From Desulfobulbus oligotrophicus (lineage in GTDB: Bacteria > Desulfobacterota > Desulfobulbia > Desulfobulbales > Desulfobulbaceae): a DNA stretch of 64,000 nt. Shown here in pieces: positions 1-64,000 of the stretch. Each line of letters opens with the position of its first letter. Position 1 is the first letter of the stretch. A program made the position numbers and the translations under genes. The stretch lies in NCBI RefSeq assembly GCF_016446285.1, contig NZ_CP054140.1, forward strand, positions 353,501-417,500, in the 5' to 3' direction. The notes beneath the pieces were generated by a model that saw only the letters and a program-made list of their open reading frames with translations, ran no database searches and had not been told where the DNA came from.

Positions 1-1406
1 ACCCGCGTGCCGAGCAGTTGATCGATGACTTCAAGGATCCGGCCAATCCGCTGACCATCGCTGTTTCCGTGGATATGCTCGACACCGGCATCGACGTGCC
101 CGAGGTGGTCAATCTTGTCTTTGCCAAGCCGATCTTTTCCTGGGTCAAATTCTGGCAGATGATCGGCCGGGGCACCCGCCTCTGCGAAAATCTGTTCGGA
201 CCGGGCAAGGATAAGAAAAATTTCCGCATCTTCGACCACTGGGGCAACTTCGAGCGCTTCGAGATCGACCGTCCCGAAGCCGACCCGGCTCCGTCCAAGT
301 CAATCATGCAACTGGTTTTCGAGGCGCGAATCAGTCTCGCGGAAACCGCTCTGGCCAAAGGCGAGCTGGACACCGTCCGCGATACCGTCGAGCTGATCCG
401 CAAAGACCTCAACGCCCTACCTGAGGAGACCATCGCTGTGCGGGAGCGGTGGCGGGAGAGAAGCGGCCTGCTTGCCCAGGGCGTGCTCGACCAGTTTGCC
501 CCTGCCACGGTGGCCGCGCTCCGCAACGAGATGGCGCCGCTCATGCAGTGGGTCTATACCCGCGACCATAGCGATGCCTATGCCTTTGACCTGCTGACCG
601 TCAATGCCCAGGTGGAATTGCTGCGTCAGTCCGGGCGTTTTACCGACTGCAAGGATCAGATCCAGGAACGGGTGAACGGATTGCTTAAACATCTCAATCC
701 GGTACAGGCCAAGATTGATCTGATCAAGCAGGTAGCGTCCAGCGAGTTTTGGGATATGATTAATGTTGCCACGCTGGAGACACTGCGACAGGAGCTGCGG
801 GGCATCATGCACCACCGGCAGAAACCGACCGTGAATCCGTTGCCGCCCAAGACAATTGACGTTGCCGATGGCGAAGTGGAACTGAACCGCCGCACCAGCA
901 ACGTCAAGTCCATCGACATGCAGCTTTACCGCCAACTGGTGGAAGAGACCCTGGAGCAGTTGTTCGTCACCAACCCGGCCCTGCAGAAGATCAGGCGGGG
1001 CGAGCCGGTTTCGCAGCAGGATCTGAACTCGCTCGTCTCCCTGGTCCTGACCCAGAATCCGGACGTCAATCTGGAGTTGCTGCGCGAATTTTTTCCGGAT
1101 TCGACTCCGCCGCTGGATTTCATCATCCGCACCATCATCGGTATGGAGCCCGAGGCCGTGGAAGAGCGCTTTGCCGCCTTTGCCCGCAGGTTTGCGGATA
1201 ACTCCCGCCAAACCCTGTTCCTGCGCCTGCTCAAGAACCACATCCAGAAATACGGGGCGATCACGGTGGAAAAACTCTACGAGGAACCCTTTACCACCAT
1301 CGCCAGCGACGGCCTCGACGGCGTATTTACCAGCGAAGACCAGGTGGACGAACTGATCACCATCCTTGAAACCTTTCAACCCAAAACAGGAGCACCAACG
1401 GCATGA
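1..1406 (+). CDS. hsdR: Type I restriction enzyme R subunit, C-terminal part (cut by window edge)
   Basis: The frame is open from the first base, so the gene starts left of the window and only about 467 C-terminal residues are seen. The first 70 residues hold the end of the second helicase lobe: the segment [18 protein letters not shown] is a motif V region and [10 protein letters not shown] is motif VI. The rest is the long helical region typical of EcoEI/EcoKI-type HsdR C-termini, which contacts the methyltransferase core. The subunit cleaves and translocates unmodified DNA using ATP as part of HsdR2M2S. Its stop overlaps the hsdM start in an ATGA, so the three genes are translationally coupled. 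The N-terminal nuclease domain cannot be assessed. Confidence 0.93.
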
Positions 1407-2962
1407 TTACCGGCCAACTGAAAAGCGATATCGACAAACTCTGGGACGATTTCTGGAGCGGCGGCATCGCCAACCCGCTCTCGGTCATCGAGCAGATCTC
1501 CTTTCTCATGTTCGCCCGCCTGCTCGACATCCGGGAGATTCGGGAAGAGAAGAAGGCCAGTCGCACCGGCAAACCCTTCCGTCGCCTGTTTAGCGACAAA
1601 CCCCTTGCCGACGAGGTGCGCGGCAAAATGCTGGGCGACCTGGTTAAAACTGAACAGGATCTGCGCTGGTCCCATTTCAAGCATCTGAACGGCGAGGATA
1701 TGCTCCGGGTGGTTCGTGACGGCGTCTTTCCCCATTTCAAGACCGTGGCTGTCGATGGCGCCCGATTCGGCGAATACATGAAGGATGCCCAGTTGCTGAT
1801 CCAGAAAACCAACCTGCTGGTCACCGCGGTCAATACCATCGACCAGTTGCCGCTCACCAAAGGCGACACCAAGGGCGATCTGTACGAATACATGCTGGGC
1901 AAACTCACCACTGCCGGCATTGCCGGGCAGTTCCGCACCCCGCGCCATATCATCGCCAAAATGGTGGAAATGCTGGCCCCCAAGCCGGATGAAATTATTG
2001 GCGACCCTGCCTGCGGTACGGGCGGTTTCCTGGTGCAGACCATGCACTACCTGCTGAAAACCAACACCACCCCGGGCATGGAATATCAGGACGAGGATGG
2101 CAGCCTGGTCTACCCTGGCGACCGATTGGAACCGTTCCGGGCGCATATCCAGTCCGGACTGCTGCACGGCTTTGACTTTGACGCCACCATGCTGCGCATC
2201 GCCGCCATGAACCTGCTGCTGCACAACATCGAGGCCCCGAATATCCACTACATGGATACCCTCTCCAACCGCTTCCCTGAAGGTTTCCCGGCCGAGGCGG
2301 AAGGATTTTTTGACATTATCCTGGCCAATCCACCCTTCAAGGGCAGCCTGGACTATGAGGATGTTCATCCGGTTCTCCTGAAAAAGGTCAAAACCAAGAA
2401 GACCGAACTGCTCTTTGTGACCCTGATCCTCAAGATGCTCAAAATTGGTGGCCGTTCCGCCACCATTGTGCCGGAGGGCGTGCTGTTCGGCTCTTCCAAG
2501 GCGCACCAGGCCCTGCGCCGGATGCTGGTGGACGACAACCAGTTGGAGGCGGTTATTTCCCTGCCTTCAGGCGTGTTTAAGCCCTATGCCGGCGTTTCCA
2601 CGGCAGTCATTGTTTTTACCAAGGGCGGGCGAACAGATCAGGTCTTTTTCTACGATGTCCAGGCCGATGGCTTTTCCCTGGATGATAAACGCATTGAGGT
2701 TGCAGAAAACGACCTGCCGGATTTGCTCGAACGCTGGCAGCAGCGCAACCCCAAACAGGACACTGACCGCACCCAAAGGCATTTTTTTGTGGCTGCTGAT
2801 GATATACGGGCCAACAAGTACGACCTCTCTATCAACCGCTACAAGGAAACAGTCTACCAGGAGGAGCAGTATGAACCGCCCAGGGAGATTCTGGCGCGAA
2901 TGATGGACTTGGAGAAGGAGATCATGGCGGACATGGAAGAGCTGCGGGGGATGTTGGGATGA
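1403..2962 (+). CDS. hsdM: Type I restriction-modification DNA methyltransferase subunit
   Basis: A 519-residue N6-adenine methyltransferase of HsdM type. The N-terminal HsdM helical domain covers about residues 1-130. The Rossmann methylase domain then shows motif [10 protein letters not shown] (about residue 200) and motif IV NPPF (about residue 310). It transfers a methyl group from S-adenosylmethionine to adenine in the site chosen by HsdS. It overlaps hsdR by 4 nt and hsdS by 4 nt (ATGA both times), a compact hsdRMS operon. Length is normal and no key residue is missing. Confidence 0.96.
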
Positions 2963-4092
2963 TGAAGTACGTTCCTTTGAGTGAAGTAGTTCATGTTGCA
3001 ATGGGTTCCGCTCCACCTGGTGAATCGTATAATGAAAACGGTCGAGGTGTTCCAATGATTGCGGGTGCTGGTGACTATGGAGCACAATATCCTCAGCCCA
3101 AAAAATGGACGACAGCTCCGTCTCGTGTAACTGAAATTGGCGATCTGATTGTATGCGTCAGAGCAACAATTGGAGATTTGAATTGGGCGGACAAAATTTA
3201 TTGTCTTGGTCGTGGTGTCGCAGGGTTAAGAGCAAAAAAAGGAAAAGTCGATATCAAATATGCGGCACATTATATCAATTCAAAAAAGGAAGAATTGTCC
3301 AAGTTGGGTACAGGATCAACATTTCTTGCGATCCGCAGGAATGATTTAGAAGAATTTCCTATCCCCCTCCCCCCGTTGGCGGAGCAGAAGCGGATTGCGG
3401 CCATCCTGGACAAGGCCGACGCCATCCGCCGCAAACGGCAAGCCGCCATTGAACTCGCCGACGACTTCCTCCGCGCCACCTTCCTCGACATGTTCGGAGA
3501 CCCCGTTTCCAACCCTAAGGGGTGGGGTGTAAAAAAATTCGCTGAAATTGGAACGCTCGACCGTGGTATCTCAAAACATCGCCCTCGAAATGCCCCTGAG
3601 CTTCTCGGGGGGCCATACCCATTGATCCAAACCGGGGATGTGGCAAACTCGAATGGATATATCAGCAATTACAAAAGCACATATTCAGAGATTGGCTTGA
3701 AGCAGAGCAAATTGTGGCCATCTGGCACCTTATGCATAACCATCGCGGCAAATATTGCTAAAACAGGAATTTTGACTTTTGATGCATGTTTTCCTGATAG
3801 TGTGGTTGGTTTTTTTCCGAATGGTCTCTCGACCACAGTGTATGTTCAACATTGGCTTGGATTTCTTCAGAAAATTCTGGAAGAGAGCGCCCCTGAATCA
3901 GCTCAAAAAAACATTAATCTGGAAATCTTAAGAAACCTTAACACCCCTTTACCTCCGGTCGATTTACAGCGAGAATTTGCCGAGCGTGTTGCTATTGTTC
4001 AGGTATTACTGGCAAAACAAAACACAGAAATACTTGAGCTGGAGAATCTATTCAATTCCCTCAACCAACGCGCCTTTCGTGGAGAACTATAA
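2959..4092 (+). CDS. hsdS: Type I restriction-modification specificity subunit
   Basis: A 377-residue HsdS with the usual two target-recognition domains (about residues 1-135 and 185-335), separated by conserved helical repeats. The central one begins [20 protein letters not shown], and a partner helix ends the protein. It recognises a bipartite DNA site and directs HsdM and HsdR. The start overlaps the hsdM stop. The target-recognition stretches (about 2960-3355 and 3530-3950) are visibly more AT-rich than the GC-rich conserved helix (about 3360-3525). That mosaic is expected if recognition domains are swapped by recombination. The specificity cannot be read from sequence. Confidence 0.94.
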
Positions 4093-4112
4093 CAGCTAAC
4101 CCTGATATCTTT

Positions 4113-4319
4113 ATGCCCTATACGGCCAGCCAAACTGACAACCTCAATCTCCATGTCATCACCTGTGCCGGCTCTGGCAATACCCAGGTGATGGCGGCAC
4201 GGGTGGCTCATTCGCTCAAGACCAAAGCAACGGAAGGGTTCACCCTGACGAGCATCGTGGCCTTCACATTCACCCAGAAGGCCGCCGCCGAACGTAAGGA
4301 TCAGCCCCACTATTGCTGA
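4113..4319 (+). pseudogene. UvrD/Rep-type helicase N-terminal fragment
   Basis: A 68-codon frame resembles the start of a UvrD-like superfamily 1 helicase. TCAGSGNTQ sits where the Walker A motif GxGKT is expected, and SIVAFTFTQKAAAE matches motif Ia. The Walker A lysine is replaced by asparagine and the frame stops just after motif Ia, so this is a remnant and not an active helicase. It lies 20 bp after hsdS. No continuation of the helicase is seen in 4320-4742. Confidence 0.6.
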
Positions 4320-4742
4320 CCTGAACTGTTGGCATCGACTCCATCAAGATCTGAACGATATCCGCCTTGAAACCTTTCGCTGCTGCTTTCCCCCAGCTCT
4401 CCGCTCCACACCTCTGCACCGGGCCGATTGGCGAGCGCCCTTCGTCCGCAAGATTTCTTGCGTTACACAAATAATTTTATCACCTGCGTAACGCTCTTTG
4501 GCTGAAGCCGTTCCAATCATCATCTGCAATTCTCGGCCGTTCAATACCGGCGGTACGAGCCTTCACAAACAACTTTGCCCAGCTTGAATACCATCCCCAC
4601 AGAGTCGGCCTCGCAACGATCGCTCGGCCAGATCATCCTGTTTTTTTGAGAAAAATATTCTCACCATCAGTTTACAAACAAAAAGGAACAGGTACAATTG
4701 AAGTAGTTTGAGCAGTTGGCATGCAGCCTGCAATTAAAGGGC
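4320..4742. other. 423-bp stretch without a convincing gene
   Basis: No supported gene is seen on either strand. It separates the UvrD-like fragment from the acidic-protein gene and looks like a junction left by past deletion or insertion. Two minus-strand frames (4270-4470, 4344-4544) have no recognisable domain. The promoter of the downstream operon should lie near its right end, but no convincing -35/-10 pair can be named. Confidence 0.4.
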
Positions 4743-6032
4743 ATGACAACAACACATACCTTCCCAACCACTTCTCGTTTCATACGGCCAATTGGCATGG
4801 AATCATTCCTGGACCCATCAAAGACTGCATCGAAGAAAGAAATCGACGATGTGTTTGATGCCAATGAACTAGCCTTTCTCTTCGCCAATCATCAATCCAT
4901 TCTCACGAAACGTCAACACTTCGAAATCGATGAGCATGAGGCGCGCAAGATTGCTGGTCAGCAGGATCGTCCTTCACTTGATCAATCTGCAGGTTTGGCT
5001 CGTTCTGGTGATTGCCCGAGTAAAGGACATTCCATAGATGAAGGCTTGGATCAGGCTGAAATCAGTAAGAGTGTCACAGAACCAGGGGTAAATGTTGACC
5101 TTGAGGATGTGGTGGAGAAAGTTGAAGATAACGAACTCTTCGTCGATGATTCAGCATGCGCCCAAAGTGAGGAGGAGGAACTTGAGGATCTCCAGTTAGA
5201 CCAATATCTCGATGAGGAGGAGCTGTTCGAGCTGGAGGGCGAGCAACTTGAGATTATTTCTGCTGTTGAGGAAGAGTTTGATGTTGAAAGCTTGGTGCCG
5301 GAAACAAGTAAAGAATTCTTGGAGAATGAGCCCGGGTCGGATGCAACCGAAGAAGAGGATGCCGTTGATTGGGCGTTGCTGCTTGATGCGGAAGACGAAT
5401 TTGATCCTGAACTGCTCGGCCTGCTCGATGAAACCGAAGTCGAAACAGGAGGCCAGCTGACCGATGAGGAGCGCGCCCTGCAAATGGCCTCCTTCCTTGG
5501 CGATCAATGTGAACTCGACCGGGAAGAAGTATCGCTTATCGCAGAAATTTTTACGGTCAACGGCTGGGCCGCCTGCAAAACGGCGATTCTCCGCGAGCTT
5601 GCTGAAGGGACGTCTGTGGAGGAATTGTACCTGGCCTCGCAAGTGAAAGAGATATGGAAGGAGCATTATGAGTTCTACAGCGGCCAAGCAAGTAACTATC
5701 GCGTTCTGACCTGGCCGACGGCGCTTTGCATCATCAGGTCTTTCGCTGGATACCCTGATCCGGAAGAGGTCGAGCAGATGTTGGTCCGTCTACATGACCA
5801 TTGGCGATACGACGACATCCAGCGGAGAATTTCAAAGACATTTAACGAATATATCATTGGAAAATTCAGCCATGGCGCGGAAGTCTCCGAATTTTACAGA
5901 GAAGCAATAGTCGACAGGCATTCGTTTTTGGTTGACCTGGAACTGCTCCCTCCAAGCAGCGAGGATATTCCGGAACTCACCTTTGATAAACGTGGTCATA
6001 TTCTAAAAAAAGTTAGAAATTTATACAGATAA
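4743..6032 (+). CDS. Acidic protein of unknown function, first gene of the putative defence operon
   Basis: The family was not recognised. The start at 4743 (ATG) follows AAAGGG at a 3-nt spacing, and a TTG at 4716 would add nine residues. The product is about 429 residues. The middle third is extremely rich in Glu and Asp, with runs such as SEEEELEDLQLDQYLDEEEL. The last about 190 residues are ordinary mixed sequence with Trp-, Tyr- and Arg-rich helices and probably form a folded domain. A polyacidic protein beside a DNA translocase could be a DNA-mimic or inhibitor module or a partner subunit; this is inference. The SNF2 gene starts 20 bp downstream on the same strand. Confidence 0.7.
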   Translation: MTTTHTFPTTSRFIRPIGMESFLDPSKTASKKEIDDVFDANELAFLFANHQSILTKRQHFEIDEHEARKIAGQQDRPSLDQSAGLARSGDCPSKGHSIDEGLDQAEISKSVTEPGVNVDLEDVVEKVEDNELFVDDSACAQSEEEELEDLQLDQYLDEEELFELEGEQLEIISAVEEEFDVESLVPETSKEFLENEPGSDATEEEDAVDWALLLDAEDEFDPELLGLLDETEVETGGQLTDEERALQMASFLGDQCELDREEVSLIAEIFTVNGWAACKTAILRELAEGTSVEELYLASQVKEIWKEHYEFYSGQASNYRVLTWPTALCIIRSFAGYPDPEEVEQMLVRLHDHWRYDDIQRRISKTFNEYIIGKFSHGAEVSEFYREAIVDRHSFLVDLELLPPSSEDIPELTFDKRGHILKKVRNLYR

Positions 6033-6051
6033 TAACTGAAGGTGCTTCATA

Positions 6052-8868
6052 ATGCCAAGGGCGAGACTAACACCAATTGCCGGTTGCTGGGTCAGGAAAA
6101 AAGGCAATAACGAGGTTGGCAGGGTTGTTGAATCCGATCTGAAAAATGATCCATCAAGCTGCCGGGTGCAATGGCTGCAAAACCGTCAGAAGGAGTGTGT
6201 TTCTCGGCAGCAGCTGGTTTGCGGATTTCCTTTGGGTGTGGAGGTACAGGATGCTCCGCCCTCGAGAACCCGGCGGTCGCTGGGGGAAGGGGTAATCCTG
6301 GAAACGAGGCGGATTGGCCGACGCGAGCAGGTGTTGGTTGACTTTCTTGAGCGCGGAGAAAGGCATTGGCTTCCCTTTGAGAACCTACGGGCAATTAAAG
6401 GGGTCTGGCAACGATTTGAGTTGTCCCAGACAGGGGAAGCCGGCAATGCCGAACGGTTTCGCCTGCGTAGCCTGGCGCACGCCATTGAAATGTGGCACGA
6501 GAATACCGGCGCCTTATCCCGGCTTGATATCGATCCGCTGCCGCACCAGATTCATCTGGTGCACCATATTCTCGCCTCCGGTAATCTCAACTGGATGATC
6601 GCCGATGACGTGGGCCTCGGCAAAACCATTGAGGTCGGCATGCTGCTCTCCGCCTTGATCCGGCGGGGAACGCACCGGAAAATTTTGTTGGTGGTGCCGT
6701 CCGGGCTGGTCAATCAATGGAAGGAAGAACTGCACCACAAATTCGCGCTCAGCGATTTTCAGATCTATGGAGAAGATTTTGAAATCCATGATGCCCGGCA
6801 CTGGAAATTGTATGATTTTGTGATTGGATCGCTGGACTTGTTGAAATCAGAGAATCATCTGCCCAAACTGTTGCAGGCCGATAATTGGGATCTGATTGTC
6901 TTTGATGAGGCGCATCGGTTGAGCCGCATGCAATACGGCATGAAATTTCAAAGCTCGGAACGCTTCCGGCTCGCCGCCGCACTGAGGAAAAAATCGGATG
7001 CCCTGCTTTTACTGACCGCCACCCCGCACCAAGGAAAAAACGACAAGTTCCAGGGCTTGCTGGAGTTGATCAGGCCGAGCTTCAAAAACCACATCCGCAA
7101 CTTATCACTGCATCCTGAAATTCTTCGGGAGATGGTGATCAGAAACAACAAGTCGGACGCGACCGATGCAGAAGGAAATTTCATTTTTCAGGGAAAAACC
7201 ACCTCATCGATAGCTGTGGATCAAAATGAAGCAGAGCGCTCCTTTGACAGACATTTAAAAAAATATCTGCAGGAAGGGTATAACTCCCAGGGCAGAGGAT
7301 CGGAGATCAGAGACCGGGCGATCGGTTTCGTTATGGCGACCTACCGGAAATTGGCTGCCTCAAGCATTGCATCCATTGAGAGGGCGCTGAGAAAACGGCT
7401 TGAACGGCTGCTGGGTGATATCGCCGCCGAGGCCTCATCGATGGTTGATATCGAAGCGGTGGACGAGCGGTTCGTCGGGGAATGGGAAGAAACTGATTAT
7501 GGGCCAAGATTGGAGTTTTTCCATGGCGAAATCGATCTGCTCAATGATCTGCTGCGACAGGCGGAACTTGTCTTCAACCACGACAGCAAACTTTCAGTCT
7601 TGCTCAACCAGCTGATCCCAGCCATTCGCGGGGAGAATCTCAAGGAAAAGGTGGTGATCTTCACGGAATACCGTGGGACACAGGATTATCTGTCGCGAGC
7701 GCTCTCGGAACGGTACGGCGAGCAATCCGTGGCTGTCATTCACGGAGGGCAGGACAGAAGCGAACGGGAACAGGCGATTATCCAGTTCGAGGACGAGGGC
7801 GGACAGTTTCTCGTTTCCACCGAGGCGGGGGGAGAAGGGATCAACCTGCAGCGGCAATGCCATGTAATGGTGAACTACGATCTGCCCTGGAATCCGATGC
7901 GCTTGGTGCAAAGAGTCGGACGCCTCTACAGATATGGGCAGCAAAAGAAGGTCTTAGTTTTCAATGTCAGCGTGTCGGAGTCAATGGATGGCAGCATTCT
8001 TAACATCCTCTACAATAGAATAGAAAATGTCGTTTCCGATATGTCGGTCCTGGGCGGAGAATACCGTCCCGGATTTGAGGCTGAAATCCTGGGAGAGCTG
8101 GTTGAGGTACTCGATGTTGCTGATATCATAAACAAGTCAAACCAGGAACCGATCGTCCGCACTCAAGAAAAAATTGAGGAAGCATTGAAAGTAGCACGGC
8201 TGGCTGTCGAGAAACAACGAGAATTGATGCAGTACGCTGCCGGCTACGACCCGCATGAAGGCGCAGGTGAATTATCGATAGGACTTGAGCATGTCCAAGC
8301 ATTTCTTGAAGGGGTTTTTGCCGCATTTCACATTGAGATACTAGAGAGGACTCATCAAGGAAAAGTGATGCGAATAAAGCTGCCGCAAGAAATAGCTGAG
8401 GAGATCGGAATATTGGGATTGCAGATGCAAATAACCCTGGACAGAACTATTGCATCACGCCGCCGGGAAATTTTGATGATGGACCTTGATGCCCCGCTTT
8501 TTAATTATCTTTTGAAAAAGGTGAAAAAATACTCGTTCGATGGGCGGGTGGCAAATCTGCAAGGATTGGAATCTGACGCCGTAATTACTACAATGCTTCG
8601 ATGGCAAAATGATCAAGGGGTACGGATGCGCCAAGAGTTTGCGGCTTTTCTTATCACGGATGGAAGTTGCACAAGGAACCCGAAAGCATTTTCCGAGTGG
8701 TTGAAACAACCGGCGCTCGACGGGCATTCACCTGACGTCGAAAGGGGCAAAGTGAAAAAATACTACCAAATTGCCGTCGAAGCTATGGACGCTAGACTCG
8801 ATGAAATGAGCAACAGGGATTTGCATCCCGAAAACAGACAACTGGTCACCGGCGGCTTTGTCGCTTGA
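6052..8868 (+). CDS. SNF2/RapA-like superfamily 2 helicase
   Basis: A 938-residue SNF2/RapA-class ATPase. About 160 N-terminal residues precede the helicase core. The core shows Walker A DDVGLGKT (about residue 185), DEAH (about 285), motif III LLTATPHQG (about 323), motif V EAGGEGINLQ (about 585) and motif VI QRVGRLYRYGQ (about 620). A C-terminal region of about 300 residues follows. Such proteins translocate on double-stranded DNA. Relatives occur in DISARM (DrmD) and in the Dpd DNA-modification clusters, but their other components are not here. A ribosome-binding site (AAGGTG) precedes the ATG. The gene lies between the acidic protein and the DUF262 protein with short gaps, so it is probably one transcript. 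Confidence 0.88.
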   Translation: MPRARLTPIAGCWVRKKGNNEVGRVVESDLKNDPSSCRVQWLQNRQKECVSRQQLVCGFPLGVEVQDAPPSRTRRSLGEGVILETRRIGRREQVLVDFLERGERHWLPFENLRAIKGVWQRFELSQTGEAGNAERFRLRSLAHAIEMWHENTGALSRLDIDPLPHQIHLVHHILASGNLNWMIADDVGLGKTIEVGMLLSALIRRGTHRKILLVVPSGLVNQWKEELHHKFALSDFQIYGEDFEIHDARHWKLYDFVIGSLDLLKSENHLPKLLQADNWDLIVFDEAHRLSRMQYGMKFQSSERFRLAAALRKKSDALLLLTATPHQGKNDKFQGLLELIRPSFKNHIRNLSLHPEILREMVIRNNKSDATDAEGNFIFQGKTTSSIAVDQNEAERSFDRHLKKYLQEGYNSQGRGSEIRDRAIGFVMATYRKLAASSIASIERALRKRLERLLGDIAAEASSMVDIEAVDERFVGEWEETDYGPRLEFFHGEIDLLNDLLRQAELVFNHDSKLSVLLNQLIPAIRGENLKEKVVIFTEYRGTQDYLSRALSERYGEQSVAVIHGGQDRSEREQAIIQFEDEGGQFLVSTEAGGEGINLQRQCHVMVNYDLPWNPMRLVQRVGRLYRYGQQKKVLVFNVSVSESMDGSILNILYNRIENVVSDMSVLGGEYRPGFEAEILGELVEVLDVADIINKSNQEPIVRTQEKIEEALKVARLAVEKQRELMQYAAGYDPHEGAGELSIGLEHVQAFLEGVFAAFHIEILERTHQGKVMRIKLPQEIAEEIGILGLQMQITLDRTIASRRREILMMDLDAPLFNYLLKKVKKYSFDGRVANLQGLESDAVITTMLRWQNDQGVRMRQEFAAFLITDGSCTRNPKAFSEWLKQPALDGHSPDVERGKVKKYYQIAVEAMDARLDEMSNRDLHPENRQLVTGGFVA

Positions 8869-8916
8869 AATAAACCAATAACGTTCGAGGTCCTCTAGTG
8901 AGGAAAGGAAAAGGGA

Positions 8917-10719
8917 ATGGCCAGCCAGAAATATTCCGTCAATCAGCACCTAATCGAGACCCTAATGGCCTGGGTCAAGTCCGGCGAAATTGCCATCCCG
9001 GAGATTCAGCGTCCATTTGTCTGGGATGCCACCCAGGTTCGGGATCTGCTCGACAGCCTCTATCAAGGGTATCCGGTCGGCTACATCATTGTTTGGAAAA
9101 ATCCGGATGTGCAGTTGAAGGATGGATCGCTTTCAGGGGGCAAGAAGATCCTCATTGACGGACAACAACGGATTACCGCACTGTCGGCGGCCCTTGTGGG
9201 CAACGAGGTGATAAACAAGGAATATCGAAAAGTTCGCATACGCATTGCCTTCAACCCCAAAGAGGAACGGTTTGAAGTGAGTAATCCGGCTATCGTGCGC
9301 GATAAGTCCTGGATTCCCGACATTGCGCCGATCATGCAGGGGGAAATTGGCTTGCTCAAACTGGTACGCCAATACACCGAGGCCAATTCTGAGATGGACG
9401 AGGACCATCTGGAGAGAGTGTTAACTCAATTAATTGGCATTACCAAAAAACAGATTGGCATGATCGAGTTGGCCGCTGAACTTGACATCGAAATGGTCAC
9501 CGAAATTTTCATCCGCATCAATCGTGAAGGGGTGACATTGAGTCAGGCCGACTTCGCCATGAGCAAGATTGCAGCCAACGAAATCTATGGCGGCAACCTC
9601 CTCCGCAAGGCTATCGACTATTTCTGCCACCTAGCAGTAGCGCCTGAGTTCTATTTCTTTATCAAGGAGAACGATCCAGAATTTACTGCCACCGACTTCT
9701 TCAAAAAAATGGAGTGGCTGCGCAACGAAAATGAGGATCTTTACGACCCGACCTATAGCGATATGCTACGTGTGGCCTTTGTAGCCCATTTTGCACGTGG
9801 AAAGTTAGGCGATCTGGTAGGCCTGCTCTCGGGACGCGACTTTGTGACCCGTACTTATAAGGATGAGATTGCTGAACAATCCTTTGCACGCTTGAAGGAT
9901 GGCGTCATGGCGTTCATGAAAGAGAACCATTTCAAACGGTTCCTGATGATCCTGAAGTCAGCAGGTTTCGTGGATAGTTCTCAGCTCCAAAACCGGCAAG
10001 GTCCACTCAACTTTGCCTATGCACTTTATCTCAAGCTGCGCCGGGACGACTACCCAGCAGACAAGATCGAACACTACGTCCGGCGATGGTTCGTGCTCTC
10101 GATTCTCACAGGTCGTTACTCCGGTCCACTGGAAACTTTGTTTGAAAAGGATATTCGGAGCATTGACCAGGGTGATTTCGGCGCATTCCTGGTGAATATT
10201 GAAGCGGCTGAGCTTTCTGATACCTTCTGGAACGTGGGCCTTGTCCAGGCCATGAATACCTCGAGCAGCAATCATCCTGCATACAAGGCGTTCCTTGCTG
10301 CCCAGGTGAAGAACAATCACCGAGGTTTTCTCTCCCGGAACATTACCGTGCGTTCCATGCTTGAGCATCGGGGTGATGTGCATCACATTTTCCCCAAGAA
10401 TTACCTGCAACGTGAGTTTGGTCTCAAGCGTTCCGAGTACAACCAAATCGCCAACTATGTTTACACCCAACAAGAAATCAACATTGCAGTCAGCAACCAG
10501 GCACCTGGCCAATATCTGGCCAAGGTAATAGAGCAATGTGCTACCAACCAGCCAGTTTACGGCGGCATTGTTGACTTAGACGATCTGAAATACAACTTTG
10601 AGGAAAATGCCGTGCCCATAGCCCTCCTAGACAACCCGGAATTGAGCTATGGCCAATTTTTGACTGAACGAAGGCGGCTTATAGCACATCAACTTCAATC
10701 TTATTATTTCAGCTTGTAA
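8917..10719 (+). CDS. DUF262/DUF1524 GmrSD-like protein with HNH nuclease motif
   Basis: A 600-residue protein. The N-terminal DUF262 (ParB/sulfiredoxin-like) domain begins with the typical [11 protein letters not shown] segment and has the nucleotide-binding motif DGQQRITAL near residue 81. The C-terminal DUF1524 domain has the HNH-type motif [12 protein letters not shown] near residue 489. This is the architecture of GmrSD-type modification-dependent restriction enzymes, which hydrolyse NTPs and cut modified phage DNA. Whether this copy targets modified DNA is inference. The ATG at 8917 follows the purine-rich GAGGAAAGGAAAAGGGA. The AAA ATPase gene starts 10 bp after the stop. Confidence 0.9.
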
Positions 10720-10728
10720 GGGACTCGC

Positions 10729-12414
10729 ATGTCAATCACCGCCATCACTATCCAAAACTTCAAGGGTATTCGCGAACCTATCCGAATCGAGATTAAGCCA
10801 ATCACCCTGCTTTTTGGCCCTAACTCTGCGGGCAAGTCCACTATTGTTCAGGCCCTGCACTATGCCCGGGAGGTCTTCGAACGCTATAATCTCAACCCGG
10901 ACCGGACATTATTAGGTGGTGAATCCATCGATCTTGGTGGATTCGAGAGCCTTGTCCATCAGCATGACAAATCGTTGCCTGTGAAAATGTCGTTTGAACT
11001 CGATCTTTCCAGAGAGGACCTACCAACCTACGCAGACGGAGAAGTTCGTTATATTGGTACCGATATGCTGGATAATGCCGGCAGTGGTTATCTACTTGAA
11101 GTTCTCCCTCGCATCTCCAAGGCTACTATTGGAATAACCATCCGGTGGAGTGAACTAACTGCCAGCCCGTATGCTGCGGTTTATAACGTTTCGGTAAACG
11201 ATTCTGAGTTGGTAACGATTGAAGCATCCGCTGACGGACAACAGATCTATATTTCAAAAATCAACCCGTATAATGCAATTTTACTCGAGGAAGGTGTTGC
11301 TCCCGAGGACGCCCGTAATAATGCGGCTAGATTGTTTACCGAAACGAATGAGTTCTTTTCTCCAGAGTCGGGAGATTTCTGGGGGGATCTTGCAATAAGC
11401 GATTTAGGGGCAATGCTTACTCCTCTTTTTCAGTATATGAATTTTAAAAATGGGATTCCCGGCCTTTCTAAACCAATTAATTTATTGAGACAAAACTCGG
11501 CTATCCCCCATTGGGAGAAAAATCTTTCACTGGATAATAGTATATGGGCCGAAGATATTGAGTTTGAAGATCGACCTAATTTTACCCGTCTGCTTAGTAG
11601 CTTGATCGTAGGACCTGGCGAGTTAGTTAGGGACGGACTGCGAAAGCTTTGCTATGTCGGACCATTGCGTAATATTCCTGGACGAAACCATAAGCCTGCT
11701 ACTTCACCAGATAACTCTCGCTGGTCGAATGGCCTTGCTGCTTATGATACTCTTTTTTTCAGTGATGAGGCATTTATCGACCAGGTGAACGAGTGGCTGA
11801 CCGACGAGGGGCGGCTTAATTCCGGCTACCGTGTCGAGGTGAAAAAATACCGGGAACTGGAAAACGACCACCCACTGATGTTGGCCATACTTCAAGGACG
11901 TATCCTTGACGAGGACAAGGATCTACGCGATCAGCTACTGGCCTTGCCAGTCCTGCGTCGGCTCCTGATTCGGGACGAGGCGCGTAACATCGAACTCGCG
12001 CCCCAGGATATAGGCGTCGGTATTTCCCAGGTTCTCCCTGTGGTGGTGGCTGCTCTGTACCATAAGACGGGAATAGTGGCCATTGAACAGCCAGAACTGC
12101 ATATTCACCCTGCCTTTCAGGTGGCTCTAGGCGATCTCTTCATCGAACAGATCCGGCAGCGTCCGGACCTCACCTTTATCCTTGAGACCCACTCCGAGCA
12201 CCTGATGCTCCGATTCCTGCGGCGGATCCGGGAAACCGGCGAAAATGACGCCCTGGAAAACCGGACACTCTCTCCGGAGGAACTCTCCATCTATTTCATC
12301 GAGCAGGGGGACTCCGGAATCTCCTGTCTATCCATCAGAGTGGACGAAGACGGCGACTTCATTGACCGCTGGCCCCGCGGCTTTTTTACCGAACGTGCAG
12401 GGGAGCTGTTCTGA
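10729..12414 (+). CDS. AAA ATPase of the DUF3696/OLD-like group
   Basis: A 561-residue ABC-class ATPase of the SMC/RecF/OLD type. It starts with ITIQNFKGIREPI, then Walker A FGPNSAGKST (about residue 30). Near the C-terminus are the signature-like IGVGISQVLP, Walker B IVAIEQPELHIHP and the switch ETHSEHL. This arrangement is typical of DUF3696 or AAA_21 ATPases that energise partner effectors in defence islands. No TOPRIM nuclease is fused, so the effector is probably a neighbouring protein. The stop and the next start overlap (TGATG), so it is translationally coupled to the PLD-like gene. Confidence 0.88.
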   Translation: MSITAITIQNFKGIREPIRIEIKPITLLFGPNSAGKSTIVQALHYAREVFERYNLNPDRTLLGGESIDLGGFESLVHQHDKSLPVKMSFELDLSREDLPTYADGEVRYIGTDMLDNAGSGYLLEVLPRISKATIGITIRWSELTASPYAAVYNVSVNDSELVTIEASADGQQIYISKINPYNAILLEEGVAPEDARNNAARLFTETNEFFSPESGDFWGDLAISDLGAMLTPLFQYMNFKNGIPGLSKPINLLRQNSAIPHWEKNLSLDNSIWAEDIEFEDRPNFTRLLSSLIVGPGELVRDGLRKLCYVGPLRNIPGRNHKPATSPDNSRWSNGLAAYDTLFFSDEAFIDQVNEWLTDEGRLNSGYRVEVKKYRELENDHPLMLAILQGRILDEDKDLRDQLLALPVLRRLLIRDEARNIELAPQDIGVGISQVLPVVVAALYHKTGIVAIEQPELHIHPAFQVALGDLFIEQIRQRPDLTFILETHSEHLMLRFLRRIRETGENDALENRTLSPEELSIYFIEQGDSGISCLSIRVDEDGDFIDRWPRGFFTERAGELF

Positions 12415-13325
12415 TGATCTTCGAATACGCCCTCGAACCGGAAATGGTGGCAGCCTGGGGTGACCGCGTCAACCACCGCTATTTTATCCGCGAGTTCGGC
12501 AGCGGCCAAGGGCGGCTGGTTTCTCGCTACCCGAAGAAATGGGCAAGAAAGGTGTGGGATGCCTGTGCCGGTGGCAGTGATATGGATAAGGCCAGATTGA
12601 CCGAGCTGCTGGTGAGGCTCCAGGAAACCATGATCAAACGGAAAGACTACGTCTGGGACGAGGGCGCGACCTGGCTTGACAATGCCGGGCAAGAACACGC
12701 CCGCCACCCATTCCGCGCCGTTCTGGCCCATAACAACCCGGCAGGCAGGCCGGAAATCCTCTGCGAGGATGGTCTTGCTGCCTCTCCTTGTCCTGGCTGG
12801 GACAACCCGCATGGAATCACGGTCAACCGAAAGGCCTCGGAGATGGTTGCGGCCGTGCGGCAGATGCTCACCTGCTGCCAGTGGGTCAAGTTCATCGACC
12901 CGCATCTCTGGCCAGGGGAAAGCCGCTATAACAATTCACTGCGGGCTTTTATGATGGTTTTGGCCGGCCCCCGGCCTATTGTCCCCCCGGAATCCATAGA
13001 GATCCACACTAAGCGGATAGATGTAGAGGATCATATTATTCTAAAGCGGTTTCAGGAAGTTATTCCCAATGCCCTGCAGGTCTCCCTCTACCAGTGGCAG
13101 GAACGGCCAAGAGGGCAGGGGCTTCACAACCGTTATATCCTGACCGATCTCGGTGGGGTCTCCTTTCACCACGGCCTCGATACCGGCGCGGATGGTGAAA
13201 CCGACGACCTCACCCGTCTTGATATGGATCAGTATCTTTTCCGCTGCAAACAATACGACCCGGCAGCCCCGGCCTTTGACCAGGCCGCAGATCCACTAAA
13301 AATTACCGGCACCCTTGGAAGATGA
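12414..13325 (+). CDS. Phospholipase-D-fold-like protein paired with the AAA ATPase
   Basis: A 303-residue protein. Near residue 237 it has LHNRYILTDLGGVSF, which resembles a PLD-superfamily HxK(x)4D motif with Arg in place of Lys and a single copy. An earlier FIDPHLW segment fits the same fold. PLD-like domains act as nucleases or as scaffolds in defence systems. With one degenerate motif, catalysis would need dimerisation, or the domain may be non-catalytic. The start overlaps the ATPase stop by one base and the stop overlaps the next start (ATGA), so the three proteins are probably made stoichiometrically. The PLD assignment is a motif-level inference. Confidence 0.65.
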   Translation: MIFEYALEPEMVAAWGDRVNHRYFIREFGSGQGRLVSRYPKKWARKVWDACAGGSDMDKARLTELLVRLQETMIKRKDYVWDEGATWLDNAGQEHARHPFRAVLAHNNPAGRPEILCEDGLAASPCPGWDNPHGITVNRKASEMVAAVRQMLTCCQWVKFIDPHLWPGESRYNNSLRAFMMVLAGPRPIVPPESIEIHTKRIDVEDHIILKRFQEVIPNALQVSLYQWQERPRGQGLHNRYILTDLGGVSFHHGLDTGADGETDDLTRLDMDQYLFRCKQYDPAAPAFDQAADPLKITGTLGR

Positions 13326-14143
13326 GCATGGAGGAAAAAGCGGCTGTCCAGTTCGTTAAAGCCACAAAGGAAAGCGTCCTTGCTTTTCTCAAAGAGGCCA
13401 GGAAAAGGGTTGTCATTGCCAAGGCCGGCTATTTTGTTGACGAGATTGAGACGTTGCTGGAGCTGAGAAAAAAGGATGTGCGGTGTGACCTATATGTGGA
13501 CACCGATGAAAATTCAGTCCGCTATGGATTCGGCGAACAAACAGCCCTTGAACGGATCAATCAAAATTTTGAGCTGCTGAACGTCCGGAGCGCCAACTAT
13601 ATCCGGATGGCCATCATCATCGTGGACGAAACGGTCATGGTGTATTCGCCGGTGGCCTTGTCCTGGGAAGAGGTGCCGGAACAGATTGATTTCCCCAATG
13701 GTTTTATTGGCGGGAGTGACGTGGCCAACAGTTTGTTGCGGCAGATTGAGGGGGAACCGATTGAACTCAACATAGAAGGGATGAATATTGCCATCCAGAC
13801 TTGCCCTGTCATTCAGAAAGCCCCGGAAGAAATTAAACGGGAGATTGAGACAACCATCTCCGTGCTCAAGGAAAATCCGCCGGTTGATCTGGCCGAACTG
13901 CGTAAGACCACATTTTACCGGCATAAATATAAACTGCTGAAAATGACCCTGCACGGTGTCAGGATCAAAAACAAGTCCATCTCCCTGCGGCCATTCAATA
14001 ATATGTTTGCGAAAACCAATCTGCGCCTGAAAAGCAGCTGGAATGTTCTGACCCGCGAAGATGTGGAGAAACTGGTGGCGATCAACCTGTTCCTCGAAGT
14101 AGTGGAGTCAATAGCAGGCGAGTACACACTAGCAGGCTGTTGA
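13322..14143 (+). pseudogene. 5' part of an unknown defence-operon gene, interrupted by an insertion sequence
   Basis: An open frame of 273 codons is truncated by an IS that begins at 14133; the last few residues and the stop are IS-derived. Joining 13322-14132 to 15467-15882 (one CTAG copy removed) restores a continuous 408-residue frame. The N-terminal half has an alternating strand/helix pattern with RMAIIIVDETVMVYSP near residues 95-110. That is reminiscent of a PLD-like fold without the catalytic His/Lys. The remainder is helical. It is coupled to the preceding gene by an ATGA overlap. In its present state the product should be truncated. Confidence 0.75.
14129..14132. repeat. Left target-site duplication CTAG
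   Basis: The four bases CTAG immediately left of the IS are repeated immediately right of it (15463-15466). This is the 4-bp target duplication expected for IS5-type elements that prefer YTAR targets. Confidence 0.85.
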
Positions 14144-15462
14144 AAAACTCATAAACAACGGGACATGTAAAACAATACCGTGTATTATTCAACCAATTGG
14201 AATAACTGACAAACAGGTGGGAATATGCGCGGACCTGACATTCAGCAACAGAAATTGTTCAGCTATCTCTCCCCCGAATCCCGGGTTCCACAAACGCATC
14301 CCCTGCGCCCCATCCGAATCATAGCTGATAAAGCGCTGAAAGAACTCTCCCCTGTGTTTCGGGAACTCTACTCACGAACAGGACGACCATCGATTCCGCC
14401 CGAGCAACTGCTTCGCTCCCTGCTGCTGCAAATCCTTTATTCGATCCGGAGCGAGCGGATGTTGGTGGAACAGCTTGATTACAATCTTCTTTTTCGCTGG
14501 TTTGTCGGCCTGTCCATGGATGAAGCAATTTGGGATCACTCCGTCTATTCCAAAAACAGGGAGCGCATTCTGCACAGTGATCTTGCGGTGATGTTCTTGC
14601 GATCCATCTGTTCCCAAGCCGAGGCAGCCGGACTCTTGTCTGACGACCATTTCACCGTTGACGGCACACTGATCGAAACGTGGGCATCGCTGAAGAGCTT
14701 TCGGCCCAAAGATGAGGAGCCTCCGGTCTCTACCGGCGGCAACCGCAATCCGGCAGTGGATTTCCACGGGAAAAAGCGTCGCAATGACACGCACGCATCG
14801 GTCACCGATCCAGAATCCCGGCTGTTCAGAAAAGGAAAAGGCAAGGAGGCCAGGCTCTGCTTCATGGGGCATGTGCTGATGGAAAATCGGAACGGTTTGG
14901 TCGTCGATACCCGCCTGACCCAGGCAACCGGGACGGCGGAGCGCGAGGCCGCCCTTTCCATGGCTTCGGATATTCCGGGCACACATCGAGTCACCATCGG
15001 CGCGGACAAAGGGTATGACTGCAAGGAGTTCGTCGATGACCTGCGCATCCTGACCGTTACTCCACATGTAGCGCAGAAAGTCAAAGGCTCCGCCATCGAT
15101 GGCCGCACCACCCGTCATCAAGGTTATGCTGTGAGCCGGAAAAAACGCAAACGGGTGGAAGAGATATTTGGCTGGATGAAAACCGTCGCCTGGTTACGCA
15201 AAGCCAGGTACAAAGGTGTGGAAAAGATTGACTGGCTGTTCACGCTCTCAGCGGCAGCCTACAACATGGTCCGCATGCGCAATCTGGGGATAGTTGCCTC
15301 CGGGTAGGAGGGAAAACCCTATCAGAACGGCTTGAAGCGCCTTGGAAGATGAAAACCGGCAACGCATCATGACAAACAAACGGCCAAGGGCCTCTGCAAA
15401 AGAGCTATCGAAGGGCAAATAAAGAACCCTTGTCTCATGTTTTCCTGTTTTTCAACAGCCTG
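14133..15462 (+). mobile_element. IS5-superfamily insertion sequence, 1330 bp
   Basis: A complete element with perfect 16-bp terminal inverted repeats (CAGGCTGTTGAAAAAC at the left, its complement at the right end) and a 4-bp CTAG target duplication. It holds one intact transposase gene in the same direction as the host gene. Both ends and the duplication are intact, so the insertion is recent and the element may still be active. Confidence 0.93.
14225..15307 (+). CDS. IS5-family (IS5/IS1182-like) DDE transposase
   Basis: A 360-residue transposase starting MRGPDIQQQKLFSYLSPESR. It has the N-terminal DUF772-type domain (about residues 40-120, with SIRSERMLVEQLDYNLLFRW). It has a DDE core with Asp in DDHFTVDGTLIETWAS (about 145), Asp in IGADKGYD (about 262) and Glu in KKRKRVEEIFGWMKT (about 312). 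It catalyses cut-and-paste movement of the surrounding IS. A strong AGGTGGG site precedes the ATG. No frameshift is visible. Confidence 0.94.
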   Translation: MRGPDIQQQKLFSYLSPESRVPQTHPLRPIRIIADKALKELSPVFRELYSRTGRPSIPPEQLLRSLLLQILYSIRSERMLVEQLDYNLLFRWFVGLSMDEAIWDHSVYSKNRERILHSDLAVMFLRSICSQAEAAGLLSDDHFTVDGTLIETWASLKSFRPKDEEPPVSTGGNRNPAVDFHGKKRRNDTHASVTDPESRLFRKGKGKEARLCFMGHVLMENRNGLVVDTRLTQATGTAEREAALSMASDIPGTHRVTIGADKGYDCKEFVDDLRILTVTPHVAQKVKGSAIDGRTTRHQGYAVSRKKRKRVEEIFGWMKTVAWLRKARYKGVEKIDWLFTLSAAAYNMVRMRNLGIVASG

Positions 15463-15882
15463 CTAGACGCGAAACGCTATGGGGTGATGCTTGAAACCAA
15501 GAACAAGAAGGAACTCGAAGAAGAGATTGGCATTGCTGTGGACTGTTTGAAGAGTTCGCTCGGGAATGCCTTACCTGCTGTGACGAATTCTTCTTCCGTG
15601 AAGAATGATTCGGGAGGGATCTCGGATTCAGCGAATTCCACCGGGGAGTCTGCCGTTTCTCAAGTTAAGAGCCTGGCATGCATTCTGAAGGAAAGCCGGA
15701 CAGACCTCATTGATCACTTGTATCATCAGGCCAGGGAAGAAAAGGGTTGTTGGGGCCAACTCTTTGCGTATGACCAGACTCTGTATCGCCAAATGCAGGA
15801 CGGGAAAATCACGGAAAACGAAGCTGTCAAACAGGCTGTTGAGACCTATGTCGATCACCGACTGAATTTCCCAAAGGCTTAG
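15463..15882 (+). pseudogene. 3' part of the interrupted defence-operon gene
   Basis: This is the downstream half of the gene that begins at 13322; 15463-15466 is the second CTAG. Read in the frame of the 5' half it runs LDAKRYGVMLETKNKKELEE and continues for about 138 codons to TAG at 15880. The segment contains a low-complexity Ser/Asn/Gly linker, then a helical C-terminal domain of about 75 residues. A separate start inside the IS end (near 15430) could in principle drive expression of this part. The family is unknown. Confidence 0.75.
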
Positions 15883-15885
15883 GAG

Positions 15886-16053
15886 ATGATCGACCTGATT
15901 CGCGTTGAATTTGATTATTACGACATCTCTGACGAACTGTTGGCAAAAGAGGATTTTGTCAAGATCGTTGCGAGATTTGACATAGAAATTCGCGACTATC
16001 AGGAAGGATTTGAAAAAAATAGGCAGATGAGCCTGTTTGATATTTCTGATTAG
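15886..16053 (+). CDS. Small acidic protein, last gene of the putative defence operon
   Basis: A 55-codon frame starts at ATG 15886, two bases after an AGGAG that overlaps the preceding stop, and ends TAG at 16051-16053. The product is acidic and compact (MIDLIRVEFDYYDISDELLA at the start, MSLFDISD at the end), with no membrane segment or known motif. The MSLFD-like tail loosely resembles a short clamp-binding or partner-docking peptide, which is speculation. Tight spacing and a good ribosome-binding site support it as a real gene coupled to the interrupted one. Confidence 0.6.
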   Translation: MIDLIRVEFDYYDISDELLAKEDFVKIVARFDIEIRDYQEGFEKNRQMSLFDISD

Positions 16054-16081
16054 AAATCAGAGAATTTAAATTGGGTTAAGA

Positions 16082-16702
16082 TCACCTGCAATTTCGGTAA
16101 GACTGATAATTGTCGAGAACCTTGGCGATGTAAATCCTGGTTTCAATGATATTCGGGATGCGTCCTTTAACCTTGCCAGGCCCGGCATTGTAGGCGGCCA
16201 GGCTTAACACCACGTCCCCATCATAGTTGTCGAGCAGGGAACGAAGGTATTTGGTGCCACCGGTAATATTTTCCTGCGGGTCAAAGGGATCGTCTACCTG
16301 GAGATCCCTAGCCGTAGCCGGCATGAGTTGCATCAAGCCCTGAGCCCCCTTGGGCGAAACAGCGGCAGGGTCAAAATTCGATTCCGCTTTGATGATGGCC
16401 TTGATCAGGTAGGGATCAACCCCATGTTCGGTGGCGGCCGCTTGGATGAATGCGTTGATTGTTTGATAGGAGAGATCTCGCGATGATCGTGGGACAGGTC
16501 GTTCGATGGCGATCTTTTTGTCCGTTCGACTGCTCTTACCCCGCATATAATGGAGATTTCCTTGAACATCTATATAGGCAGCAACTGTTGCCCAGGCGGT
16601 AAATGGCGACGAAAAACTCAATGCGAAAAAGAGCAGTAAACCGGCTAGGAGCGGGAACAATACAAAGGGTTTTCGTTCTTTTTGAACCACCTCAATCCTC
16701 AT
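16082..16702 (-). CDS. Lytic transglycosylase of the conjugation system
   Basis: About 206 residues from the ATG at 16702, preceded by GGAAAG. A longer frame to 17065 lacks support. An N-terminal signal or anchor (FVLFPLLAGLLLFFALSF) leads into an SLT domain with the catalytic Glu in IIKAESNFDPAAVSPKGAQG. The typical LMQLMPATA and SLAAYNAGPGKV motifs follow. It opens peptidoglycan locally so the transfer channel can cross the wall. It is the most distal leftward gene of the transfer region and converges with the defence operon. Confidence 0.92.
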   Translation of the reverse strand: MRIEVVQKERKPFVLFPLLAGLLLFFALSFSSPFTAWATVAAYIDVQGNLHYMRGKSSRTDKKIAIERPVPRSSRDLSYQTINAFIQAAATEHGVDPYLIKAIIKAESNFDPAAVSPKGAQGLMQLMPATARDLQVDDPFDPQENITGGTKYLRSLLDNYDGDVVLSLAAYNAGPGKVKGRIPNIIETRIYIAKVLDNYQSYRNCR

Positions 16703-16835
16703 ATCTGTCACTTTCCAAGCTATTTCCGATGGTTTGACTTTTCTCGAAAACATGATAAGGGTTAGCGTGGAACGTAATCTTTCGCACACGAATCGGTACT
16801 GATCATTCCGCAAACCAGTACACCGGAGAACAATC

Positions 16836-17102
16836 ATGTCTGACCAGACCAATTGGACCACCATTTGCCCCCATTGCGGGTATGAGTCCGAAGACAGCGC
16901 GATGTGTCGGTCCTGTGGCCGATTGATGGATGAGTCGATACCGGTGCGGCCTTTTTCCGCAAGCGGGTTGGTGGCAAAAGTCGTGGAGTCGTGGCAGCCT
17001 TGCAGCGACTTGGAGGCATTGTCGCCTATCAAGGAAGAACCCGAGTTCTGCCCCAGTTGGCGCATGTACCAGGGTAATATTTACCATTGGGATGACAAAT
17101 AA
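16836..17102 (+). CDS. Small double zinc-ribbon protein
   Basis: An 88-residue protein with ICPHCG near residue 10 and MCRSCGRL near residue 24, a four-cysteine zinc-ribbon. A further Cys lies near residues 56 and 72. GGAGAACAATC before the ATG is a good ribosome-binding site. It runs against the surrounding tra genes and is divergent from the transglycosylase. The function is unknown; zinc ribbons of this size often bind DNA or RNA or stabilise small regulators. Confidence 0.7.
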   Translation: MSDQTNWTTICPHCGYESEDSAMCRSCGRLMDESIPVRPFSASGLVAKVVESWQPCSDLEALSPIKEEPEFCPSWRMYQGNIYHWDDK

Positions 17103-17135
17103 AATTTTCTGGTATACTGCCCTGACCGTATCGAT

Positions 17136-20100
17136 CTATTTTCTTTTATGAATTTCCACTACAACTCCGGGTTTTCCTTCACCCGGAGTTAATTTGTTCT
17201 CTGGTGGCGCCTGAAAGTACCCTTCAGAAGTCGGTCGATTCCCCTGGCTGTCCACCACTCCTTTGAACACCTTGCCGATTCCCTCGGTGGCCATCCCTTT
17301 CATATCGGTGCGGATTCGACCTTGTCCAGACTCTTCATGTCGATTGACACTCCGCAGATTATCAGCATTAGTAATGGTTCGCGTCCCGTCCGGTTTTTGT
17401 AACGGGAGGGGACTTTCGGGAGGCTGAAGACTTCCCTCGGTAATGCCGGCAGTGTTGGAGCGAACTGATCCGGCCGTCTGATCGACATAACTCTTCATCA
17501 ACCCCTGATCATGGATTCGATTCCGGGTGTTGTGGATGGTTCCTTGCACCTCTGCTTGGGTACTGCCCCAGCCGTATCCGTGCCCGCTGACAAAGCCACT
17601 GACAATATCACGCATATTGTTGACACCGGCTGGACCGTGTTGGGTAACATAGCTGTTGAAATCGCTGATGGTTTTGCGGATCGTCTCAGGGGTTTCCTCG
17701 CCATACCGCTCTCGGGCGTAATTCTTCACCAGTGCCGTGGTCAGATCTGCACCATAGGACTCCTGCGATCTGCTGATTGACCGGGCCTCATCAATGATAG
17801 AATAGGCTTCTGTGGCTCCAATACGTTTGGCAACATTGGCCAGGTAATCCAACCCACGGCCATCGCTGAATGTCTGAGCGACTGCTTCAGAGCGCACTTT
17901 GGCTTCGTCTCGGGAAAAGGCTTTGGCAGTGTCTTCGGAAACTTGAAAGCTCACCCGTTCTCCATCACCTCCTACTACTGATAATTGGCCATTCGCACCC
18001 ATGCTGGCACCAACGATTCTTCCTCCTGCGCCCAGCATCCCTTGCAGTTGAGTTCTCTGTATTTCATCTAATGAGTGGATAAAACTCGATTGATCATTAA
18101 AGGCCCGCTTCCAACTGTTGTGGAGTGCGTTATTGAGCGTGTCGGAGTAACTTCTGTTTTCTCCGCCGGAAAGGCTATCCCTTTGCACCTGCTGCCAGAG
18201 CATTCCCCAGTTGCTGTCGCTCCCCATAGTCTTGGCAGCTCCGGCCACCTTCTGCTGCACTGCCATGGCTCCGACCTTGACCGGATCAAGGCCATGAATT
18301 GAGGCTTGAGTGGTGGTTCTGATTCCATCACTATCCACCACGTAAGAGGCCTTGCCGGCTGCAAGGATGTCGTCCTGGGTACCGGTGCCACCTGGACCAA
18401 GGGTGACGACACTGGAAGAACCGTCCGGGTTGACTGATTCAGAGCGCATCCGGGTCGCAGTGCCATCCGGCCCGGTGGAGACGGTCACCGGTCCGGAGGC
18501 GGTGCCGACACTTTGGTTGGCCGAGGCCATCATGGTGGCGAAGTCACCCTGTGAGGTCATGGGTGGAATTTGCCCTGATTTTTGTAAACTCCTGCGGGCA
18601 TTCATGGCTGCGGTATTCCCGCCCACCGATTTGTGCAGGCTCCAGGATTCAGCGGCAGCCAAGTTGGCGAACCGATGCTCGGCCATCCCGTCCAACAGGC
18701 CGGCAGCCTTGGTTTGTTGACGCATGGCGGATGAAAGCCCATCCGGGGTCAACAAGGCTCCGGCATGACTGCCGGCTCCCTGGACAAGACTGCTCAAGTT
18801 GCCGGCCAACATGGCCAGGGCATGGCCACCGAAGCGGATCAGCATCATCGAGAACAGGCTCGCCAGCATGATGCCGGCGGAGCGGATGACTCCAAACATA
18901 GCCAGCATCTTGGTGGAAACCGAAGGCAGGGCCGCCATGGCATAGACGCCGAGATTCGATTGCCGGACCTCCTCGAAGTTGCGGGCGGCATAATCCATGG
19001 CCGCGCCATGGATTACCGCATCGGTCACGCCCCAGGTGGAGAGAAAGACAAAAAAGCCGAGCATCACCGAGGCCGCCTTGCCGACAATCGGGGTGGGAAG
19101 AAAAAGCACCAAAAAGGGAATCACCCCAATGGCAATGGCGGTCATCACCGCCCGGATGATTGGTATCCACTCGTTCATGGTCAGACCGATCCCCAGCCCG
19201 GAGGTGGTGATCTTACGGTCGCTCTCCATCAGCATCGAGGTCTCGACATCATCCTGGAAGTAGAAGTTGTAGAGGATCTCGGCAATCTGCCGCTGCTGGA
19301 TGATCCGCTCCGGCGTCACTGCTGTGCCGGTGGTGAAGTTGAGGGTATTTGAGATCTGGTTGCGGCAGGTGGCCAACTCGGTGGCGCTGCTTGGATCGTA
19401 GTAGGACTTGCTGCACACCTTGCGGATCGACTCGCTGTAGTTGGCGGCGGTGGCATAGATCGGCTGCAAGTTGGTCCAGGCCTGGGTACAGCTCATGGCG
19501 GTGCCGGCCGGACTCGCGGCATCGTAGTAGACGGTGTAGACCGATGGATTAACCGCCTGGGCGAGATTGACCAGGAAATCGGTGCTGATGTTGCGCAGAT
19601 CATCCAGGGACAGGGTGGTGCCCGGCCGCATCAGCTCGAAGGTGACACAGTCCTTGACGTAGCGGATCATGGAGGTGCGGGCATAGTTGTCCTTGGGCGA
19701 GGAACCCTTGACCGACTCCAGGGTCTTGAATCCAATGCCGCCTGCGGTCTGAGTATAGGCAGCATCCGGAGCCGCCGAAGTATCGATGATGTCCACCAGG
19801 CCACGCTCGATCAGGTTGAGGGTGCCTGCAGTGAAGACGATGGCATCCGGGATATCGCCCACCGTCTGGAACCGGTTGAGCACTGGATCATAAACGGTGA
19901 TGTTGCCCTTAGGCACAAAGACGGCCAGGTAGACGATGGCCCCGAATACCACCGGCACGGTCCAGGTCAGCGGGATGATCCGGGCGCCGGTGGTGGCTCG
20001 GGCAATCCAGGCCGCTGCCCCGGCCATGATACCGATGACGGTCATCACAAAGATGAGCCCCTGATAACCGGCATCGCTGAAGATCAGGGCAATGCGGATG

Positions 20101-20237
20101 AATGCCTGAACAATGGGGTTGAATCCCCCGTAGGTGTAATACTCCATATCCAGGGCCAGGGCAGACCCGGCCGAAAGGAGAATAGCGCTCAAGGCCAGAG
20201 GGAACAAACCCCACTTCGTCATGTTTTTCCTGTTCAT
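17136..20237 (-). CDS. traG: Conjugal transfer mating-pair stabilisation protein TraG
   Basis: About 1033 residues from ATG 20237, which overlaps the traH stop (TGATG). A cleavable signal (GLFPLALSAILLSAGSALAL) is followed by a TraG N-terminal membrane domain with several transmembrane segments to about residue 480. A long, Gly/Ser/Gln-rich, mostly soluble C-terminal region follows. F TraG assembles the pilus and stabilises mating pairs; its C-terminal part acts in entry exclusion in F. Slightly longer than F TraG. The first gene in the block is traA at 31704, so this is the distal part of one long operon. Confidence 0.93.
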   Translation of the reverse strand: MNRKNMTKWGLFPLALSAILLSAGSALALDMEYYTYGGFNPIVQAFIRIALIFSDAGYQGLIFVMTVIGIMAGAAAWIARATTGARIIPLTWTVPVVFGAIVYLAVFVPKGNITVYDPVLNRFQTVGDIPDAIVFTAGTLNLIERGLVDIIDTSAAPDAAYTQTAGGIGFKTLESVKGSSPKDNYARTSMIRYVKDCVTFELMRPGTTLSLDDLRNISTDFLVNLAQAVNPSVYTVYYDAASPAGTAMSCTQAWTNLQPIYATAANYSESIRKVCSKSYYDPSSATELATCRNQISNTLNFTTGTAVTPERIIQQRQIAEILYNFYFQDDVETSMLMESDRKITTSGLGIGLTMNEWIPIIRAVMTAIAIGVIPFLVLFLPTPIVGKAASVMLGFFVFLSTWGVTDAVIHGAAMDYAARNFEEVRQSNLGVYAMAALPSVSTKMLAMFGVIRSAGIMLASLFSMMLIRFGGHALAMLAGNLSSLVQGAGSHAGALLTPDGLSSAMRQQTKAAGLLDGMAEHRFANLAAAESWSLHKSVGGNTAAMNARRSLQKSGQIPPMTSQGDFATMMASANQSVGTASGPVTVSTGPDGTATRMRSESVNPDGSSSVVTLGPGGTGTQDDILAAGKASYVVDSDGIRTTTQASIHGLDPVKVGAMAVQQKVAGAAKTMGSDSNWGMLWQQVQRDSLSGGENRSYSDTLNNALHNSWKRAFNDQSSFIHSLDEIQRTQLQGMLGAGGRIVGASMGANGQLSVVGGDGERVSFQVSEDTAKAFSRDEAKVRSEAVAQTFSDGRGLDYLANVAKRIGATEAYSIIDEARSISRSQESYGADLTTALVKNYARERYGEETPETIRKTISDFNSYVTQHGPAGVNNMRDIVSGFVSGHGYGWGSTQAEVQGTIHNTRNRIHDQGLMKSYVDQTAGSVRSNTAGITEGSLQPPESPLPLQKPDGTRTITNADNLRSVNRHEESGQGRIRTDMKGMATEGIGKVFKGVVDSQGNRPTSEGYFQAPPENKLTPGEGKPGVVVEIHKRK

Positions 20238-21670
20238 CACAACTGCATCCTCGCGGCCAGGTCCTTGCCGTAGCGTCGGGTGATCTCGGCGGCCATCTGG
20301 ATCTCCATCCGCTGCATGTGGTTGAGATAGGCAACCGTGGTGTTCATCTCGTTGGCGGCCGCGACATAACTGGTCTTGGCCGACTCCTTGAGCGCACGAA
20401 TCCGGGTCAGCATGGCAGTGATACTCTGGTCGGCATGCTCGGCAAAGAGCACAGCCGCACACTTCTCCGGTCCCTGACCGGTGGAGGGACCGGCCTTCTT
20501 CTCCAACACCTCCTTGGCTTTGGCGGCAATGGATTCACCCCGGAGGTAGAGATCAGAGAGCATCTGCAGGCTGTAGGCCTTGGCAGTGATATCCGCCAAA
20601 CCGGGAATGATCGATTCCCTGGTGTTAGTCCCCACCGCTGTCTTGAGGATTGGCAGGGCGGAAAGAGGGTTGGACTCAAGAAAGGTCTGCTCGGCGGTGG
20701 TGAGCGTGCCCTTGTTTTCCACCTTATCGGCAATGCTGTTCAGGGTAGTGCTGATATAGGCGACCAGGTCCCGGTTGGCATCGCTGATCCGGCTGCAGGC
20801 GCCGGTCATACTCTTGATATAGACCGCGCCTTCGGTGAAGGCCTTGATGTCATCCGGGTTGTTCTGCGGGCAAGGCGGAATGGCCGAGATGCGGTAGGCA
20901 TTGGCAGGGCCTTCCAACTGCACATCACCCACCAGTCCCCGAATCAGATCAATATGGCTGGATGGGATACTCATCTTTGATCCGACATTGGCCAGTAGCG
21001 AGCCACCGACAAGGAAGATGTTGGTCATGTCGGCATTACAGCCGCTGGTCACAGCTGCCACGTCAGCCGACTGGGGCTGATTATTGTTGGCCCGGTCCTG
21101 TTTGGTAAGGATATCCCACATCTCGGCGGTACCGCTGACCAGCTTGTTCTCCTTGATGGCGGTACCGAGTTTCTCCCGCATCACCTCTGAGGAGTGAAAG
21201 CCGTTTTCATTGGCCACGATCCCCACCAGCTCCTTGGAGGCGGAACACTCATCCAACTGCATGGAGTTGAGTTTATCGGCCAGGGCTTCGAAGTTTTTGA
21301 TAGTATTGGAGCACTGCTCGCAGAGGGTCTTCAGGGCCAGGTCAAAGGCTACCGCCGGGGCCCCCGAGAGGATGGCTTGGAGTTTATTGACCAGGTAATC
21401 GGTGTTCATGAAGCTGAAACCGCCCATGAACACATCGATACCACCGCAGCCGCTCTTAATTCGGGGCACCTCTACGGTGACCGGATATTCGGCGGTGCTG
21501 TGCCAGCGGCCCGAGAAGCTGCCACCGGAGTAATAGCCGCGTTGCTGGCCACTGAAGTAGTTGGGCGTGCTGCCGGCATGCTGCTGCAGCCAGTCGTCGA
21601 CCCAGCCGGCCTGCGCCGTTTGGGCGGAGATGGTCATGGCGACAATGGCGGAAAGGAATGCTGTTTTCAT
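20237..21670 (-). CDS. traH: Conjugal transfer protein TraH
   Basis: A 477-residue periplasmic protein with a signal peptide ending SAQTAQA. The TraH hallmark region GGIDVFMGGFSFMN is near residue 80 and a cysteine pair LCEQCSNTI near 115. It acts in F-type pilus assembly with TraF, TraW and TraU at the outer membrane. The start overlaps the traF stop by four bases. The C-terminal third is predicted coiled coil, as in F. Confidence 0.95.
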   Translation of the reverse strand: MKTAFLSAIVAMTISAQTAQAGWVDDWLQQHAGSTPNYFSGQQRGYYSGGSFSGRWHSTAEYPVTVEVPRIKSGCGGIDVFMGGFSFMNTDYLVNKLQAILSGAPAVAFDLALKTLCEQCSNTIKNFEALADKLNSMQLDECSASKELVGIVANENGFHSSEVMREKLGTAIKENKLVSGTAEMWDILTKQDRANNNQPQSADVAAVTSGCNADMTNIFLVGGSLLANVGSKMSIPSSHIDLIRGLVGDVQLEGPANAYRISAIPPCPQNNPDDIKAFTEGAVYIKSMTGACSRISDANRDLVAYISTTLNSIADKVENKGTLTTAEQTFLESNPLSALPILKTAVGTNTRESIIPGLADITAKAYSLQMLSDLYLRGESIAAKAKEVLEKKAGPSTGQGPEKCAAVLFAEHADQSITAMLTRIRALKESAKTSYVAAANEMNTTVAYLNHMQRMEIQMAAEITRRYGKDLAARMQL

Positions 21671-22623
21671 GGTGAGGGCCTCGTAGGTGACTGGTTGATT
21701 AGGCCGTTAGCCTGCCAGGGTGTCTGGATCTTCAGGATCGAGGTTGGATCCAGGGCGCTGCCCTTCTGGAAATCATAGGTGGTGAACGACTCCATGGAGG
21801 TGTCCCCCCGCATGGAGCGAATTGCCTGATAGAGGTTACGCTCGATCTCCGGCAGGGTGGCTACACCGGTGGCGATCCGCATCGAGGCCTCCCTGTCCTG
21901 CCTGATCAGCAACAAGGTCGGCGTGGTGGTGATGTTGAAGCGCAGAGCGATATCGGGTTCGCGCTCAATAACCATCGGTTTGACCTGCCAGCCGTATTTG
22001 TCGACAAAGTAGGTCAGGATCTGGGCCTGTTTCTCACAGAAGCCGCAGCCGGCTGCGGCAAAGAACAGCAGTGCATGATTTTTCCCAGCTTCACGGATCG
22101 TTCCCGCGATTTCCTCCTGCTGCATCTGTACCCGGGCCAGAGTGCCTGGGCTGGAGGTAGGATAGACCTGATTGATGTTGAACAGGTCGGCACGTTTCTG
22201 GGTGACATACTGGGCGGCATTGGCGTAGGCCAGGGCCTTGCGCCGGGCAATATCCTGGATGGAGAGATACTCAAGGATGTTCTGTTCGGTCGGGTACTGG
22301 ACCGCCTTTTTCTGCAGGCCGTTCAGCAACTGCTGAAAATCATCCGGATGCATGTTCCACAGGGTTTCCGTGGAATAGTGGGCCAGGGACACCTCACGAG
22401 ATAAAGGGGCGGCCTTGGACTCAGTTGCTGGTATCTCCCGCTCCCCCTCCTCAACAACAGGAGTTGGATCCTCATACCAGAACCAGCCGTGCTTGCTCTC
22501 CTGGTAGAAGCTGTTGGTCGCCGAGGGCGCGGTGATCCCGGCCCAGACCGGCGTGGCCAGCAGCGCCAGGCATAACCCAACACTACCAAAGCGGTAGCGC
22601 TTGATGGCTGATCTCGTGAACAT
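21667..22623 (-). CDS. traF: Conjugal transfer pilus assembly protein TraF (thioredoxin-like)
   Basis: About 318 residues from ATG 22623; an alternative ATG is 22635. The signal peptide ends TPVWA. The C-terminal thioredoxin-like domain has FFAAAGCGFCEKQA, a CxxC active site, and a cis-proline-like ITTTPTLLLI. In F, TraF is a periplasmic protein needed for pilus assembly. A real CxxC here suggests disulfide chemistry on TraH, TraU or TraW, which carry many cysteines. The 5' end overlaps the preceding peptidase gene by about 40 bp. Confidence 0.92.
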   Translation of the reverse strand: MFTRSAIKRYRFGSVGLCLALLATPVWAGITAPSATNSFYQESKHGWFWYEDPTPVVEEGEREIPATESKAAPLSREVSLAHYSTETLWNMHPDDFQQLLNGLQKKAVQYPTEQNILEYLSIQDIARRKALAYANAAQYVTQKRADLFNINQVYPTSSPGTLARVQMQQEEIAGTIREAGKNHALLFFAAAGCGFCEKQAQILTYFVDKYGWQVKPMVIEREPDIALRFNITTTPTLLLIRQDREASMRIATGVATLPEIERNLYQAIRSMRGDTSMESFTTYDFQKGSALDPTSILKIQTPWQANGLINQSPTRPSP

Positions 22624-23110
22624 CAATGAACCCATAGTATTTGCTGTCATAACTGCGGGGATGAGTGCCAACCATGAACAGTTTGTCTGCCGGGACCGGA
22701 CCGTTGAAGAAGAATCGGGGCAAGGGCCTGCCCTTACTATCCGTTTCCAATGCCTGCCCCAATAGCCTGCCATTGCAGAAAAAATGGTGGGTTTCGTCGG
22801 TGGTCAGTTGATCGCCTGGAAGACAGCCGACCTTCTTGAGCATCTGGTCATGATCTGCACGTAGTCCTGACTGCACCTGCGAGAGATCCTGGCGACCGAA
22901 GACCAGGTAATCGCCCAGTTCCACCTTGGCGGGTGCAGGGAGCAGAAAGAAAACCCGATGATTGAGCGAACCACTGGTGGCCACGGTAATGCGGCCGGGC
23001 AACCAGGAGCCGGCAAGGATGAAGGCGAGAAAGACGATCGCTACAGTCTGTTCCCGCCGGTTCAATCGCCACCATGGTCTACTTGAGCTTGATTTCAGTA
23101 TCCGGATCAT
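22583..23110 (-). CDS. S26-family signal peptidase of the transfer system (TrhF/TrsF-like)
   Basis: About 175 residues; ATG 23125 is an alternative start. One N-terminal membrane segment (TVAIVFLAFILAGSWLPG) is followed by the catalytic Ser in TSGSLNHRVFFL and the general-base Lys in KKVGCLPGDQL. This is the S26 pattern seen in conjugative TraF/TrhF peptidases of R27- and SXT-type systems. It may process the pilin precursor or circularise it. Overlaps both neighbours. Confidence 0.88.
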   Translation of the reverse strand: MIRILKSSSSRPWWRLNRREQTVAIVFLAFILAGSWLPGRITVATSGSLNHRVFFLLPAPAKVELGDYLVFGRQDLSQVQSGLRADHDQMLKKVGCLPGDQLTTDETHHFFCNGRLLGQALETDSKGRPLPRFFFNGPVPADKLFMVGTHPRSYDSKYYGFIDVHEISHQALPLW

Positions 23111-23411
23111 GATGGAGCACCACATCCTTGAGGATGATCAGGTGATGAGGAGGTTGCTCCTGGAACACCTGTTCCAGTGTGTCGAGATTTCGTTTCCACT
23201 GCTCTTCGGTGATGGTCCCAGCAGCGAGCAAGGTCTTCTGTTCCTGCAGGTAGCCTTTCAAATCTGCTACCTTTACCTTGGGCACCAGGAACCGGTCGTA
23301 GGCAAAGAGCACTCCCAGAACGATGACCAGGACGATGCCGATTACCTCCAAGTAGCCGGGGGAAGCCATCACTCTGCTTTCTTTGTCTTGCACTTCGATC
23401 GATTCGTTCAC
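23079..23411 (-). CDS. trbI: TrbI-like F-type transfer protein
   Basis: A 110-residue inner-membrane protein with a short N-terminus, one transmembrane helix (YLEVIGIVLVIVLGVLFAYD) and a helical stretch. It ends HHLIILKDVVLHHDPDTEI, which parallels the C-terminus of F TrbI (HHAVILVSPAVVQGAPDIT). TrbI affects pilus outgrowth and retraction. The start overlaps the trbC stop (ATGA). Confidence 0.75.
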   Translation of the reverse strand: MNESIEVQDKESRVMASPGYLEVIGIVLVIVLGVLFAYDRFLVPKVKVADLKGYLQEQKTLLAAGTITEEQWKRNLDTLEQVFQEQPPHHLIILKDVVLHHDPDTEIKLK

Positions 23412-24157
23412 TGGCCACCTCGCAATCGGGCACTGATGCCGGCAAGCGCGGGACTGTTCGCCGCCTTGCCGACCTTTTCCAACAGGTAAGCCAGCTCAGT
23501 CTCTCCTTGGATCGACCAGGAGTCCTGACCGTTGTCATAGACCAGCACCGGCACTTCGTTGATGTTGTACCTTGCAAACAACTCCGGGTTGACCTTGAAC
23601 GGCACTGCCAGTCGCCGGCAGGGAGCATCGGGAGTATCCCGGCATTCCGGTGCAGCCTGCATCACCCGGCTGAAATAGTCGGCATTGAGGCGTTTGCCTG
23701 CCAATCCCTGCGGCAGGCCAAACAGGAGCGGCACAATCCGTTGTTCAGCAGTTCGATTCACATCAATCAAGTACCGGTTCACCGTCGCCTCGGGCAGCGA
23801 ACTGGAAAGGAAGAGATAGACCGACTCCTGAGCGGAAAGTGCCCCTTGCACCTGCACTGTCCTTGCCTGTTCCTGTGGTGTCCCGCTGTGTTGAATCCTT
23901 TCCATCTGGCAGCCCAACTGCTCCCGAAACGCAGGTGCGTTCAACTTTTCCACTGTTTGTCGAGCTGCTTCCTGTCCCTTGTCGTTATGAGCATTCTCAG
24001 GCAGGTGCATGGTCTCACTGAGTTTACGGGCCTTCTCGACCGCCTTCTCCACCACTTCTCCGGCTTCCTTGCGTTCTTCTGCCAAAACGCCCTGAAAAAG
24101 GGTGATGATCAACGCCACCGCCGGCAGCCTCCAACTCACTCGCAGCATGTGCAGCAC
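23408..24157 (-). CDS. trbC: Conjugal transfer pilus assembly protein TrbC (F type)
   Basis: A 249-residue periplasmic protein. The signal peptide ends GVLA. A charged helical N-terminal region precedes the TrbC_Ftype domain with VYLFLSSSLPEATVNRYL near residue 115 and a thioredoxin-fold-like C-terminus (NINEVPVLVYDNG). In F, TrbC works with TraW and TraU in pilus assembly. The first codons overlap the end of traU by about 20 bp. Confidence 0.9.
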   Translation of the reverse strand: MLHMLRVSWRLPAVALIITLFQGVLAEERKEAGEVVEKAVEKARKLSETMHLPENAHNDKGQEAARQTVEKLNAPAFREQLGCQMERIQHSGTPQEQARTVQVQGALSAQESVYLFLSSSLPEATVNRYLIDVNRTAEQRIVPLLFGLPQGLAGKRLNADYFSRVMQAAPECRDTPDAPCRRLAVPFKVNPELFARYNINEVPVLVYDNGQDSWSIQGETELAYLLEKVGKAANSPALAGISARLRGGQ

Positions 24158-25044
24158 CGTTGTTTGCGGTAAACCACCCAGAGAAACTCGTCATTGGAAC
24201 CCAGGGCCCCCATATAGGGCGGATTGAGTCCGGAGTCATAGGTAGAGGTCGCCCGGCCGATAGGATACACGCCTCGAATGCCGGGCCGGGCTACGTTCAT
24301 CTTGTAATGGCTCTTGATCCAGACCGGGGTATGCATGCAGCCACATTGCGGATAGGGATCACAGAGCATGCCGATGCGATTGAGCTTATAGAGCATCCGG
24401 TAGGCGGCGGTGGCATTGGCCTGAACGATGTTGTCGTTGTCGACATGGCCGGTCATGGGATAGGCCGAACCGCCGCTGCCGACGCACCAGGGCATGGCAT
24501 CCAGCGGCCAGCCGGCATTGGCAGCGATGGCATCGGCCATACAGGCCATGACCACGGCCTTGTTGGCATAGAGTGAAACCTCGGGAGTGAGCAAGGTGGC
24601 CAACTCATCATTTTGCCACATAGGGTCATATTCGCTCCACCAGGTGCCGTAATCGTTGCGGGCACAAATCCAGGGCATCAGAGGGAGAAGGAAGGCGTGC
24701 GACTGGGCAAAGGTCGATTCGTTGGCTATATCAACCGCATCAGAGCTTTTGTTCTTGCCTCCAAGTTCATCGAGCGGAGATCCACCGACCGAGGTTCCTA
24801 ATGTGGCTGAATAGAAGGCGACCGAGGAGGTGTCCATAAGAAGAAACGGCTCCCAGTAGCTGACAATCAGGCCAACCTCGACGCCCCAAACTCTGGGACA
24901 GAAGCAGACGCTCTCGATGGTGAAGTCAATCTCGGACCAATGGATGTCGGTGATCGGGTTGAAGGGAGTCCCCGACTTGGCCAAGGACTGTAATGGGGCC
25001 AGGAGAAGGCAGAGCACCAAAAATCTGCTAACGCTGTGTTGCAA
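24136..25044 (-). CDS. traU: Conjugal transfer protein TraU
   Basis: A 302-residue secreted protein with a signal peptide ending QSLA and the TraU hallmarks CFCPRVWGVEVGLIVSYWEP and MPWCVGSGGSAYP. The cysteine-rich end is YPQCGCMHTPVWIKS...CCTCCE. It acts in F-type DNA transfer and pilus assembly in the periplasm. Overlaps traW by 17 bp. Very well conserved. Confidence 0.96.
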   Translation of the reverse strand: MQHSVSRFLVLCLLLAPLQSLAKSGTPFNPITDIHWSEIDFTIESVCFCPRVWGVEVGLIVSYWEPFLLMDTSSVAFYSATLGTSVGGSPLDELGGKNKSSDAVDIANESTFAQSHAFLLPLMPWICARNDYGTWWSEYDPMWQNDELATLLTPEVSLYANKAVVMACMADAIAANAGWPLDAMPWCVGSGGSAYPMTGHVDNDNIVQANATAAYRMLYKLNRIGMLCDPYPQCGCMHTPVWIKSHYKMNVARPGIRGVYPIGRATSTYDSGLNPPYMGALGSNDEFLWVVYRKQRCCTCCE

Positions 25045-25633
25045 GGCGCACCTCCCGAACGGTCAGCTTGTTGTCCTGCTCGACCACCACAGAAGGTGCG
25101 GCCTTGAGCTGGAGCCGGGCGGCAATATCGTGGGTCAGGTAATAGACCGGCCGCTTCAACTCTTGTTTCACCTCATTCGCATACCCACCGGAAAGCAAAA
25201 GAATGGCCCGGTGATTCTGAAAATAGGGAGAACCCCTAAACCACTCGACCTGTCCGGGATCACTGCCGTCGATGACCACCAGCCCACCGCTCAGCCCAGC
25301 ATACTGCAAGGGGTTGAAGGTGAAGCCTTGGGGATAGAGCAGGTTGCCCTGGCTATCCTTGATGTCACGATCCAGGGTATGGGTCAGATCGACGGTGAAT
25401 ACCCGGTCGCCTGCTGCCCGAGGCAATGGGTGCAGGTTAGCCGGTTGATAGCGGTTGTGGGTGTTGAATAAGGCATCAAGGTCGATGCCGGTCGCCATTT
25501 GCTTAAACTCTTCCCGGATATCCCGCTCGACTATGGGATAGGTTTTTCCTACAGTCTCCAGCTGGGTGTGAGCTGCCAAGACCTGCGGGCCACAGGTGAT
25601 GATCCACAGGATCGGGACAAGTTTAGAGTGCAT
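25028..25633 (-). CDS. traW: Conjugal transfer protein TraW
   Basis: A 201-residue periplasmic protein with a signal ending QVLA. It has the TraW core GKTYPIVERDIREEF at the N-terminus and FNPLQYAGLSGGLVVIDGSD in the middle. It acts with TrbC in pilus assembly. It overlaps the traC stop by 11 bp. Confidence 0.94.
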   Translation of the reverse strand: MHSKLVPILWIITCGPQVLAAHTQLETVGKTYPIVERDIREEFKQMATGIDLDALFNTHNRYQPANLHPLPRAAGDRVFTVDLTHTLDRDIKDSQGNLLYPQGFTFNPLQYAGLSGGLVVIDGSDPGQVEWFRGSPYFQNHRAILLLSGGYANEVKQELKRPVYYLTHDIAARLQLKAAPSVVVEQDNKLTVREVRLATQR

Positions 25634-28166
25634 CCTGCTCCCTCCGGGCTACCATCTCCAGGATGGCTTCGTGATAGCTGAGGCCGCTTTTGACCATGGC
25701 CTCGATGGCAGCAATCTCGGCGGGCTTGGAGGTGTAGATGAAGTAGTCGTAATTGTTGACCACCAGTCGGACCACACCGAGACCAAAGGGGGTATCGAAA
25801 AAGATCTCTGAGTATTTGGGTGGGTTGGATTTAACGCTTTTCAGTAACTGGAGGACAAAGTCGTCATGCTCGATCAATCCCTGCTTGCGGGCCTGGTCGA
25901 AATCCGAGGATTCGAGGTAGATCTTGAAGGCCGAGTTACCGTTGATTACCCGGCCCACCTCACCGAAATTGTCGAGATCAAGGATGGACTGGGTAATGAT
26001 CATGAAGCTGCCGTTGTACTTGCGAGCACGCCGGTACCCCTCGTTGATCACCGGGCCAAGCATGGCTGCCTTGCCCATAAACTGCCAGGCCTCGTCAAAG
26101 ATGATCAGCCGGGAGCGGGAGCGGTCGGAAAGATAGAGATCCTGGGTGACGGCGTTGAGTACCAACAGGGTGACCACGCGGTAGAGATCGGGCTGAATCT
26201 TGAGGTTCTCCAATTCCAGGACCACAAAGGCATCGCGGTGGATGTCAAAGGTTGAGGGACCGGTGAAGAACTTGCCGTGGAAGCCGTGGCTGGTGAACTC
26301 GCGGATATTGAAGGCCAGCTTCCTGGCCACCTCAACCAGGGCCGGGTTATCACTCATCGAGTCGAAATCAGCCGCCGGCACCTCAGGGAACTTGGTCAGG
26401 AATTCATAGACCGTATCGGCCTCGGCCCCTTGTCCTTTCTGCTGCCAGGCCCAGCGAACCGCATTGCGGATCATGTTCAACTCGGTGTCATCGCATTTGT
26501 TGGTATCCGAGTTGGAGTAGGCCATCTGGGCAAAGACAGCGGTCACTGACTTGAGTTCCTCCTCCGGTTCCTGGATGGAGGTGAAGGGGTTGAGGCAGAC
26601 CGTGGTTCCCGGCTGGAAGTCGAGATAGCGGATACCGAGCATGTTGGCGATTTTCTTGTAGGATCCGCCGATGTCGATGATCCGCACCAGAGAGCCACAA
26701 GCGTAGTAATTGAACGCCAGGAAGTTGACCAGGAAGGACTTGCCCGATCCGGTGGTGGCACAACAGACGGTGTTGTGGTTAGGCGCTCCCTTGGCAAAGA
26801 AGTCCAGGCTGACCAGTTGGCCCTTGCGGCCGGTGAAGATCAGCTTGGGCACCCCGCCGGTGCCGGCAAAGTCGCCCTGGACCGGTAAGAGTGGAGTCAC
26901 CGAAGGCACCGGGGCGATAAAATCCCGCTCCAGGTTGTCGACGTTTTTGCCGGTAGTGTAGAGACCAAAGGGTAAGGCCGAGAGAAAAAGAATCTTGAGG
27001 ATGAAAGAATCCTGCTGCATGACATAGCCGTTGTCCTCCCAGATCCTTCTGGCCCGGGTGCAGGACTCGCGAGCCCCTTCCAGATCCCGGTCCCAGACCA
27101 GGAGAATGGGGATGATGCGAACGAACTTGACTCCATGCTCCAGGGCATCGGTCGCCTCCAGGTGCTCTTCCTGCTTTCTCCGAAGTAGTGGAGAGAGCGA
27201 GCCCACCGCCTGTTGATTGAGGAGCAGGTTGCACTTAGCGTGGATCCTGGTCTCCAGACCCTGCTCAAAAAGGATATTGAGGGTGTAAAGGAAGCCGGTC
27301 TTGATCTGATCCATATCCGAAACCAGACCCCAGATACCGCCAAAGAGCGTATTGGTCTGCAAGGGATCGACCTCGGTGGGGATGATCTTAGGGGTGGTGC
27401 AGCAGAAAAAGTTATCCCCCACCTGAAGATGGTCACCTGCTTCCCGAACCACGGTATCGGCGTTCAGGATCTGTTTGCGCAGGGGGATAGTGTCGTTGTA
27501 AGCGGTAAAGTTGTGCTCCGGATATTCAGTCGGATAATGGTTGAACAATCGCCGCGCCCATTCAAGCAGGTCGCCCGGCTGCAGAGAGCGCGGAGACAGC
27601 AGCGCCGCCTTCAAGGTTTCGTTGATCTGCCGCTTGATGTCCTGGAGGGGTTTGGCTCTCTCCCGGTCGATGAAGTCCTCGGGATTCGGCGCCTCCGGCA
27701 TATCGCCGGGTAGCTTGACCGCCACGAACAGACGGAAGTTGCGCACCGGGATGTTGGAGCAGGCGGCCAGTCCGCGCCGTCCCTGTTCCATGAAGTCGAC
27801 AATCTGATCGGTGCTGGTGCGGACAATGATGTCCGTCACCGTTCTGCTCTCGCGGTAGCTGGAGAGGATCGGGGCAATATGGGAATCCGCATGGAGGATC
27901 AGTTGAAGCACACTCCCCTTAGGTAAGCCGGCCCGAAACAACCCCTCCAATGAGGTCAGGGCCTTGGGGCCGGCAAAGGTCAGGGGTGTGCATTCCCAGA
28001 GCATGCCCAGGCTGCAATCCTGGTTGAGGTAGATATCGAGGTCGTAGTCGTAGGCCAGATAGTTCAGGTAGGCGGAGAACGGATGCCGGCTGGTCATCCG
28101 CTCAAGGTCCGCCTGCTTGAGGTAGGCACCAGAATTAAAACAGATCTTTTCCAGCAGAGAGATCAT
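25623..28166 (-). CDS. traC: Type IV secretion ATPase TraC (VirB4 family)
   Basis: 847 residues from ATG 28166, which overlaps the traV stop (ATGA). VirB4-type ATPase: Walker A ATTGSGKSFLVN near residue 475, Walker B RLIIFDEAWQFMG near 690 and the conserved MIITQSILDLD after it. The N-terminal TraC_F_IV domain is present. It powers pilin handling and pilus assembly at the inner membrane. The frame extends further upstream, but the overlap start is the natural one. Confidence 0.96.
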   Translation of the reverse strand: MISLLEKICFNSGAYLKQADLERMTSRHPFSAYLNYLAYDYDLDIYLNQDCSLGMLWECTPLTFAGPKALTSLEGLFRAGLPKGSVLQLILHADSHIAPILSSYRESRTVTDIIVRTSTDQIVDFMEQGRRGLAACSNIPVRNFRLFVAVKLPGDMPEAPNPEDFIDRERAKPLQDIKRQINETLKAALLSPRSLQPGDLLEWARRLFNHYPTEYPEHNFTAYNDTIPLRKQILNADTVVREAGDHLQVGDNFFCCTTPKIIPTEVDPLQTNTLFGGIWGLVSDMDQIKTGFLYTLNILFEQGLETRIHAKCNLLLNQQAVGSLSPLLRRKQEEHLEATDALEHGVKFVRIIPILLVWDRDLEGARESCTRARRIWEDNGYVMQQDSFILKILFLSALPFGLYTTGKNVDNLERDFIAPVPSVTPLLPVQGDFAGTGGVPKLIFTGRKGQLVSLDFFAKGAPNHNTVCCATTGSGKSFLVNFLAFNYYACGSLVRIIDIGGSYKKIANMLGIRYLDFQPGTTVCLNPFTSIQEPEEELKSVTAVFAQMAYSNSDTNKCDDTELNMIRNAVRWAWQQKGQGAEADTVYEFLTKFPEVPAADFDSMSDNPALVEVARKLAFNIREFTSHGFHGKFFTGPSTFDIHRDAFVVLELENLKIQPDLYRVVTLLVLNAVTQDLYLSDRSRSRLIIFDEAWQFMGKAAMLGPVINEGYRRARKYNGSFMIITQSILDLDNFGEVGRVINGNSAFKIYLESSDFDQARKQGLIEHDDFVLQLLKSVKSNPPKYSEIFFDTPFGLGVVRLVVNNYDYFIYTSKPAEIAAIEAMVKSGLSYHEAILEMVARREQDAL

Positions 28167-28573
28167 GGCTTCTTCTCGCTGACCTCGGTCAGCACCCACT
28201 GGGAGGGTTCAATCTCCAGGTAGGCGTACCGGGTCATGAACAGTTCGTTGTTTTCCCCTTTATAGGGGAGCAGCAATACCCGGAGGATCTTGGGCGGATT
28301 GAGCACCGGGGTTTCGGGAGCTTCCAGCAGATCGGTAAGCGCTTTGTAACGGCTGTTCTGGGCCTCGACTTGAGAGGTGTTTGATGCTGCCTCGCCCTCT
28401 TGACCGTCAGGAAGCCGGGCTTCTTTGTAAGCGGTCGGCGTATCCAGGCACTTGCCGTCACTATCCTTGGCCTTGCACCGAAAGTTCTCTTCATAGGGGT
28501 TCACCGCATCCTTGACCCCGGCACAGCCCGAGACTAGGGCAAGTACGGCGAGGCAAGCAAGTATTCGTCTCAT
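28163..28573 (-). CDS. traV: Conjugal transfer lipoprotein TraV
   Basis: 136 residues from ATG 28573 with AGGAG upstream. The lipobox VSGC is followed by the TraV-like NPYEENFRCKAKDSDGKC region. It anchors the outer-membrane end of the transfer core complex together with TraK and TraB. It lies 13 bp after traB. Confidence 0.93.
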   Translation of the reverse strand: MRRILACLAVLALVSGCAGVKDAVNPYEENFRCKAKDSDGKCLDTPTAYKEARLPDGQEGEAASNTSQVEAQNSRYKALTDLLEAPETPVLNPPKILRVLLLPYKGENNELFMTRYAYLEIEPSQWVLTEVSEKKP

Positions 28574-28586
28574 GGCTGCTCCTTTT

Positions 28587-29762
28587 TTACTGTTGCGCAA
28601 ACTCATTGTTCTTGATGTCCCTGATCGTAAGCTCCTTACCCTCGGAGATGATGACCGTGATCTTCTTGGCTGCACTGACCTCGATCACCGGGGTGGTCTG
28701 CTTGACCAGTTCGAGGTAGAAGTCGCTCATGGTCTGGGCACCTTGGGAAAGACCTGTTCCCAGGGCGGACTTGCCGACCTGGGAACCGTCGATGGTGGAG
28801 GTGGATCCCAAAGCCGAGGTCGAGGTAGTGGTGGTCGAGGCCTTGAGGGCATCGCCGGCGCCTTCAAACAGACCGGCGACAATGGCCCGGACCGTGGCCG
28901 CGCCCATGCGCGAGACCACCCGGCCGGAGAGTCCCACCTTGGAATCCGCATCAGTGACAAAACCCTTGACCTGGGTATCGATCACCGCCTTGCCCTCGTT
29001 GCTCAAGCAGGAAAGCGAGACCAGCCGTACATCGGCTCGTTCCTTGTCGAGTCGGCCCACCGCCTCGGCCACGACAAAGCAGCCGGAGAGTTCAGCCTTG
29101 ATGTCATTGGGCAGGACCGCTGGTGTTTTGATGCGCAGCAGCAGCGGCTCCGGACTGTTCTTGCTGGTGCCAGAGGTAGCCGCGTCAAAGCCGGTCAGCA
29201 GGTTGGCCTCCATGAATGAGGGCGGCAAATAGACCGTGCGGCCCTTCTTCTTCGTATCCCCTTTGGGCAGGCTATCGTTCTTGACCACCGTGATCTTGCC
29301 GATCCGCTTTTTCTCTTTTGGGGCCCCGGCAGATGCGAAATGAGGTCCCTCTTCATCTCCAATCGCCAGCGGTTGCATGGGAGGTGGGAAGGCAGCTTTG
29401 CCGCGTTCGATCTCATCGACTTCGGGTATCTTGGGCAACTCTTTTTCCTGAGCAGGTTTCTGATTGCTCCTTTCAGTCGCTTCCAATTCCTTCCGGCCCC
29501 GCTCCAGCTCCCGCTGCATGGTGGAGACATGTCCTTCAAGCTCTTCCAGTTTGCGGCGATACTCGCGGACAATGGTCTTCTCCATCAGATCCGGTTCAAG
29601 CCGGGTATTCTGGACACGTTCGCCACTCTGTCCTGGTTGATGGGTCGATCTGGAGCTGTAGCCGGTCACCACAATTACCAGGAGGACAGCCCCTATCAGC
29701 GACCAGATAACGATCTTCTTGCGTGCCGCTGTGAGCCGATTGAACCGTTCCTTGATCTTCAT
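28587..29762 (-). CDS. traB: Conjugal transfer protein TraB (VirB10 family)
   Basis: 391 residues. One N-terminal transmembrane helix (IVIWSLIGAVLLVIVVTGY) is followed by a coiled coil (about residues 60-110) and a Pro-rich periplasmic stretch. The C-terminal VirB10/TrbI beta domain has RTVYLPPSFMEANLLTGFDA. It spans the envelope and links TraC and coupling functions to the TraK/TraV outer ring. The start overlaps the traK stop by 4 bp. Confidence 0.95.
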   Translation of the reverse strand: MKIKERFNRLTAARKKIVIWSLIGAVLLVIVVTGYSSRSTHQPGQSGERVQNTRLEPDLMEKTIVREYRRKLEELEGHVSTMQRELERGRKELEATERSNQKPAQEKELPKIPEVDEIERGKAAFPPPMQPLAIGDEEGPHFASAGAPKEKKRIGKITVVKNDSLPKGDTKKKGRTVYLPPSFMEANLLTGFDAATSGTSKNSPEPLLLRIKTPAVLPNDIKAELSGCFVVAEAVGRLDKERADVRLVSLSCLSNEGKAVIDTQVKGFVTDADSKVGLSGRVVSRMGAATVRAIVAGLFEGAGDALKASTTTTSTSALGSTSTIDGSQVGKSALGTGLSQGAQTMSDFYLELVKQTTPVIEVSAAKKITVIISEGKELTIRDIKNNEFAQQ

Positions 29763-30529
29763 CGTTCAAATCCGGCATCCAGAGTGGTCATGGTTGCGAC
29801 AGGTAGATCCTTGCGCTCCACCACAAAGACCCGGGTCGACTGCTTGGGTTTGAGGGTGTGCTGTTCGATGGCCACCGCCAGGATCGGGTTGCCGACAGCT
29901 GCGGAAAGGAAGGTCTTTTCGGCCAGTTCCAGATCCATGCCTAGCCGCGAGGTGGCCTTGAAGGCTTTGAGCTGCAAGCCGACGCCTTCGATTTCAACCA
30001 CTTGTTGCTGGACCAAGTCGAGATCCGGGCAGAGGTAAACCGGTTGTTTTTTGTCGATCACCTGATAGCTCGAAGGAAAAACCCCGTCGTAGGCCTCTTT
30101 GATCAGTTGCAGAGCCTGTTTTTCCAGGGGCATGTTCTTATAGCGGGTGATGTTCTTCTCCACGGTCTCGCTCTTAGGCAGGGCAAGCCGGACCGTGACT
30201 GCGTTGATTTCAGCCGGGACACCGATGATGGTGAAAACCGAACCGTTGCAGACCGCATAAATCTCGCTGGGCTCATTGTTGTACTTCAGCTTGCCGCCCA
30301 CCTCCTCGGCAGTAAATTTGATGAAGGCATTGTTGCCGGAGAAATGGCCGGTCAGCCCCTTCTCTTCTGAGAAGATCAGATCGCTCATCTGCCCGGGACA
30401 GACGATGCGGTTGATCTCCCGGGCCGAAAGTTCCACCATGGTGGGGACCTCGGCGGGAACTCCCTCGCCGGCCACAGCATGGTCGGTGTTTAGCAACAAG
30501 CAGCAGATGGAAAAGCACAGTATCTTCAT
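29759..30529 (-). CDS. traK: Conjugal transfer protein TraK (VirB9-like secretin component)
   Basis: 256 residues with a signal peptide. VELSAREINRIVCPGQMSDLIFS, near residue 32, is the TraK N-domain pattern. Forms the outer-membrane core ring with TraV and TraB. Overlaps traE and traB by 4 bp each. Confidence 0.92.
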   Translation of the reverse strand: MKILCFSICCLLLNTDHAVAGEGVPAEVPTMVELSAREINRIVCPGQMSDLIFSEEKGLTGHFSGNNAFIKFTAEEVGGKLKYNNEPSEIYAVCNGSVFTIIGVPAEINAVTVRLALPKSETVEKNITRYKNMPLEKQALQLIKEAYDGVFPSSYQVIDKKQPVYLCPDLDLVQQQVVEIEGVGLQLKAFKATSRLGMDLELAEKTFLSAAVGNPILAVAIEQHTLKPKQSTRVFVVERKDLPVATMTTLDAGFER

Positions 30530-31101
30530 TTTTCACTCCTCTCTTCTCCGGATTTTTCCTTCTCCTTGAAGGACAGTAGGGAGAAACGGCCGTCCCTGAT
30601 CTGATAGTCAAGGAAATAGGTCCGGGTGGTGTTTTCCAGTCGGGTATTACCGGTGTACTGCTTCAGGTCGCCAAACACCTCTATGCGGTTGTCTTTCATG
30701 CTTAGGGTCTGAGGATAAAACACCGAACTGACCTGAGACTCCTCGATCCGCCCAGCCAGCGAATACCAGAGGATGGAAGCCTCGGGGTAGGATTCGGGCG
30801 CGTAGTAGACCAACAACTCGTTGAACTGCTTGCGTGCCGTGCTCGGTGAGTAGGTGGTGGCCAGAGAAAGGATCCGCCGGCCGATGTCCTGGATGTAGGC
30901 CTCGGTCGGCTTGCCCTGGACGAACTCCACCGTGCCGGTCATCTGCGGCGGTATAAGGATCACCTTCTGATAGCGTACCGCCCGGTAGGCCATGAAGGAG
31001 GTGAACATCAGGCAAACCGCCAGAACGATCACCACAAACTGGAGCAACCGGTTACGGGCAAAGAGGTTACTGCTCTGTTGCACATAGGTGTTGAGTTTCA
31101 C
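30526..31101 (-). CDS. traE: Conjugal transfer protein TraE (VirB8-like)
   Basis: 191 residues with one N-terminal membrane helix (LLQFVVIVLAVCLMFTSFMAY) and a periplasmic NTF2-like domain containing YQKVILIPPQMTGTVEF. Inner-membrane scaffold of the F-type channel. The start overlaps the traL stop by 4 bp. Confidence 0.93.
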   Translation of the reverse strand: MKLNTYVQQSSNLFARNRLLQFVVIVLAVCLMFTSFMAYRAVRYQKVILIPPQMTGTVEFVQGKPTEAYIQDIGRRILSLATTYSPSTARKQFNELLVYYAPESYPEASILWYSLAGRIEESQVSSVFYPQTLSMKDNRIEVFGDLKQYTGNTRLENTTRTYFLDYQIRDGRFSLLSFKEKEKSGEERSEK

Positions 31102-31373
31102 TCGTGGAACTCCTGTTCAAAGTAACCGGGATAGTTTTTCATTTGCAGCAAGGCGCAGGCATAAAGCAGGTGCTTGAGAAACCCCCGTGGTTTGCTCCGT
31201 TTGGTACGGATGTAGCCGTACTGGACACCTACAAAGACAAGCCAGGCCAGACCGCCATAGATCAGGGCAACGGTGAGGGTAAATAAAAAAATAGCCAGCT
31301 CATCGACTTCAAACCACAACACCTGGAAGGGTCGGGACAGATACTGGGGGAATTTGCGGGATGAGCCGGCCAT
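31098..31373 (-). CDS. traL: Conjugal transfer protein TraL
   Basis: 91-residue inner-membrane protein of VirB3 type. The N-terminal segment FPQYLSRPFQVLWFEVDE is the TraL hallmark, and two hydrophobic stretches follow. Works with TraE and TraC in pilus assembly. Lies 7 bp after the pilin gene. Confidence 0.93.
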   Translation of the reverse strand: MAGSSRKFPQYLSRPFQVLWFEVDELAIFLFTLTVALIYGGLAWLVFVGVQYGYIRTKRSKPRGFLKHLLYACALLQMKNYPGYFEQEFHE

Positions 31374-31380
31374 GTTCCCC

Positions 31381-31704
31381 TCAGCTGATCAAAGCGCCGA
31401 TGGTCTCGACTACGGTGTTGGCCCGGAGCAGGAAAGCCCCGCCCAACACCACGCCGGCCGCCGGCAGGATCATCTGCCGGATGGCCAGAATCGCAGCCAC
31501 GCACATACAGGCCACTCCGCCGGTGAAGCCCACCGGGCCCAGCAGGATCTGGTTGACCCCGATATCGTAGAGGTCATAGGCAAAGGAGCCGGTTGCCGGT
31601 ACGGTCATGGCCAAAACGTTGCCCGCCTGGAACAGGGTGAGCAGCACGGCGCCCATCCAGGTGGTCATGTTCAAACGTTTGCGGAAGTATTGCAGTCGGT
31701 TCAT
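31381..31704 (-). CDS. traA: Conjugative pilin precursor (TraA-like)
   Basis: 107 residues from ATG 31704 with GGAGGAG nine bases upstream. It has a long positively charged leader and a signal ending NVLA. Two hydrophobic segments (ILLGPVGFTGGVACMCVAAIL and MILPAAGVVLGGAFLL) with a short basic loop give the F-pilin arrangement. The position before traL is the classical one for traA. Cleavage probably occurs after NVLA, leaving a mature pilin of about 75 residues. Confidence 0.85.
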   Translation of the reverse strand: MNRLQYFRKRLNMTTWMGAVLLTLFQAGNVLAMTVPATGSFAYDLYDIGVNQILLGPVGFTGGVACMCVAAILAIRQMILPAAGVVLGGAFLLRANTVVETIGALIS

Positions 31705-31751
31705 CTCGGTCTCCTCCAGAGAGTTTTTAAAATATCTGCCGTTCAGGCAGG

Positions 31752-32276
31752 TTATGGTCGAGTAAAGGCGAGTTCGACTCGCCGGTTGCCGGCCAGGTGC
31801 TTGTTGCCGGGTATGGGTTGCTGCGAGCCCATGGCTGTTACTTCGGAGATGCTGTAGCCATGAGCATGGAGCACTGCCGCCACCTGTTCTGCACGCTCTC
31901 GGGAGAGGATGCGGTTGCGCTTTTCCGTGCCCAGCGAACAGGTGTGTCCTATGACGATCAATCCGGTTTCGGGAACAATGCCACATTGGGGCAGAGTGGC
32001 AAGCAGAGCATTTTGCTCGGACAGAGACAACTCGGCGCTGCCAAGTTGGAAATGCACCACTGGAAGCTCACAACCATCCGTGGCCTTTACGGTCTTTTCC
32101 TCGCAGGCTGGCTGGCGGTGGTTGGGTGTGCTGGTGAGCAGGAAGGTCTCCCGATCCGTCACCCGCACAATCTCGCTCAGCAGGGAGAAGCGTTCCTGAC
32201 GAATCTCCCTGGTCATGAGCGGCGAGGAGCTCAAGAGCAGGACGGTTATCAGGATGGGAATCAGGTGGGCGTTCAT
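31752..32276 (-). CDS. OmpA-family envelope protein at the head of the tra operon
   Basis: About 174 residues from ATG 32276 (signal LIPILITVLLLSSSP); an upstream ATG at 32330 is possible. The C-terminal domain has VHFQLGSAELS, IVIGHTCSLGTEKRNRILSRERAEQV and GNRRVELAF, the peptidoglycan-binding OmpA/MotB pattern. It probably anchors the transfer apparatus to the cell wall. It lies 48 bp ahead of traA on the same strand. Confidence 0.85.
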   Translation of the reverse strand: MNAHLIPILITVLLLSSSPLMTREIRQERFSLLSEIVRVTDRETFLLTSTPNHRQPACEEKTVKATDGCELPVVHFQLGSAELSLSEQNALLATLPQCGIVPETGLIVIGHTCSLGTEKRNRILSRERAEQVAAVLHAHGYSISEVTAMGSQQPIPGNKHLAGNRRVELAFTRP

Positions 32277-32343
32277 GATTTTCTTGTGCTCTCTTTTTGG
32301 GGCCGTTGAAGTCAGTTTTGTCATCATCAAGAAACGTTGTTTC

Positions 32344-33339
32344 TTACTTCTTAGTTTGCGCGATGTAAGAAATCTCCCGGGCCTTTTTTCTCATGTCTCG
32401 GTAGCGGGCGACCTGGGCTCTGGAGCGAATATTGCGGATCCGGCTGATCTGTTTCTTGGTCAGCTCAAAACGGAAGGTAGTCTGGATTTCTGCAATGACC
32501 TGCTGCAGGGAAAGACGAGCTCCCGGCTCCTGATTGAAGTACCGGGAGTAGGCGTAGCGCTCCCATTTGCTGCTCAAGGCCACGGTCCGGATGAACTTCT
32601 CTCTGGCGAGACGCGACATCCGGGAGATCTGCGGACGAAGCACATTCCTGTCCCCCCAGACCTGCTCCAAAACACGCAAGCCGATCTGATCCTCCTGAGT
32701 CAGAGGATCCTGGATGATCTCCTTGCGCTTCAGGAGCAGGAGGATTTTCCGGGGGAGTGGTGACTTACGGGAAAACTCGGTGATGGTCGGTAGTTTGGGC
32801 TGCATTTTTCGTTGGTGTTGAATGATGTGGTCAGTGGCGTTCTGAAGGATTCGACAGACTTGTCGCCGGCTGAGGTTGAAGTGGTAAGCCGTCTCCTCGG
32901 TGGAGACCGGGAATGGTTGCTCAAGGATCCACCGGCAAATCCGCCGGTCCCGATCCTTGACCCGTTGCATGGCCTGCTCGATCTCCTCGGGTTGCGGTTC
33001 AGGAAGGTATTCCTCCTCTTCCCGAGAAGCAGTGCAGAGCAGGTATTCGTAGGCAAACAGTGCTGGTCGGATACCAACGGCCATCTTCAGGCAATGGGTT
33101 CTGAAGATGGTCCGAAAATAGGTGATCAACCGCTGAGAGTCTTGATTTTGAACCTTCATCAGGGCCTTGAAAGCAGCTATGGTGGCCTCCTGGCACAGAT
33201 CGTCGTTGTCCCCGGCTATGTAGGGAATAAAGGGGGTAGCCTCCCAGCGGACAATGTGCCTGTGGGCTCGAACCCATTCCATGGCGGTGAGCCAGGTGAG
33301 CCGGCTGGAGGTGATGTGGATGGCGCTCGGTTCTGTCAT
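32344..33339 (-). CDS. Sigma-70-like regulator of the element
   Basis: About 331 residues from ATG 33339; the frame is open further upstream to 33465 but reaches AT-rich origin DNA. Residues about 45-85 (DNDDLCQEATIAAFKALM, then LITYFRTIFRTH) resemble sigma-70 region 2. A later helix-turn-helix stretch (TEETAYHFNLSRRQVCRILQ) resembles region 4. The basic C-terminus has further HTH-like repeats. It lies between the origin and the tra operon, so it may direct RNA polymerase to transfer promoters. Confident as a DNA-binding or sigma-like protein, less so as a true sigma factor. Confidence 0.6.
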   Translation of the reverse strand: MTEPSAIHITSSRLTWLTAMEWVRAHRHIVRWEATPFIPYIAGDNDDLCQEATIAAFKALMKVQNQDSQRLITYFRTIFRTHCLKMAVGIRPALFAYEYLLCTASREEEEYLPEPQPEEIEQAMQRVKDRDRRICRWILEQPFPVSTEETAYHFNLSRRQVCRILQNATDHIIQHQRKMQPKLPTITEFSRKSPLPRKILLLLKRKEIIQDPLTQEDQIGLRVLEQVWGDRNVLRPQISRMSRLAREKFIRTVALSSKWERYAYSRYFNQEPGARLSLQQVIAEIQTTFRFELTKKQISRIRNIRSRAQVARYRDMRKKAREISYIAQTKK

Positions 33340-33466
33340 GGTGTTTGTGGAGCTGGTTCGCCCTTCTTTTAAGATTAAAAAAAGATTAAAGATGATTAGA
33401 GGGCTCGGAACCTCCTGAAAAAGCCTTTTATTTACAACTATTTGCGTGCGAAAAAAATTGAGCAAC
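33340..33466. other. AT-rich stretch beside the iterons, candidate origin-melting region
   Basis: This run between the sigma-like gene and the first iteron has AAGATTAAAAAAAGATTAAA and other A/T tracts. Iteron plasmids have such a region for DNA unwinding. No perfect DnaA box (TTATCCACA) was found. Confidence 0.45.
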
Positions 33467-33595
33467 TGTGATTGCTATGCCCCCAAAACGTGAGTGCTAT
33501 GCCCCCTGTTTTGTGAGTGCTATGCCCCCTGGTGTGAGTGCTATGCCCTCTGAGTGTGAGTGCTATGCCCCCCAAGTGTGAGTGCTATGCCCCCT
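33467..33595. repeat. Six direct-repeat iterons, 22-bp period (putative oriV)
   Basis: Six copies of GTGAGTGCTATGCCCCCT or close variants start at about 33468, 33490, 33513, 33534, 33556 and 33578. The steps are 21-23 bp, two helical turns, so all copies lie on one face of the DNA. The first copy has GTGATT and the fourth CCCTCT. Direct repeats of this size next to a TrfA-like initiator are the hallmark of an iteron origin. The last copy overlaps the 3' end of the initiator gene. Confidence 0.88.
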
Positions 33596-34502
33596 CTTTC
33601 TTGAGGGCTTGAGGGTGGCGCACCACGTTCAACTTGTCTTCCGGATCAATGTTCCAACCCAGGACAGCTCCAGCTTGGACCAATTCGCTCATCGCAGATC
33701 GCAAACTCCGGCGAAAATCAACCAACCGAGAGCACTCCGACCCGCAAAGATGCTTCAATGTGGTAATTTTCACCGGATAAGGCGCTCGGTGACTCGCATA
33801 AAATCCATGCAGCCACTTGGCGAGATCGGTCTTGAGTTGGAGCCGCTGTTGCCACTGCACCTGGGTCCAGCCGACATCGAACAGGCCTACCAATTTGGGA
33901 TTAATCCTGACGATGTAGGACTGATCTTCGTCGCTGAAATAGAATTCGTCGACCAGTGAGCCGGTATAGGAGAAACTCCCCCGGTACGCACTAAGATCGA
34001 CCTTGATCTCCACGGCGGTGGCTGTCAGGCGTCGGAGTGAATCCTTGAGCCACTCCCGGCCTGATTTCCCACCTTGACGTCCGATGGCCGCAAGAAAGGG
34101 TTTTACCTTGATCCTGAGAAACTGTCGTTTCTCAGGATCGGGCTCACGGGATTGAAAATGGAGCGCTTGCGCCAACACGTCAAAATCACCTTGATCCAAT
34201 CGCCAGCCGGTATATTGGATTGCCACACCTTTGAGCGATGCGATGAGTTCTTTTTTGACGGCCTTTCGTCGCCCTCTTTTGATCACCCCGAACAGAGCGG
34301 ATCGCAGGCATATATTGGGGATACCGCGGGTCTTATCGGGCCAGTCGGGTAGCAGAGGGATTTGCTCGATAGCTTCAATCTTCTGGCGCATCTCAGGTGA
34401 CAGAGAATCAAAACAACGGTGCTGAAGAAGGCCGCTCGCCTCTGGTTCTGCTGGAAAGAATTCGCGTGAAATAACAGCTTCCTTACTCGAAATTGTTTTC
34501 AT
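33585..34502 (-). CDS. trfA: TrfA-like plasmid replication initiator
   Basis: 305 residues. The central part (CLRSALFGVIKRGRRKAVKK, then IQYTGWRLDQGDFDVLAQAL) matches the TrfA family pattern of a winged-helix initiator. A second winged-helix-like half follows. It would bind the iterons at its own 3' end and recruit DnaA and helicase. Upstream lie the Xis-like and XRE genes on the same strand. Its presence in an integrated element suggests autonomous replication after excision or a captured plasmid. Confidence 0.85.
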   Translation of the reverse strand: MKTISSKEAVISREFFPAEPEASGLLQHRCFDSLSPEMRQKIEAIEQIPLLPDWPDKTRGIPNICLRSALFGVIKRGRRKAVKKELIASLKGVAIQYTGWRLDQGDFDVLAQALHFQSREPDPEKRQFLRIKVKPFLAAIGRQGGKSGREWLKDSLRRLTATAVEIKVDLSAYRGSFSYTGSLVDEFYFSDEDQSYIVRINPKLVGLFDVGWTQVQWQQRLQLKTDLAKWLHGFYASHRAPYPVKITTLKHLCGSECSRLVDFRRSLRSAMSELVQAGAVLGWNIDPEDKLNVVRHPQALKKEGA

Positions 34503-34510
34503 AAAAGGAG

Positions 34511-34741
34511 CTACCGCTCATGAATCTGAATAGATCGACGAGGCCGGCCTGCTCTTACCGCTCGAATACGCTTGCTCTCAAACCAGGCACTCAGGTCGGC
34601 TTCCAGGATCAAAACGGTTTTCCCTGGCTTATAGGCTGCCAGATCACCTCGCTTGATTGCCCGATGAATGGTGTGGTAGCTGCACTTGGCGAGCTGGGCC
34701 GCTTCATCTATCGTGATGGATGTGTTTCGTATCATTGGCAC
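34511..34741 (-). CDS. MerR/excisionase-type small DNA-binding protein
   Basis: 76 residues with a winged-helix excisionase-family domain: ITIDEAAQLAKCSYHTIHRAIKRGDLAAYKP, then VLILEADLSAWFESKR. Such proteins act as recombination directionality factors or as plasmid regulators. Its 5' end overlaps the 3' end of the XRE gene and it lies 8 bp before trfA, so it is co-transcribed. Whether it is the true Xis of the element is inference. Confidence 0.8.
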   Translation of the reverse strand: MPMIRNTSITIDEAAQLAKCSYHTIHRAIKRGDLAAYKPGKTVLILEADLSAWFESKRIRAVRAGRPRRSIQIHER

Positions 34742-34946
34742 ATACCTTGTGAACTTCTGCGCGGATTTGCTCTGGAGTGCCCCAAACCCAGATCACTTTG
34801 CTGATGCCGGTGACCATTTCAAGGCGAACCGCCACTGCTTTCGGACAGGGGCGCTTGCCGTGGAGGATTTGACTGAGGAAATCTGGCGAGATCTCCGCCT
34901 CCAAGGCGATCTGTTTTTGGGTGATCCGCTCGTTCGTTGCGCTCAT
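34704..34946 (-). CDS. XRE-type helix-turn-helix protein
   Basis: 80 residues from ATG 34946 (a TTG at 34952 is an alternative). The helix-turn-helix is ITQKQIALEAEISPDFLSQILHGKRPCPKAVA, Cro/CI type. First gene of the leftward XRE, Xis-like, trfA transcript. Two palindromic operators lie 75-110 bp upstream, so it is probably controlled by the divergent repressor at 35804. Confidence 0.82.
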   Translation of the reverse strand: MSATNERITQKQIALEAEISPDFLSQILHGKRPCPKAVAVRLEMVTGISKVIWVWGTPEQIRAEVHKVCANDTKHIHHDR

Positions 34947-35022
34947 GGTCAACTATTTGGATGAAAACATGGATGTCGTCAAGGAAAAAATGTCGATAAT
35001 ATGTTGTTTTTATTCAATAAAA

Positions 35023-35036
35023 TGAGCAATTGCTCA
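35023..35036. promoter_or_regulatory. Operator palindrome 1, TGAGCAATTGCTCA
   Basis: A perfect 14-bp palindrome in the AT-rich region upstream of the leftward XRE, Xis-like, trfA genes. It shares the pattern TGAGCANNTGCTCA with two others nearby. Confidence 0.75.
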
Positions 35037-35040
35037 ATAA

Positions 35041-35056
35041 ATGAGCAGATGCTCAT
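35041..35056. promoter_or_regulatory. Operator palindrome 2, ATGAGCAGATGCTCAT
   Basis: A perfect inverted repeat with a 2-bp centre. It starts 18 bp from the start of operator 1, nearly two helical turns, as expected for cooperative repressor dimers. Confidence 0.75.
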
Positions 35057-35136
35057 TTGTTCCACCGTGTTTCCGCACCATCATCGCCCCCAGTCGATAC
35101 AGCGAACGGGTTGGTTGCAGGTGTGAAAAAATGTCC

Positions 35137-35625
35137 CTATGAGGAAGCGCGGAGTGGAGTTCGAGCCTGGTCGTTATCCTTGGCGAGATCGTAGGCCAAT
35201 GTAGCGAACTTGCCTATGATGTCGTCTTTTGCGGGGTCATAACTGCTTGGAATGGGGAAGATTATGGCCTGGAACGCGTCCATCTTGATGTTTTGGCCAT
35301 GAACAGGGACAAGGATGTATTTCCCCGGAACTATAGAGAAATCGTGAGGTGACGCGTCCATCTTTACAGCGGGTGTATCAGGCGGTGGCTGCGAGTCTTT
35401 TATCTTTTTCCGGTATTCTCGCCAGTACTCGGGATGGCTTTCCCGCCATCGCTTCTGACAATCGTTCTGGTTTTCTCGGTAATCAGGATCAGTGGCTCTT
35501 TTTTGTCGCTGCCATGCTCTTTTTCTGGCTCGTTGGCAGTCAGCACGGTTGCAGTATTCTTGGTTGGGGTTTCTTGGATTGACTGGGCGTGTTGCTCGAC
35601 AAGCCTTGCAGCAGAAGGATTTCAT
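35137..35625 (-). CDS. Zinc-finger-like hypothetical protein
   Basis: 162 residues. The N-terminus has FCCKACRATR...YCNRADCQRARKRAWQ, a cysteine-pair zinc finger with a basic helix. The rest has a KRWRESHPEYWREYRKK helix and an unknown C-terminal domain. AAGGA lies upstream of the ATG. Similar small Cys-finger proteins occur on plasmids and mobile elements, but the function is unknown. Confidence 0.6.
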   Translation of the reverse strand: MKSFCCKACRATRPVNPRNPNQEYCNRADCQRARKRAWQRQKRATDPDYRENQNDCQKRWRESHPEYWREYRKKIKDSQPPPDTPAVKMDASPHDFSIVPGKYILVPVHGQNIKMDAFQAIIFPIPSSYDPAKDDIIGKFATLAYDLAKDNDQARTPLRASS

Positions 35626-35777
35626 GGCAACGGTTTCCTTAAACGCGATTGCGCTATAAGTTTAAAAAAACGAGCAAAATGAAGCTCGCGCCATGAGAGT
35701 TCAACCAAATGCCAATACTACAGATTATACAACCCCGTCACATTTTAGACCTGGCCGTATTCTCGGCTTTTATTTCT

Positions 35778-35791
35778 TGAGCAAATGCTCT
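35778..35791. promoter_or_regulatory. Operator palindrome 3, TGAGCAAATGCTCT
   Basis: Matches TGAGCANNTGCTCA with one mismatch. It lies 13 bp before the start of the repressor gene at 35804, fitting autoregulation. Confidence 0.7.
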
Positions 35792-35803
35792 ATCGTTTGC
35801 GAC

Positions 35804-36358
35804 ATGAATAACCCTATCGCAGAGCAGTTCCGGGTCGCCTTGAATTATTTGCTTCAACAGGAGGGAAGAGGCGCACAAGTGCGTCTTGCCGTGGCCCAGA
35901 ATATCGACCGGGGGTATCTCAATGCGGTGATCAAGGGGAGAAAGCCGGCAGCTGAGGAAATCCGGCTTAAAATTGCTGATCATTTTGGTATGACCTATGA
36001 AGCCATGCTCACTCTCGGCTGGGCGGTTCAAGAAGGAACAGTGGTTCAAGGCCAAGGAGTTTCGCGGCTTGGGTCTTTAGGGAATACGCAATCCAGTGCC
36101 GATATCCTTGGTCGACACTTGGACAAAACGAAATCCGAAACCTTGCATCAAGCCCTAGAAGTACTCAAATCTGAAACTGAGTACAGCGCAATCTTGAGTG
36201 GGGTAATCGATGGGCTTTATGGGGCCATGAAAGGAAAACGAGAGAATGTGGAGATGGTCAGGCGGTTGGAGATGCTGGAAGAAAGGTTGGGGGAATTGGA
36301 ACGTGCTGGAGTTTTAAATCGCATCCAAAAAAAGAAAACTTCGCCAAAATGCGACTAA
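35804..36358 (+). CDS. Phage-type HTH repressor of the element
   Basis: 184 residues from ATG 35804; the frame opens further upstream, but this start lies just after operator 3. N-terminal HTH: QVRLAVAQNIDRGYLNAVIKGRKPAAEEIR. The C-terminal half is helical (LEMLEERLGELERAG coiled coil) and probably dimerises the protein. It is divergent from the zinc-finger and XRE/trfA genes, as expected of a maintenance repressor. It is the last gene before the att site. Confidence 0.8.
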   Translation: MNNPIAEQFRVALNYLLQQEGRGAQVRLAVAQNIDRGYLNAVIKGRKPAAEEIRLKIADHFGMTYEAMLTLGWAVQEGTVVQGQGVSRLGSLGNTQSSADILGRHLDKTKSETLHQALEVLKSETEYSAILSGVIDGLYGAMKGKRENVEMVRRLEMLEERLGELERAGVLNRIQKKKTSPKCD

Positions 36359-36403
36359 ATTTGCGACTAATCGTTTCAACACATTGATATTATAGATACT
36401 CAA

Positions 36404-36462
36404 CTATCTTGAGGGGGTAGCGGCCCACGGTCGTGCGAGTTCGAGTCTCGCCTTCGGCACCA
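36404..36462 (+). other. tRNA-Leu(GAG) 3' fragment, attachment site scar
   Basis: These 59 bases fold as the 3' part of a tRNA-Leu. The anticodon arm is CTATC-TTGAGGG-GGTAG with anticodon GAG. A long class II variable arm follows, then the T arm GCGAG-TTCGAGT-CTCGC, the 3' acceptor strand CTTCGGC, discriminator A and encoded CCA. No D arm or 5' acceptor strand precedes it. This is what integration at a tRNA 3' end leaves at the distal side, so the element lies to the left and the rebuilt tRNA is left of the window. Confidence 0.8.
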
Positions 36463-36495
36463 TCCTAATATCCGAACAAGTCCATGGATGTCTTG

Positions 36496-36525
36496 AAAGC
36501 CCAGTAAAAACTGGGCTTTTTCTTT
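36496..36525 (+). terminator. Rho-independent terminator after the tRNA fragment
   Basis: A 10-bp stem (AAAGCCCAGT and its complement) with a short A-rich loop is followed by TTTTTCTTTTT. It is the old terminator of the tRNA-Leu gene, 34 bp after CCA. Confidence 0.85.
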
Positions 36526-36701
36526 TTCCGTTGTCCAGGGTTGTCCATTTTGATACGCTAATATCCAAAGACTATGGGGATATCTTTGGGGATACATCCC
36601 CATGTCCCAACGTGGCGTATCCCCAAAAAAGTGGAGCCAGCCATTATGCCTAAACGGATTGTCCACCCATTGACGTGCGGCCACCAGGTCAGCAAATCCG
36701 G

Positions 36702-37133
36702 TTATTGGGAAGGATGGGCGGTATTTACACGCGTACGGAACAAAGATTCAGAGTAGGCGTTATCGTTGGAGACGCGAGCACGGCTGTGCGATGGCGTGAT
36801 GCCCAGCTCTTCGAGCTTGCCATAGATCGTCGAGCCCTTCATGGCTGAGCCGTTGTCGCCATGCAAGACAAGGGGTCGGTGCCCGCATTGCTCGCGCAGC
36901 ACGGCTCGTTGAAGGACGTGCGAACTGTTGGCCATGTTCTCGGATTCAAAGACTTCATAACCCACAATCTTGCGTCTGTAGATATCGATAATCAGGTACA
37001 GGTAAAAGAACTGGCCACGAACCAAGGTCGGCAAACAGGTCACGCCCCAACTCCACACGGTGTCAGGATGGTCGGCACGATGACGGCGTGGCAGCCCTTC
37101 TTGTGTCGGGGCGCTGCCTGTTTCTTTTTTCAC
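36702..37133 (-). pseudogene. IS3-like transposase (rve domain) remnant
   Basis: The frame encodes most of an rve integrase core: VWSWGVTCLPTLVRGQFFYLYLIIDIYRRKIVGYEVFE, then LVLHGDNGSAMKG and RVSNDNAYSESLFRT. The match ends at FRT and the frame runs into unrelated sequence. The N-terminal HTH part is missing. It is therefore an internal fragment of an IS3-type ORF-B, next to the att site. No terminal repeats were found. Confidence 0.75.
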
Positions 37134-37157
37134 TCATCTCTTAGCCTCTTTCTTGCC

Positions 37158-37230
37158 GTTACCTTCGAGAGCCTCAGGCAACGGGCATTATTGTCGCTTC
37201 TTGCTGTTGCCTGAGGTTCTCGAAGGCAAC
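37158..37230. repeat. Large palindrome A (25-bp arms)
   Basis: Arms 37158-37182 and 37206-37230 are complementary apart from two positions, with a 23-bp loop. It overlaps the 3' end of the GIY-YIG gene and encodes that protein's tail. Confidence 0.85.
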
Positions 37231-37562
37231 AGGGTGTTTCCTCTCGCGGTGGCTGAGACTCTCGAAACCACTGCTAAATCACGATACGCCACTGCCAATT
37301 CCGGTAATAACTGGGTATCGCCCACAATAAGGGCCTCTTTCTTTTTTCTACTCCAACCCTGCACTTGTTTCTCACGATAAAAAGCTTCATCAACTCTCGA
37401 ATACTCTTCCCAATAAACAAGAGTTACTGGCAGCCGTTTTTTGGTGTGGCTCGCCCCATTACCAGATTGATGCTGAATCAATCGAAACTCCAAATTCCTT
37501 GTACTTCCAGTGTAATAGCTACCATCAGAACACTTTAGAATGTACATAAAGCCACCACTCAT
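37188..37562 (-). CDS. GIY-YIG nuclease-domain protein between two palindromes
   Basis: 124 residues with the GIY-YIG domain MYILKCSDGSYYTGSTRNLE, the HQSGNGASHTK segment and the conserved Glu in FYREKQVQGWSRKKKEALI. The single-domain size is that of UPF0213/YhbQ-type proteins. After about residue 98 the frame runs into palindrome A, giving a tail (SRVSATARGNTLLPSR...) of repeat origin. Palindrome B lies directly before the start. The whole looks like a repeat-gene-repeat cassette. The cellular role is unknown. Confidence 0.82.
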   Translation of the reverse strand: MSGGFMYILKCSDGSYYTGSTRNLEFRLIQHQSGNGASHTKKRLPVTLVYWEEYSRVDEAFYREKQVQGWSRKKKEALIVGDTQLLPELAVAYRDLAVVSRVSATARGNTLLPSRTSGNSKKRQ

Positions 37563-37582
37563 CTCTTGGCCTCTTCCTTGCC

Positions 37583-37656
37583 GTTACCTTCGAGAACCTC
37601 AGGCAACGGAGTATTATTGTCGCTTCTTACTGTTGCCTGAGGCTCTCGAAGGCAAC
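37583..37656. repeat. Large palindrome B, second copy of A
   Basis: Arms 37583-37607 and 37632-37656. The surrounding sequence from about 37565 to 37695 is close to the copy at 37145-37266. It lies immediately upstream of the GIY-YIG start. Confidence 0.85.
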
Positions 37657-37683
37657 AGGCTGTTTCCTCTCGCGGTGGCTGAG

Positions 37684-37729
37684 ACTCTCGAATACTCTTC
37701 CCAATAAACAAGAGTTACTGGCAGCCGTT
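37684..37729. repeat. 46-bp duplicate of internal GIY-YIG gene sequence
   Basis: This segment repeats 37393-37438 of the GIY-YIG coding region base for base, joined to palindrome B at ACTCTCGAA, which both copies share. It shows a rearrangement within the cassette. Confidence 0.85.
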
Positions 37730-37795
37730 AATAACACTGAAGATATGTTACGTAAGTTTGGTTTATTATGTTGCCACCTACATCATTTTCCCTGT

Positions 37796-38572
37796 TCACT
37801 GACGATGCACAGGCCAGCGCATATTGAAATATTTGCGGGCAACAGTTGGCAGCTCCTCATCACTGATAATGGTCACGGTCAGCGCGCCGTCCGGATCCCA
37901 CACCCGCAGTTCATTGCCCATGATGGCCAGGCGGCTGCCATCGGCACCGGGACGGGCAATCCTTAGCTGGCTTGTGAAGGTGGCCTCCGGATGCGTACTG
38001 GTATACCAGTTGGCCACCATCAGATCGCTGGGATACACAAGCCGACCGTCAAACTCATAGAGATCGCGCCAATGGTCTGCCTGCCAGATCTGATAAAACC
38101 AGCGGCCGTCTTCCTTTACCAGGCGCCGCAGGTCAGCGGGTGTCTGTTGTTCCAGGCCGTCCTCCCAGAGCAGGGCAGCACTCAGGGCAAAACTGCCAAA
38201 GCCCACATCGGCCAGCCATTTTTTCCCATCCAGCTCAACCAGGATAGACAGATGGGTGCGGGGCGGCATTTCGCTGCGATCCTTGCATGGCAGCCGTACC
38301 CGCGCAAAGTGGGGATAGGCGGAGTAGCCAAGTGTATTGAGTATATGGATAAACAGACTGTTCTGCTCAAAGCAGTAGCCGCCCCGCTGCCGGTGCACCA
38401 GCTTGTCAAAAAGATCAGCAGGCTCCAGACTGATGGGCAGTCCGCGCAGCACATCGATATTTTCAAAGGGAATTGACTGCGCATGGGCACGGGTCAAAGC
38501 ATGCAGATCCTCCAGGCTCGGTGCATTCTTCGGTTCATAGCCAATGCGGACAAAGTATTCGCTAAGATTCAT
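37796..38572 (-). CDS. nat: Arylamine N-acetyltransferase
   Basis: 258 residues from ATG 38572. The catalytic triad is visible: Cys in RQRGGYCFEQN (about 70), His in RTHLSILVELDG (about 107) and Asp in WLADVGFGSF (about 122). The SIPFENIDVL start motif is typical. It transfers acetyl or other acyl groups from CoA to aromatic amines. It lies 68 bp after the carboxymuconolactone decarboxylase-type gene and is probably co-transcribed. Confidence 0.95.
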   Translation of the reverse strand: MNLSEYFVRIGYEPKNAPSLEDLHALTRAHAQSIPFENIDVLRGLPISLEPADLFDKLVHRQRGGYCFEQNSLFIHILNTLGYSAYPHFARVRLPCKDRSEMPPRTHLSILVELDGKKWLADVGFGSFALSAALLWEDGLEQQTPADLRRLVKEDGRWFYQIWQADHWRDLYEFDGRLVYPSDLMVANWYTSTHPEATFTSQLRIARPGADGSRLAIMGNELRVWDPDGALTVTIISDEELPTVARKYFNMRWPVHRQ

Positions 38573-38640
38573 AACAACCACTTTTTCAGATGTTTCCTTT
38601 TCTTGGCCCACACTGTCTTCTTGCCGACCGCCTTGCACCA

Positions 38641-39063
38641 CTATCTGTTGGTCAGCTCATGGGCCAGGGTTATCTTCACACCCTGCTCCTTAAACACTTC
38701 CTGGGCAACCTTCAACGCATTCAGTGCCCTTGGGAAACCCACATAGGGGATCAGGTGTACAATGCAGCCGGCAATCTCATCGGCGGTCAGGCCTACGTTA
38801 AGACCGGTAATAACATGCATACCGATCTGCGGCGTACCCTGGGCCACCAGGGCAGAGATGGTGGTCAGCACCTTTTGCCTGTTGCTCAGGCCCGGACGTG
38901 CGTACACATCACCAAAAGCAAACTCAACGACCATACGGGTCAGGTCCGGCGCAATATCCTTGAAACTATCGCCAATCTCCATATGCCCGGTGGGGCTGTT
39001 CTCATCGGCAACACATAACTCTTTCAACTTCTCCATACCCTGCTGAAAACGTGGACTGCTCAT
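38641..39063 (-). CDS. Carboxymuconolactone decarboxylase family protein
   Basis: 140 residues from ATG 39063 with AAGGAG at a good spacing. The CMD/AhpD-like fold shows FAFGDVYARPGLSNRQKVLTTISALVAQG and the ITGLNVGLTADEIAGCIVHL helix. There is no CxxC redox pair, so it is a decarboxylase-like and not an AhpD-like member. Substrate unknown. Confidence 0.9.
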   Translation of the reverse strand: MSSPRFQQGMEKLKELCVADENSPTGHMEIGDSFKDIAPDLTRMVVEFAFGDVYARPGLSNRQKVLTTISALVAQGTPQIGMHVITGLNVGLTADEIAGCIVHLIPYVGFPRALNALKVAQEVFKEQGVKITLAHELTNR

Positions 39064-39288
39064 ATTTTCTCCTTCTTTACATAGATCAGATGCTAAAATT
39101 GCAGCGGATTGACTGCTTTCCTGATCAGAATCGTTTCTCATATCAAGCCTGTACGTTACACCGGCACACCCGGAGGAAAACACAAAACCGGTAACCGGCG
39201 AACAGATTATCATACGGAGCTTCCCATGAGAACCTGATACTCTCTGAGAATGCTTGACTTTCTCCACCTTAACTTTTAATAGTTCCTC

Positions 39289-39444
39289 GTCCAGGTGTTC
39301 AATAGAACATAATCGGGAACCCGGTGCAAATCCGGGACGGGCCCGCCGCTGTAACCGGGAACGAATGCTGCACGAAGTCACTGACCAGGAGGTTGGGAAG
39401 GCGCAGCAGGTAGGGTGATCCGGAAGTCAGAAGACCTGCCTGGA
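39289..39444 (+). ncRNA. Cobalamin riboswitch
   Basis: The conserved blocks are all present in order: GGGAACCCGGTGCAAATCC, GGGACGGGCCCGCCGCTGTAA, a GTCACTG element, GGGAAGGCG and the B12 box AGAAGACCTGCC. The closing stem CCAGG/CCTGG is at the ends. It senses adenosylcobalamin and should repress the downstream uptake genes when cobalamin is plentiful. Confidence 0.95.
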
Positions 39445-39512
39445 TGGAAGTTTGGAGGCGACTGCGAGGACGGCATCGTACCTGGTTTTATTTCTGCGGA
39501 TAAAAGGGCTAT

Positions 39513-39549
39513 CCCGGATCGGTATCTATCGATTCGGGTTTTTTTATTG
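39513..39549 (+). terminator. Riboswitch-linked intrinsic terminator
   Basis: Stem CCCGGATCG with CGATTCGGG (one G-U pair), an 8-base loop, then seven T residues. It lies about 70 bp after the aptamer and probably forms the OFF-state expression platform. Confidence 0.8.
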
Positions 39550-39959
39550 TTTTCGCAGTAATCCTAACCCCTTGACATCGACTCCCCCACCATATGCTGC
39601 GAGGAGCCTCATGCAAGGGATCTGTCTGTACTTTTTCTCCAATGTACTGCTGTTCGGGATAGCCTCTCTTTTCAGCGCAGTTCTCCCCATGCGTCGCTAT
39701 TATCGCGGCCGGTTGTTTTCACTCTCCACTGCTTCTTCTCCTTTCCATACAATTACAAATTCCCTGGTGGCTTCCAGGGCCCGTTCTCGTCAGGCTATGT
39801 ACCCTTGGTTCATCGACAGAATTTTCTGCTTTCCACCCTCAGTGGATCGGCATCTGTGTAAAGTTTTCTGTACAGCAGGCATGGCAATACCGTCTGCTCA
39901 AAGATTGAAGCAAAGAATGAATACACCACCTGAAAAGACCATGACCAAAGGAGCCTGCC
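39550..39959 (+). other. 410-bp leader between riboswitch terminator and TonB receptor gene
   Basis: No supported gene is seen. A 227-codon frame (39452-40135) overlaps both the terminator and the receptor gene and has no family signature. The region is an unusually long untranslated leader; AAAGGAG just before 39960 is the ribosome-binding site of the receptor. Confidence 0.5.
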
Positions 39960-42104
39960 ATGAACATCCCGCCAAAAAATATCTGTGCCCACTGTTCACT
40001 GCCGATGCTGGCCGTTCTGGCGATGTGGATCTGTCAACCAGTGCCGGCCCACGCCAGGACCACGGTCGATACCAGCACACCGATGCACCATCTCTCGCTG
40101 GAAGAACTCATTGTCACCGAGAGTGCCGGCGATGAACAGGCCACTGTCATCGGCCACAAGGAGATTCAAAAAGGTCGCAGTACCACCGTACCCGATCTGC
40201 TGAAGAACGAACCCGACATTGCCGTCAACCGCAAGGCCCTGATGGGTGACACCGGCGATACCGTGCAGATTCGTGGTATGTCCGGTAACCGCATCCTGCT
40301 CAATATCGACGGCCGACCGGCCAATGCCGCCGGGTCCCATGGCGCCTACTTCATCGACTGGAGTACCGTTCCCCTGGACAACGTGGAAAAAATCGAGATC
40401 ATCAAAGGCGGCAGCTCGGTCAAATACGGCAACAATGCCAGCGGCGGGGTGATCAACGTTGTCACCAAAAAACCCACCAAAGACCCGGTGACCACGCTCT
40501 TCGCCAGCCTGGCCGCTGCTGAAGATCTGGATCTGGTACAGAATTACCGTATCACCCACAGCAACAAGATCGGGGCTGTTGGGTTCTCCATCGGTGCCAG
40601 CTTCCAGGATGCGGATGAGTATCTGTGGAACAACGATTACCAGGCGAAAAACATCGGTACCAAACTCTACTTCGACACTCCCGGCGGTGGCGATCTGTCC
40701 CTGGGCGTGCAGTACACCGACACCACCCGGGGCTTTGCCATTATCAACCGCCGTTCCACCGATCCGGATTCACCGGGCTGGTCGCAACCATTCAACAGCG
40801 GATATCCCCTTTCTCTGGGCGACAGTTTTGCGCCCAGCCGGGGCAACGTCACTGTGGCCGGTCCCGGAGCCAGCTGGGATAAAACCAAATACCTTCTGGA
40901 TATGCACCTTACCCAGCCCATTGGTGATACCAGGGTCATTTTCAAAGCTTATCAGAATCATGAAGATCGTGATGAAAAAAATTACTCGGCCAACTGGGTA
41001 AACCCGGCCTATGCGAACGGCCAGCTGGTACTGGACCGCACCGTCAAGTCCGACCGTTCCTACGGCGGCACCCTGGAAGCCATTGTGCCGATCGGCGCCA
41101 GCCACGAGCTGGATGGCGGCATTGACTATAAGGTGGCTAAAACCGGCGGTCAGGAGGTGCATTTTGTTGACCGGACCTATGGTCTGAGAGGGCCGATGAA
41201 CGACTCTTCCGGCGGCTCGTCGCTGATGTGGGGCTACTTCCTTCAGGACAACTGGACCGTTACCGACAACCTGCTGCTCACCCCTGGTGTACGTTTTGAT
41301 ACCTACAAGTCACCGGAATGGGACGACCCGTCCAATATACGCACCGAAAGCCTGAAGGACGAGGGCCTGAGCCTGTCGCTGAGCGCCACCTACAACCTGA
41401 CCGACCAGGATACCTTCACCGTTGCCGCCTATCGCAAAATCGTCACACCGTCTGACCCGGATGTCACCTGGTGGCACGACGGCATCGAGAGTTTCCTCTA
41501 CGACGAGACGCTCAAGCTGGAGACCAATCAGGGTTTTGAGTTTGCCTACCAGCATGCCTTTACCTCAAAAACCGCTGTCAGGTTCAGCAGCTATTACTAT
41601 GACATTAAAGACTATATCAGCCGCTTTTCACGCACTGTGGGCACCTCATCCGTCCGCGGCTGCTATAACATCGATGCGGTGAAAATTGCCGGTGCCGCCA
41701 TCGACGGCACCCTGGCGCTGACCGATACCCTGATTCTACGCGCCAACGCCACCTACCTCACCTCCAAAAAGGAGGGTGATATCATGGATACCGCCAACCT
41801 GACCGACGAACTGGAGTACACGCCCAAGTGGAAGATCAATGCCGGATTTGACTGGCGCCTGCCCTACAACCTGACGCTCAGCTCAACCGCCCGCTATGTT
41901 GACGAGCAGTACACCATTGTCACCAACAGGCTGCGCACCGTGGACTCCTATATCACGGTGGATGCGGAACTGAACCTGGCGCTCAACAAAAACGCCCAGG
42001 TCGGCCTTTTTGTTGAGGACCTGTTTGACGAAGAGTACGAGGAACGCTACGGCTACGCGCTGCCGGGCCGAGTTATCGGTATGCAGATGCGCTATACGTT
42101 TTAA
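39960..42104 (+). CDS. TonB-dependent outer-membrane receptor under cobalamin control
   Basis: 714 residues. Signal peptide ends VPAHA. The plug domain has TVQIRGMSGNRILLNIDGRP and VEKIEIIKGGSSVKYGNNASGGVINVVTKK. A beta-barrel follows, ending in an aromatic RYTF motif for outer-membrane insertion. Cobalamin riboswitch control and the ABC genes behind it point to corrinoid or cobalt-complex import (BtuB-like), though specificity cannot be read from the barrel. AAAGGAG precedes the ATG. Confidence 0.92.
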   Translation: MNIPPKNICAHCSLPMLAVLAMWICQPVPAHARTTVDTSTPMHHLSLEELIVTESAGDEQATVIGHKEIQKGRSTTVPDLLKNEPDIAVNRKALMGDTGDTVQIRGMSGNRILLNIDGRPANAAGSHGAYFIDWSTVPLDNVEKIEIIKGGSSVKYGNNASGGVINVVTKKPTKDPVTTLFASLAAAEDLDLVQNYRITHSNKIGAVGFSIGASFQDADEYLWNNDYQAKNIGTKLYFDTPGGGDLSLGVQYTDTTRGFAIINRRSTDPDSPGWSQPFNSGYPLSLGDSFAPSRGNVTVAGPGASWDKTKYLLDMHLTQPIGDTRVIFKAYQNHEDRDEKNYSANWVNPAYANGQLVLDRTVKSDRSYGGTLEAIVPIGASHELDGGIDYKVAKTGGQEVHFVDRTYGLRGPMNDSSGGSSLMWGYFLQDNWTVTDNLLLTPGVRFDTYKSPEWDDPSNIRTESLKDEGLSLSLSATYNLTDQDTFTVAAYRKIVTPSDPDVTWWHDGIESFLYDETLKLETNQGFEFAYQHAFTSKTAVRFSSYYYDIKDYISRFSRTVGTSSVRGCYNIDAVKIAGAAIDGTLALTDTLILRANATYLTSKKEGDIMDTANLTDELEYTPKWKINAGFDWRLPYNLTLSSTARYVDEQYTIVTNRLRTVDSYITVDAELNLALNKNAQVGLFVEDLFDEEYEERYGYALPGRVIGMQMRYTF

Positions 42105-42242
42105 GAGGCGAGAAGACGAACAAAAAGACGAACGTATCCCTTTTGCCGGTCGGTTTTCCCGGAAAAAGCGGGCGTTCACTCCCAATGTGCCCTGGTGCGA
42201 AGCCCTATCCGCTCCGGGTACCTTCCCTGTAAAGAGGTCATC

Positions 42243-43457
42243 ATGCCTAGCTGGACACACCGTATTATGCTCTGTCTGAGCTGCTGCCTGCTCCTGGCCG
42301 GACCAGGTACAGCCGCCCCATCACCGGCTGCTGGAACATCTGCAGAACCACCTGTCGCTGCTCTCGATCCTGCCGCCCTGCCGCCCAAGACCCCGACCAG
42401 CCGGACCATCACGGTCACTGATTGCAAGGGACGCGATGTACAGCTGCAGCTGCCGATCTCCCGCTACGCCATCAGCACCATGGATGTGATTGATTACCTC
42501 ATCCCGCTGCTTGGTGCTGAGGCGTTTCATAAACTGGTGGGCTCGGGACAGTCCGGCGGCCATGGCATTGAAAAGTACCGGGATCTCTACACACCGATTG
42601 TTGGTCCCTACACCGCCCATCTCGGCCAGATCTCCGAACACAACGCCCCCTTTGATCTGGAGATGCTGCTCACGGTTGCTCCGGATGTGCTCATCGTCAA
42701 CTCGGCCATGGGCGCCCACCGTTATGCCCTGGAAATTGAACCCCAGCTTGCCAGGGCGGGCATCGGACTGCTGCTCATCGACATTCCCGGCACATCGGTG
42801 ACCAGCTCGATCCAGGATACCCTCCGCCTGCTTGGCCAGGTCTTTCAGAAGGAACAACGCGCCGCCGAAGTGATCGGATTTATCGACGCCCAGTTTGCAC
42901 CGCTGCTTGCCGCCAGGCTCGACCAGCGACCTGACAGACCAACGGTGTATTACGAGATGAACCGTTTTGCCAACACCTTCGGCCCCACCCAGACCAGTGC
43001 TTCCAGCGGCTGGGGAGCGGTGATCGCCGCTGCCGGTGCCCGCAACATCGCCGACACGATACTGCTTAAAACAGCGGCAGCCAAAAGCGGGAGCAGCACC
43101 CTGGATCCTGAATACATCCTTAACCAGAATCCGCAGATTATTGTGCTCAGCGGCGGCGGGGGCTGGATGACACCGCAGCAACCGGCTCAGCCCCAGTCCT
43201 TTGACATTGTCAATCGCACCGGCTGGCACCGGTTACAGGCCGTAAAAAACGGCCAGGTGTATGCCCTGGCCCACGATCTGAGCCGCTCTGTCTTCGGGTT
43301 TTACGCCTGTCAGAAGCTGGCAACCATCTTTTTTCCTGATCTGCGTGCCACCATTCAACCCGAGGACAGCATGGATGAGTTCTTCAGGCGGTTCATGCTG
43401 GTTGACAGTTCAGTGACCAACTGGTGCTCCCGCTTGGGCGCGGAGAGTTGCCGGTGA
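42243..43457 (+). CDS. Periplasmic substrate-binding protein of the BtuF/FecB type
   Basis: 404 residues from ATG 42243 (AAGAGG upstream). Signal sequence followed by a Pro/Ala-rich linker, then the class III binding fold with ISEHNAPFDLEMLLTVAPDVLIV and a helical backbone in the middle. Delivers the ligand to the FecCD-type permease. The stop overlaps the permease GTG start (GTGA). Confidence 0.9.
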   Translation: MPSWTHRIMLCLSCCLLLAGPGTAAPSPAAGTSAEPPVAALDPAALPPKTPTSRTITVTDCKGRDVQLQLPISRYAISTMDVIDYLIPLLGAEAFHKLVGSGQSGGHGIEKYRDLYTPIVGPYTAHLGQISEHNAPFDLEMLLTVAPDVLIVNSAMGAHRYALEIEPQLARAGIGLLLIDIPGTSVTSSIQDTLRLLGQVFQKEQRAAEVIGFIDAQFAPLLAARLDQRPDRPTVYYEMNRFANTFGPTQTSASSGWGAVIAAAGARNIADTILLKTAAAKSGSSTLDPEYILNQNPQIIVLSGGGGWMTPQQPAQPQSFDIVNRTGWHRLQAVKNGQVYALAHDLSRSVFGFYACQKLATIFFPDLRATIQPEDSMDEFFRRFMLVDSSVTNWCSRLGAESCR

Positions 43458-44527
43458 ACAGTGTTCAGGAATCTTCCCTGGCCTCGGTACCAGCGGTGTC
43501 CGGCCGTCTGCTCTATCAATCGATGATCAGAAAAAGGGTCCTGCTGAGCATGGCCCTGCTCATCGGCGTGGTGTTGCTGCTCCTGCTGAACATCTCCCTC
43601 GGCTCCACGGTCATCAGCCTGCCCTCGCTGCTGGGTGTGCTGGTGACCGGTGAGGGTCCCGGCAATCTGGCAACGATCGTCTTTGACATCCGCCTGCCCA
43701 TGGCGCTGATGTCGTTGGCGGTCGGTGCCAGCCTGGGCATAAGCGGGTGCGAGATCCAGACCATCCTGCGTAACCCCATTGCCAGCCCCTACACCCTGGG
43801 CATCACCAATGCGGCCTCCTTTGGCGCAGCCCTGGGCATCATCCTTGATACCAGTGTGCTGCGTGTTGCAGCCCCCCTGATGGTGACCACCAATGCCTTT
43901 GTCTTTGCCCTGCTGGCCTCGGGGCTGGTGTATGGCTTTTCCCAACGCCGCGGCGCCGGTAAGACCGGCATCATCCTGTTCGGCATTGCCCTGAACTTTC
44001 TGTTCGCCGCACTGACCATGATCCTGCAGTATGTCTCTGATGATGAGAACCTCAAGAGCCTGATCTTCTGGAACATGGGAAGCCTGCTGAAGACAACCTG
44101 GTTAAAGCTGATCCTGGTGCTGGTGGTCCTGCTCTTCTGTTCTCTGCTTTTGTACAGGTATTCCTGGCAGTTGACCGCCATGTCTCTTGATGATACCAAG
44201 GCGCGAAGCCTGGGTGTTGATACCCGCAAGATGCGGCGTCTGGTTATCCTGCTCACCTCGCTGCTCACTGCCTTTGCCACCTGTTTTGTCGGCACCATCG
44301 GCTTTGTCGGTATCATCGCCCCCCATATCGCCCGCTCTTTTGTGGGTGAGGATCAGCGATTTCTGCTGCCGTTATCCGGGCTGATCGGCGGCATGGTGGT
44401 TTCCTTTGCCTTTGCCGTGAGTAAACTGGTCATCCCGGGTGTTATCCTGCCCATAGGTCTGGTGACCGCAATTATCGGTATCCCGGTGTTTCTCTCGATT
44501 ATCTTCAGTAAGATGCGGTTGATGTGA
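43454..44527 (+). CDS. FecCD/BtuC-type ABC permease
   Basis: About 357 residues from GTG 43454, chosen because GGAGAG precedes it and it overlaps the previous stop. About ten membrane helices, with the family motifs RNPIASPYTLGITNAASFGAALG and GTIGFVGIIAPHIAR near the C-terminus. Forms the inner-membrane channel with the following ATPase. Confidence 0.94.
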   Translation: MNSVQESSLASVPAVSGRLLYQSMIRKRVLLSMALLIGVVLLLLLNISLGSTVISLPSLLGVLVTGEGPGNLATIVFDIRLPMALMSLAVGASLGISGCEIQTILRNPIASPYTLGITNAASFGAALGIILDTSVLRVAAPLMVTTNAFVFALLASGLVYGFSQRRGAGKTGIILFGIALNFLFAALTMILQYVSDDENLKSLIFWNMGSLLKTTWLKLILVLVVLLFCSLLLYRYSWQLTAMSLDDTKARSLGVDTRKMRRLVILLTSLLTAFATCFVGTIGFVGIIAPHIARSFVGEDQRFLLPLSGLIGGMVVSFAFAVSKLVIPGVILPIGLVTAIIGIPVFLSIIFSKMRLM

Positions 44528-45327
44528 TGCTGAGTCTGCACGAGTTGAGTTTTGTATATCAGGGTAAGGGGCAACGACCGGTGTTTACCGGTCTGAATGT
44601 CACCTTCAGACGCGGCATCAATGTGCTGCTGGGGCCCAACGGTGCCGGGAAAACCACGCTGATGCAGGCCATTTTCGGCCTGCTGCCCTACAAGGGCCGT
44701 ATTGTCTACAACGGCGAAAACGTCACGGCAATGCAACCGGAACGCCGCCTGGAGCTGATGTCCTATCTGCCGCAGATGGATATTGAAACCTCCATGCTCA
44801 CTGTTTTTGAAATGGTGCTGCTGGGCAGGCTGCCCGGGTTACAGTACCGGGTGCCCCAGGAAGAGGTTGATCTGGTGCTGACAACCCTGCAGGCCCTTAA
44901 TATTGAACCGCTGGCCCACCGGAACTTCAGTGAACTCAGCGGCGGACAGAAGAAACTGGTCTTCATTGCCCAGACCCTGGTACGGCAGCCCCAGCTCATC
45001 CTTCTGGACGAACCGGTCAACTCGCTGGATCTGCAGAAGCAGCTGGAGCTGTGCCGGCTGCTGTGTCAGATCTCGCACCAGCAGCAGGTTGACATTCTCA
45101 TGGTGCTGCATGACATCAACCTTGCGGCCCGTTATGGAGAGCATCTGGTTGTGCTCAACAACGACGGTAGCCTCTATGCTGCCGGCACACCCAACCAGGT
45201 TGTCAACGAAGAGATGCTGCGGGAGGTGTACGGTGTTGTCGCCAGAATCAACCGTGATGAAAGCGGCGTGCCGGTGGTGTCTCCCATCCGCTCGGTCCAT
45301 GCAACAAGCAGAGCAGATCTGCACTGA
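44524..45327 (+). CDS. ABC transporter ATP-binding protein (BtuD/FecE type)
   Basis: 267 residues. Start GTG 44524 or ATG 44527, overlapping the permease stop. Walker A GPNGAGKTT (about residue 38), signature LSGGQKKLVFIAQTLV (about 138) and Walker B LILLDEPVNSLD (about 158), followed by the H-loop HDINLAARYG. Completes a TonB-receptor plus BtuFCD-like import operon. Confidence 0.95.
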   Translation: MMLSLHELSFVYQGKGQRPVFTGLNVTFRRGINVLLGPNGAGKTTLMQAIFGLLPYKGRIVYNGENVTAMQPERRLELMSYLPQMDIETSMLTVFEMVLLGRLPGLQYRVPQEEVDLVLTTLQALNIEPLAHRNFSELSGGQKKLVFIAQTLVRQPQLILLDEPVNSLDLQKQLELCRLLCQISHQQQVDILMVLHDINLAARYGEHLVVLNNDGSLYAAGTPNQVVNEEMLREVYGVVARINRDESGVPVVSPIRSVHATSRADLH

Positions 45328-45457
45328 TGGTGGTTGCAAAGAACGCTTAATTTACATCAGGCAGACAACAGCTGATCGACCTGAAGACAGTACGATTGCC
45401 TCCTCTGGAACAGCACTGTCTGCAGAGATCTTTGTATCCGGGTCTGCTCCTGATACC

Positions 45458-46405
45458 TTACTGCACAAGTATCTCGTATGTAGGCAAAGCAAAATCAGGA
45501 ACCGTTTCAATCATCTTCTGCTTGTGCAAAAACCGGGCTGTCTGTTGCAGGCTGGCCAGGATGGCGGCATCAAAACGCAGACTGTAGTAGTGCCTGTGCA
45601 GAGCAGATCGAGCAGCAGAGTGAGAGAGCCCGGTTTCAGAGGCCATCATCGCGACTGTTTCTTCGCCATGTGCTGCCACATAATCCTGTGCCTGGTGCAG
45701 TGCCCTGACAAACCGCAGCATCTGCTCCTTATTCTGCTGCAGAAATTCCCGACGCGTCAGCAGGAGAACAGGATAGAAATTCCCCTGCCCTCCCAGGGTG
45801 AGCAGCTGCTTTGCTCCTTTTTCCTCCGCCACCGACGGCGTTGGTTCGCTGGCTGCAAAGGCATCCACAGAACCGGCCTGTAGGGCCGTTACCATGGTTG
45901 GCGGATCAAGATCAACAAGCTCCAGACCTGCCGGATCCACCTGCGCCTCGTTCAGAACAGCAAGCAGACCCCCATGTGTTGAGGTACCCTTTTTCACGGC
46001 CACCCGTTTTCCTGTCAGATCACCAAGGGTATGGATAGTGGAATCCGGCCGTACCATGAGACGGTGGCGGTGCTCGCCAGTGGCATGGCTGGCAAAGATG
46101 ACAAACTGCGGATGGCGGGCAACCATGAGAATGGCGGCGGTGTCCCCCATTCCGCCGATATCGGCACTACCGGCATAGAGTGCTTCGGCGCAGGCCGGTC
46201 CGCTGTTGAAGCGCAGGGGTTTGATGGTCAGCCCCTGTTCGGCAAAAAATCCCTTCTTGATCGCGACAATGGGAAGCACGCTGCCGATACGGTCCTGATA
46301 CGCAAATCGAATCTCATCCGCCGCCTGGACCGTTGTTCCACACAGAAGTACGGTCAGGATGACAGCCGGCACGATCAGCCATTTCTTAAGTTGTTCTTGT
46401 TGCAT
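45458..46405 (-). CDS. ABC substrate-binding protein, NMT1/SsuA (nitrate-sulfonate-taurine) type
   Basis: About 315 residues from ATG 46405. Signal peptide ends TTVQA. The core matches the SsuA/TauA/NMT1 fold: IGSVLPIVAIKKGFFAEQGLTI, LYAGSADIGGMGDTAAIL, GKRVAVKKGTSTHG. Ligand cannot be named (aliphatic sulfonate, taurine, nitrate or a pyrimidine are possible). The cognate ATPase and permease are on the same strand 2.6 kb upstream, across the GIY-YIG island. Confidence 0.9.
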   Translation of the reverse strand: MQQEQLKKWLIVPAVILTVLLCGTTVQAADEIRFAYQDRIGSVLPIVAIKKGFFAEQGLTIKPLRFNSGPACAEALYAGSADIGGMGDTAAILMVARHPQFVIFASHATGEHRHRLMVRPDSTIHTLGDLTGKRVAVKKGTSTHGGLLAVLNEAQVDPAGLELVDLDPPTMVTALQAGSVDAFAASEPTPSVAEEKGAKQLLTLGGQGNFYPVLLLTRREFLQQNKEQMLRFVRALHQAQDYVAAHGEETVAMMASETGLSHSAARSALHRHYYSLRFDAAILASLQQTARFLHKQKMIETVPDFALPTYEILVQ

Positions 46406-46727
46406 TGTTGAACCATTTTTTGATTTTTCTTTACAGATTCCTGTTGCAGACAGGCTGTCCCGCCCTCCCAGAAGAAGCAGGCGGGGCATGCCGTCCGGCT
46501 CAGAGCTTTACATTAACATATGGGCAGATATAACAAGGCTGAAATCACCTCGAACAGGCTTGCTTTCCCTGCCCTGTCTGGTACTGGTATCCTGTGCGGT
46601 TAGTTCGGTCAGGCAATTTCAAGGGTTTTAAGCGCAGTCTTCCTTCTTCTAATTTCATAATTCTGCCATATAACTTCAGAAATTTCTTGAAAATTAAAAG
46701 ACAACATGAACCAAACAAGGCACCAGT

Positions 46728-46950
46728 CATTCCGCGACTGTCGTGGAGTCCATGTCTGGCGCATCAAGGATGATGGATTCTGCGACTACGGCCGCTGCGC
46801 GTCCTTCGCGCAGAATGACCGTTGCCGGGTGACAAGGTGATGTCTGAGCTAGGTTGATGTCATTCCGCGCAGAATGACCGTTGCAGGTGACGGGGGGGAT
46901 GTTTGAGTCATATTGATGTCATTCCGCGCGCAGTCGCGGAATCCAGTTGA
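46728..46950 (+). repeat. Gene-less palindromic units leading into the GIY-YIG island
   Basis: A P1 palindrome (46728-46751) is followed by a 23-bp spacer, the P2 palindrome (46775-46816) and a linker. Next is a shortened hybrid at 46861-46879, where the left arm of P1 (CATTCCGCG) is fused to the right arm of P2 (CAGAATGACC). Another linker leads to the P1 that opens the first GIY-YIG unit at 46921. Confidence 0.8.
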
Positions 46951-46965
46951 ATGCAGGAACGCCAC

Positions 46966-47340
46966 ATGGAAGATAAACATGCCTATACCTATATTCTTGC
47001 CAGCAAACGAAATGGAACACTTTACACCGGGGTGACCAGCAATCTGGAGCGCCGTATGTATGAACATAAAAACAAAACACACCCTGAAAGCTTCAGCGCA
47101 AAATATACTGTCAATCTACTGGTTTGGTACGAATCTGGAGAAGATATTCAGGCTGCCATCGAATTGGAGAAGAAAATTAAAAACAGAAGTAGAGCCTGGA
47201 AAATTGCTTTGATTGAGAAAAACAATCCTGATTGGAAAGATCTGAGTTTGGACTTTGTGGATTCTGCGACTACGGCCGCTGCGCGTCCTTCGTGCAGAAT
47301 GACTGGTGCAGGTGACAAGGTGATATCTGAGCCAGATTGA
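46966..47340 (+). CDS. GIY-YIG nuclease-domain protein, unit 1
   Basis: About 124 residues from the ATG after AGGAAC. GIY-YIG features: YTYILASKRNGTLYTGVTSNLERRMYEHKN (GIY as YIL, YIG as YTG), the Arg in ERR and the Glu in AIELEKKIKNRSRAWKIALIE. The domain ends about DWKDLSLD. The remaining about 30 residues (VDSATTAAARPSCRMTGAG...) are translated from palindrome P2. Single-domain GIY-YIG proteins can act as nicking or homing-type nucleases. The function here is unknown. Confidence 0.88.
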   Translation: MEDKHAYTYILASKRNGTLYTGVTSNLERRMYEHKNKTHPESFSAKYTVNLLVWYESGEDIQAAIELEKKIKNRSRAWKIALIEKNNPDWKDLSLDFVDSATTAAARPSCRMTGAGDKVISEPD

Positions 47341-47389
47341 TGTCATTCCGCGCGTAGTCGCGGAATCCAGTTTTATGCAGGGACGCCAT

Positions 47390-47740
47390 ATGGAAGATAA
47401 ACACGCCTATACCTATATTCTTGCCAGCAAACGAAATGGAACACTTTACACCGGGGTGACCAGCAATCTGGAGCGCCGTATGTATGAACATAAAAACAAA
47501 ACACACCCTGAAAGCTTCAGCGCAAAATATACTGTCAATCTACTGGTTTGGTACGAATCTGGAGAAGATATTCAGGCTGCCATCGAATTGGAGAAGAAAA
47601 TTAAAAACAGAAGTAGAGCCTGGAAAATTGCTTTGATTGAGAAAAACAATCCCGATTGGAAAGATCTGAGTTTGGATTGTATGGATTCTGCGACTACGGC
47701 CGCTGCGCGTCCTTCGCGCAGAATGACTGGTGCCGGGTGA
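47390..47740 (+). CDS. GIY-YIG nuclease-domain protein, unit 2
   Basis: 116 residues, nearly identical to unit 1; the differences seen are at the end (LDCMDSATT instead of LDFVDSATT) and silent changes such as AATCCC for AATCCT. The P2-encoded tail ends at TGAG. AGGGA precedes the start. Identical length and frame to unit 3, so the duplication is recent. Confidence 0.88.
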   Translation: MEDKHAYTYILASKRNGTLYTGVTSNLERRMYEHKNKTHPESFSAKYTVNLLVWYESGEDIQAAIELEKKIKNRSRAWKIALIEKNNPDWKDLSLDCMDSATTAAARPSRRMTGAG

Positions 47741-47816
47741 CGAGGGGTGATATCTGAGCCAGATTGATGTCATTCCGCGCGTAGTCGCGGAATCCAGTTT
47801 TATGCAGGGACGCCAT

Positions 47817-48167
47817 ATGGAAGATAAACACGCCTATACCTATATTCTTGCCAGCAAACGAAATGGAACACTTTACACCGGGGTGACCAGCAATCTGGAG
47901 CGCCGTATGTATGAACATAAAAACAAAACACACCCTGAAAGCTTCAGCGCAAAATATACTGTCAATCTACTGGTTTGGTACGAATCTGGAGAAGATATTC
48001 AGGCTGCCATCGAATTGGAGAAGAAAATTAAAAACAGAAGTAGAGCCTGGAAAATTGCTTTGATTGAGAAAAACAATCCCGATTGGAAAGATCTGAGTTT
48101 GGATTGTATGGATTCTGCGACTACGGCCGCTGCGCGTCCTTCGCGCAGAATGACTGGTGCCGGGTGA
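47817..48167 (+). CDS. GIY-YIG nuclease-domain protein, unit 3
   Basis: Same 116-residue protein as unit 2, with the same tail derived from palindrome P2. No frameshift. Its preservation as an intact frame in all three copies argues for selection or for very recent amplification. Confidence 0.88.
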   Translation: MEDKHAYTYILASKRNGTLYTGVTSNLERRMYEHKNKTHPESFSAKYTVNLLVWYESGEDIQAAIELEKKIKNRSRAWKIALIEKNNPDWKDLSLDCMDSATTAAARPSRRMTGAG

Positions 48168-48241
48168 CGAGGGGTGATATCTGAGCCAGATTGATGTCAT
48201 TCCGCGCGTAGTCGCGGAATCCAGTTGAATGCAGGAGCGTT

Positions 48242-48268
48242 ATATGGAAGATAAACATGCCTCCACCT
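48242..48268 (+). pseudogene. Truncated fourth GIY-YIG copy
   Basis: After the fourth P1, the start MEDKHAST is followed by a stop and unrelated sequence. It marks the broken right edge of the tandem array. Confidence 0.8.
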
Positions 48269-48400
48269 AAAGTCGCAGTTTGGCACGCGCTTTCAACCTC
48301 TGGCAAAGATGCTCCGCGCTGCAATATGGCCAGGTCCGGCACAAACCTGTTTCATCTGCATGCTCACCACCACTGAAACACCATAAACGATCACACCTCT

Positions 48401-48943
48401 ATGAAAACACCGATAAAAATTAAAAACTCCTGGAGCTACGGCCTGGTCTTTTTCTTCCTTCTTTTCATTATCAGTGCGGTATTTTTTGAGATCTGGGAAT
48501 TTTCCAATCTGCCCGTCCAGTTCTTCGGGGCAATGTTCGGCGTGGTCATCTCTGCGATCATCACCCTGTTTCTGCTGCAGGGTCAGTCCAGGCAGGAGAT
48601 GAAGAGAGAGGCCTTTGTCAAAATCTTTGAACAGAAGATCACAGTGTATTCCGAGTTTACCGAAAAGATGTGGGACATGCTCCACAATGAAAAAATAAAC
48701 GAAGAAGGGCTGCTTGACCTGCGTACAATCTGTTTCGACAAACTGGTTTTTTATCTGAACAACGAACAGATAAAAAACGTCCGCACCTATGTGGAAAAGA
48801 TAGACGAGAAAAACCTTGACGCCACACTGGAAGCCGTCAGTGAGATTACTGAACTGCTTCAGAATGACCTGAACACCGATGATGAAAAACAACATCTGGA
48901 ATCCGAAGAACTGGTGCTGTTGTTCAAGGCCTTTAACCGCTGA
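48401..48943 (+). CDS. Membrane protein of unknown function
   Basis: 180 residues. Two N-terminal membrane helices (YGLVFFFLLFIISAVFFEIW and FGAMFGVVISAIITLFLLQ) lead into a soluble helical domain of about 120 residues. The family was not recognised. It resembles the general layout of two-helix membrane sensors with a cytoplasmic coiled coil. It lies between the GIY-YIG array and the ABC genes on the opposite strand to the latter. Confidence 0.6.
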   Translation: MKTPIKIKNSWSYGLVFFFLLFIISAVFFEIWEFSNLPVQFFGAMFGVVISAIITLFLLQGQSRQEMKREAFVKIFEQKITVYSEFTEKMWDMLHNEKINEEGLLDLRTICFDKLVFYLNNEQIKNVRTYVEKIDEKNLDATLEAVSEITELLQNDLNTDDEKQHLESEELVLLFKAFNR

Positions 48944-48982
48944 TACTGTACCTGGAAAAGGTTGCCGCCGCACCTGAACTGT

Positions 48983-49735
48983 TCATTCTTCTTTTGTGTA
49001 CTCCTGCCGCAGACAGGCGCGCAGCTGTTCTTCCACCGGCAGCAGCTCCTCCCCGGAACGTCTTCTCGGCCGGGCCACGGTCACCGGGATATCGAGCAGA
49101 ACACCCCTTTGCCCCAAAAGGATGATGCGATCACCCAGATAAGCAGCCTCAGCCACACTGTGGGTCACGTAGAGAATCGTCTGTCCGGCATGGGCATGCA
49201 CGCGCAGCAACTCATCCTGCATCCGTTCCCGACTGTGGGCATCCAGGGCACTGAAGGGCTCATCCATCAGCAGCACCCGCGAAGCCAGCGCCAATACCCG
49301 GGCAATGGCCACCCGCTGCCGCATCCCACCGGACAGCCCACAGGGATATTGGTGGGCCTGGTCTGCCAATCCCATAAATGCGAGGTATTCGCTGGTCGTC
49401 TCTTTAAGCTGTTGCCCCCGGACTCCCCGCTGTTTCAGGGCAAAGGCAACATTGCCATAGGCGGTCAGCCAGGGGAAAAGCGTGGCATCCTGAAAAACAA
49501 CACCACACTCCGGTCCCGGCCCCTGGACAGGGTTGCCTTCAAACAGTACGCTGCCTGAAGCCGGAAACACAAATCCCGCCGCCAGATTCAGCAGGGTGGT
49601 CTTACCGCAGCCGGACGCGCCCAGCACACAGACCAGTTCACCCGCTGCAATGTGCAGATCAAGACCAGCAAAGACCGGCACCACAGACCTGTCTTTTTGT
49701 GTATAGGATTTACAGACCCGGACAAAGCGGATCAT
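48983..49735 (-). CDS. ABC transporter ATPase, SsuB/TauB type
   Basis: 250 residues with Walker A GASGCGKTTLL (about 40), signature LSGGMRQRVAIARVLAL (about 135), Walker B VLLMDEPFSALD (about 155) and H-loop VTHSVAEAAYL. Energises the permease encoded just upstream; their genes overlap by 4 bp. Confidence 0.95.
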   Translation of the reverse strand: MIRFVRVCKSYTQKDRSVVPVFAGLDLHIAAGELVCVLGASGCGKTTLLNLAAGFVFPASGSVLFEGNPVQGPGPECGVVFQDATLFPWLTAYGNVAFALKQRGVRGQQLKETTSEYLAFMGLADQAHQYPCGLSGGMRQRVAIARVLALASRVLLMDEPFSALDAHSRERMQDELLRVHAHAGQTILYVTHSVAEAAYLGDRIILLGQRGVLLDIPVTVARPRRRSGEELLPVEEQLRACLRQEYTKEE

Positions 49736-50529
49736 GATCTTTCCAGGGTCGCTGTCCAGCGTGCAGTGGTCTTCTGCTCCAAAGGATACAGAACAAGCCG
49801 TTCCGCCACAAGACCAATGGCACAGATCACCCCGATACAGGCAAAGGCCGCCGGATAGTCAAGGGACCAGCGAGCCTGAATAATGGAATAGCCCAGGCCC
49901 GTGCCTGTACCGACCACCATTTCCGCAGCAACCAGGACCCGCCATCCGGTACCCAGGCCAATGCGCAGACCGCTGATGATCGAGGGCAGAGCAGCGGGAA
50001 GCAGGACCTGAAAAAAGAGCGTCCAGTGGCCCGCACCCATCATCTGAGCGGCACGGATAAGATACACATCCACCCCTCTGATCCCATGGGCAACGCTGAT
50101 GGCAATGGGCGCAAAGGAGGCCACCGCAATCATGAACACGGTTGCCGGCTCTCCGATACCAAAGAGCAAAATGGCCACCGGAATCCAGGCCAGCCCCGGA
50201 ATCATCAGCAAAACCTGCGGAATACCAGTGGTGATTGTGGCAAACCAAGGGACGCCGCCAGCCAGAAGACCGAAGCTGACACCGGAAACCGCTGCAATAC
50301 TGAAGCCCGCCAGCCACCGTTGCAGGCTTTCCTGAATATGAAGCCACAGGGTACTGCCGGCCAGCGGCGCACTGTTGAGCAGTGCCCACAGGCGCTCACC
50401 GGTCTGCCGGGCAGTCGGGAAATCCACTCCCCGAAAGGCGTGCACCCCCCACGCGATCAGGGACCACACCGCCAACACAGCAAGAATCGGTATCAACCGG
50501 CGCAAACAGAGCTGTAGAAAATACGGCAT
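49732..50529 (-). CDS. ABC transporter permease, SsuC/TauC type
   Basis: About 265 residues from ATG 50529 (50571 is an alternative). About six membrane helices; the EAA loop region AAQMMGAGHWTLFFQVLLPAALPSIISGLRIGLGTGWRVLVAAEM is typical. Pairs with the ATPase and, by family, with the NMT1/SsuA-type binding protein at 45458-46405. Confidence 0.93.
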   Translation of the reverse strand: MPYFLQLCLRRLIPILAVLAVWSLIAWGVHAFRGVDFPTARQTGERLWALLNSAPLAGSTLWLHIQESLQRWLAGFSIAAVSGVSFGLLAGGVPWFATITTGIPQVLLMIPGLAWIPVAILLFGIGEPATVFMIAVASFAPIAISVAHGIRGVDVYLIRAAQMMGAGHWTLFFQVLLPAALPSIISGLRIGLGTGWRVLVAAEMVVGTGTGLGYSIIQARWSLDYPAAFACIGVICAIGLVAERLVLYPLEQKTTARWTATLERS

Positions 50530-50661
50530 AATGCTCTCAACACCTCTCTGGGCTGAAGGAGTATCCATCACAGCCGCAACGTGGCCAGGAAGACCAGTCT
50601 GCCGGTCTGCTCAATTCCGTCCTGGAGACCCGATCTCCGCTGCCTGGCGAACGTCTCCGAC

Positions 50662-50735
50662 CTATTGGGTCAACTGATCAGCCTGCTGCACCCAGCCGCC
50701 GCCCATGGCCTTATACACGGTAATCAGAGCCGGCT
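50662..50735 (-). pseudogene. C-terminal fragment of a NodT-family outer-membrane efflux protein
   Basis: The minus strand reads ALITVYKAMGGGWVQQADQL and two more residues before a stop at 50662-50664. That is the typical extreme C-terminus of NodT/OprM-type efflux lipoproteins. Upstream of it the sequence breaks off at the repeat array. It pairs with the N-terminal piece at 51490-51625. Confidence 0.65.
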
Positions 50736-50756
50736 ATCTTTCCGGCCGTGAAAATT

Positions 50757-51490
50757 GGCGCAGGCGTGTTTATCTTCCATGTGGCGTTCCTGCATTCAAC
50801 TGGATTCCGCGGCTACGCGCGGAATGACATCAATCTGACTCAGACATCCCCCCGTCACCGACAACAGTCATTCTGCGCGAAGGACGCACAGCGGCCGTAG
50901 TCGCTGAATCCATCATCCTTGATGCGCCAAACATGGACTCTGCAACTGCACACGGAATGACATCAACCTGACTCAAACATCACCCCTCGTCACCGACAAC
51001 AGTCATTCTGCGCGAAGGACGCACAGCGGCCGTAGTCGCAGAATCCATCATCCTTGATGCGCCAAACATGGATTCCGCGGCTACGCGCGGAATGACATCA
51101 ATTTGGCTCATACATCCCCCCCGTCACCGGCACCAGTCATTCTGCGCGAAGGACGCTCAGCGGCCGTAGTCGCAAAATCCATCATCCTTGATGCGCCAAA
51201 CATGGATTCCGCAACTGCACACGGAATGACATCAACCTAAATCAGACATCACCCCTCGTCACCGACAACAGTCATTCTGCGCGAAGGACGCACAGCGGCC
51301 GTAGTCGCAGAATCCATCATCCTTGATGCGCCAAACATGGATTCCGCGGCTACGCGCGGAATGACATCAACCTAAATCAGACATTCCCCCCGTCACCGAC
51401 AACAGTCATTCTGCGCGAAGGACGCTCAGCGGCCGTAGTCGCAGAATCCATCATCCTTGATGCGCCAGACATGGACTCCGTGACTGCACT
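50757..51490 (-). repeat. Array of five gene-less palindromic units, inverted relative to the GIY-YIG island
   Basis: Five P2 palindromes (start at about 50869, 51004, 51138, 51273, 51407) alternate with P1 palindromes. The repeat period is 134-135 bp. P1 alternates between two versions, GGCTACGCGCGG and CAACTGCACACGG, so the true period is a 269-bp dimer. The left end (50757-50801) is the start of a GIY-YIG copy (MEDKHAC) cut off after seven codons. In each unit a 25-bp spacer replaces the gene. Confidence 0.88.
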
Positions 51491-51625
51491 AACCGAACGA
51501 TACACCAGGGGAAAAAAATCAACCCGCACAATACCATACTGGCCGGAAAACTCCTCAATCCGTGCCGTGGCAACCAGATCAACCAGCACCGGATCGTTGA
51601 ACTGGAGCCACCATCTGCTGTCGGC
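51490..51625 (-). pseudogene. N-terminal fragment of the NodT-family efflux protein
   Basis: The minus strand reads RWWLQFNDPVLVDLVATARI, then EEFSGQYGIVRVDFFPLV. The WW-F-DP-L-L pattern and the ARxEExxxQxG helix are standard in NodT/OprM proteins. A TAG lies just before it and the frame runs into the repeat array, so it is dead. The upper part of the gene is not recognisable. Confidence 0.6.
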
Positions 51626-51639
51626 CTACTCCCTGCGCT

Positions 51640-52207
51640 CACTGGTGGCAACAATCTGCACGCCACCATTACCTAACTACCTGGATTGCATGCGTATTCT
51701 ACGCGCATCTTTTTCATCCTTTGCCCTGCCGACCGTTTTTCTCTGCAAAACTTTTTATAAAAGAATTGTATTCAACGCCCAATCATATTAGATGTTTTCG
51801 TTTTAAAGTATGGCCTTTAAACATCTGAATACGCGATCACTCACAAAAATGAAACGCAGTATCGTACCAGAATAGTCTGTTGACCACTGGTCTCGTCAGC
51901 AGAAGGTCGCACCCCGCACGTGCCCGCGTTCCCATTCTTCTACAGCAATCAAGCCGCCGGCACAGGTAACACCGTTCCCTGTCAGTACGACCAGCCTGCC
52001 CCGGGCAGCACAGATTGCACACAACACGAAATACAAGAAATGACTTCAAGTTACAAAAACGAAATCAAGATCGCCCACCCCCTCCTGTCTGCTGCTCAAC
52101 AACCCCCGGAAAAACCACCGCTCAACAAATCGAGTCTTTTGGCACACCGAATGCATAAGTGGAAACCATGGCACTCGTTTTATACAACCATTGGTAAGGT
52201 GAATATT
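51640..52207 (+). other. 568-bp stretch upstream of the PKD protein, no gene seen
   Basis: The reading frame of the PKD protein is open back to 51920, but that part lacks any domain and precedes the signal peptide. A 106-codon frame (51471-51791) overlaps the efflux fragment and is not supported. The promoter for the secreted protein should lie here. Confidence 0.45.
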
Positions 52208-54706
52208 ATGCATCGTGTTCTGGTCTCTTTTCTACTAACCCTCTTCTTTTGCATGCCCACCTGGGCATTTGCAGACAGCACCCACTCGATCCGCGCCGAA
52301 TGGTCGCGGTACTCCGCGCCGACAGGATTGACAGTTGCCGGATTTAATCTCTACCAGGATGGAGAGCTGGCCTGTCAGACACAAGGTTCTCGCGCCACGT
52401 CACTTGACTGCACAGTGTCGTTAAAAAACGACAGTCCCCAGTTCACACTGACAGCGGCATTTACAAACGGCACTGAAAGCTCTCATTCAGCACCGTTTGC
52501 CTTTACACCACCGTCCATTACACCGGTTGGCGAAACAGCAACCATTCGTGCACAATGGACAAGATACACCGCACCCAGCGGGTACACCACATCGGGCTAC
52601 AACCTGTATATGGAAGGCGTTCTGGCCTGTCAGACACAAAGTACACGGGCCACTTCACTCGACTGCACAGTGTCGCTTCCAGCCGACAGGACCAGCTTCA
52701 CGCTGACAGCTGCTTTTACAAACGGTGCTGAAAGCGCCCACTCAGAGCCATTTACGTACACAAAACCAAACAGCAAGCAACCGCCGACCGCTGCAATCAC
52801 CGCCTCGGCAAACAGCGGCACAGCTCCTGTCAGCATCACCTTTAACGGGTCGGGTTCGACAGCAGGCAGCAGTGCTATCACCTCGTATAGCTGGAACTTT
52901 GGCGATGGTGCCACTGCCTCTGGATCAACTGCTTCCCACGAGTACACCGCAGCAGGAACCTACACCACCACACTGACAGTCACCGACCAGGCCGGATTAA
53001 CCAACCTGACAAGCACAACCGTCGTAGTGTCAGCACCAAGCAACACCACCACACTGAACGCCGTGATCAGCACCTCCGGCAACAGCGGCCAGGCACCGCT
53101 CACTGTTTCCTTCAACGGCTCAAGCTCAACAGCAGCCACCGGCAACACCATCAGCTCCTACAGCTGGGATTTTGGTGACGGGACAACCGCCACCGGTGCA
53201 ACCGCCTCCCATGCCTACACCTCGGCAGGAACCTATACCGCCACCCTGACCATTACCGACAACAGAAGGCGGACAAACTCAACCACCACCACCATTGTGG
53301 TCTCTGCTCCTGCTAATACCAATAACAGTACGCTTGCTGCTGTTATCAGTACCTCTTCCGCTGTCGGTCCGGCACCGCTCACCGTTTCCTTCGACGGCTC
53401 GGCATCAACGGCGGCATCCGGCAACAGCATCAGGTCCTACAGCTGGGATTTCGGCGACGGCACAACCGCCTCCGGCGCATCTACCTCCCATGCCTACACC
53501 TCGGCAGGAACCTATACCGCCACCCTGACCATTACCGATAACAGAAGACGGACACATTCAACCAGCACACCCATTGTGGTCTCTGCTCCGGCCAACACTA
53601 ACAAGGCACCCTCTGCTGTGGTAACCGCCACACCAACCACCGGTACCTTGCCGTTGACCGTTACCTTTGACGGCTCGGGCTCCAGTGATTCCGATGGTCG
53701 CATAACCAGCTACATCTGGGATTTCGGCAACGGCAGCACAGCCTCCGGTGCCAACAACTCCCATACCTACACTGCAGCCGGCACCTATACCGCCAGCTTG
53801 ACAGTCACCGACAACAACGGTGCACGTCATACAGCCAACACCACCATCGTGGTTGAAGAAGAACTGCTGACAGCGGATATCAACCTGGAGGCAGGTGAGG
53901 TTGAAGTGACCAACAACTGGGTATTCGTACGGTTTACCAACACCTTCAACAACCCCATTGTTATAGCCGGGCCACCCAGCATCAACGATGCCGATCCCAC
54001 CACCGTACGTATCCGTAACGTCAGCAAAACCGGTTTCCAGATCAGAATGGCCGAGTGGGATTACCTGGATGGTGAGCATTACAGCGAAACCGTGCGCTAC
54101 CTGGTAATGGAAAAAGGACGCTCCACCCTGAGCGACGGCACCATCATTGAAGCAGGCAGTTTTGCCGGTACCAGCAAGTCTAAGAACGTGTCTTTTACCA
54201 GCAGGTTCAACAAAACGCCTGTGGTTGTGACCACTGTGGCCACGGAAAATGGAACCAACGCCATCAGCGGCCGGATCAACAACATCACCCAGCAACGCTT
54301 CAGCTACTACTTCCAGGAGCAGGAGAAGAACAGCAGTACCCATGTCAATGAAACCGTACACTATATTGCCTGGGAACCCGGCCAGGGCACGGTTGGCTCC
54401 ATGCGCTTTGAAGTCGGCACCACCGGTAACGTTGTGACGAACGCCTGGTACACGCACAATCATCAGAGTTCCTTTGGCCAGGCACCGTTCCTCCTGGCTG
54501 ATATGCAAACAACCAACGATACCGACACTGCAGCCCTGCGTGTGCGCAACACCACAGCAAACAGCTTTGGTATCAAGGTTGAAGAAGAACGGTCCAGGGA
54601 TTACGAAGTAAGCCATGGTGCCGAAACAGTCGGATACATCGCAATCGGGCAGGCACAAACCGCCTCCAGCGGAACGTCCTCAGGCGGACGTTCAGGACGT
54701 AGATAA
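52208..54706 (+). CDS. Secreted PKD-repeat protein with lectin-like C-terminus
   Basis: About 832 residues from ATG 52208 (AAGGTG upstream), with signal LVSFLLTLFFCMPTWAFA. Two FnIII-like repeats start SIRAEWSRYSAPTGL and TIRAQWTRYTAPSGY. Four PKD domains follow, each with a YSWDFGDG-type or YIWDFGNG motif. A C-terminal region of three repeats has ETVRYLVMEKG, ETVHYIAWEPG and ETVGYIAIGQ, resembling H-type lectin folds. Probably an adhesin or polysaccharide-binding matrix protein. No sorting signal is seen. Confidence 0.82.
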   Translation: MHRVLVSFLLTLFFCMPTWAFADSTHSIRAEWSRYSAPTGLTVAGFNLYQDGELACQTQGSRATSLDCTVSLKNDSPQFTLTAAFTNGTESSHSAPFAFTPPSITPVGETATIRAQWTRYTAPSGYTTSGYNLYMEGVLACQTQSTRATSLDCTVSLPADRTSFTLTAAFTNGAESAHSEPFTYTKPNSKQPPTAAITASANSGTAPVSITFNGSGSTAGSSAITSYSWNFGDGATASGSTASHEYTAAGTYTTTLTVTDQAGLTNLTSTTVVVSAPSNTTTLNAVISTSGNSGQAPLTVSFNGSSSTAATGNTISSYSWDFGDGTTATGATASHAYTSAGTYTATLTITDNRRRTNSTTTTIVVSAPANTNNSTLAAVISTSSAVGPAPLTVSFDGSASTAASGNSIRSYSWDFGDGTTASGASTSHAYTSAGTYTATLTITDNRRRTHSTSTPIVVSAPANTNKAPSAVVTATPTTGTLPLTVTFDGSGSSDSDGRITSYIWDFGNGSTASGANNSHTYTAAGTYTASLTVTDNNGARHTANTTIVVEEELLTADINLEAGEVEVTNNWVFVRFTNTFNNPIVIAGPPSINDADPTTVRIRNVSKTGFQIRMAEWDYLDGEHYSETVRYLVMEKGRSTLSDGTIIEAGSFAGTSKSKNVSFTSRFNKTPVVVTTVATENGTNAISGRINNITQQRFSYYFQEQEKNSSTHVNETVHYIAWEPGQGTVGSMRFEVGTTGNVVTNAWYTHNHQSSFGQAPFLLADMQTTNDTDTAALRVRNTTANSFGIKVEEERSRDYEVSHGAETVGYIAIGQAQTASSGTSSGGRSGRR

Positions 54707-54722
54707 AAGAAGCTTCTGTTGC

Positions 54723-54759
54723 CATGGTAAGGTTGTGGTACACGAACAACCTTACCATG
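54723..54759. terminator. Perfect 14-bp hairpin after the PKD gene
   Basis: CATGGTAAGGTTGT and its exact complement flank a 9-bp loop, 17 bp after the stop codon. No T-run follows, so it may be a weak terminator or an mRNA 3'-end stabiliser. Confidence 0.5.
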
Positions 54760-54927
54760 CACAGCGAAACTCATCCAAACCATCAACTTTCTTAATATCT
54801 CGTCGGCTGGTTGCTTACCTAAACAAAGATACATGCGGCTATCCATATATCGTTCCATTGGAATCAAGACTCAACGTTACAAACGTATATCCAAATGGAT
54901 GCAAGAAGATCCCGAAAAGGTGAAATC

Positions 54928-56088
54928 ATGAAACAACAGACTGCAACCCGCAGTAAAGCAATGAAAATAGTTTATAAAGGTATCCTGTTAACCGGGCTAA
55001 TCCCATGTGTATCATTTGCCGCACCTGCAGTGACCGGTACAAGCGGTTCCCTGTCAACAGGGAATACAGCCGTTATCTCCGGCAGTGGTTTCGGTACACA
55101 CACCATGCAGGTTGAATCGTTACAAAACTACATTGAGGCAGGTACCGTAGGACAGAAGTTCGCAAAAACCGGATGGACACAGTCTGATTGGACCTGGGCT
55201 AGCCCGATGTATGCAACAGATGCCTCCCATTCCGGAAACAAATCATTAAAATGTACGGTGAACTCCAACAACAGTTACAACTGTGCCTTTGCTTATATAA
55301 TGCCGAACCCGGTTAAAGCAGGAAACAAATTCTATGCGTCATGGTGGGTCAAGTACAATGGCGACACGAATGGTCAGTGGAAGATGTTCAAGTTGAAGCA
55401 AAAAGAAACCATTATAGATAACCCCATGGAGTTTGTCTTTTTCAACTGGTTTTCTATGCAACAACAAGCACATGGAGCTGATTCGAATAATGTAGGATAC
55501 GGTATTTGGCCCAATGAAAACACGATCCCGAAAGGTGATAATAAATGGTATCGTTTCGAATTTGAAATGAATGCTGGAACAACAGGTTCCTCAAATGGCA
55601 GCTTTACAATCAGGACCACAACCGACACGGGAACTATTTACGAAGAACGCAGCACTGGTAATAGAACACACGCTGCTAATGCTGATGAATGGCGATATGC
55701 TATCTGGCAAAACTATATCGGTAATGGTATCAACAGCGCGGTCATCCATTTTGATGATATCTACGTACAAACAGGTACTCAGGCACGTGTTGAGTTGTGC
55801 TCTGGTAGCACCTGGGCAAAGCGAGGTAAATGTGAGATTCAAATACCGACATCGTGGAACGCATCTTCAATTCCAGTAACAGTCAACACTGGTAATTTCT
55901 CCTCTGGATCATCTGCCTACCTCTATGTTGTTGATTCCAGCGGAACAGCTAATAGCTCCGGCTACCAGGTAAGTGTTGGAGGAACATCGTCAGGAGGAGG
56001 AACGTCGTCAGGGGGAGGAACGTCAACACCAGATCCAAGTCCGGCTTCAGCTCCAGCTCCGCAATTGAGCTCCATAACAGTACAGTAA
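54928..56088 (+). CDS. Secreted carbohydrate-associated protein, paralogue 1
   Basis: About 386 residues from ATG 54928 (AAAAGGTG upstream). Signal ends CVSFA. An IPT/TIG-like start (PAVTGTSGSLSTGNTAVISG) is followed by a jelly-roll-like domain with Trp-rich strands (YASWWVKYNGDTNGQWKMFK). It ends with a Gly/Ser and Pro/Ala linker (SSGGGTSSGGGTSTPDPSPA). The domain resembles concanavalin-like carbohydrate-binding folds; this is inference. The family was not firmly recognised. Confidence 0.72.
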   Translation: MKQQTATRSKAMKIVYKGILLTGLIPCVSFAAPAVTGTSGSLSTGNTAVISGSGFGTHTMQVESLQNYIEAGTVGQKFAKTGWTQSDWTWASPMYATDASHSGNKSLKCTVNSNNSYNCAFAYIMPNPVKAGNKFYASWWVKYNGDTNGQWKMFKLKQKETIIDNPMEFVFFNWFSMQQQAHGADSNNVGYGIWPNENTIPKGDNKWYRFEFEMNAGTTGSSNGSFTIRTTTDTGTIYEERSTGNRTHAANADEWRYAIWQNYIGNGINSAVIHFDDIYVQTGTQARVELCSGSTWAKRGKCEIQIPTSWNASSIPVTVNTGNFSSGSSAYLYVVDSSGTANSSGYQVSVGGTSSGGGTSSGGGTSTPDPSPASAPAPQLSSITVQ

Positions 56089-56319
56089 TACTTACTACTT
56101 ACCTCTATTTAACTAACGTAGTTAATGACGCCTAACAGAAGATACCAGTCAAGAAACAAGCTGGCAAACACCAAATTTCGAGCAATAACAAGATTATCGT
56201 GCAACCCAATCTTAACTTGCACAGAATACCTTGACTTAACTATATTATGTCCAGTTATAATTTAATTGTTCTTTAATTGCACATGAATCACCATTCTTCA
56301 TGCAAGAGGTTTACACGTT

Positions 56320-57465
56320 ATGAAAAAAATTAAACTTTTAAGCTTAGCCCTTCCAACCCTTCTGATGGTTGCCGGCACTTCTTCAGCTGTCTGGGCAGCA
56401 CCTGCAGTGACTGGGGCAAGCGGTTCCCTGTCAACAGGGAATACAGCCATTATCTCCGGCAGTGGCTTCGGTACACACACCATGCAGGTTGAATCGCTGC
56501 AACCTGCTATTGAGGCAGGAACTGTAGGACAGAAGTTCGCAAAAACCGGATGGACACAGTCTGATTGGACCTGGGCTAGCCCGATGTATGCAACAGATGC
56601 CTCCCATTCCGGAAACAAATCATTAAAATGTACGGTGAACTCCAACAACAGTTACAACTGTGCCTTTGCTTATATAATGCCGAACCCGGTTAAAGCAGGG
56701 AACAAATTCTATGCGTCATGGTGGGTCAAGTACAATGGCGATACGAATGGTCAGTGGAAGATGTTCAAGTTGAAGCAAAAAGAAACCATTATGGACAACC
56801 CCATGGAGTTTGTCTTTTTCAACTGGTTTGCGTCTCAGCAGATAGTAGGTGGAGCTGACTCCAATAACGTTGAATACGGCATCTGGCCTCAACAAAACAC
56901 GATCCCAAAAGGGGATAATAAATGGTATCGTCTAGAGTTCGAAATGAACGCTGGAACAACAGGTTCCTCGAATGGCAGCTTTACAATCAGGACCACAACT
57001 GATACGGGGACTATTTACGAAGAACGCAGCACTGGTAATAGAACACACGCTGCTAATGCTGATGAGTGGCGATACGCTATCTGGCAGAATTATATCGGTA
57101 ATGGTATCAACAGCGCAGTCATCCATTTTGATGATATCTACGTACAAACAGGTACTCAGGCACGTGTTGAGTTGTGTTCTGGCAGCACCTGGGCAAAGCG
57201 GGGTAAATGTGAGATTCAAATACCGACATCGTGGAACGCATCTTCAATTCCAGTAACAGTCAACACTGGTAATTTCTCCTCTGGATCATCTGCCTACCTC
57301 TATGTTGTTGATTCCAGCGGAACCGCTAATAGTTCCGGCTACCAGGTAAGTGTTGGAGGAACATCGTCAGGAGGAGGAACATCGTCAGGAGGAGGAACAT
57401 CAACACCAGATCCGAGTCCGGCTTCAGCTCCAGCTCCGCAATTAAACTCCATAACAGCACAGTAA
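56320..57465 (+). CDS. Secreted carbohydrate-associated protein, paralogue 2
   Basis: 381 residues. It has its own signal peptide (IKLLSLALPTLLMVAGTSSAVWA), then the same domains as the gene before it. Long blocks are identical in DNA, but residues about 168-200 differ (FASQQIVGG against FSMQQQAHG, WPQQNT against WPNENT). Ribosome-binding site AGAGG. The 231-bp spacer between the two genes shows no gene. Confidence 0.75.
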   Translation: MKKIKLLSLALPTLLMVAGTSSAVWAAPAVTGASGSLSTGNTAIISGSGFGTHTMQVESLQPAIEAGTVGQKFAKTGWTQSDWTWASPMYATDASHSGNKSLKCTVNSNNSYNCAFAYIMPNPVKAGNKFYASWWVKYNGDTNGQWKMFKLKQKETIMDNPMEFVFFNWFASQQIVGGADSNNVEYGIWPQQNTIPKGDNKWYRLEFEMNAGTTGSSNGSFTIRTTTDTGTIYEERSTGNRTHAANADEWRYAIWQNYIGNGINSAVIHFDDIYVQTGTQARVELCSGSTWAKRGKCEIQIPTSWNASSIPVTVNTGNFSSGSSAYLYVVDSSGTANSSGYQVSVGGTSSGGGTSSGGGTSTPDPSPASAPAPQLNSITAQ

Positions 57466-57553
57466 CACCCCAGTCCACCCCCTATGTACTTAGCGATGCG
57501 CAGTAAGCAACAATAATAAAAACCAAACATACAACCACTTAAAAACATTGCAT

Positions 57554-57605
57554 AAACGACACCATTATTTTAGTCATCACTGTTAAAATAATAGTGTCGT
57601 TTTCA
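57554..57605 (+). terminator. Rho-independent terminator
   Basis: Stem of 19 bp (AAACGACACCATTATTTTA against its near-perfect complement, one mismatch) followed by TTTTC. It ends the paralogue transcript. Confidence 0.85.
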
Positions 57606-57691
57606 TACCCTCCTCAACAACCTTTACTTCCTCAAAGGGACTTGATTAAGTCCTTCTCCTCCCTTTTGAACACAAAGGACACCTTCACAGT

Positions 57692-59509
57692 ATGCACAGT
57701 ATTAATGGTATACTTTCCTGGAAGCGGAATGTGCAACTATGCGCTGCAACAATGAGCCGTGGATCTTCCCAACACTACCCCAACCCTCTGAACGTGCTCG
57801 TTGACGAACCTCTTGTACTGAGTCATCAACAGCCAGAGCCTGCCGGCACGAAAACCATGGTAGAGCAACCCGAACGGTTTGGCTGCTGGGCCCTTGCTTT
57901 CATCGGCAGAATCTATAACAGTGCAGAAGTACAAAAAAAACTCATTGATCACGGTTATACTTTCGAAGCACTAAATGATGTTGAACTTGTACTCAAAGCC
58001 TGGGACTGCTGGGGTGAAGAGTGCCTGCATAGGCTACAGGGTCAGTTTGTCTTCTGCATTGTCAACACCGATAAAAAACGTCTTCACCTCTGTCGAGATC
58101 GTTACGGTAATCAGCCCCTCTTTTACAGCCATATTGAAAAGGAACTCCTCTTTTCTTCTCATCTGCGCACCTTAGTGCAGGCTCAGTCCAGAAAACCAGA
58201 ACCTGACCAGGATGCCCTAGCCGTTTTCCTGGCCCTGCACTATGTACCGGCACCACAGACCGGCTGGAAACATATCCAAAAACTTCGTCCCGGCCACATT
58301 TTGACCGTCACATACACAGAAGAGCGACTGCAGATTACAGAACCTAGGGCCTGGCACAGACCATTTTCACCGATGAATACTGAAAAGGGGATCTCTCTGC
58401 AGCAACTAGACACAGCCCTGTCGGAAAGTGTGTACAGACAAATGGGGAGAGATGCTCCCATTGGTGCTTTTTTAAGTGGAGGGGTGGATTCCAGCCTGAT
58501 TTGTCACTATGCTGCCCAACATCGTACCGACCCCTTGCATACCTTTTCCATCGGTTTTGTCGATGCCGGTTCAGAGTATGACGAAACTGTCCATGCTCGA
58601 CGGGCTGCAGAAATTATTGGTGCCCACCACCATGCTGTGCGGGTAGAACTTGCTGGAATCTCAGATCGTATAGAACTCGTCTTGGCAGAAATGGACGAGT
58701 TGAACGCCGATACTTCTGTCTTCCTCACCCATATTGTGTGCGAAGAGGCAAGCAAGCACGTGGCTGTCTGTCTCAGCGGTGCCGGCGGCGACGAGCTGTT
58801 CGGTGGATACTTCCGCCATCAGGCTTTGTTAGCACTGAAACTTCTTCAAAAAATCCCCAAACCATTGATCAGCACTGTGCGGACTATTCTCCATCCACTA
58901 CCGCAAAATCGTGATCATCGCCTGGGTAACCTTGTACGACGCCTGATCCGATTCTTTGAACAACGCGACCATGAGCAGAGTGATTTTTTAACCATCGTTC
59001 GCCAGGACCGTGCCTACCCGCAAACCCCTTCGTTCTTCCAACAGCCAAGAATAAACACCCTGCTCAAAGCACTGGAATTTGATTTCAATCACTTTTTAAG
59101 TGATAACATCCTCACCTTCACCAACACGATGGCCCGGGTTCATAATCTGGAGATATGCGTTCCTTTTCTTGACACCAACGTTATCAGGGTTGCCGAACAG
59201 ATGCGCAACAATCAACGTGTCACACTCTTTGACAAAAAGATACTGCTCAAACAGCTGGCTGCCCGTTACTTTCCCAGGGATTTGATCTACAGAAAAAAAC
59301 AGGGCTTTGCCGCCCCTTTGGAAGTGTGGTTGAGAAATCTGCCAAGAGAAGCATTAAAAAAGCGCTGCCTGGGAGAAGCAAGCAAACTTCTTGTTTCTGA
59401 ACCTGCAATCAATCAACTTGTTGACAGTTTTCTTGATGATCGGCGTGATCTCTCTTTGCAACTGTTTGCGCTGATTGTGATGAATGTGTGGTATCAGGGA
59501 GGTAATTAA
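57692..59509 (+). CDS. Asparagine synthase-like protein lacking the N-terminal cysteine
   Basis: 605 residues. The N-terminal class II amidotransferase domain reads MHSINGILSW instead of the usual MCGI-G-L, so His replaces the catalytic Cys2. The rest of the domain is kept (FIGRIYNSAE, RDRYGNQPLFY). The synthetase domain has the ATP-pyrophosphatase motif FLSGGVDSSL (about residue 261) and SGAGGDELFGGY. Such proteins in polysaccharide loci amidate sugars or other acids. Loss of Cys means ammonia or another donor, or a structural role. Its stop overlaps the convergent glycosyltransferase stop. Confidence 0.88.
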   Translation: MHSINGILSWKRNVQLCAATMSRGSSQHYPNPLNVLVDEPLVLSHQQPEPAGTKTMVEQPERFGCWALAFIGRIYNSAEVQKKLIDHGYTFEALNDVELVLKAWDCWGEECLHRLQGQFVFCIVNTDKKRLHLCRDRYGNQPLFYSHIEKELLFSSHLRTLVQAQSRKPEPDQDALAVFLALHYVPAPQTGWKHIQKLRPGHILTVTYTEERLQITEPRAWHRPFSPMNTEKGISLQQLDTALSESVYRQMGRDAPIGAFLSGGVDSSLICHYAAQHRTDPLHTFSIGFVDAGSEYDETVHARRAAEIIGAHHHAVRVELAGISDRIELVLAEMDELNADTSVFLTHIVCEEASKHVAVCLSGAGGDELFGGYFRHQALLALKLLQKIPKPLISTVRTILHPLPQNRDHRLGNLVRRLIRFFEQRDHEQSDFLTIVRQDRAYPQTPSFFQQPRINTLLKALEFDFNHFLSDNILTFTNTMARVHNLEICVPFLDTNVIRVAEQMRNNQRVTLFDKKILLKQLAARYFPRDLIYRKKQGFAAPLEVWLRNLPREALKKRCLGEASKLLVSEPAINQLVDSFLDDRRDLSLQLFALIVMNVWYQGGN

Positions 59510-60699
59510 GAGGCAACATCCAACCAAACCTGTTTTTGGATGTCGGCAAGCCGGGGCCAATCATAGTTTGTCTTTACAAACTCAAAGGCATGTGCAGCCA
59601 GGTGCTGTTGTTTCTGTTCATCTGAATAACAGGTAACCACAGCCTCCGAAAAACTCTTTGGATCATCTCGAAGCATGAGTTCTCGACCATCAACAACATC
59701 AATTCCCTCAGCGCCAATGGAAGTGGAAACAATGGCTTTTTTCATAGCCATTGCTTCAAAAATTTTAAGCCGGGAACCACCGCCAATTCTCAAGGGGACG
59801 ATACACACCCTTGCCCGAGCAATATACGGCCGAACATCCGCCACCCATCCGGTCAACTGAATGGAGGAATCCTTTCGGGCAGCCTGTTTCATTTTTTCTG
59901 TTGGGTTTTTACCGACAAAAACAAGACTGGCATCAGGCAACTCTTTTCTTATGGTGGGCCAATGCTCATCGATAAAAAAATAAGCTGCATCCTGATTGCT
60001 GAACGTATCATAAGATGCGGTAAACACGATAGAATCGTTGCATACCTCTGAGCAAGTCTCCACATAAAATCCTACATCCACCCCATTTTCAACAGTACAG
60101 GGGCGACCACCATACTGCTCTATAACAGCACTGTCATTCTTGCTGACAGCAGTACAAAATGCAACCTGTGGATACCAGTATCTCTCCAGTTGTTCAATTT
60201 TTCTTGCCTGGTTGAGTGCAACAAGTTTTTTGAGTGGGTTTTTTGTCTGCTCTGCAAGCCGAAACCATATATCAGACTCGATGTTGTGTGAAGAAATGAC
60301 ACATCTTTCCAAATCACACCCAATCAACAAAGGGGCCAGATTCGTCCATTCACAATGAATAACATCGGGATGTAAACTATGTATCAGAGAAGAAAGGCGT
60401 TCCTTCAACTCAGGTTGCACATGGTACACTGTTGAAAAAGGGGTCGACTCAAACAGGTTGAGACCGACTCGTGCATAAAAGGGTAGGGTCCACTTTTTCA
60501 AACGCCTGTCTTCAATGGCAACAACCTTAATACCGAGCCGCTCCATTTCGACAACCTTTGTTTGATCGGCATCACCGTAACACAACAGCGTTATCTCAAA
60601 AGATTGAGCCAAGTGTTTCAACAGATTATAGGTGCGAATTTTCTTGCCGCTATCAAGTGGAAATGGAATCCACTCATCAATAACCAATACTTTTTTCAT
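59506..60699 (-). CDS. Family 4 glycosyltransferase
   Basis: 397 residues of GT-B fold. The N-terminal motif is PFPLDSGKKIRTYNLLKHLA; the C-terminal donor-binding region has VCIVPLRIGGGSRLKIFEAMAMKKAIVSTSIGAEGI, the GT4 E-x7-E region. Probably adds a sugar to a cell-surface polysaccharide. Convergent with the asparagine-synthase-like gene. Confidence 0.92.
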   Translation of the reverse strand: MKKVLVIDEWIPFPLDSGKKIRTYNLLKHLAQSFEITLLCYGDADQTKVVEMERLGIKVVAIEDRRLKKWTLPFYARVGLNLFESTPFSTVYHVQPELKERLSSLIHSLHPDVIHCEWTNLAPLLIGCDLERCVISSHNIESDIWFRLAEQTKNPLKKLVALNQARKIEQLERYWYPQVAFCTAVSKNDSAVIEQYGGRPCTVENGVDVGFYVETCSEVCNDSIVFTASYDTFSNQDAAYFFIDEHWPTIRKELPDASLVFVGKNPTEKMKQAARKDSSIQLTGWVADVRPYIARARVCIVPLRIGGGSRLKIFEAMAMKKAIVSTSIGAEGIDVVDGRELMLRDDPKSFSEAVVTCYSDEQKQQHLAAHAFEFVKTNYDWPRLADIQKQVWLDVAS

Positions 60700-60837
60700 G
60701 CATGCACAACCAATGTAAAAAATGCTCTAGGTTGGGATAAAAACTAATTTGAAATTCTTTCGATCCAGGGAAATTATTATCTCTTCCGAACACAGACTAC
60801 TCTGCTATTCATACAGTACTTTTTCATCTCACTCTGA

Positions 60838-62109
60838 CTAAAGTATAGCATGATCCGAAACGGTATTTTCCGTAGTACCTAGCTGCACTATCGTCCACAT
60901 GGCTCCCGACAAGCCTATAGCAAACCACCAGTAGATCTCATAGGTGTCCATACCAAACAGACCTAAAAATAACCGTGCCCAGATAAAGGCCACCACTGCC
61001 TTTGAAACCGCTGCCACAAACTGCTGATCCGGGCTTCTACAGCCTAACAGTCTTTTCTGAATCTGTTTGTTGACCGTGAATATCTGATAGATCACCATAA
61101 AAAATGCGATTACACCTACTGGGCCGAGGTTTGTCAGTAGTTCGAGATAGAGGTTGTGAGTGTCCTGAAAGCGGCCGAACATCTCCATGCGCACCAAGGG
61201 AAAGGCACCAACCCCCACGCCCAACGGGTAAGCAAGGTAAACATCCACAGCATCATGGATGATCTCCATCCTGGTCTCGGACGATGCTCCCTCTCGCTCT
61301 TGCATGGTAAAGATGGACTCAAACCGTTCTTTATACTCGTCCGGGGCAAAAGCAAGGGTTACAGCCCCAATTAAACCGGCTAAAATAAAGTATCGCCACT
61401 TGGCCTTTCCCGGACTGAGGACAAAAAAGACCAGGCCAAGCCCAATGGTGGCCACATAGCCTGTACGCGAACCGGTAAAGATGATGATCACCGCACAGAA
61501 GGCAAGCAGCAGCAGCAAAGCGCACTTCCAGATTCGAGCAACTGTCGGAAACAGAAAGTAAATAAACGGCAGACACCCCACTGCCATCCCGCTGAATGAG
61601 TTCGGGTGCCCATACATCGGGGTTGACCCGTGCAACCGCATAATTCCCTGATTTTGCCATACCTGGCCACCGGTCACCCAGCCCACAAAGCCCTCCTGCC
61701 CCAGCTTGAGCATTGCCAGCAGAAACGCACCGACCACCATCTTCAGGGCCCAGGGCGTGCGTACAAATACAGACAAAAAGACGGCCAACATGGCAAACTT
61801 CACAACCCGGTCGAAATAGATATTCCAAGAATGCGAGAAATCATGCGAAAACAGCGTATAGCAGGTAAAAATACCAAGAAGAAAGAGAACAGGTCCAAAC
61901 AGGGGCGAGTTCTTTTCAGGTATGGAAAAGTAGGTGGAAAACGCTGCCAGGGACAGGATAGCACCAAGGCAAAATTCAAACCGGATTGTACCTAATAAAC
62001 CAACCCGTAGGCCGAGTTGTAAATACCAGGTAAGTATATAGATACAGGTGAGATAGACCCACAGTCTGTTCGGCTGATACCGAGCTGTAGACAAGGTGGA
62101 ACTCTTCAT
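60838..62109 (-). CDS. O-antigen ligase/polymerase (Wzy_C family)
   Basis: 423 residues, about ten to twelve membrane helices. The family loop is visible: HGSTPMYGHPNSFSGM, then GSRTGYVA and GVGVGAFP...DTHNLYLELLTNLG. It polymerises or transfers lipid-linked glycans in the inner membrane. Its start overlaps the adenylate-forming enzyme stop by 4 bp (ATGA). Confidence 0.92.
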   Translation of the reverse strand: MKSSTLSTARYQPNRLWVYLTCIYILTWYLQLGLRVGLLGTIRFEFCLGAILSLAAFSTYFSIPEKNSPLFGPVLFLLGIFTCYTLFSHDFSHSWNIYFDRVVKFAMLAVFLSVFVRTPWALKMVVGAFLLAMLKLGQEGFVGWVTGGQVWQNQGIMRLHGSTPMYGHPNSFSGMAVGCLPFIYFLFPTVARIWKCALLLLLAFCAVIIIFTGSRTGYVATIGLGLVFFVLSPGKAKWRYFILAGLIGAVTLAFAPDEYKERFESIFTMQEREGASSETRMEIIHDAVDVYLAYPLGVGVGAFPLVRMEMFGRFQDTHNLYLELLTNLGPVGVIAFFMVIYQIFTVNKQIQKRLLGCRSPDQQFVAAVSKAVVAFIWARLFLGLFGMDTYEIYWWFAIGLSGAMWTIVQLGTTENTVSDHAIL

Positions 62110-63452
62110 TTGACATGACAGATGGAAAATCTGAACTTGCCAGACTGTTCCGGAAGGATTGCGTCAAGCAGTACAAGGCGGATTTGGGCGTCTTCACTAA
62201 AGACGGATTTCCAATAGGTGATCAGTTCCCTGCCCACCTCTTCTGTATAGGTGGGGCCGACCACCAGACGCATCTCAAAATCCAGCAGTGCATGCTGCAC
62301 AATCTGCATCTGGTCAAGCCCTGTAAACCGGGTCAGGGTATTCTCAATCAAAGAGATACCCGCCACCCTGGTCTGGTCCGGCTTGACTAAAAAGTCCGCC
62401 ACTCTGCCGGCCAGCCCCTCCATCAGCGGCAATCCCCTGCCACAGGAGCAGCGCCGGTCAGTTGGTATTCCCACATCCTCCACCTGATAGCGGATAAAGG
62501 GCATGGCTGTATTGATAAGATCGGTCACAACAATTTTACCCGGTTCACCAGCCGCTGCGGGCTGTCCGTCCTCGCCGATGAACTCGATAAACAGATGATC
62601 GATGTTCAAGTGCATGCCCTCATGACGCTCACACTCGCAGGCAATCAGGCTCACCTCTTCGCACCCGTAGCGATCAATCACACGCACGCCAAAGGTCTCT
62701 TCAATCACCTGCCGTTCCGATGGGATCAGCATCATGGAGGAGGAGATAATACCCTTAGGCTGCAGGCCGATGATGTTCAGCTTTTTCAGGTAGCAGGCCA
62801 AAAGATAGAGGGAGTGTGCATGCCCGAACAGCAGGGTCGGTTTCATGCGATGCCACTGGCTGACAAAGCTGCGAACAGCATCATCATTCACACTCATGGT
62901 ATCAAGATAGAGTATAGGCTGCACCAGCCAGTGCTGTAACCATTCCTTAACTGTTTTCGGCAGCATCGGATTTCCCCAGCAGGCAGCAACAGGCTCGCCC
63001 GGCTGCCAACCGGCCCAGCGATCGTGTCGCCAGGCACAGCCGTTGCGCCTCTCACTGCACTCTTCTGTATAGTACAGCTCTAACGACCTGCCTGTTGAAC
63101 CTCCGGTCTTGGCCTGCTGTAGGTTTTCCACCTCAAAACCCTGGCTCAACATGGATGGTCCTGCGGCACGAATCTCCTCTTTGGTCAGGATGGGAAGTCG
63201 ACGAAGATCATCAGGCGTACTGATCATGTCCGGCGTGATGCCGGCTGCCTCAAAACGTTGCCGATAAAAGGTGTTGCCTGTATAGGCGGCGTTCAATAAC
63301 GTCTGCAGACATTGCCACTGGATAGCGCGCAGCTCTTCTTCCGGCAACCACTGGGATTTTTCCAGCTCCTGCCAGCACTCCAGCTTAACCGAACCGTTCT
63401 TCAGGGCAAGCAGTCGTTCAACAATATTTCGACGGATAAACGGCATGAGCAT
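62106..63452 (-). CDS. PaaK/CapK-like adenylate-forming protein
   Basis: 448 residues. ANL-superfamily features: KTGGSTGRSLELYYT (phosphate loop), YGCEEVSLIACEC (adenine site) and VVTDLINTAMPFIRYQVEDVG. CapK-type proteins in capsule loci probably activate a carboxylic acid for attachment to the glycan. The start is 63452, or the second Met at 63446. Confidence 0.92.
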   Translation of the reverse strand: MLMPFIRRNIVERLLALKNGSVKLECWQELEKSQWLPEEELRAIQWQCLQTLLNAAYTGNTFYRQRFEAAGITPDMISTPDDLRRLPILTKEEIRAAGPSMLSQGFEVENLQQAKTGGSTGRSLELYYTEECSERRNGCAWRHDRWAGWQPGEPVAACWGNPMLPKTVKEWLQHWLVQPILYLDTMSVNDDAVRSFVSQWHRMKPTLLFGHAHSLYLLACYLKKLNIIGLQPKGIISSSMMLIPSERQVIEETFGVRVIDRYGCEEVSLIACECERHEGMHLNIDHLFIEFIGEDGQPAAAGEPGKIVVTDLINTAMPFIRYQVEDVGIPTDRRCSCGRGLPLMEGLAGRVADFLVKPDQTRVAGISLIENTLTRFTGLDQMQIVQHALLDFEMRLVVGPTYTEEVGRELITYWKSVFSEDAQIRLVLLDAILPEQSGKFRFSICHVK

Positions 63453-63486
63453 GGGCCGACCTCTTGTGCAGTAAAGGCATAGGTGT

Positions 63487-64000
63487 TCAGACTGTGTTCA
63501 CCACATAATGGCTGGAGCCGTGACCAACAGAGATCTCCGCAGTTCTGTGCACAACCACCCCATAGTCCGGCACTGATTTTGTCACCACCGTATTTGCACC
63601 AATGGCAACATGGTTGCCGATCTGAATACCACCGATAACAAACGAACCCGGCCCAATGTATACGTTATCCCCTATCACCGGTGTACCCGGATGTTTGCCC
63701 CCATAGGTGGCCCCTATGGTAACCCCATGGTTCAGGTTGCAATTTTTACCGATAACAGCAGCATGGTTGACCACTATGCCTCCATAATGGCCGATATACA
63801 GACCAGGGCCGATGGTGGTGTTGTAGGGTATGGAAATACCGTACCTGTACGCAAGCTGCCTGAGCCTCCATCGGCAGAACAGATAGATACCTCGCCCCCA
63901 CGAATGGTTCTTATAAAAGGCTGCCAGACGGATCCAGCAGGAATAGGCAAATCCCGGGGTCTGCCAGTACACAGACAAGAGATCAGCCCATGTAAACGGT
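63487..64000 (-). CDS. Hexapeptide-repeat serine acetyltransferase-like protein (5' end outside window)
   Basis: At least 171 residues; the frame is open to the window edge (a TTG at 63978 is the first possible in-window start), so the true start is probably to the right. Left-handed beta-helix repeats: TTIGPGLYIGHYGGIVVNHAAVIGKNC, NLNHGVTIGATYGGKHPGTPVIGDNVYIG. His in LNHG is the catalytic one of SAT-type acyltransferases. In this locus it may acetylate a sugar and not serine. Confidence 0.9.
   Translation of the reverse strand, partial: PFTWADLLSVYWQTPGFAYSCWIRLAAFYKNHSWGRGIYLFCRWRLRQLAYRYGISIPYNTTIGPGLYIGHYGGIVVNHAAVIGKNCNLNHGVTIGATYGGKHPGTPVIGDNVYIGPGSFVIGGIQIGNHVAIGANTVVTKSVPDYGVVVHRTAEISVGHGSSHYVVNTV

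Follow-up and report, generated by a model that had tools for sequence, protein, structure and literature searches.

Our analysis indicates that a small GIY-YIG nuclease gene of Desulfobulbus oligotrophicus lies between paired palindromic repeats, and that its close homologues in many other bacteria are usually flanked in a similar way. We propose, with moderate confidence, that this is a REPIN-like mobile repeat system whose dedicated partner is a ~95-residue, Slx1-like GIY-YIG nuclease instead of a RAYT. The pairing of gene and palindromes is shown by our data, while cutting and transposition are inferred. The palindromes resemble the CGTC REPs, which were published as lacking a dedicated transposase (PMC3733652), and the nuclease may therefore be the missing enzyme behind their spread. 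The window analysed here is a 64,000-nucleotide stretch of the genome (GCF_016446285.1, contig NZ_CP054140.1, positions 353,501 to 417,500 of the forward strand).

The window contains two groups of repeats. In the left island (46726-48270), two palindromes, P1 and P2, flank three open GIY-YIG frames. Copies 2 and 3 are identical over 300 nt and copy 1 is 96%, and tandem repeat analysis with TRF gives a 427-bp period with 3.3 copies. The right array (50801-51490) contains five gene-less units of 134/135 bp; alternate P1 copies are degenerate, so the better-scoring period is 269 bp. The original prediction that the two groups are gene-bearing and gene-less forms of one mobile unit is largely right, and the phenomenon is not local. 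However, several details required refinement. Each palindrome is asymmetric, GTC-[AT...AT]-CCA, with GTC outside the unit, so a unit consists of two inverted palindromes placed head-to-head. The division into a gene-bearing left island and a gene-less right array is not strict, since the left island also holds a gene-less unit and a collapsed unit, and the right array starts with a truncated gene 5' end. The spacer, originally given as 25 bp, is 21 bp if counted between CCA and TGG. The locations of these features are listed below.

Features of the palindrome-gene units in the window; frame lengths are counted from the first ATG, and the strand is left empty for composite units.
Position	Strand	Feature
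46726..46819		Gene-less unit: P1-like palindrome (46726-46752), spacer, P2 (46774-46819, minus)
46859..46878		Collapsed unit ('scar'): outer half of P1 fused to outer half of P2, usual linkers on both sides
46918..46945	+	P1 of unit 1, GTC-8-bp stem-CCA
46951..47340	+	GIY-YIG gene copy 1 (129 aa; conserved part starts at 46969); C-terminal tail reads into P2
47258..47303	-	P2 of unit 1 (one arm mismatch)
47342..47369	+	P1 of unit 2
47375..47740	+	GIY-YIG gene copy 2 (121 aa)
47682..47727	-	P2 of unit 2
47769..47796	+	P1 of unit 3
47802..48167	+	GIY-YIG gene copy 3 (121 aa, same translation as copy 2)
48109..48154	-	P2 of unit 3
48196..48270	+	P1 (48196-48223) followed by a truncated gene 5' end
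50739..50800	-	Truncated GIY-YIG 5' end at the start of the right array
50801..50828	-	P1
50867..50961		Gene-less unit: P2 (50867-50912), degenerate P1 (50934-50961)
51002..51096		Intact gene-less unit: P2 (51002-51047), spacer, P1 (51069-51096, minus)
51136..51230		Gene-less unit with degenerate P2 (51136-51181) and P1 (51203-51230)
51271..51365		Intact gene-less unit: P2 (51271-51316), P1 (51338-51365, minus)
51405..51490		Last gene-less unit: P2 (51405-51450), decayed P1

The palindromes are not chance occurrences. The genome contains 33 exact palindromes, against 0 for the reversed pattern, and DNA folding gave z = -4.1, -3.5 and -5.5 for one P1, one P2 and the whole intact unit that begins at 51002, respectively. 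In the DNA folds, the GTC tag is unpaired. P1 has an 8-bp ATTCCGCG stem, a 6-nt loop and a CCA tail, whereas P2 has a stem of at least 8 bp followed by an imperfect inner stem, and its long loop contains an inner hairpin. P1 and P2 recur in seven islands of the genome, counting the two arrays in the window as one. All 33 exact palindromes lie in these islands, several of which are bordered by a second repeat, and most gene copies are broken, so local amplification and decay dominate in this genome. A search of Rfam with 46500-51700 gave no match, and a search of phage records gave one weak match. That the palindromes are only terminators was rejected, since they are paired, tagged and class-matched to the protein.

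The association between gene and palindromes recurs in many bacteria. Of 118 close homologues tested, 102 have an outward-tagged palindrome (GTC-A...T-C) within 200 bp on at least one side and 66 on both sides. Control intervals gave 44 and 6 of 590, and weaker GIY-YIG homologues (29-40% identity) gave 1 and 0 of 27, while five other tags gave 0-2 of 118 on either side. The 5-bp stem criterion was adopted after an 8-bp criterion was seen by eye to miss the GTCATTGCGA class. The gene copies of the D. oligotrophicus genome were not counted among the homologues. One of 119 homologue loci was too short and was dropped, as were 2 of 29 weaker homologues that lacked a local match or flank. Of 110 matches with E <= 1e-15 outside this genome, the flanks of 93 were examined; the loci L066 and L077 (same record as L100, which was kept) and L079 (fragment) were left out. 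The association is not universal, as 16 of the 118 homologues have no detected palindrome, and neither does Photobacterium.

The palindromes and the protein vary together. The left and right arm classes are equal in 45 of 66 loci, compared with a shuffled mean of 18.6 and a maximum of 30. Mapping the arm class on the protein tree required 18 changes, compared with a shuffled mean of 41 and a minimum of 35 (n = 90; labels seen fewer than four times were not counted, leaving 90 of 102 labelled rows). With one locus per family (n = 46), 13-15 changes were required, compared with shuffled means of 20-24 and minima of 17-22. Linkage alone could make arms and protein co-vary. Genomes with the gene are also richer in palindromes: in counts compiled by hand, at least 10 TC-type palindromes are present in 46 of 84 genomes with the gene and 40 of 310 without (odds ratio 8.2, p 2e-14). 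The 40 genomes without a detected gene include one (G150) with 241 palindromes; lost genes or assembly gaps are possible. At least 10 ATTGC-type palindromes were found in 10 of 11 genomes with an ATTGC-class gene, 3 of 9 with an ATTCC-class gene and 1 of 20 without a gene, although these genomes were picked after the flank, palindrome-count and tree results had been seen. One genome, G294, has no ATTGC palindrome.

In two genomes examined closely, G130 and G402, gene-less units are dispersed as head-to-head pairs, usually one short and one long, like P1 and P2 in the window. Head-to-head pairs account for 27 of 27 in G130 and 13 of 13 listed in G402. The spacer is 48-54 bp in 23 of 27 and 26-29 bp in 13 of 13, and the short and long combination is found in 25 of 27 and 12 of 13, respectively. 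In seven aligned G130 units, similarity stops at or within about 10 bp of the tags. G402 has 84 palindromes and one gene match, indicating that gene-less units outnumber gene-bearing ones where the system is dispersed.

Empty or shorter alleles exist. They were found at the Azospirillum sufB-sufC site, in Sphingobium, and in the genomes G436 and G437 when compared with G422; at the G422 site, however, four other relatives carry 240-430 bp of other DNA. For the left island in the window, a relative (G014) keeps the interrupted gene cluster contiguous. No target-site duplication was resolved in the occupied and empty alleles compared in Azospirillum, Sphingobium and G422/G436/G437. At a second G422 copy, relatives share only the right flank. 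In Rhizobium, the hutH-hutG site and a permease/binding-protein site are polymorphic but not clean insertions, as the whole intergenic stretch differs, and 40 kb of two R. phaseoli plasmids showed no unit-sized difference when the gene tables were compared by eye. Collapsed units, in which the outer halves of the two palindromes are joined, were found 6 times in the window plus four own-genome stretches and 0 times in one shuffle.

The protein belongs to the GIY-YIG superfamily. Copy 2 matches PF01541 with 60.1 bits, against a gathering cut-off of 22.6. The residues expected to be catalytic in this superfamily are among those conserved in the 118 aligned homologues: Y8 in 97%, Y19 in 100%, G21 in 100%, R29 in 98%, E67 in 97% and N86 in 100% of the rows, 12 of which carry internal stops. 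Most copy pairs tested showed protein-level constraint, although one pair gave a dN/dS of 1.70 on few changes. The best fold match is Slx1 (Z 7.2), followed by HIGLE (6.7), with unrelated rows from 3.6 down; all of these scores are below Z 8. With about 95 residues, the protein probably lacks the further domain of Slx1, and unlike Slx1 its gene lies inside a repeat-bounded unit. UPF0213 and other small GIY-YIG proteins (1zg2, 1ywl) are similar in size and fold. A PADLOC search gave no match, and we rejected the possibility that the protein is a listed defence protein.

Combining these data, we propose that the palindromes extrude as hairpins and that the nuclease nicks or resolves them near the tag or the hairpin center. 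The unit would then be excised, leaving the collapsed form, or copied elsewhere, and the gene-less units would use the enzyme in trans. In the window, the tandem arrays then likely grew by recombination between repeated units, which is sufficient for tandem growth. These steps are inferred from sequence without biochemical data.

Three other explanations were considered. The first is that the nuclease is a parasite similar to homing endonucleases, which cuts existing palindromes and whose gene is copied into the cut by repair, so that the palindromes are its targets rather than its cargo. In Sphingobium TomTYG64, the empty allele carries one symmetric palindrome made of the two outer halves that flank the gene in the occupied TomTYG46, with one extra base, and TomTYG74 has a mutated version. 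Six similar solo forms exist in the D. oligotrophicus genome, and I-TevI is among the fold matches (Z 5.7). However, the empty sites in Azospirillum, G436 and G437 show no such palindrome, and the solo forms can equally be deletion products. Gene-less pairs with a near-constant spacer are dispersed without the gene, the protein is small and single-domain, and it scores 19.4 bits against TIGR01453, which has a cut-off of 56.05. We consider this explanation unlikely. The second, which appears somewhat less likely still, is that the palindromes are moved by another enzyme, a Y1/RAYT transposase or host functions, and that the GIY-YIG protein is a hairpin-processing factor that rides along or limits them. 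Y1_Tnp was found in 18 of 19 genomes tested, nearly all of them palindrome-rich, and the Slx1-like fold is compatible with such a role, as Slx1 resolves branched DNA. However, one genome (G064) has 188 TC-type palindromes and two GIY-YIG matches but no Y1_Tnp match, and the gene lies between palindromes of matching class. In D. oligotrophicus, the two Y1 matches lie at 118 kb and 212 kb of contig C1, away from the islands, and the tag is GTC, not GTAG. The third, that only local duplication and recombination of ordinary intergenic repeats next to a chance gene took place, fits the identical tandem copies and the island locations and remains the likely cause of the tandem growth here, but as a full account it is largely refuted by the recurrence of the association in unrelated genomes far above controls, the empty alleles and the dispersed units.

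REPs are among the commonest short repeats in bacteria. The GTAG superfamily has a partner enzyme, RAYT, whereas the CGTC superfamily was reported in 2013 to have no association with transposase genes (PMC3733652). In the REPIN/RAYT system, as here, hairpin palindromes occur in inverted pairs, one partner gene is flanked by palindromes and many gene-less pairs are dispersed. RAYT, however, is a Y1/HUH transposase and its tag is GTAG, while the units described here contain a GIY-YIG nuclease gene and carry a GTC tag. Our data name a specific candidate partner for the CGTC REPs and indicate which palindrome class belongs to which protein clade. They also give a genomic context to the many small genes annotated only as 'GIY-YIG nuclease family protein'. 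In a partial literature search restricted to open-licence papers without preprints, we saw no paper linking GIY-YIG with REP-like repeats or dRS3. It is tempting to speculate that CGTC-type REPs across bacteria, including Neisseria dRS3, rhizobial and Rickettsia repeats, are the non-autonomous units of one ancient element family mobilized by a GIY-YIG nuclease. That would be a transposition chemistry distinct from HUH, DDE, serine and tyrosine enzymes, in which the whole unit extrudes as a cruciform and is cut and rejoined at palindrome centers. This broader reading is tentative and, in our view, slightly less likely than not.

The published CGTC REPs, including Neisseria dRS3/NIME and Rickettsia RPE-4/RPE-6, have an unpaired GTC-containing tag (CGTC, TGTC or CCTC), an 8-9-bp stem starting with AT, a CCA tail and mostly head-to-head dimers (PMC3733652). 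The tag, the stem and the tail are found in the window, and CGTC, TGTC or CCTC was seen in relatives, although the base before GTC varies and is A or G at P2 in the window. Head-to-head dimers also predominate in G130 and G402. The published loops are 4-5 nt, with exceptions noted, and those in the window are longer. The window repeats are therefore called CGTC-like, not members of families 1-4. Outer CATARGCG-type inverted repeats were found on both sides in 5 of 119 loci. Among the relatives, dRS3-type repeats in N. gonorrhoeae and CCTC-type repeats in Rhizobium lie near the homologous gene.

The island and the array were found as in the original prediction, which had proposed a GIY-YIG gene bracketed by two palindromes, P1 and P2, in gene-bearing and gene-less forms. 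Three open GIY-YIG frames lie in a 427-bp tandem, and five 134/135-bp gene-less units lie further right in the opposite orientation. Considering the orientation of the palindromes changes the picture. P1 (GTCATTCCGCG-loop-CGCGGAATCCA) and P2 (GTCATTCTGCG-long loop-CGCAGAATCCA) are asymmetric. Both point their GTC tag outward and their CCA tail inward, so each unit is an inverted pair around a gene or a short spacer. DNA folding of P1 and P2 leaves exactly GTC and CCA unpaired at the ends, with an 8-bp stem in P1, and one of the gene-less units folds into one long hairpin (see table). The genome (3.10 Mb, one contig) holds 33 exact palindromes, all in seven islands when the window's two arrays are counted as one, and none of the reversed pattern. 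A search of the genome for the GIY-YIG gene found 19 places: the three window copies, one further open copy, a weak homologue, and otherwise fragments or copies with stops. A second repeat of roughly 140 bp (CCCTTGAAATTG...CACCAGG), recognized by eye, borders several islands in whole or in part, suggesting that larger blocks were duplicated.

Locations of individual features in the window, in the rest of the genome and in records from other organisms
Feature	Sequence	Position	Strand	Remarks
22/44-bp tandem array	window	33463-33595
Weak GIY-YIG homologue	window	37320-37553	-	33% identity, 131-aa open frame, outside the islands
Second repeat	window	about 46570-46725
Collapsed form	window	46859-46878
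180-aa frame	window	48401-48943	+	next to the left island; weak match to STM3941 family, below cut-off
Gene-less unit	window	51002-51096		folds into one long hairpin
Two similar 18-bp repeat tracts	window	55978-56024 and 57355-57401
Second repeat	own genome, C1 (loci L050, L051, L053)	76.0, 82.3, 1605.6, 2174.3 kb
Further open GIY-YIG copy	own genome	2174 kb
GIY-YIG unit	Planktothrix agardhii plasmid p1 (locus L232)	698-982		between a type IIL restriction-modification gene and drmA of a DISARM system
GIY-YIG frame	Neisseria gonorrhoeae (locus L205)	about 2490-2775		beside dRS3-type repeats

To examine whether this arrangement is general, close homologues were collected from 55 relatives, 394 genomes of the phylum and 20 named contigs, together with their flanks. 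With a rule of GTC, a 5-bp stem starting with A and ending with T, then C and a pyrimidine, 102 of 118 loci have an outward-tagged palindrome within 200 bp on at least one side and 66 on both. Random intervals in the same loci give 44 and 6 of 590, weaker GIY-YIG homologues give 1 and 0 of 27, and five other tags give 0-2 of 118. An 8-bp rule gives 47 of 118 on both sides, against 2 of 590 and 0 of 27. Several of the 16 loci without a detected palindrome show decayed versions by eye. Among 12 named records, a slightly wider rule (CTC tag allowed, 250 bp) detects palindromes at 9: on both sides in seven (Neisseria gonorrhoeae, Azospirillum, Shinella, Sphingobium, Planktothrix, Rhizobium CIAT894 and Neorhizobium) and on one side in two (S. 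meliloti and Aeromonas). Rhizobium L51/94 and Novosphingobium have them by eye further out or in variant form, and Photobacterium does not have them close to the gene. In Azospirillum and N. gonorrhoeae the gene lies between whole pairs rather than inside one.

Palindrome class and protein clade match. The first five stem bases match left-to-right in 45 of 66 loci (shuffled mean 18.6, maximum 30). On a tree of the proteins the arm class changes 18 times, against a shuffled mean of 41 and minimum of 35; with one locus per family it changes 13-15 times, against means of 20-24. Physical linkage alone could produce this, but the genomes agree too. At least ten TC-type palindromes occur in 46 of 84 genomes with the gene and in 40 of 310 without (odds ratio 8.2), although these 40 exceptions, some of them rich in palindromes, are a real gap in the correlation. 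At least ten ATTGC-type palindromes occur in 10 of 11 genomes chosen for an ATTGC-class gene, 3 of 9 chosen for an ATTCC-class gene and 1 of 20 without a gene.

The gene-less units were examined closely in two genomes, G402 (41 of 84 palindromes) and G130 (all 82). All neighbours within 70 bp are head-to-head, 13 of 13 in G402 and 27 of 27 in G130. Spacers are nearly constant, at 26-29 bp in 13 of 13 and 48-54 bp in 23 of 27, respectively. The pair is one short and one long palindrome in 12 of 13 and 25 of 27, the same rule as P1 and P2 in the window. Seven G130 units from different places lose similarity within about ten bases of the tags. In twelve G402 units similarity fades over some 50 bases on the left and 20 on the right, so that unit may be longer. 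In G130 a tandem array of three units lies just beside the gene, as in the window.

Comparisons of related sequences provided evidence on mobility. Azospirillum lipoferum 4B carries pair-gene-pair between sufB and sufC. A. oryzae and A. ramasamyi, with flanks about 96% identical, lack about 530 bp there, and all 11 other Azospirillum records listed (those two included) have shorter spans (987-1084 against 1574 bp), although the junctions are not clean to the base. Seven Sphingobium records are occupied between fnrL and a response regulator, and four others are about 350 bp shorter. Of the two shorter ones read, TomTYG64 carries one symmetric palindrome equal to the outer halves of the two palindromes flanking the gene plus one base, and TomTYG74 carries a mutated version. 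The genome G422 has four copies of a ~600-bp element, 88-92% identical, with extra outer inverted repeats. At one site the genomes G436 and G437 (flanks 87 and 86%) lack it between G-runs, while four other relatives carry 240-430 bp of other DNA. Outward CATARGCGYTAACTTAA-type inverted repeats lie outside the palindromes on both sides, often at G/C runs, at loci in three genomes with different palindrome classes (L135, L137 and L144 in G422, L132 in G062 and L163 in G157). In the window, the left island, with the 180-aa reading frame, separates ABC-transporter-like genes whose three counterparts are adjacent in the genome G014 (gene names by eye). Six collapsed forms joining outer palindrome halves occur in the window and in two of four other own-genome stretches. 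Two Rhizobium sites were not clean. In a comparison of the Rhizobium loci L221, L225 and L226, the core of one gene-less unit looks inverted between species at the same site, as if flipped between its palindromes.

The protein matches PF01541 at 60.1 bits. Tyr8, Tyr19, Gly21, Arg29, Glu67 and Asn86 are kept in 97-100% of 118 aligned rows. Of ten copy pairs within genomes, eight show dN/dS of 0.07-0.56, one shows 1.70 on 2.5 synonymous changes, and one was not computable; the window copy against the 2174-kb copy gives 0.21. The predicted structure (mean pLDDT 80.9) is nearest to Slx1 (Z 7.2), with HIGLE at 6.7 and I-TevI and UvrC at 5.7, while unrelated rows start at 3.6. The best match in a Foldseek search, 1zg2, has an E value of 0.0014. 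Slx1 is known to cut branched DNA, which makes hairpin or cruciform cutting by this protein plausible, although it has not been shown.

Most likely, we infer, the unit extrudes as hairpins and the nuclease nicks at the tag or centre. Repair would then either remove the unit, leaving the collapsed form, or let it be copied elsewhere, and tandem growth in the window would follow from recombination. An alternative, homing-like reading explains the Sphingobium allele but not the other empty sites, and appears unlikely. A reading in which the palindromes are driven by a RAYT is weakened by the genome G064, which has 188 palindromes and no Y1_Tnp match, though 18 of the 19 genomes tested have one.

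A class of palindromic repeats with similar features is already known. CGTC REPs have been described with the tag CGTC, often TGTC or CCTC, 8-9-bp stems beginning AT, CCA tails and head-to-head dimers (Di Nocera et al., 2013; PMC3733652). The window palindromes fit this description except for loop length, and we therefore call them CGTC-like. The dRS3 repeats have been described within NIME arrays (PMC3898611). The GIY-YIG frame in N. gonorrhoeae, unannotated in the gene table, is a candidate partner for NIME arrays.
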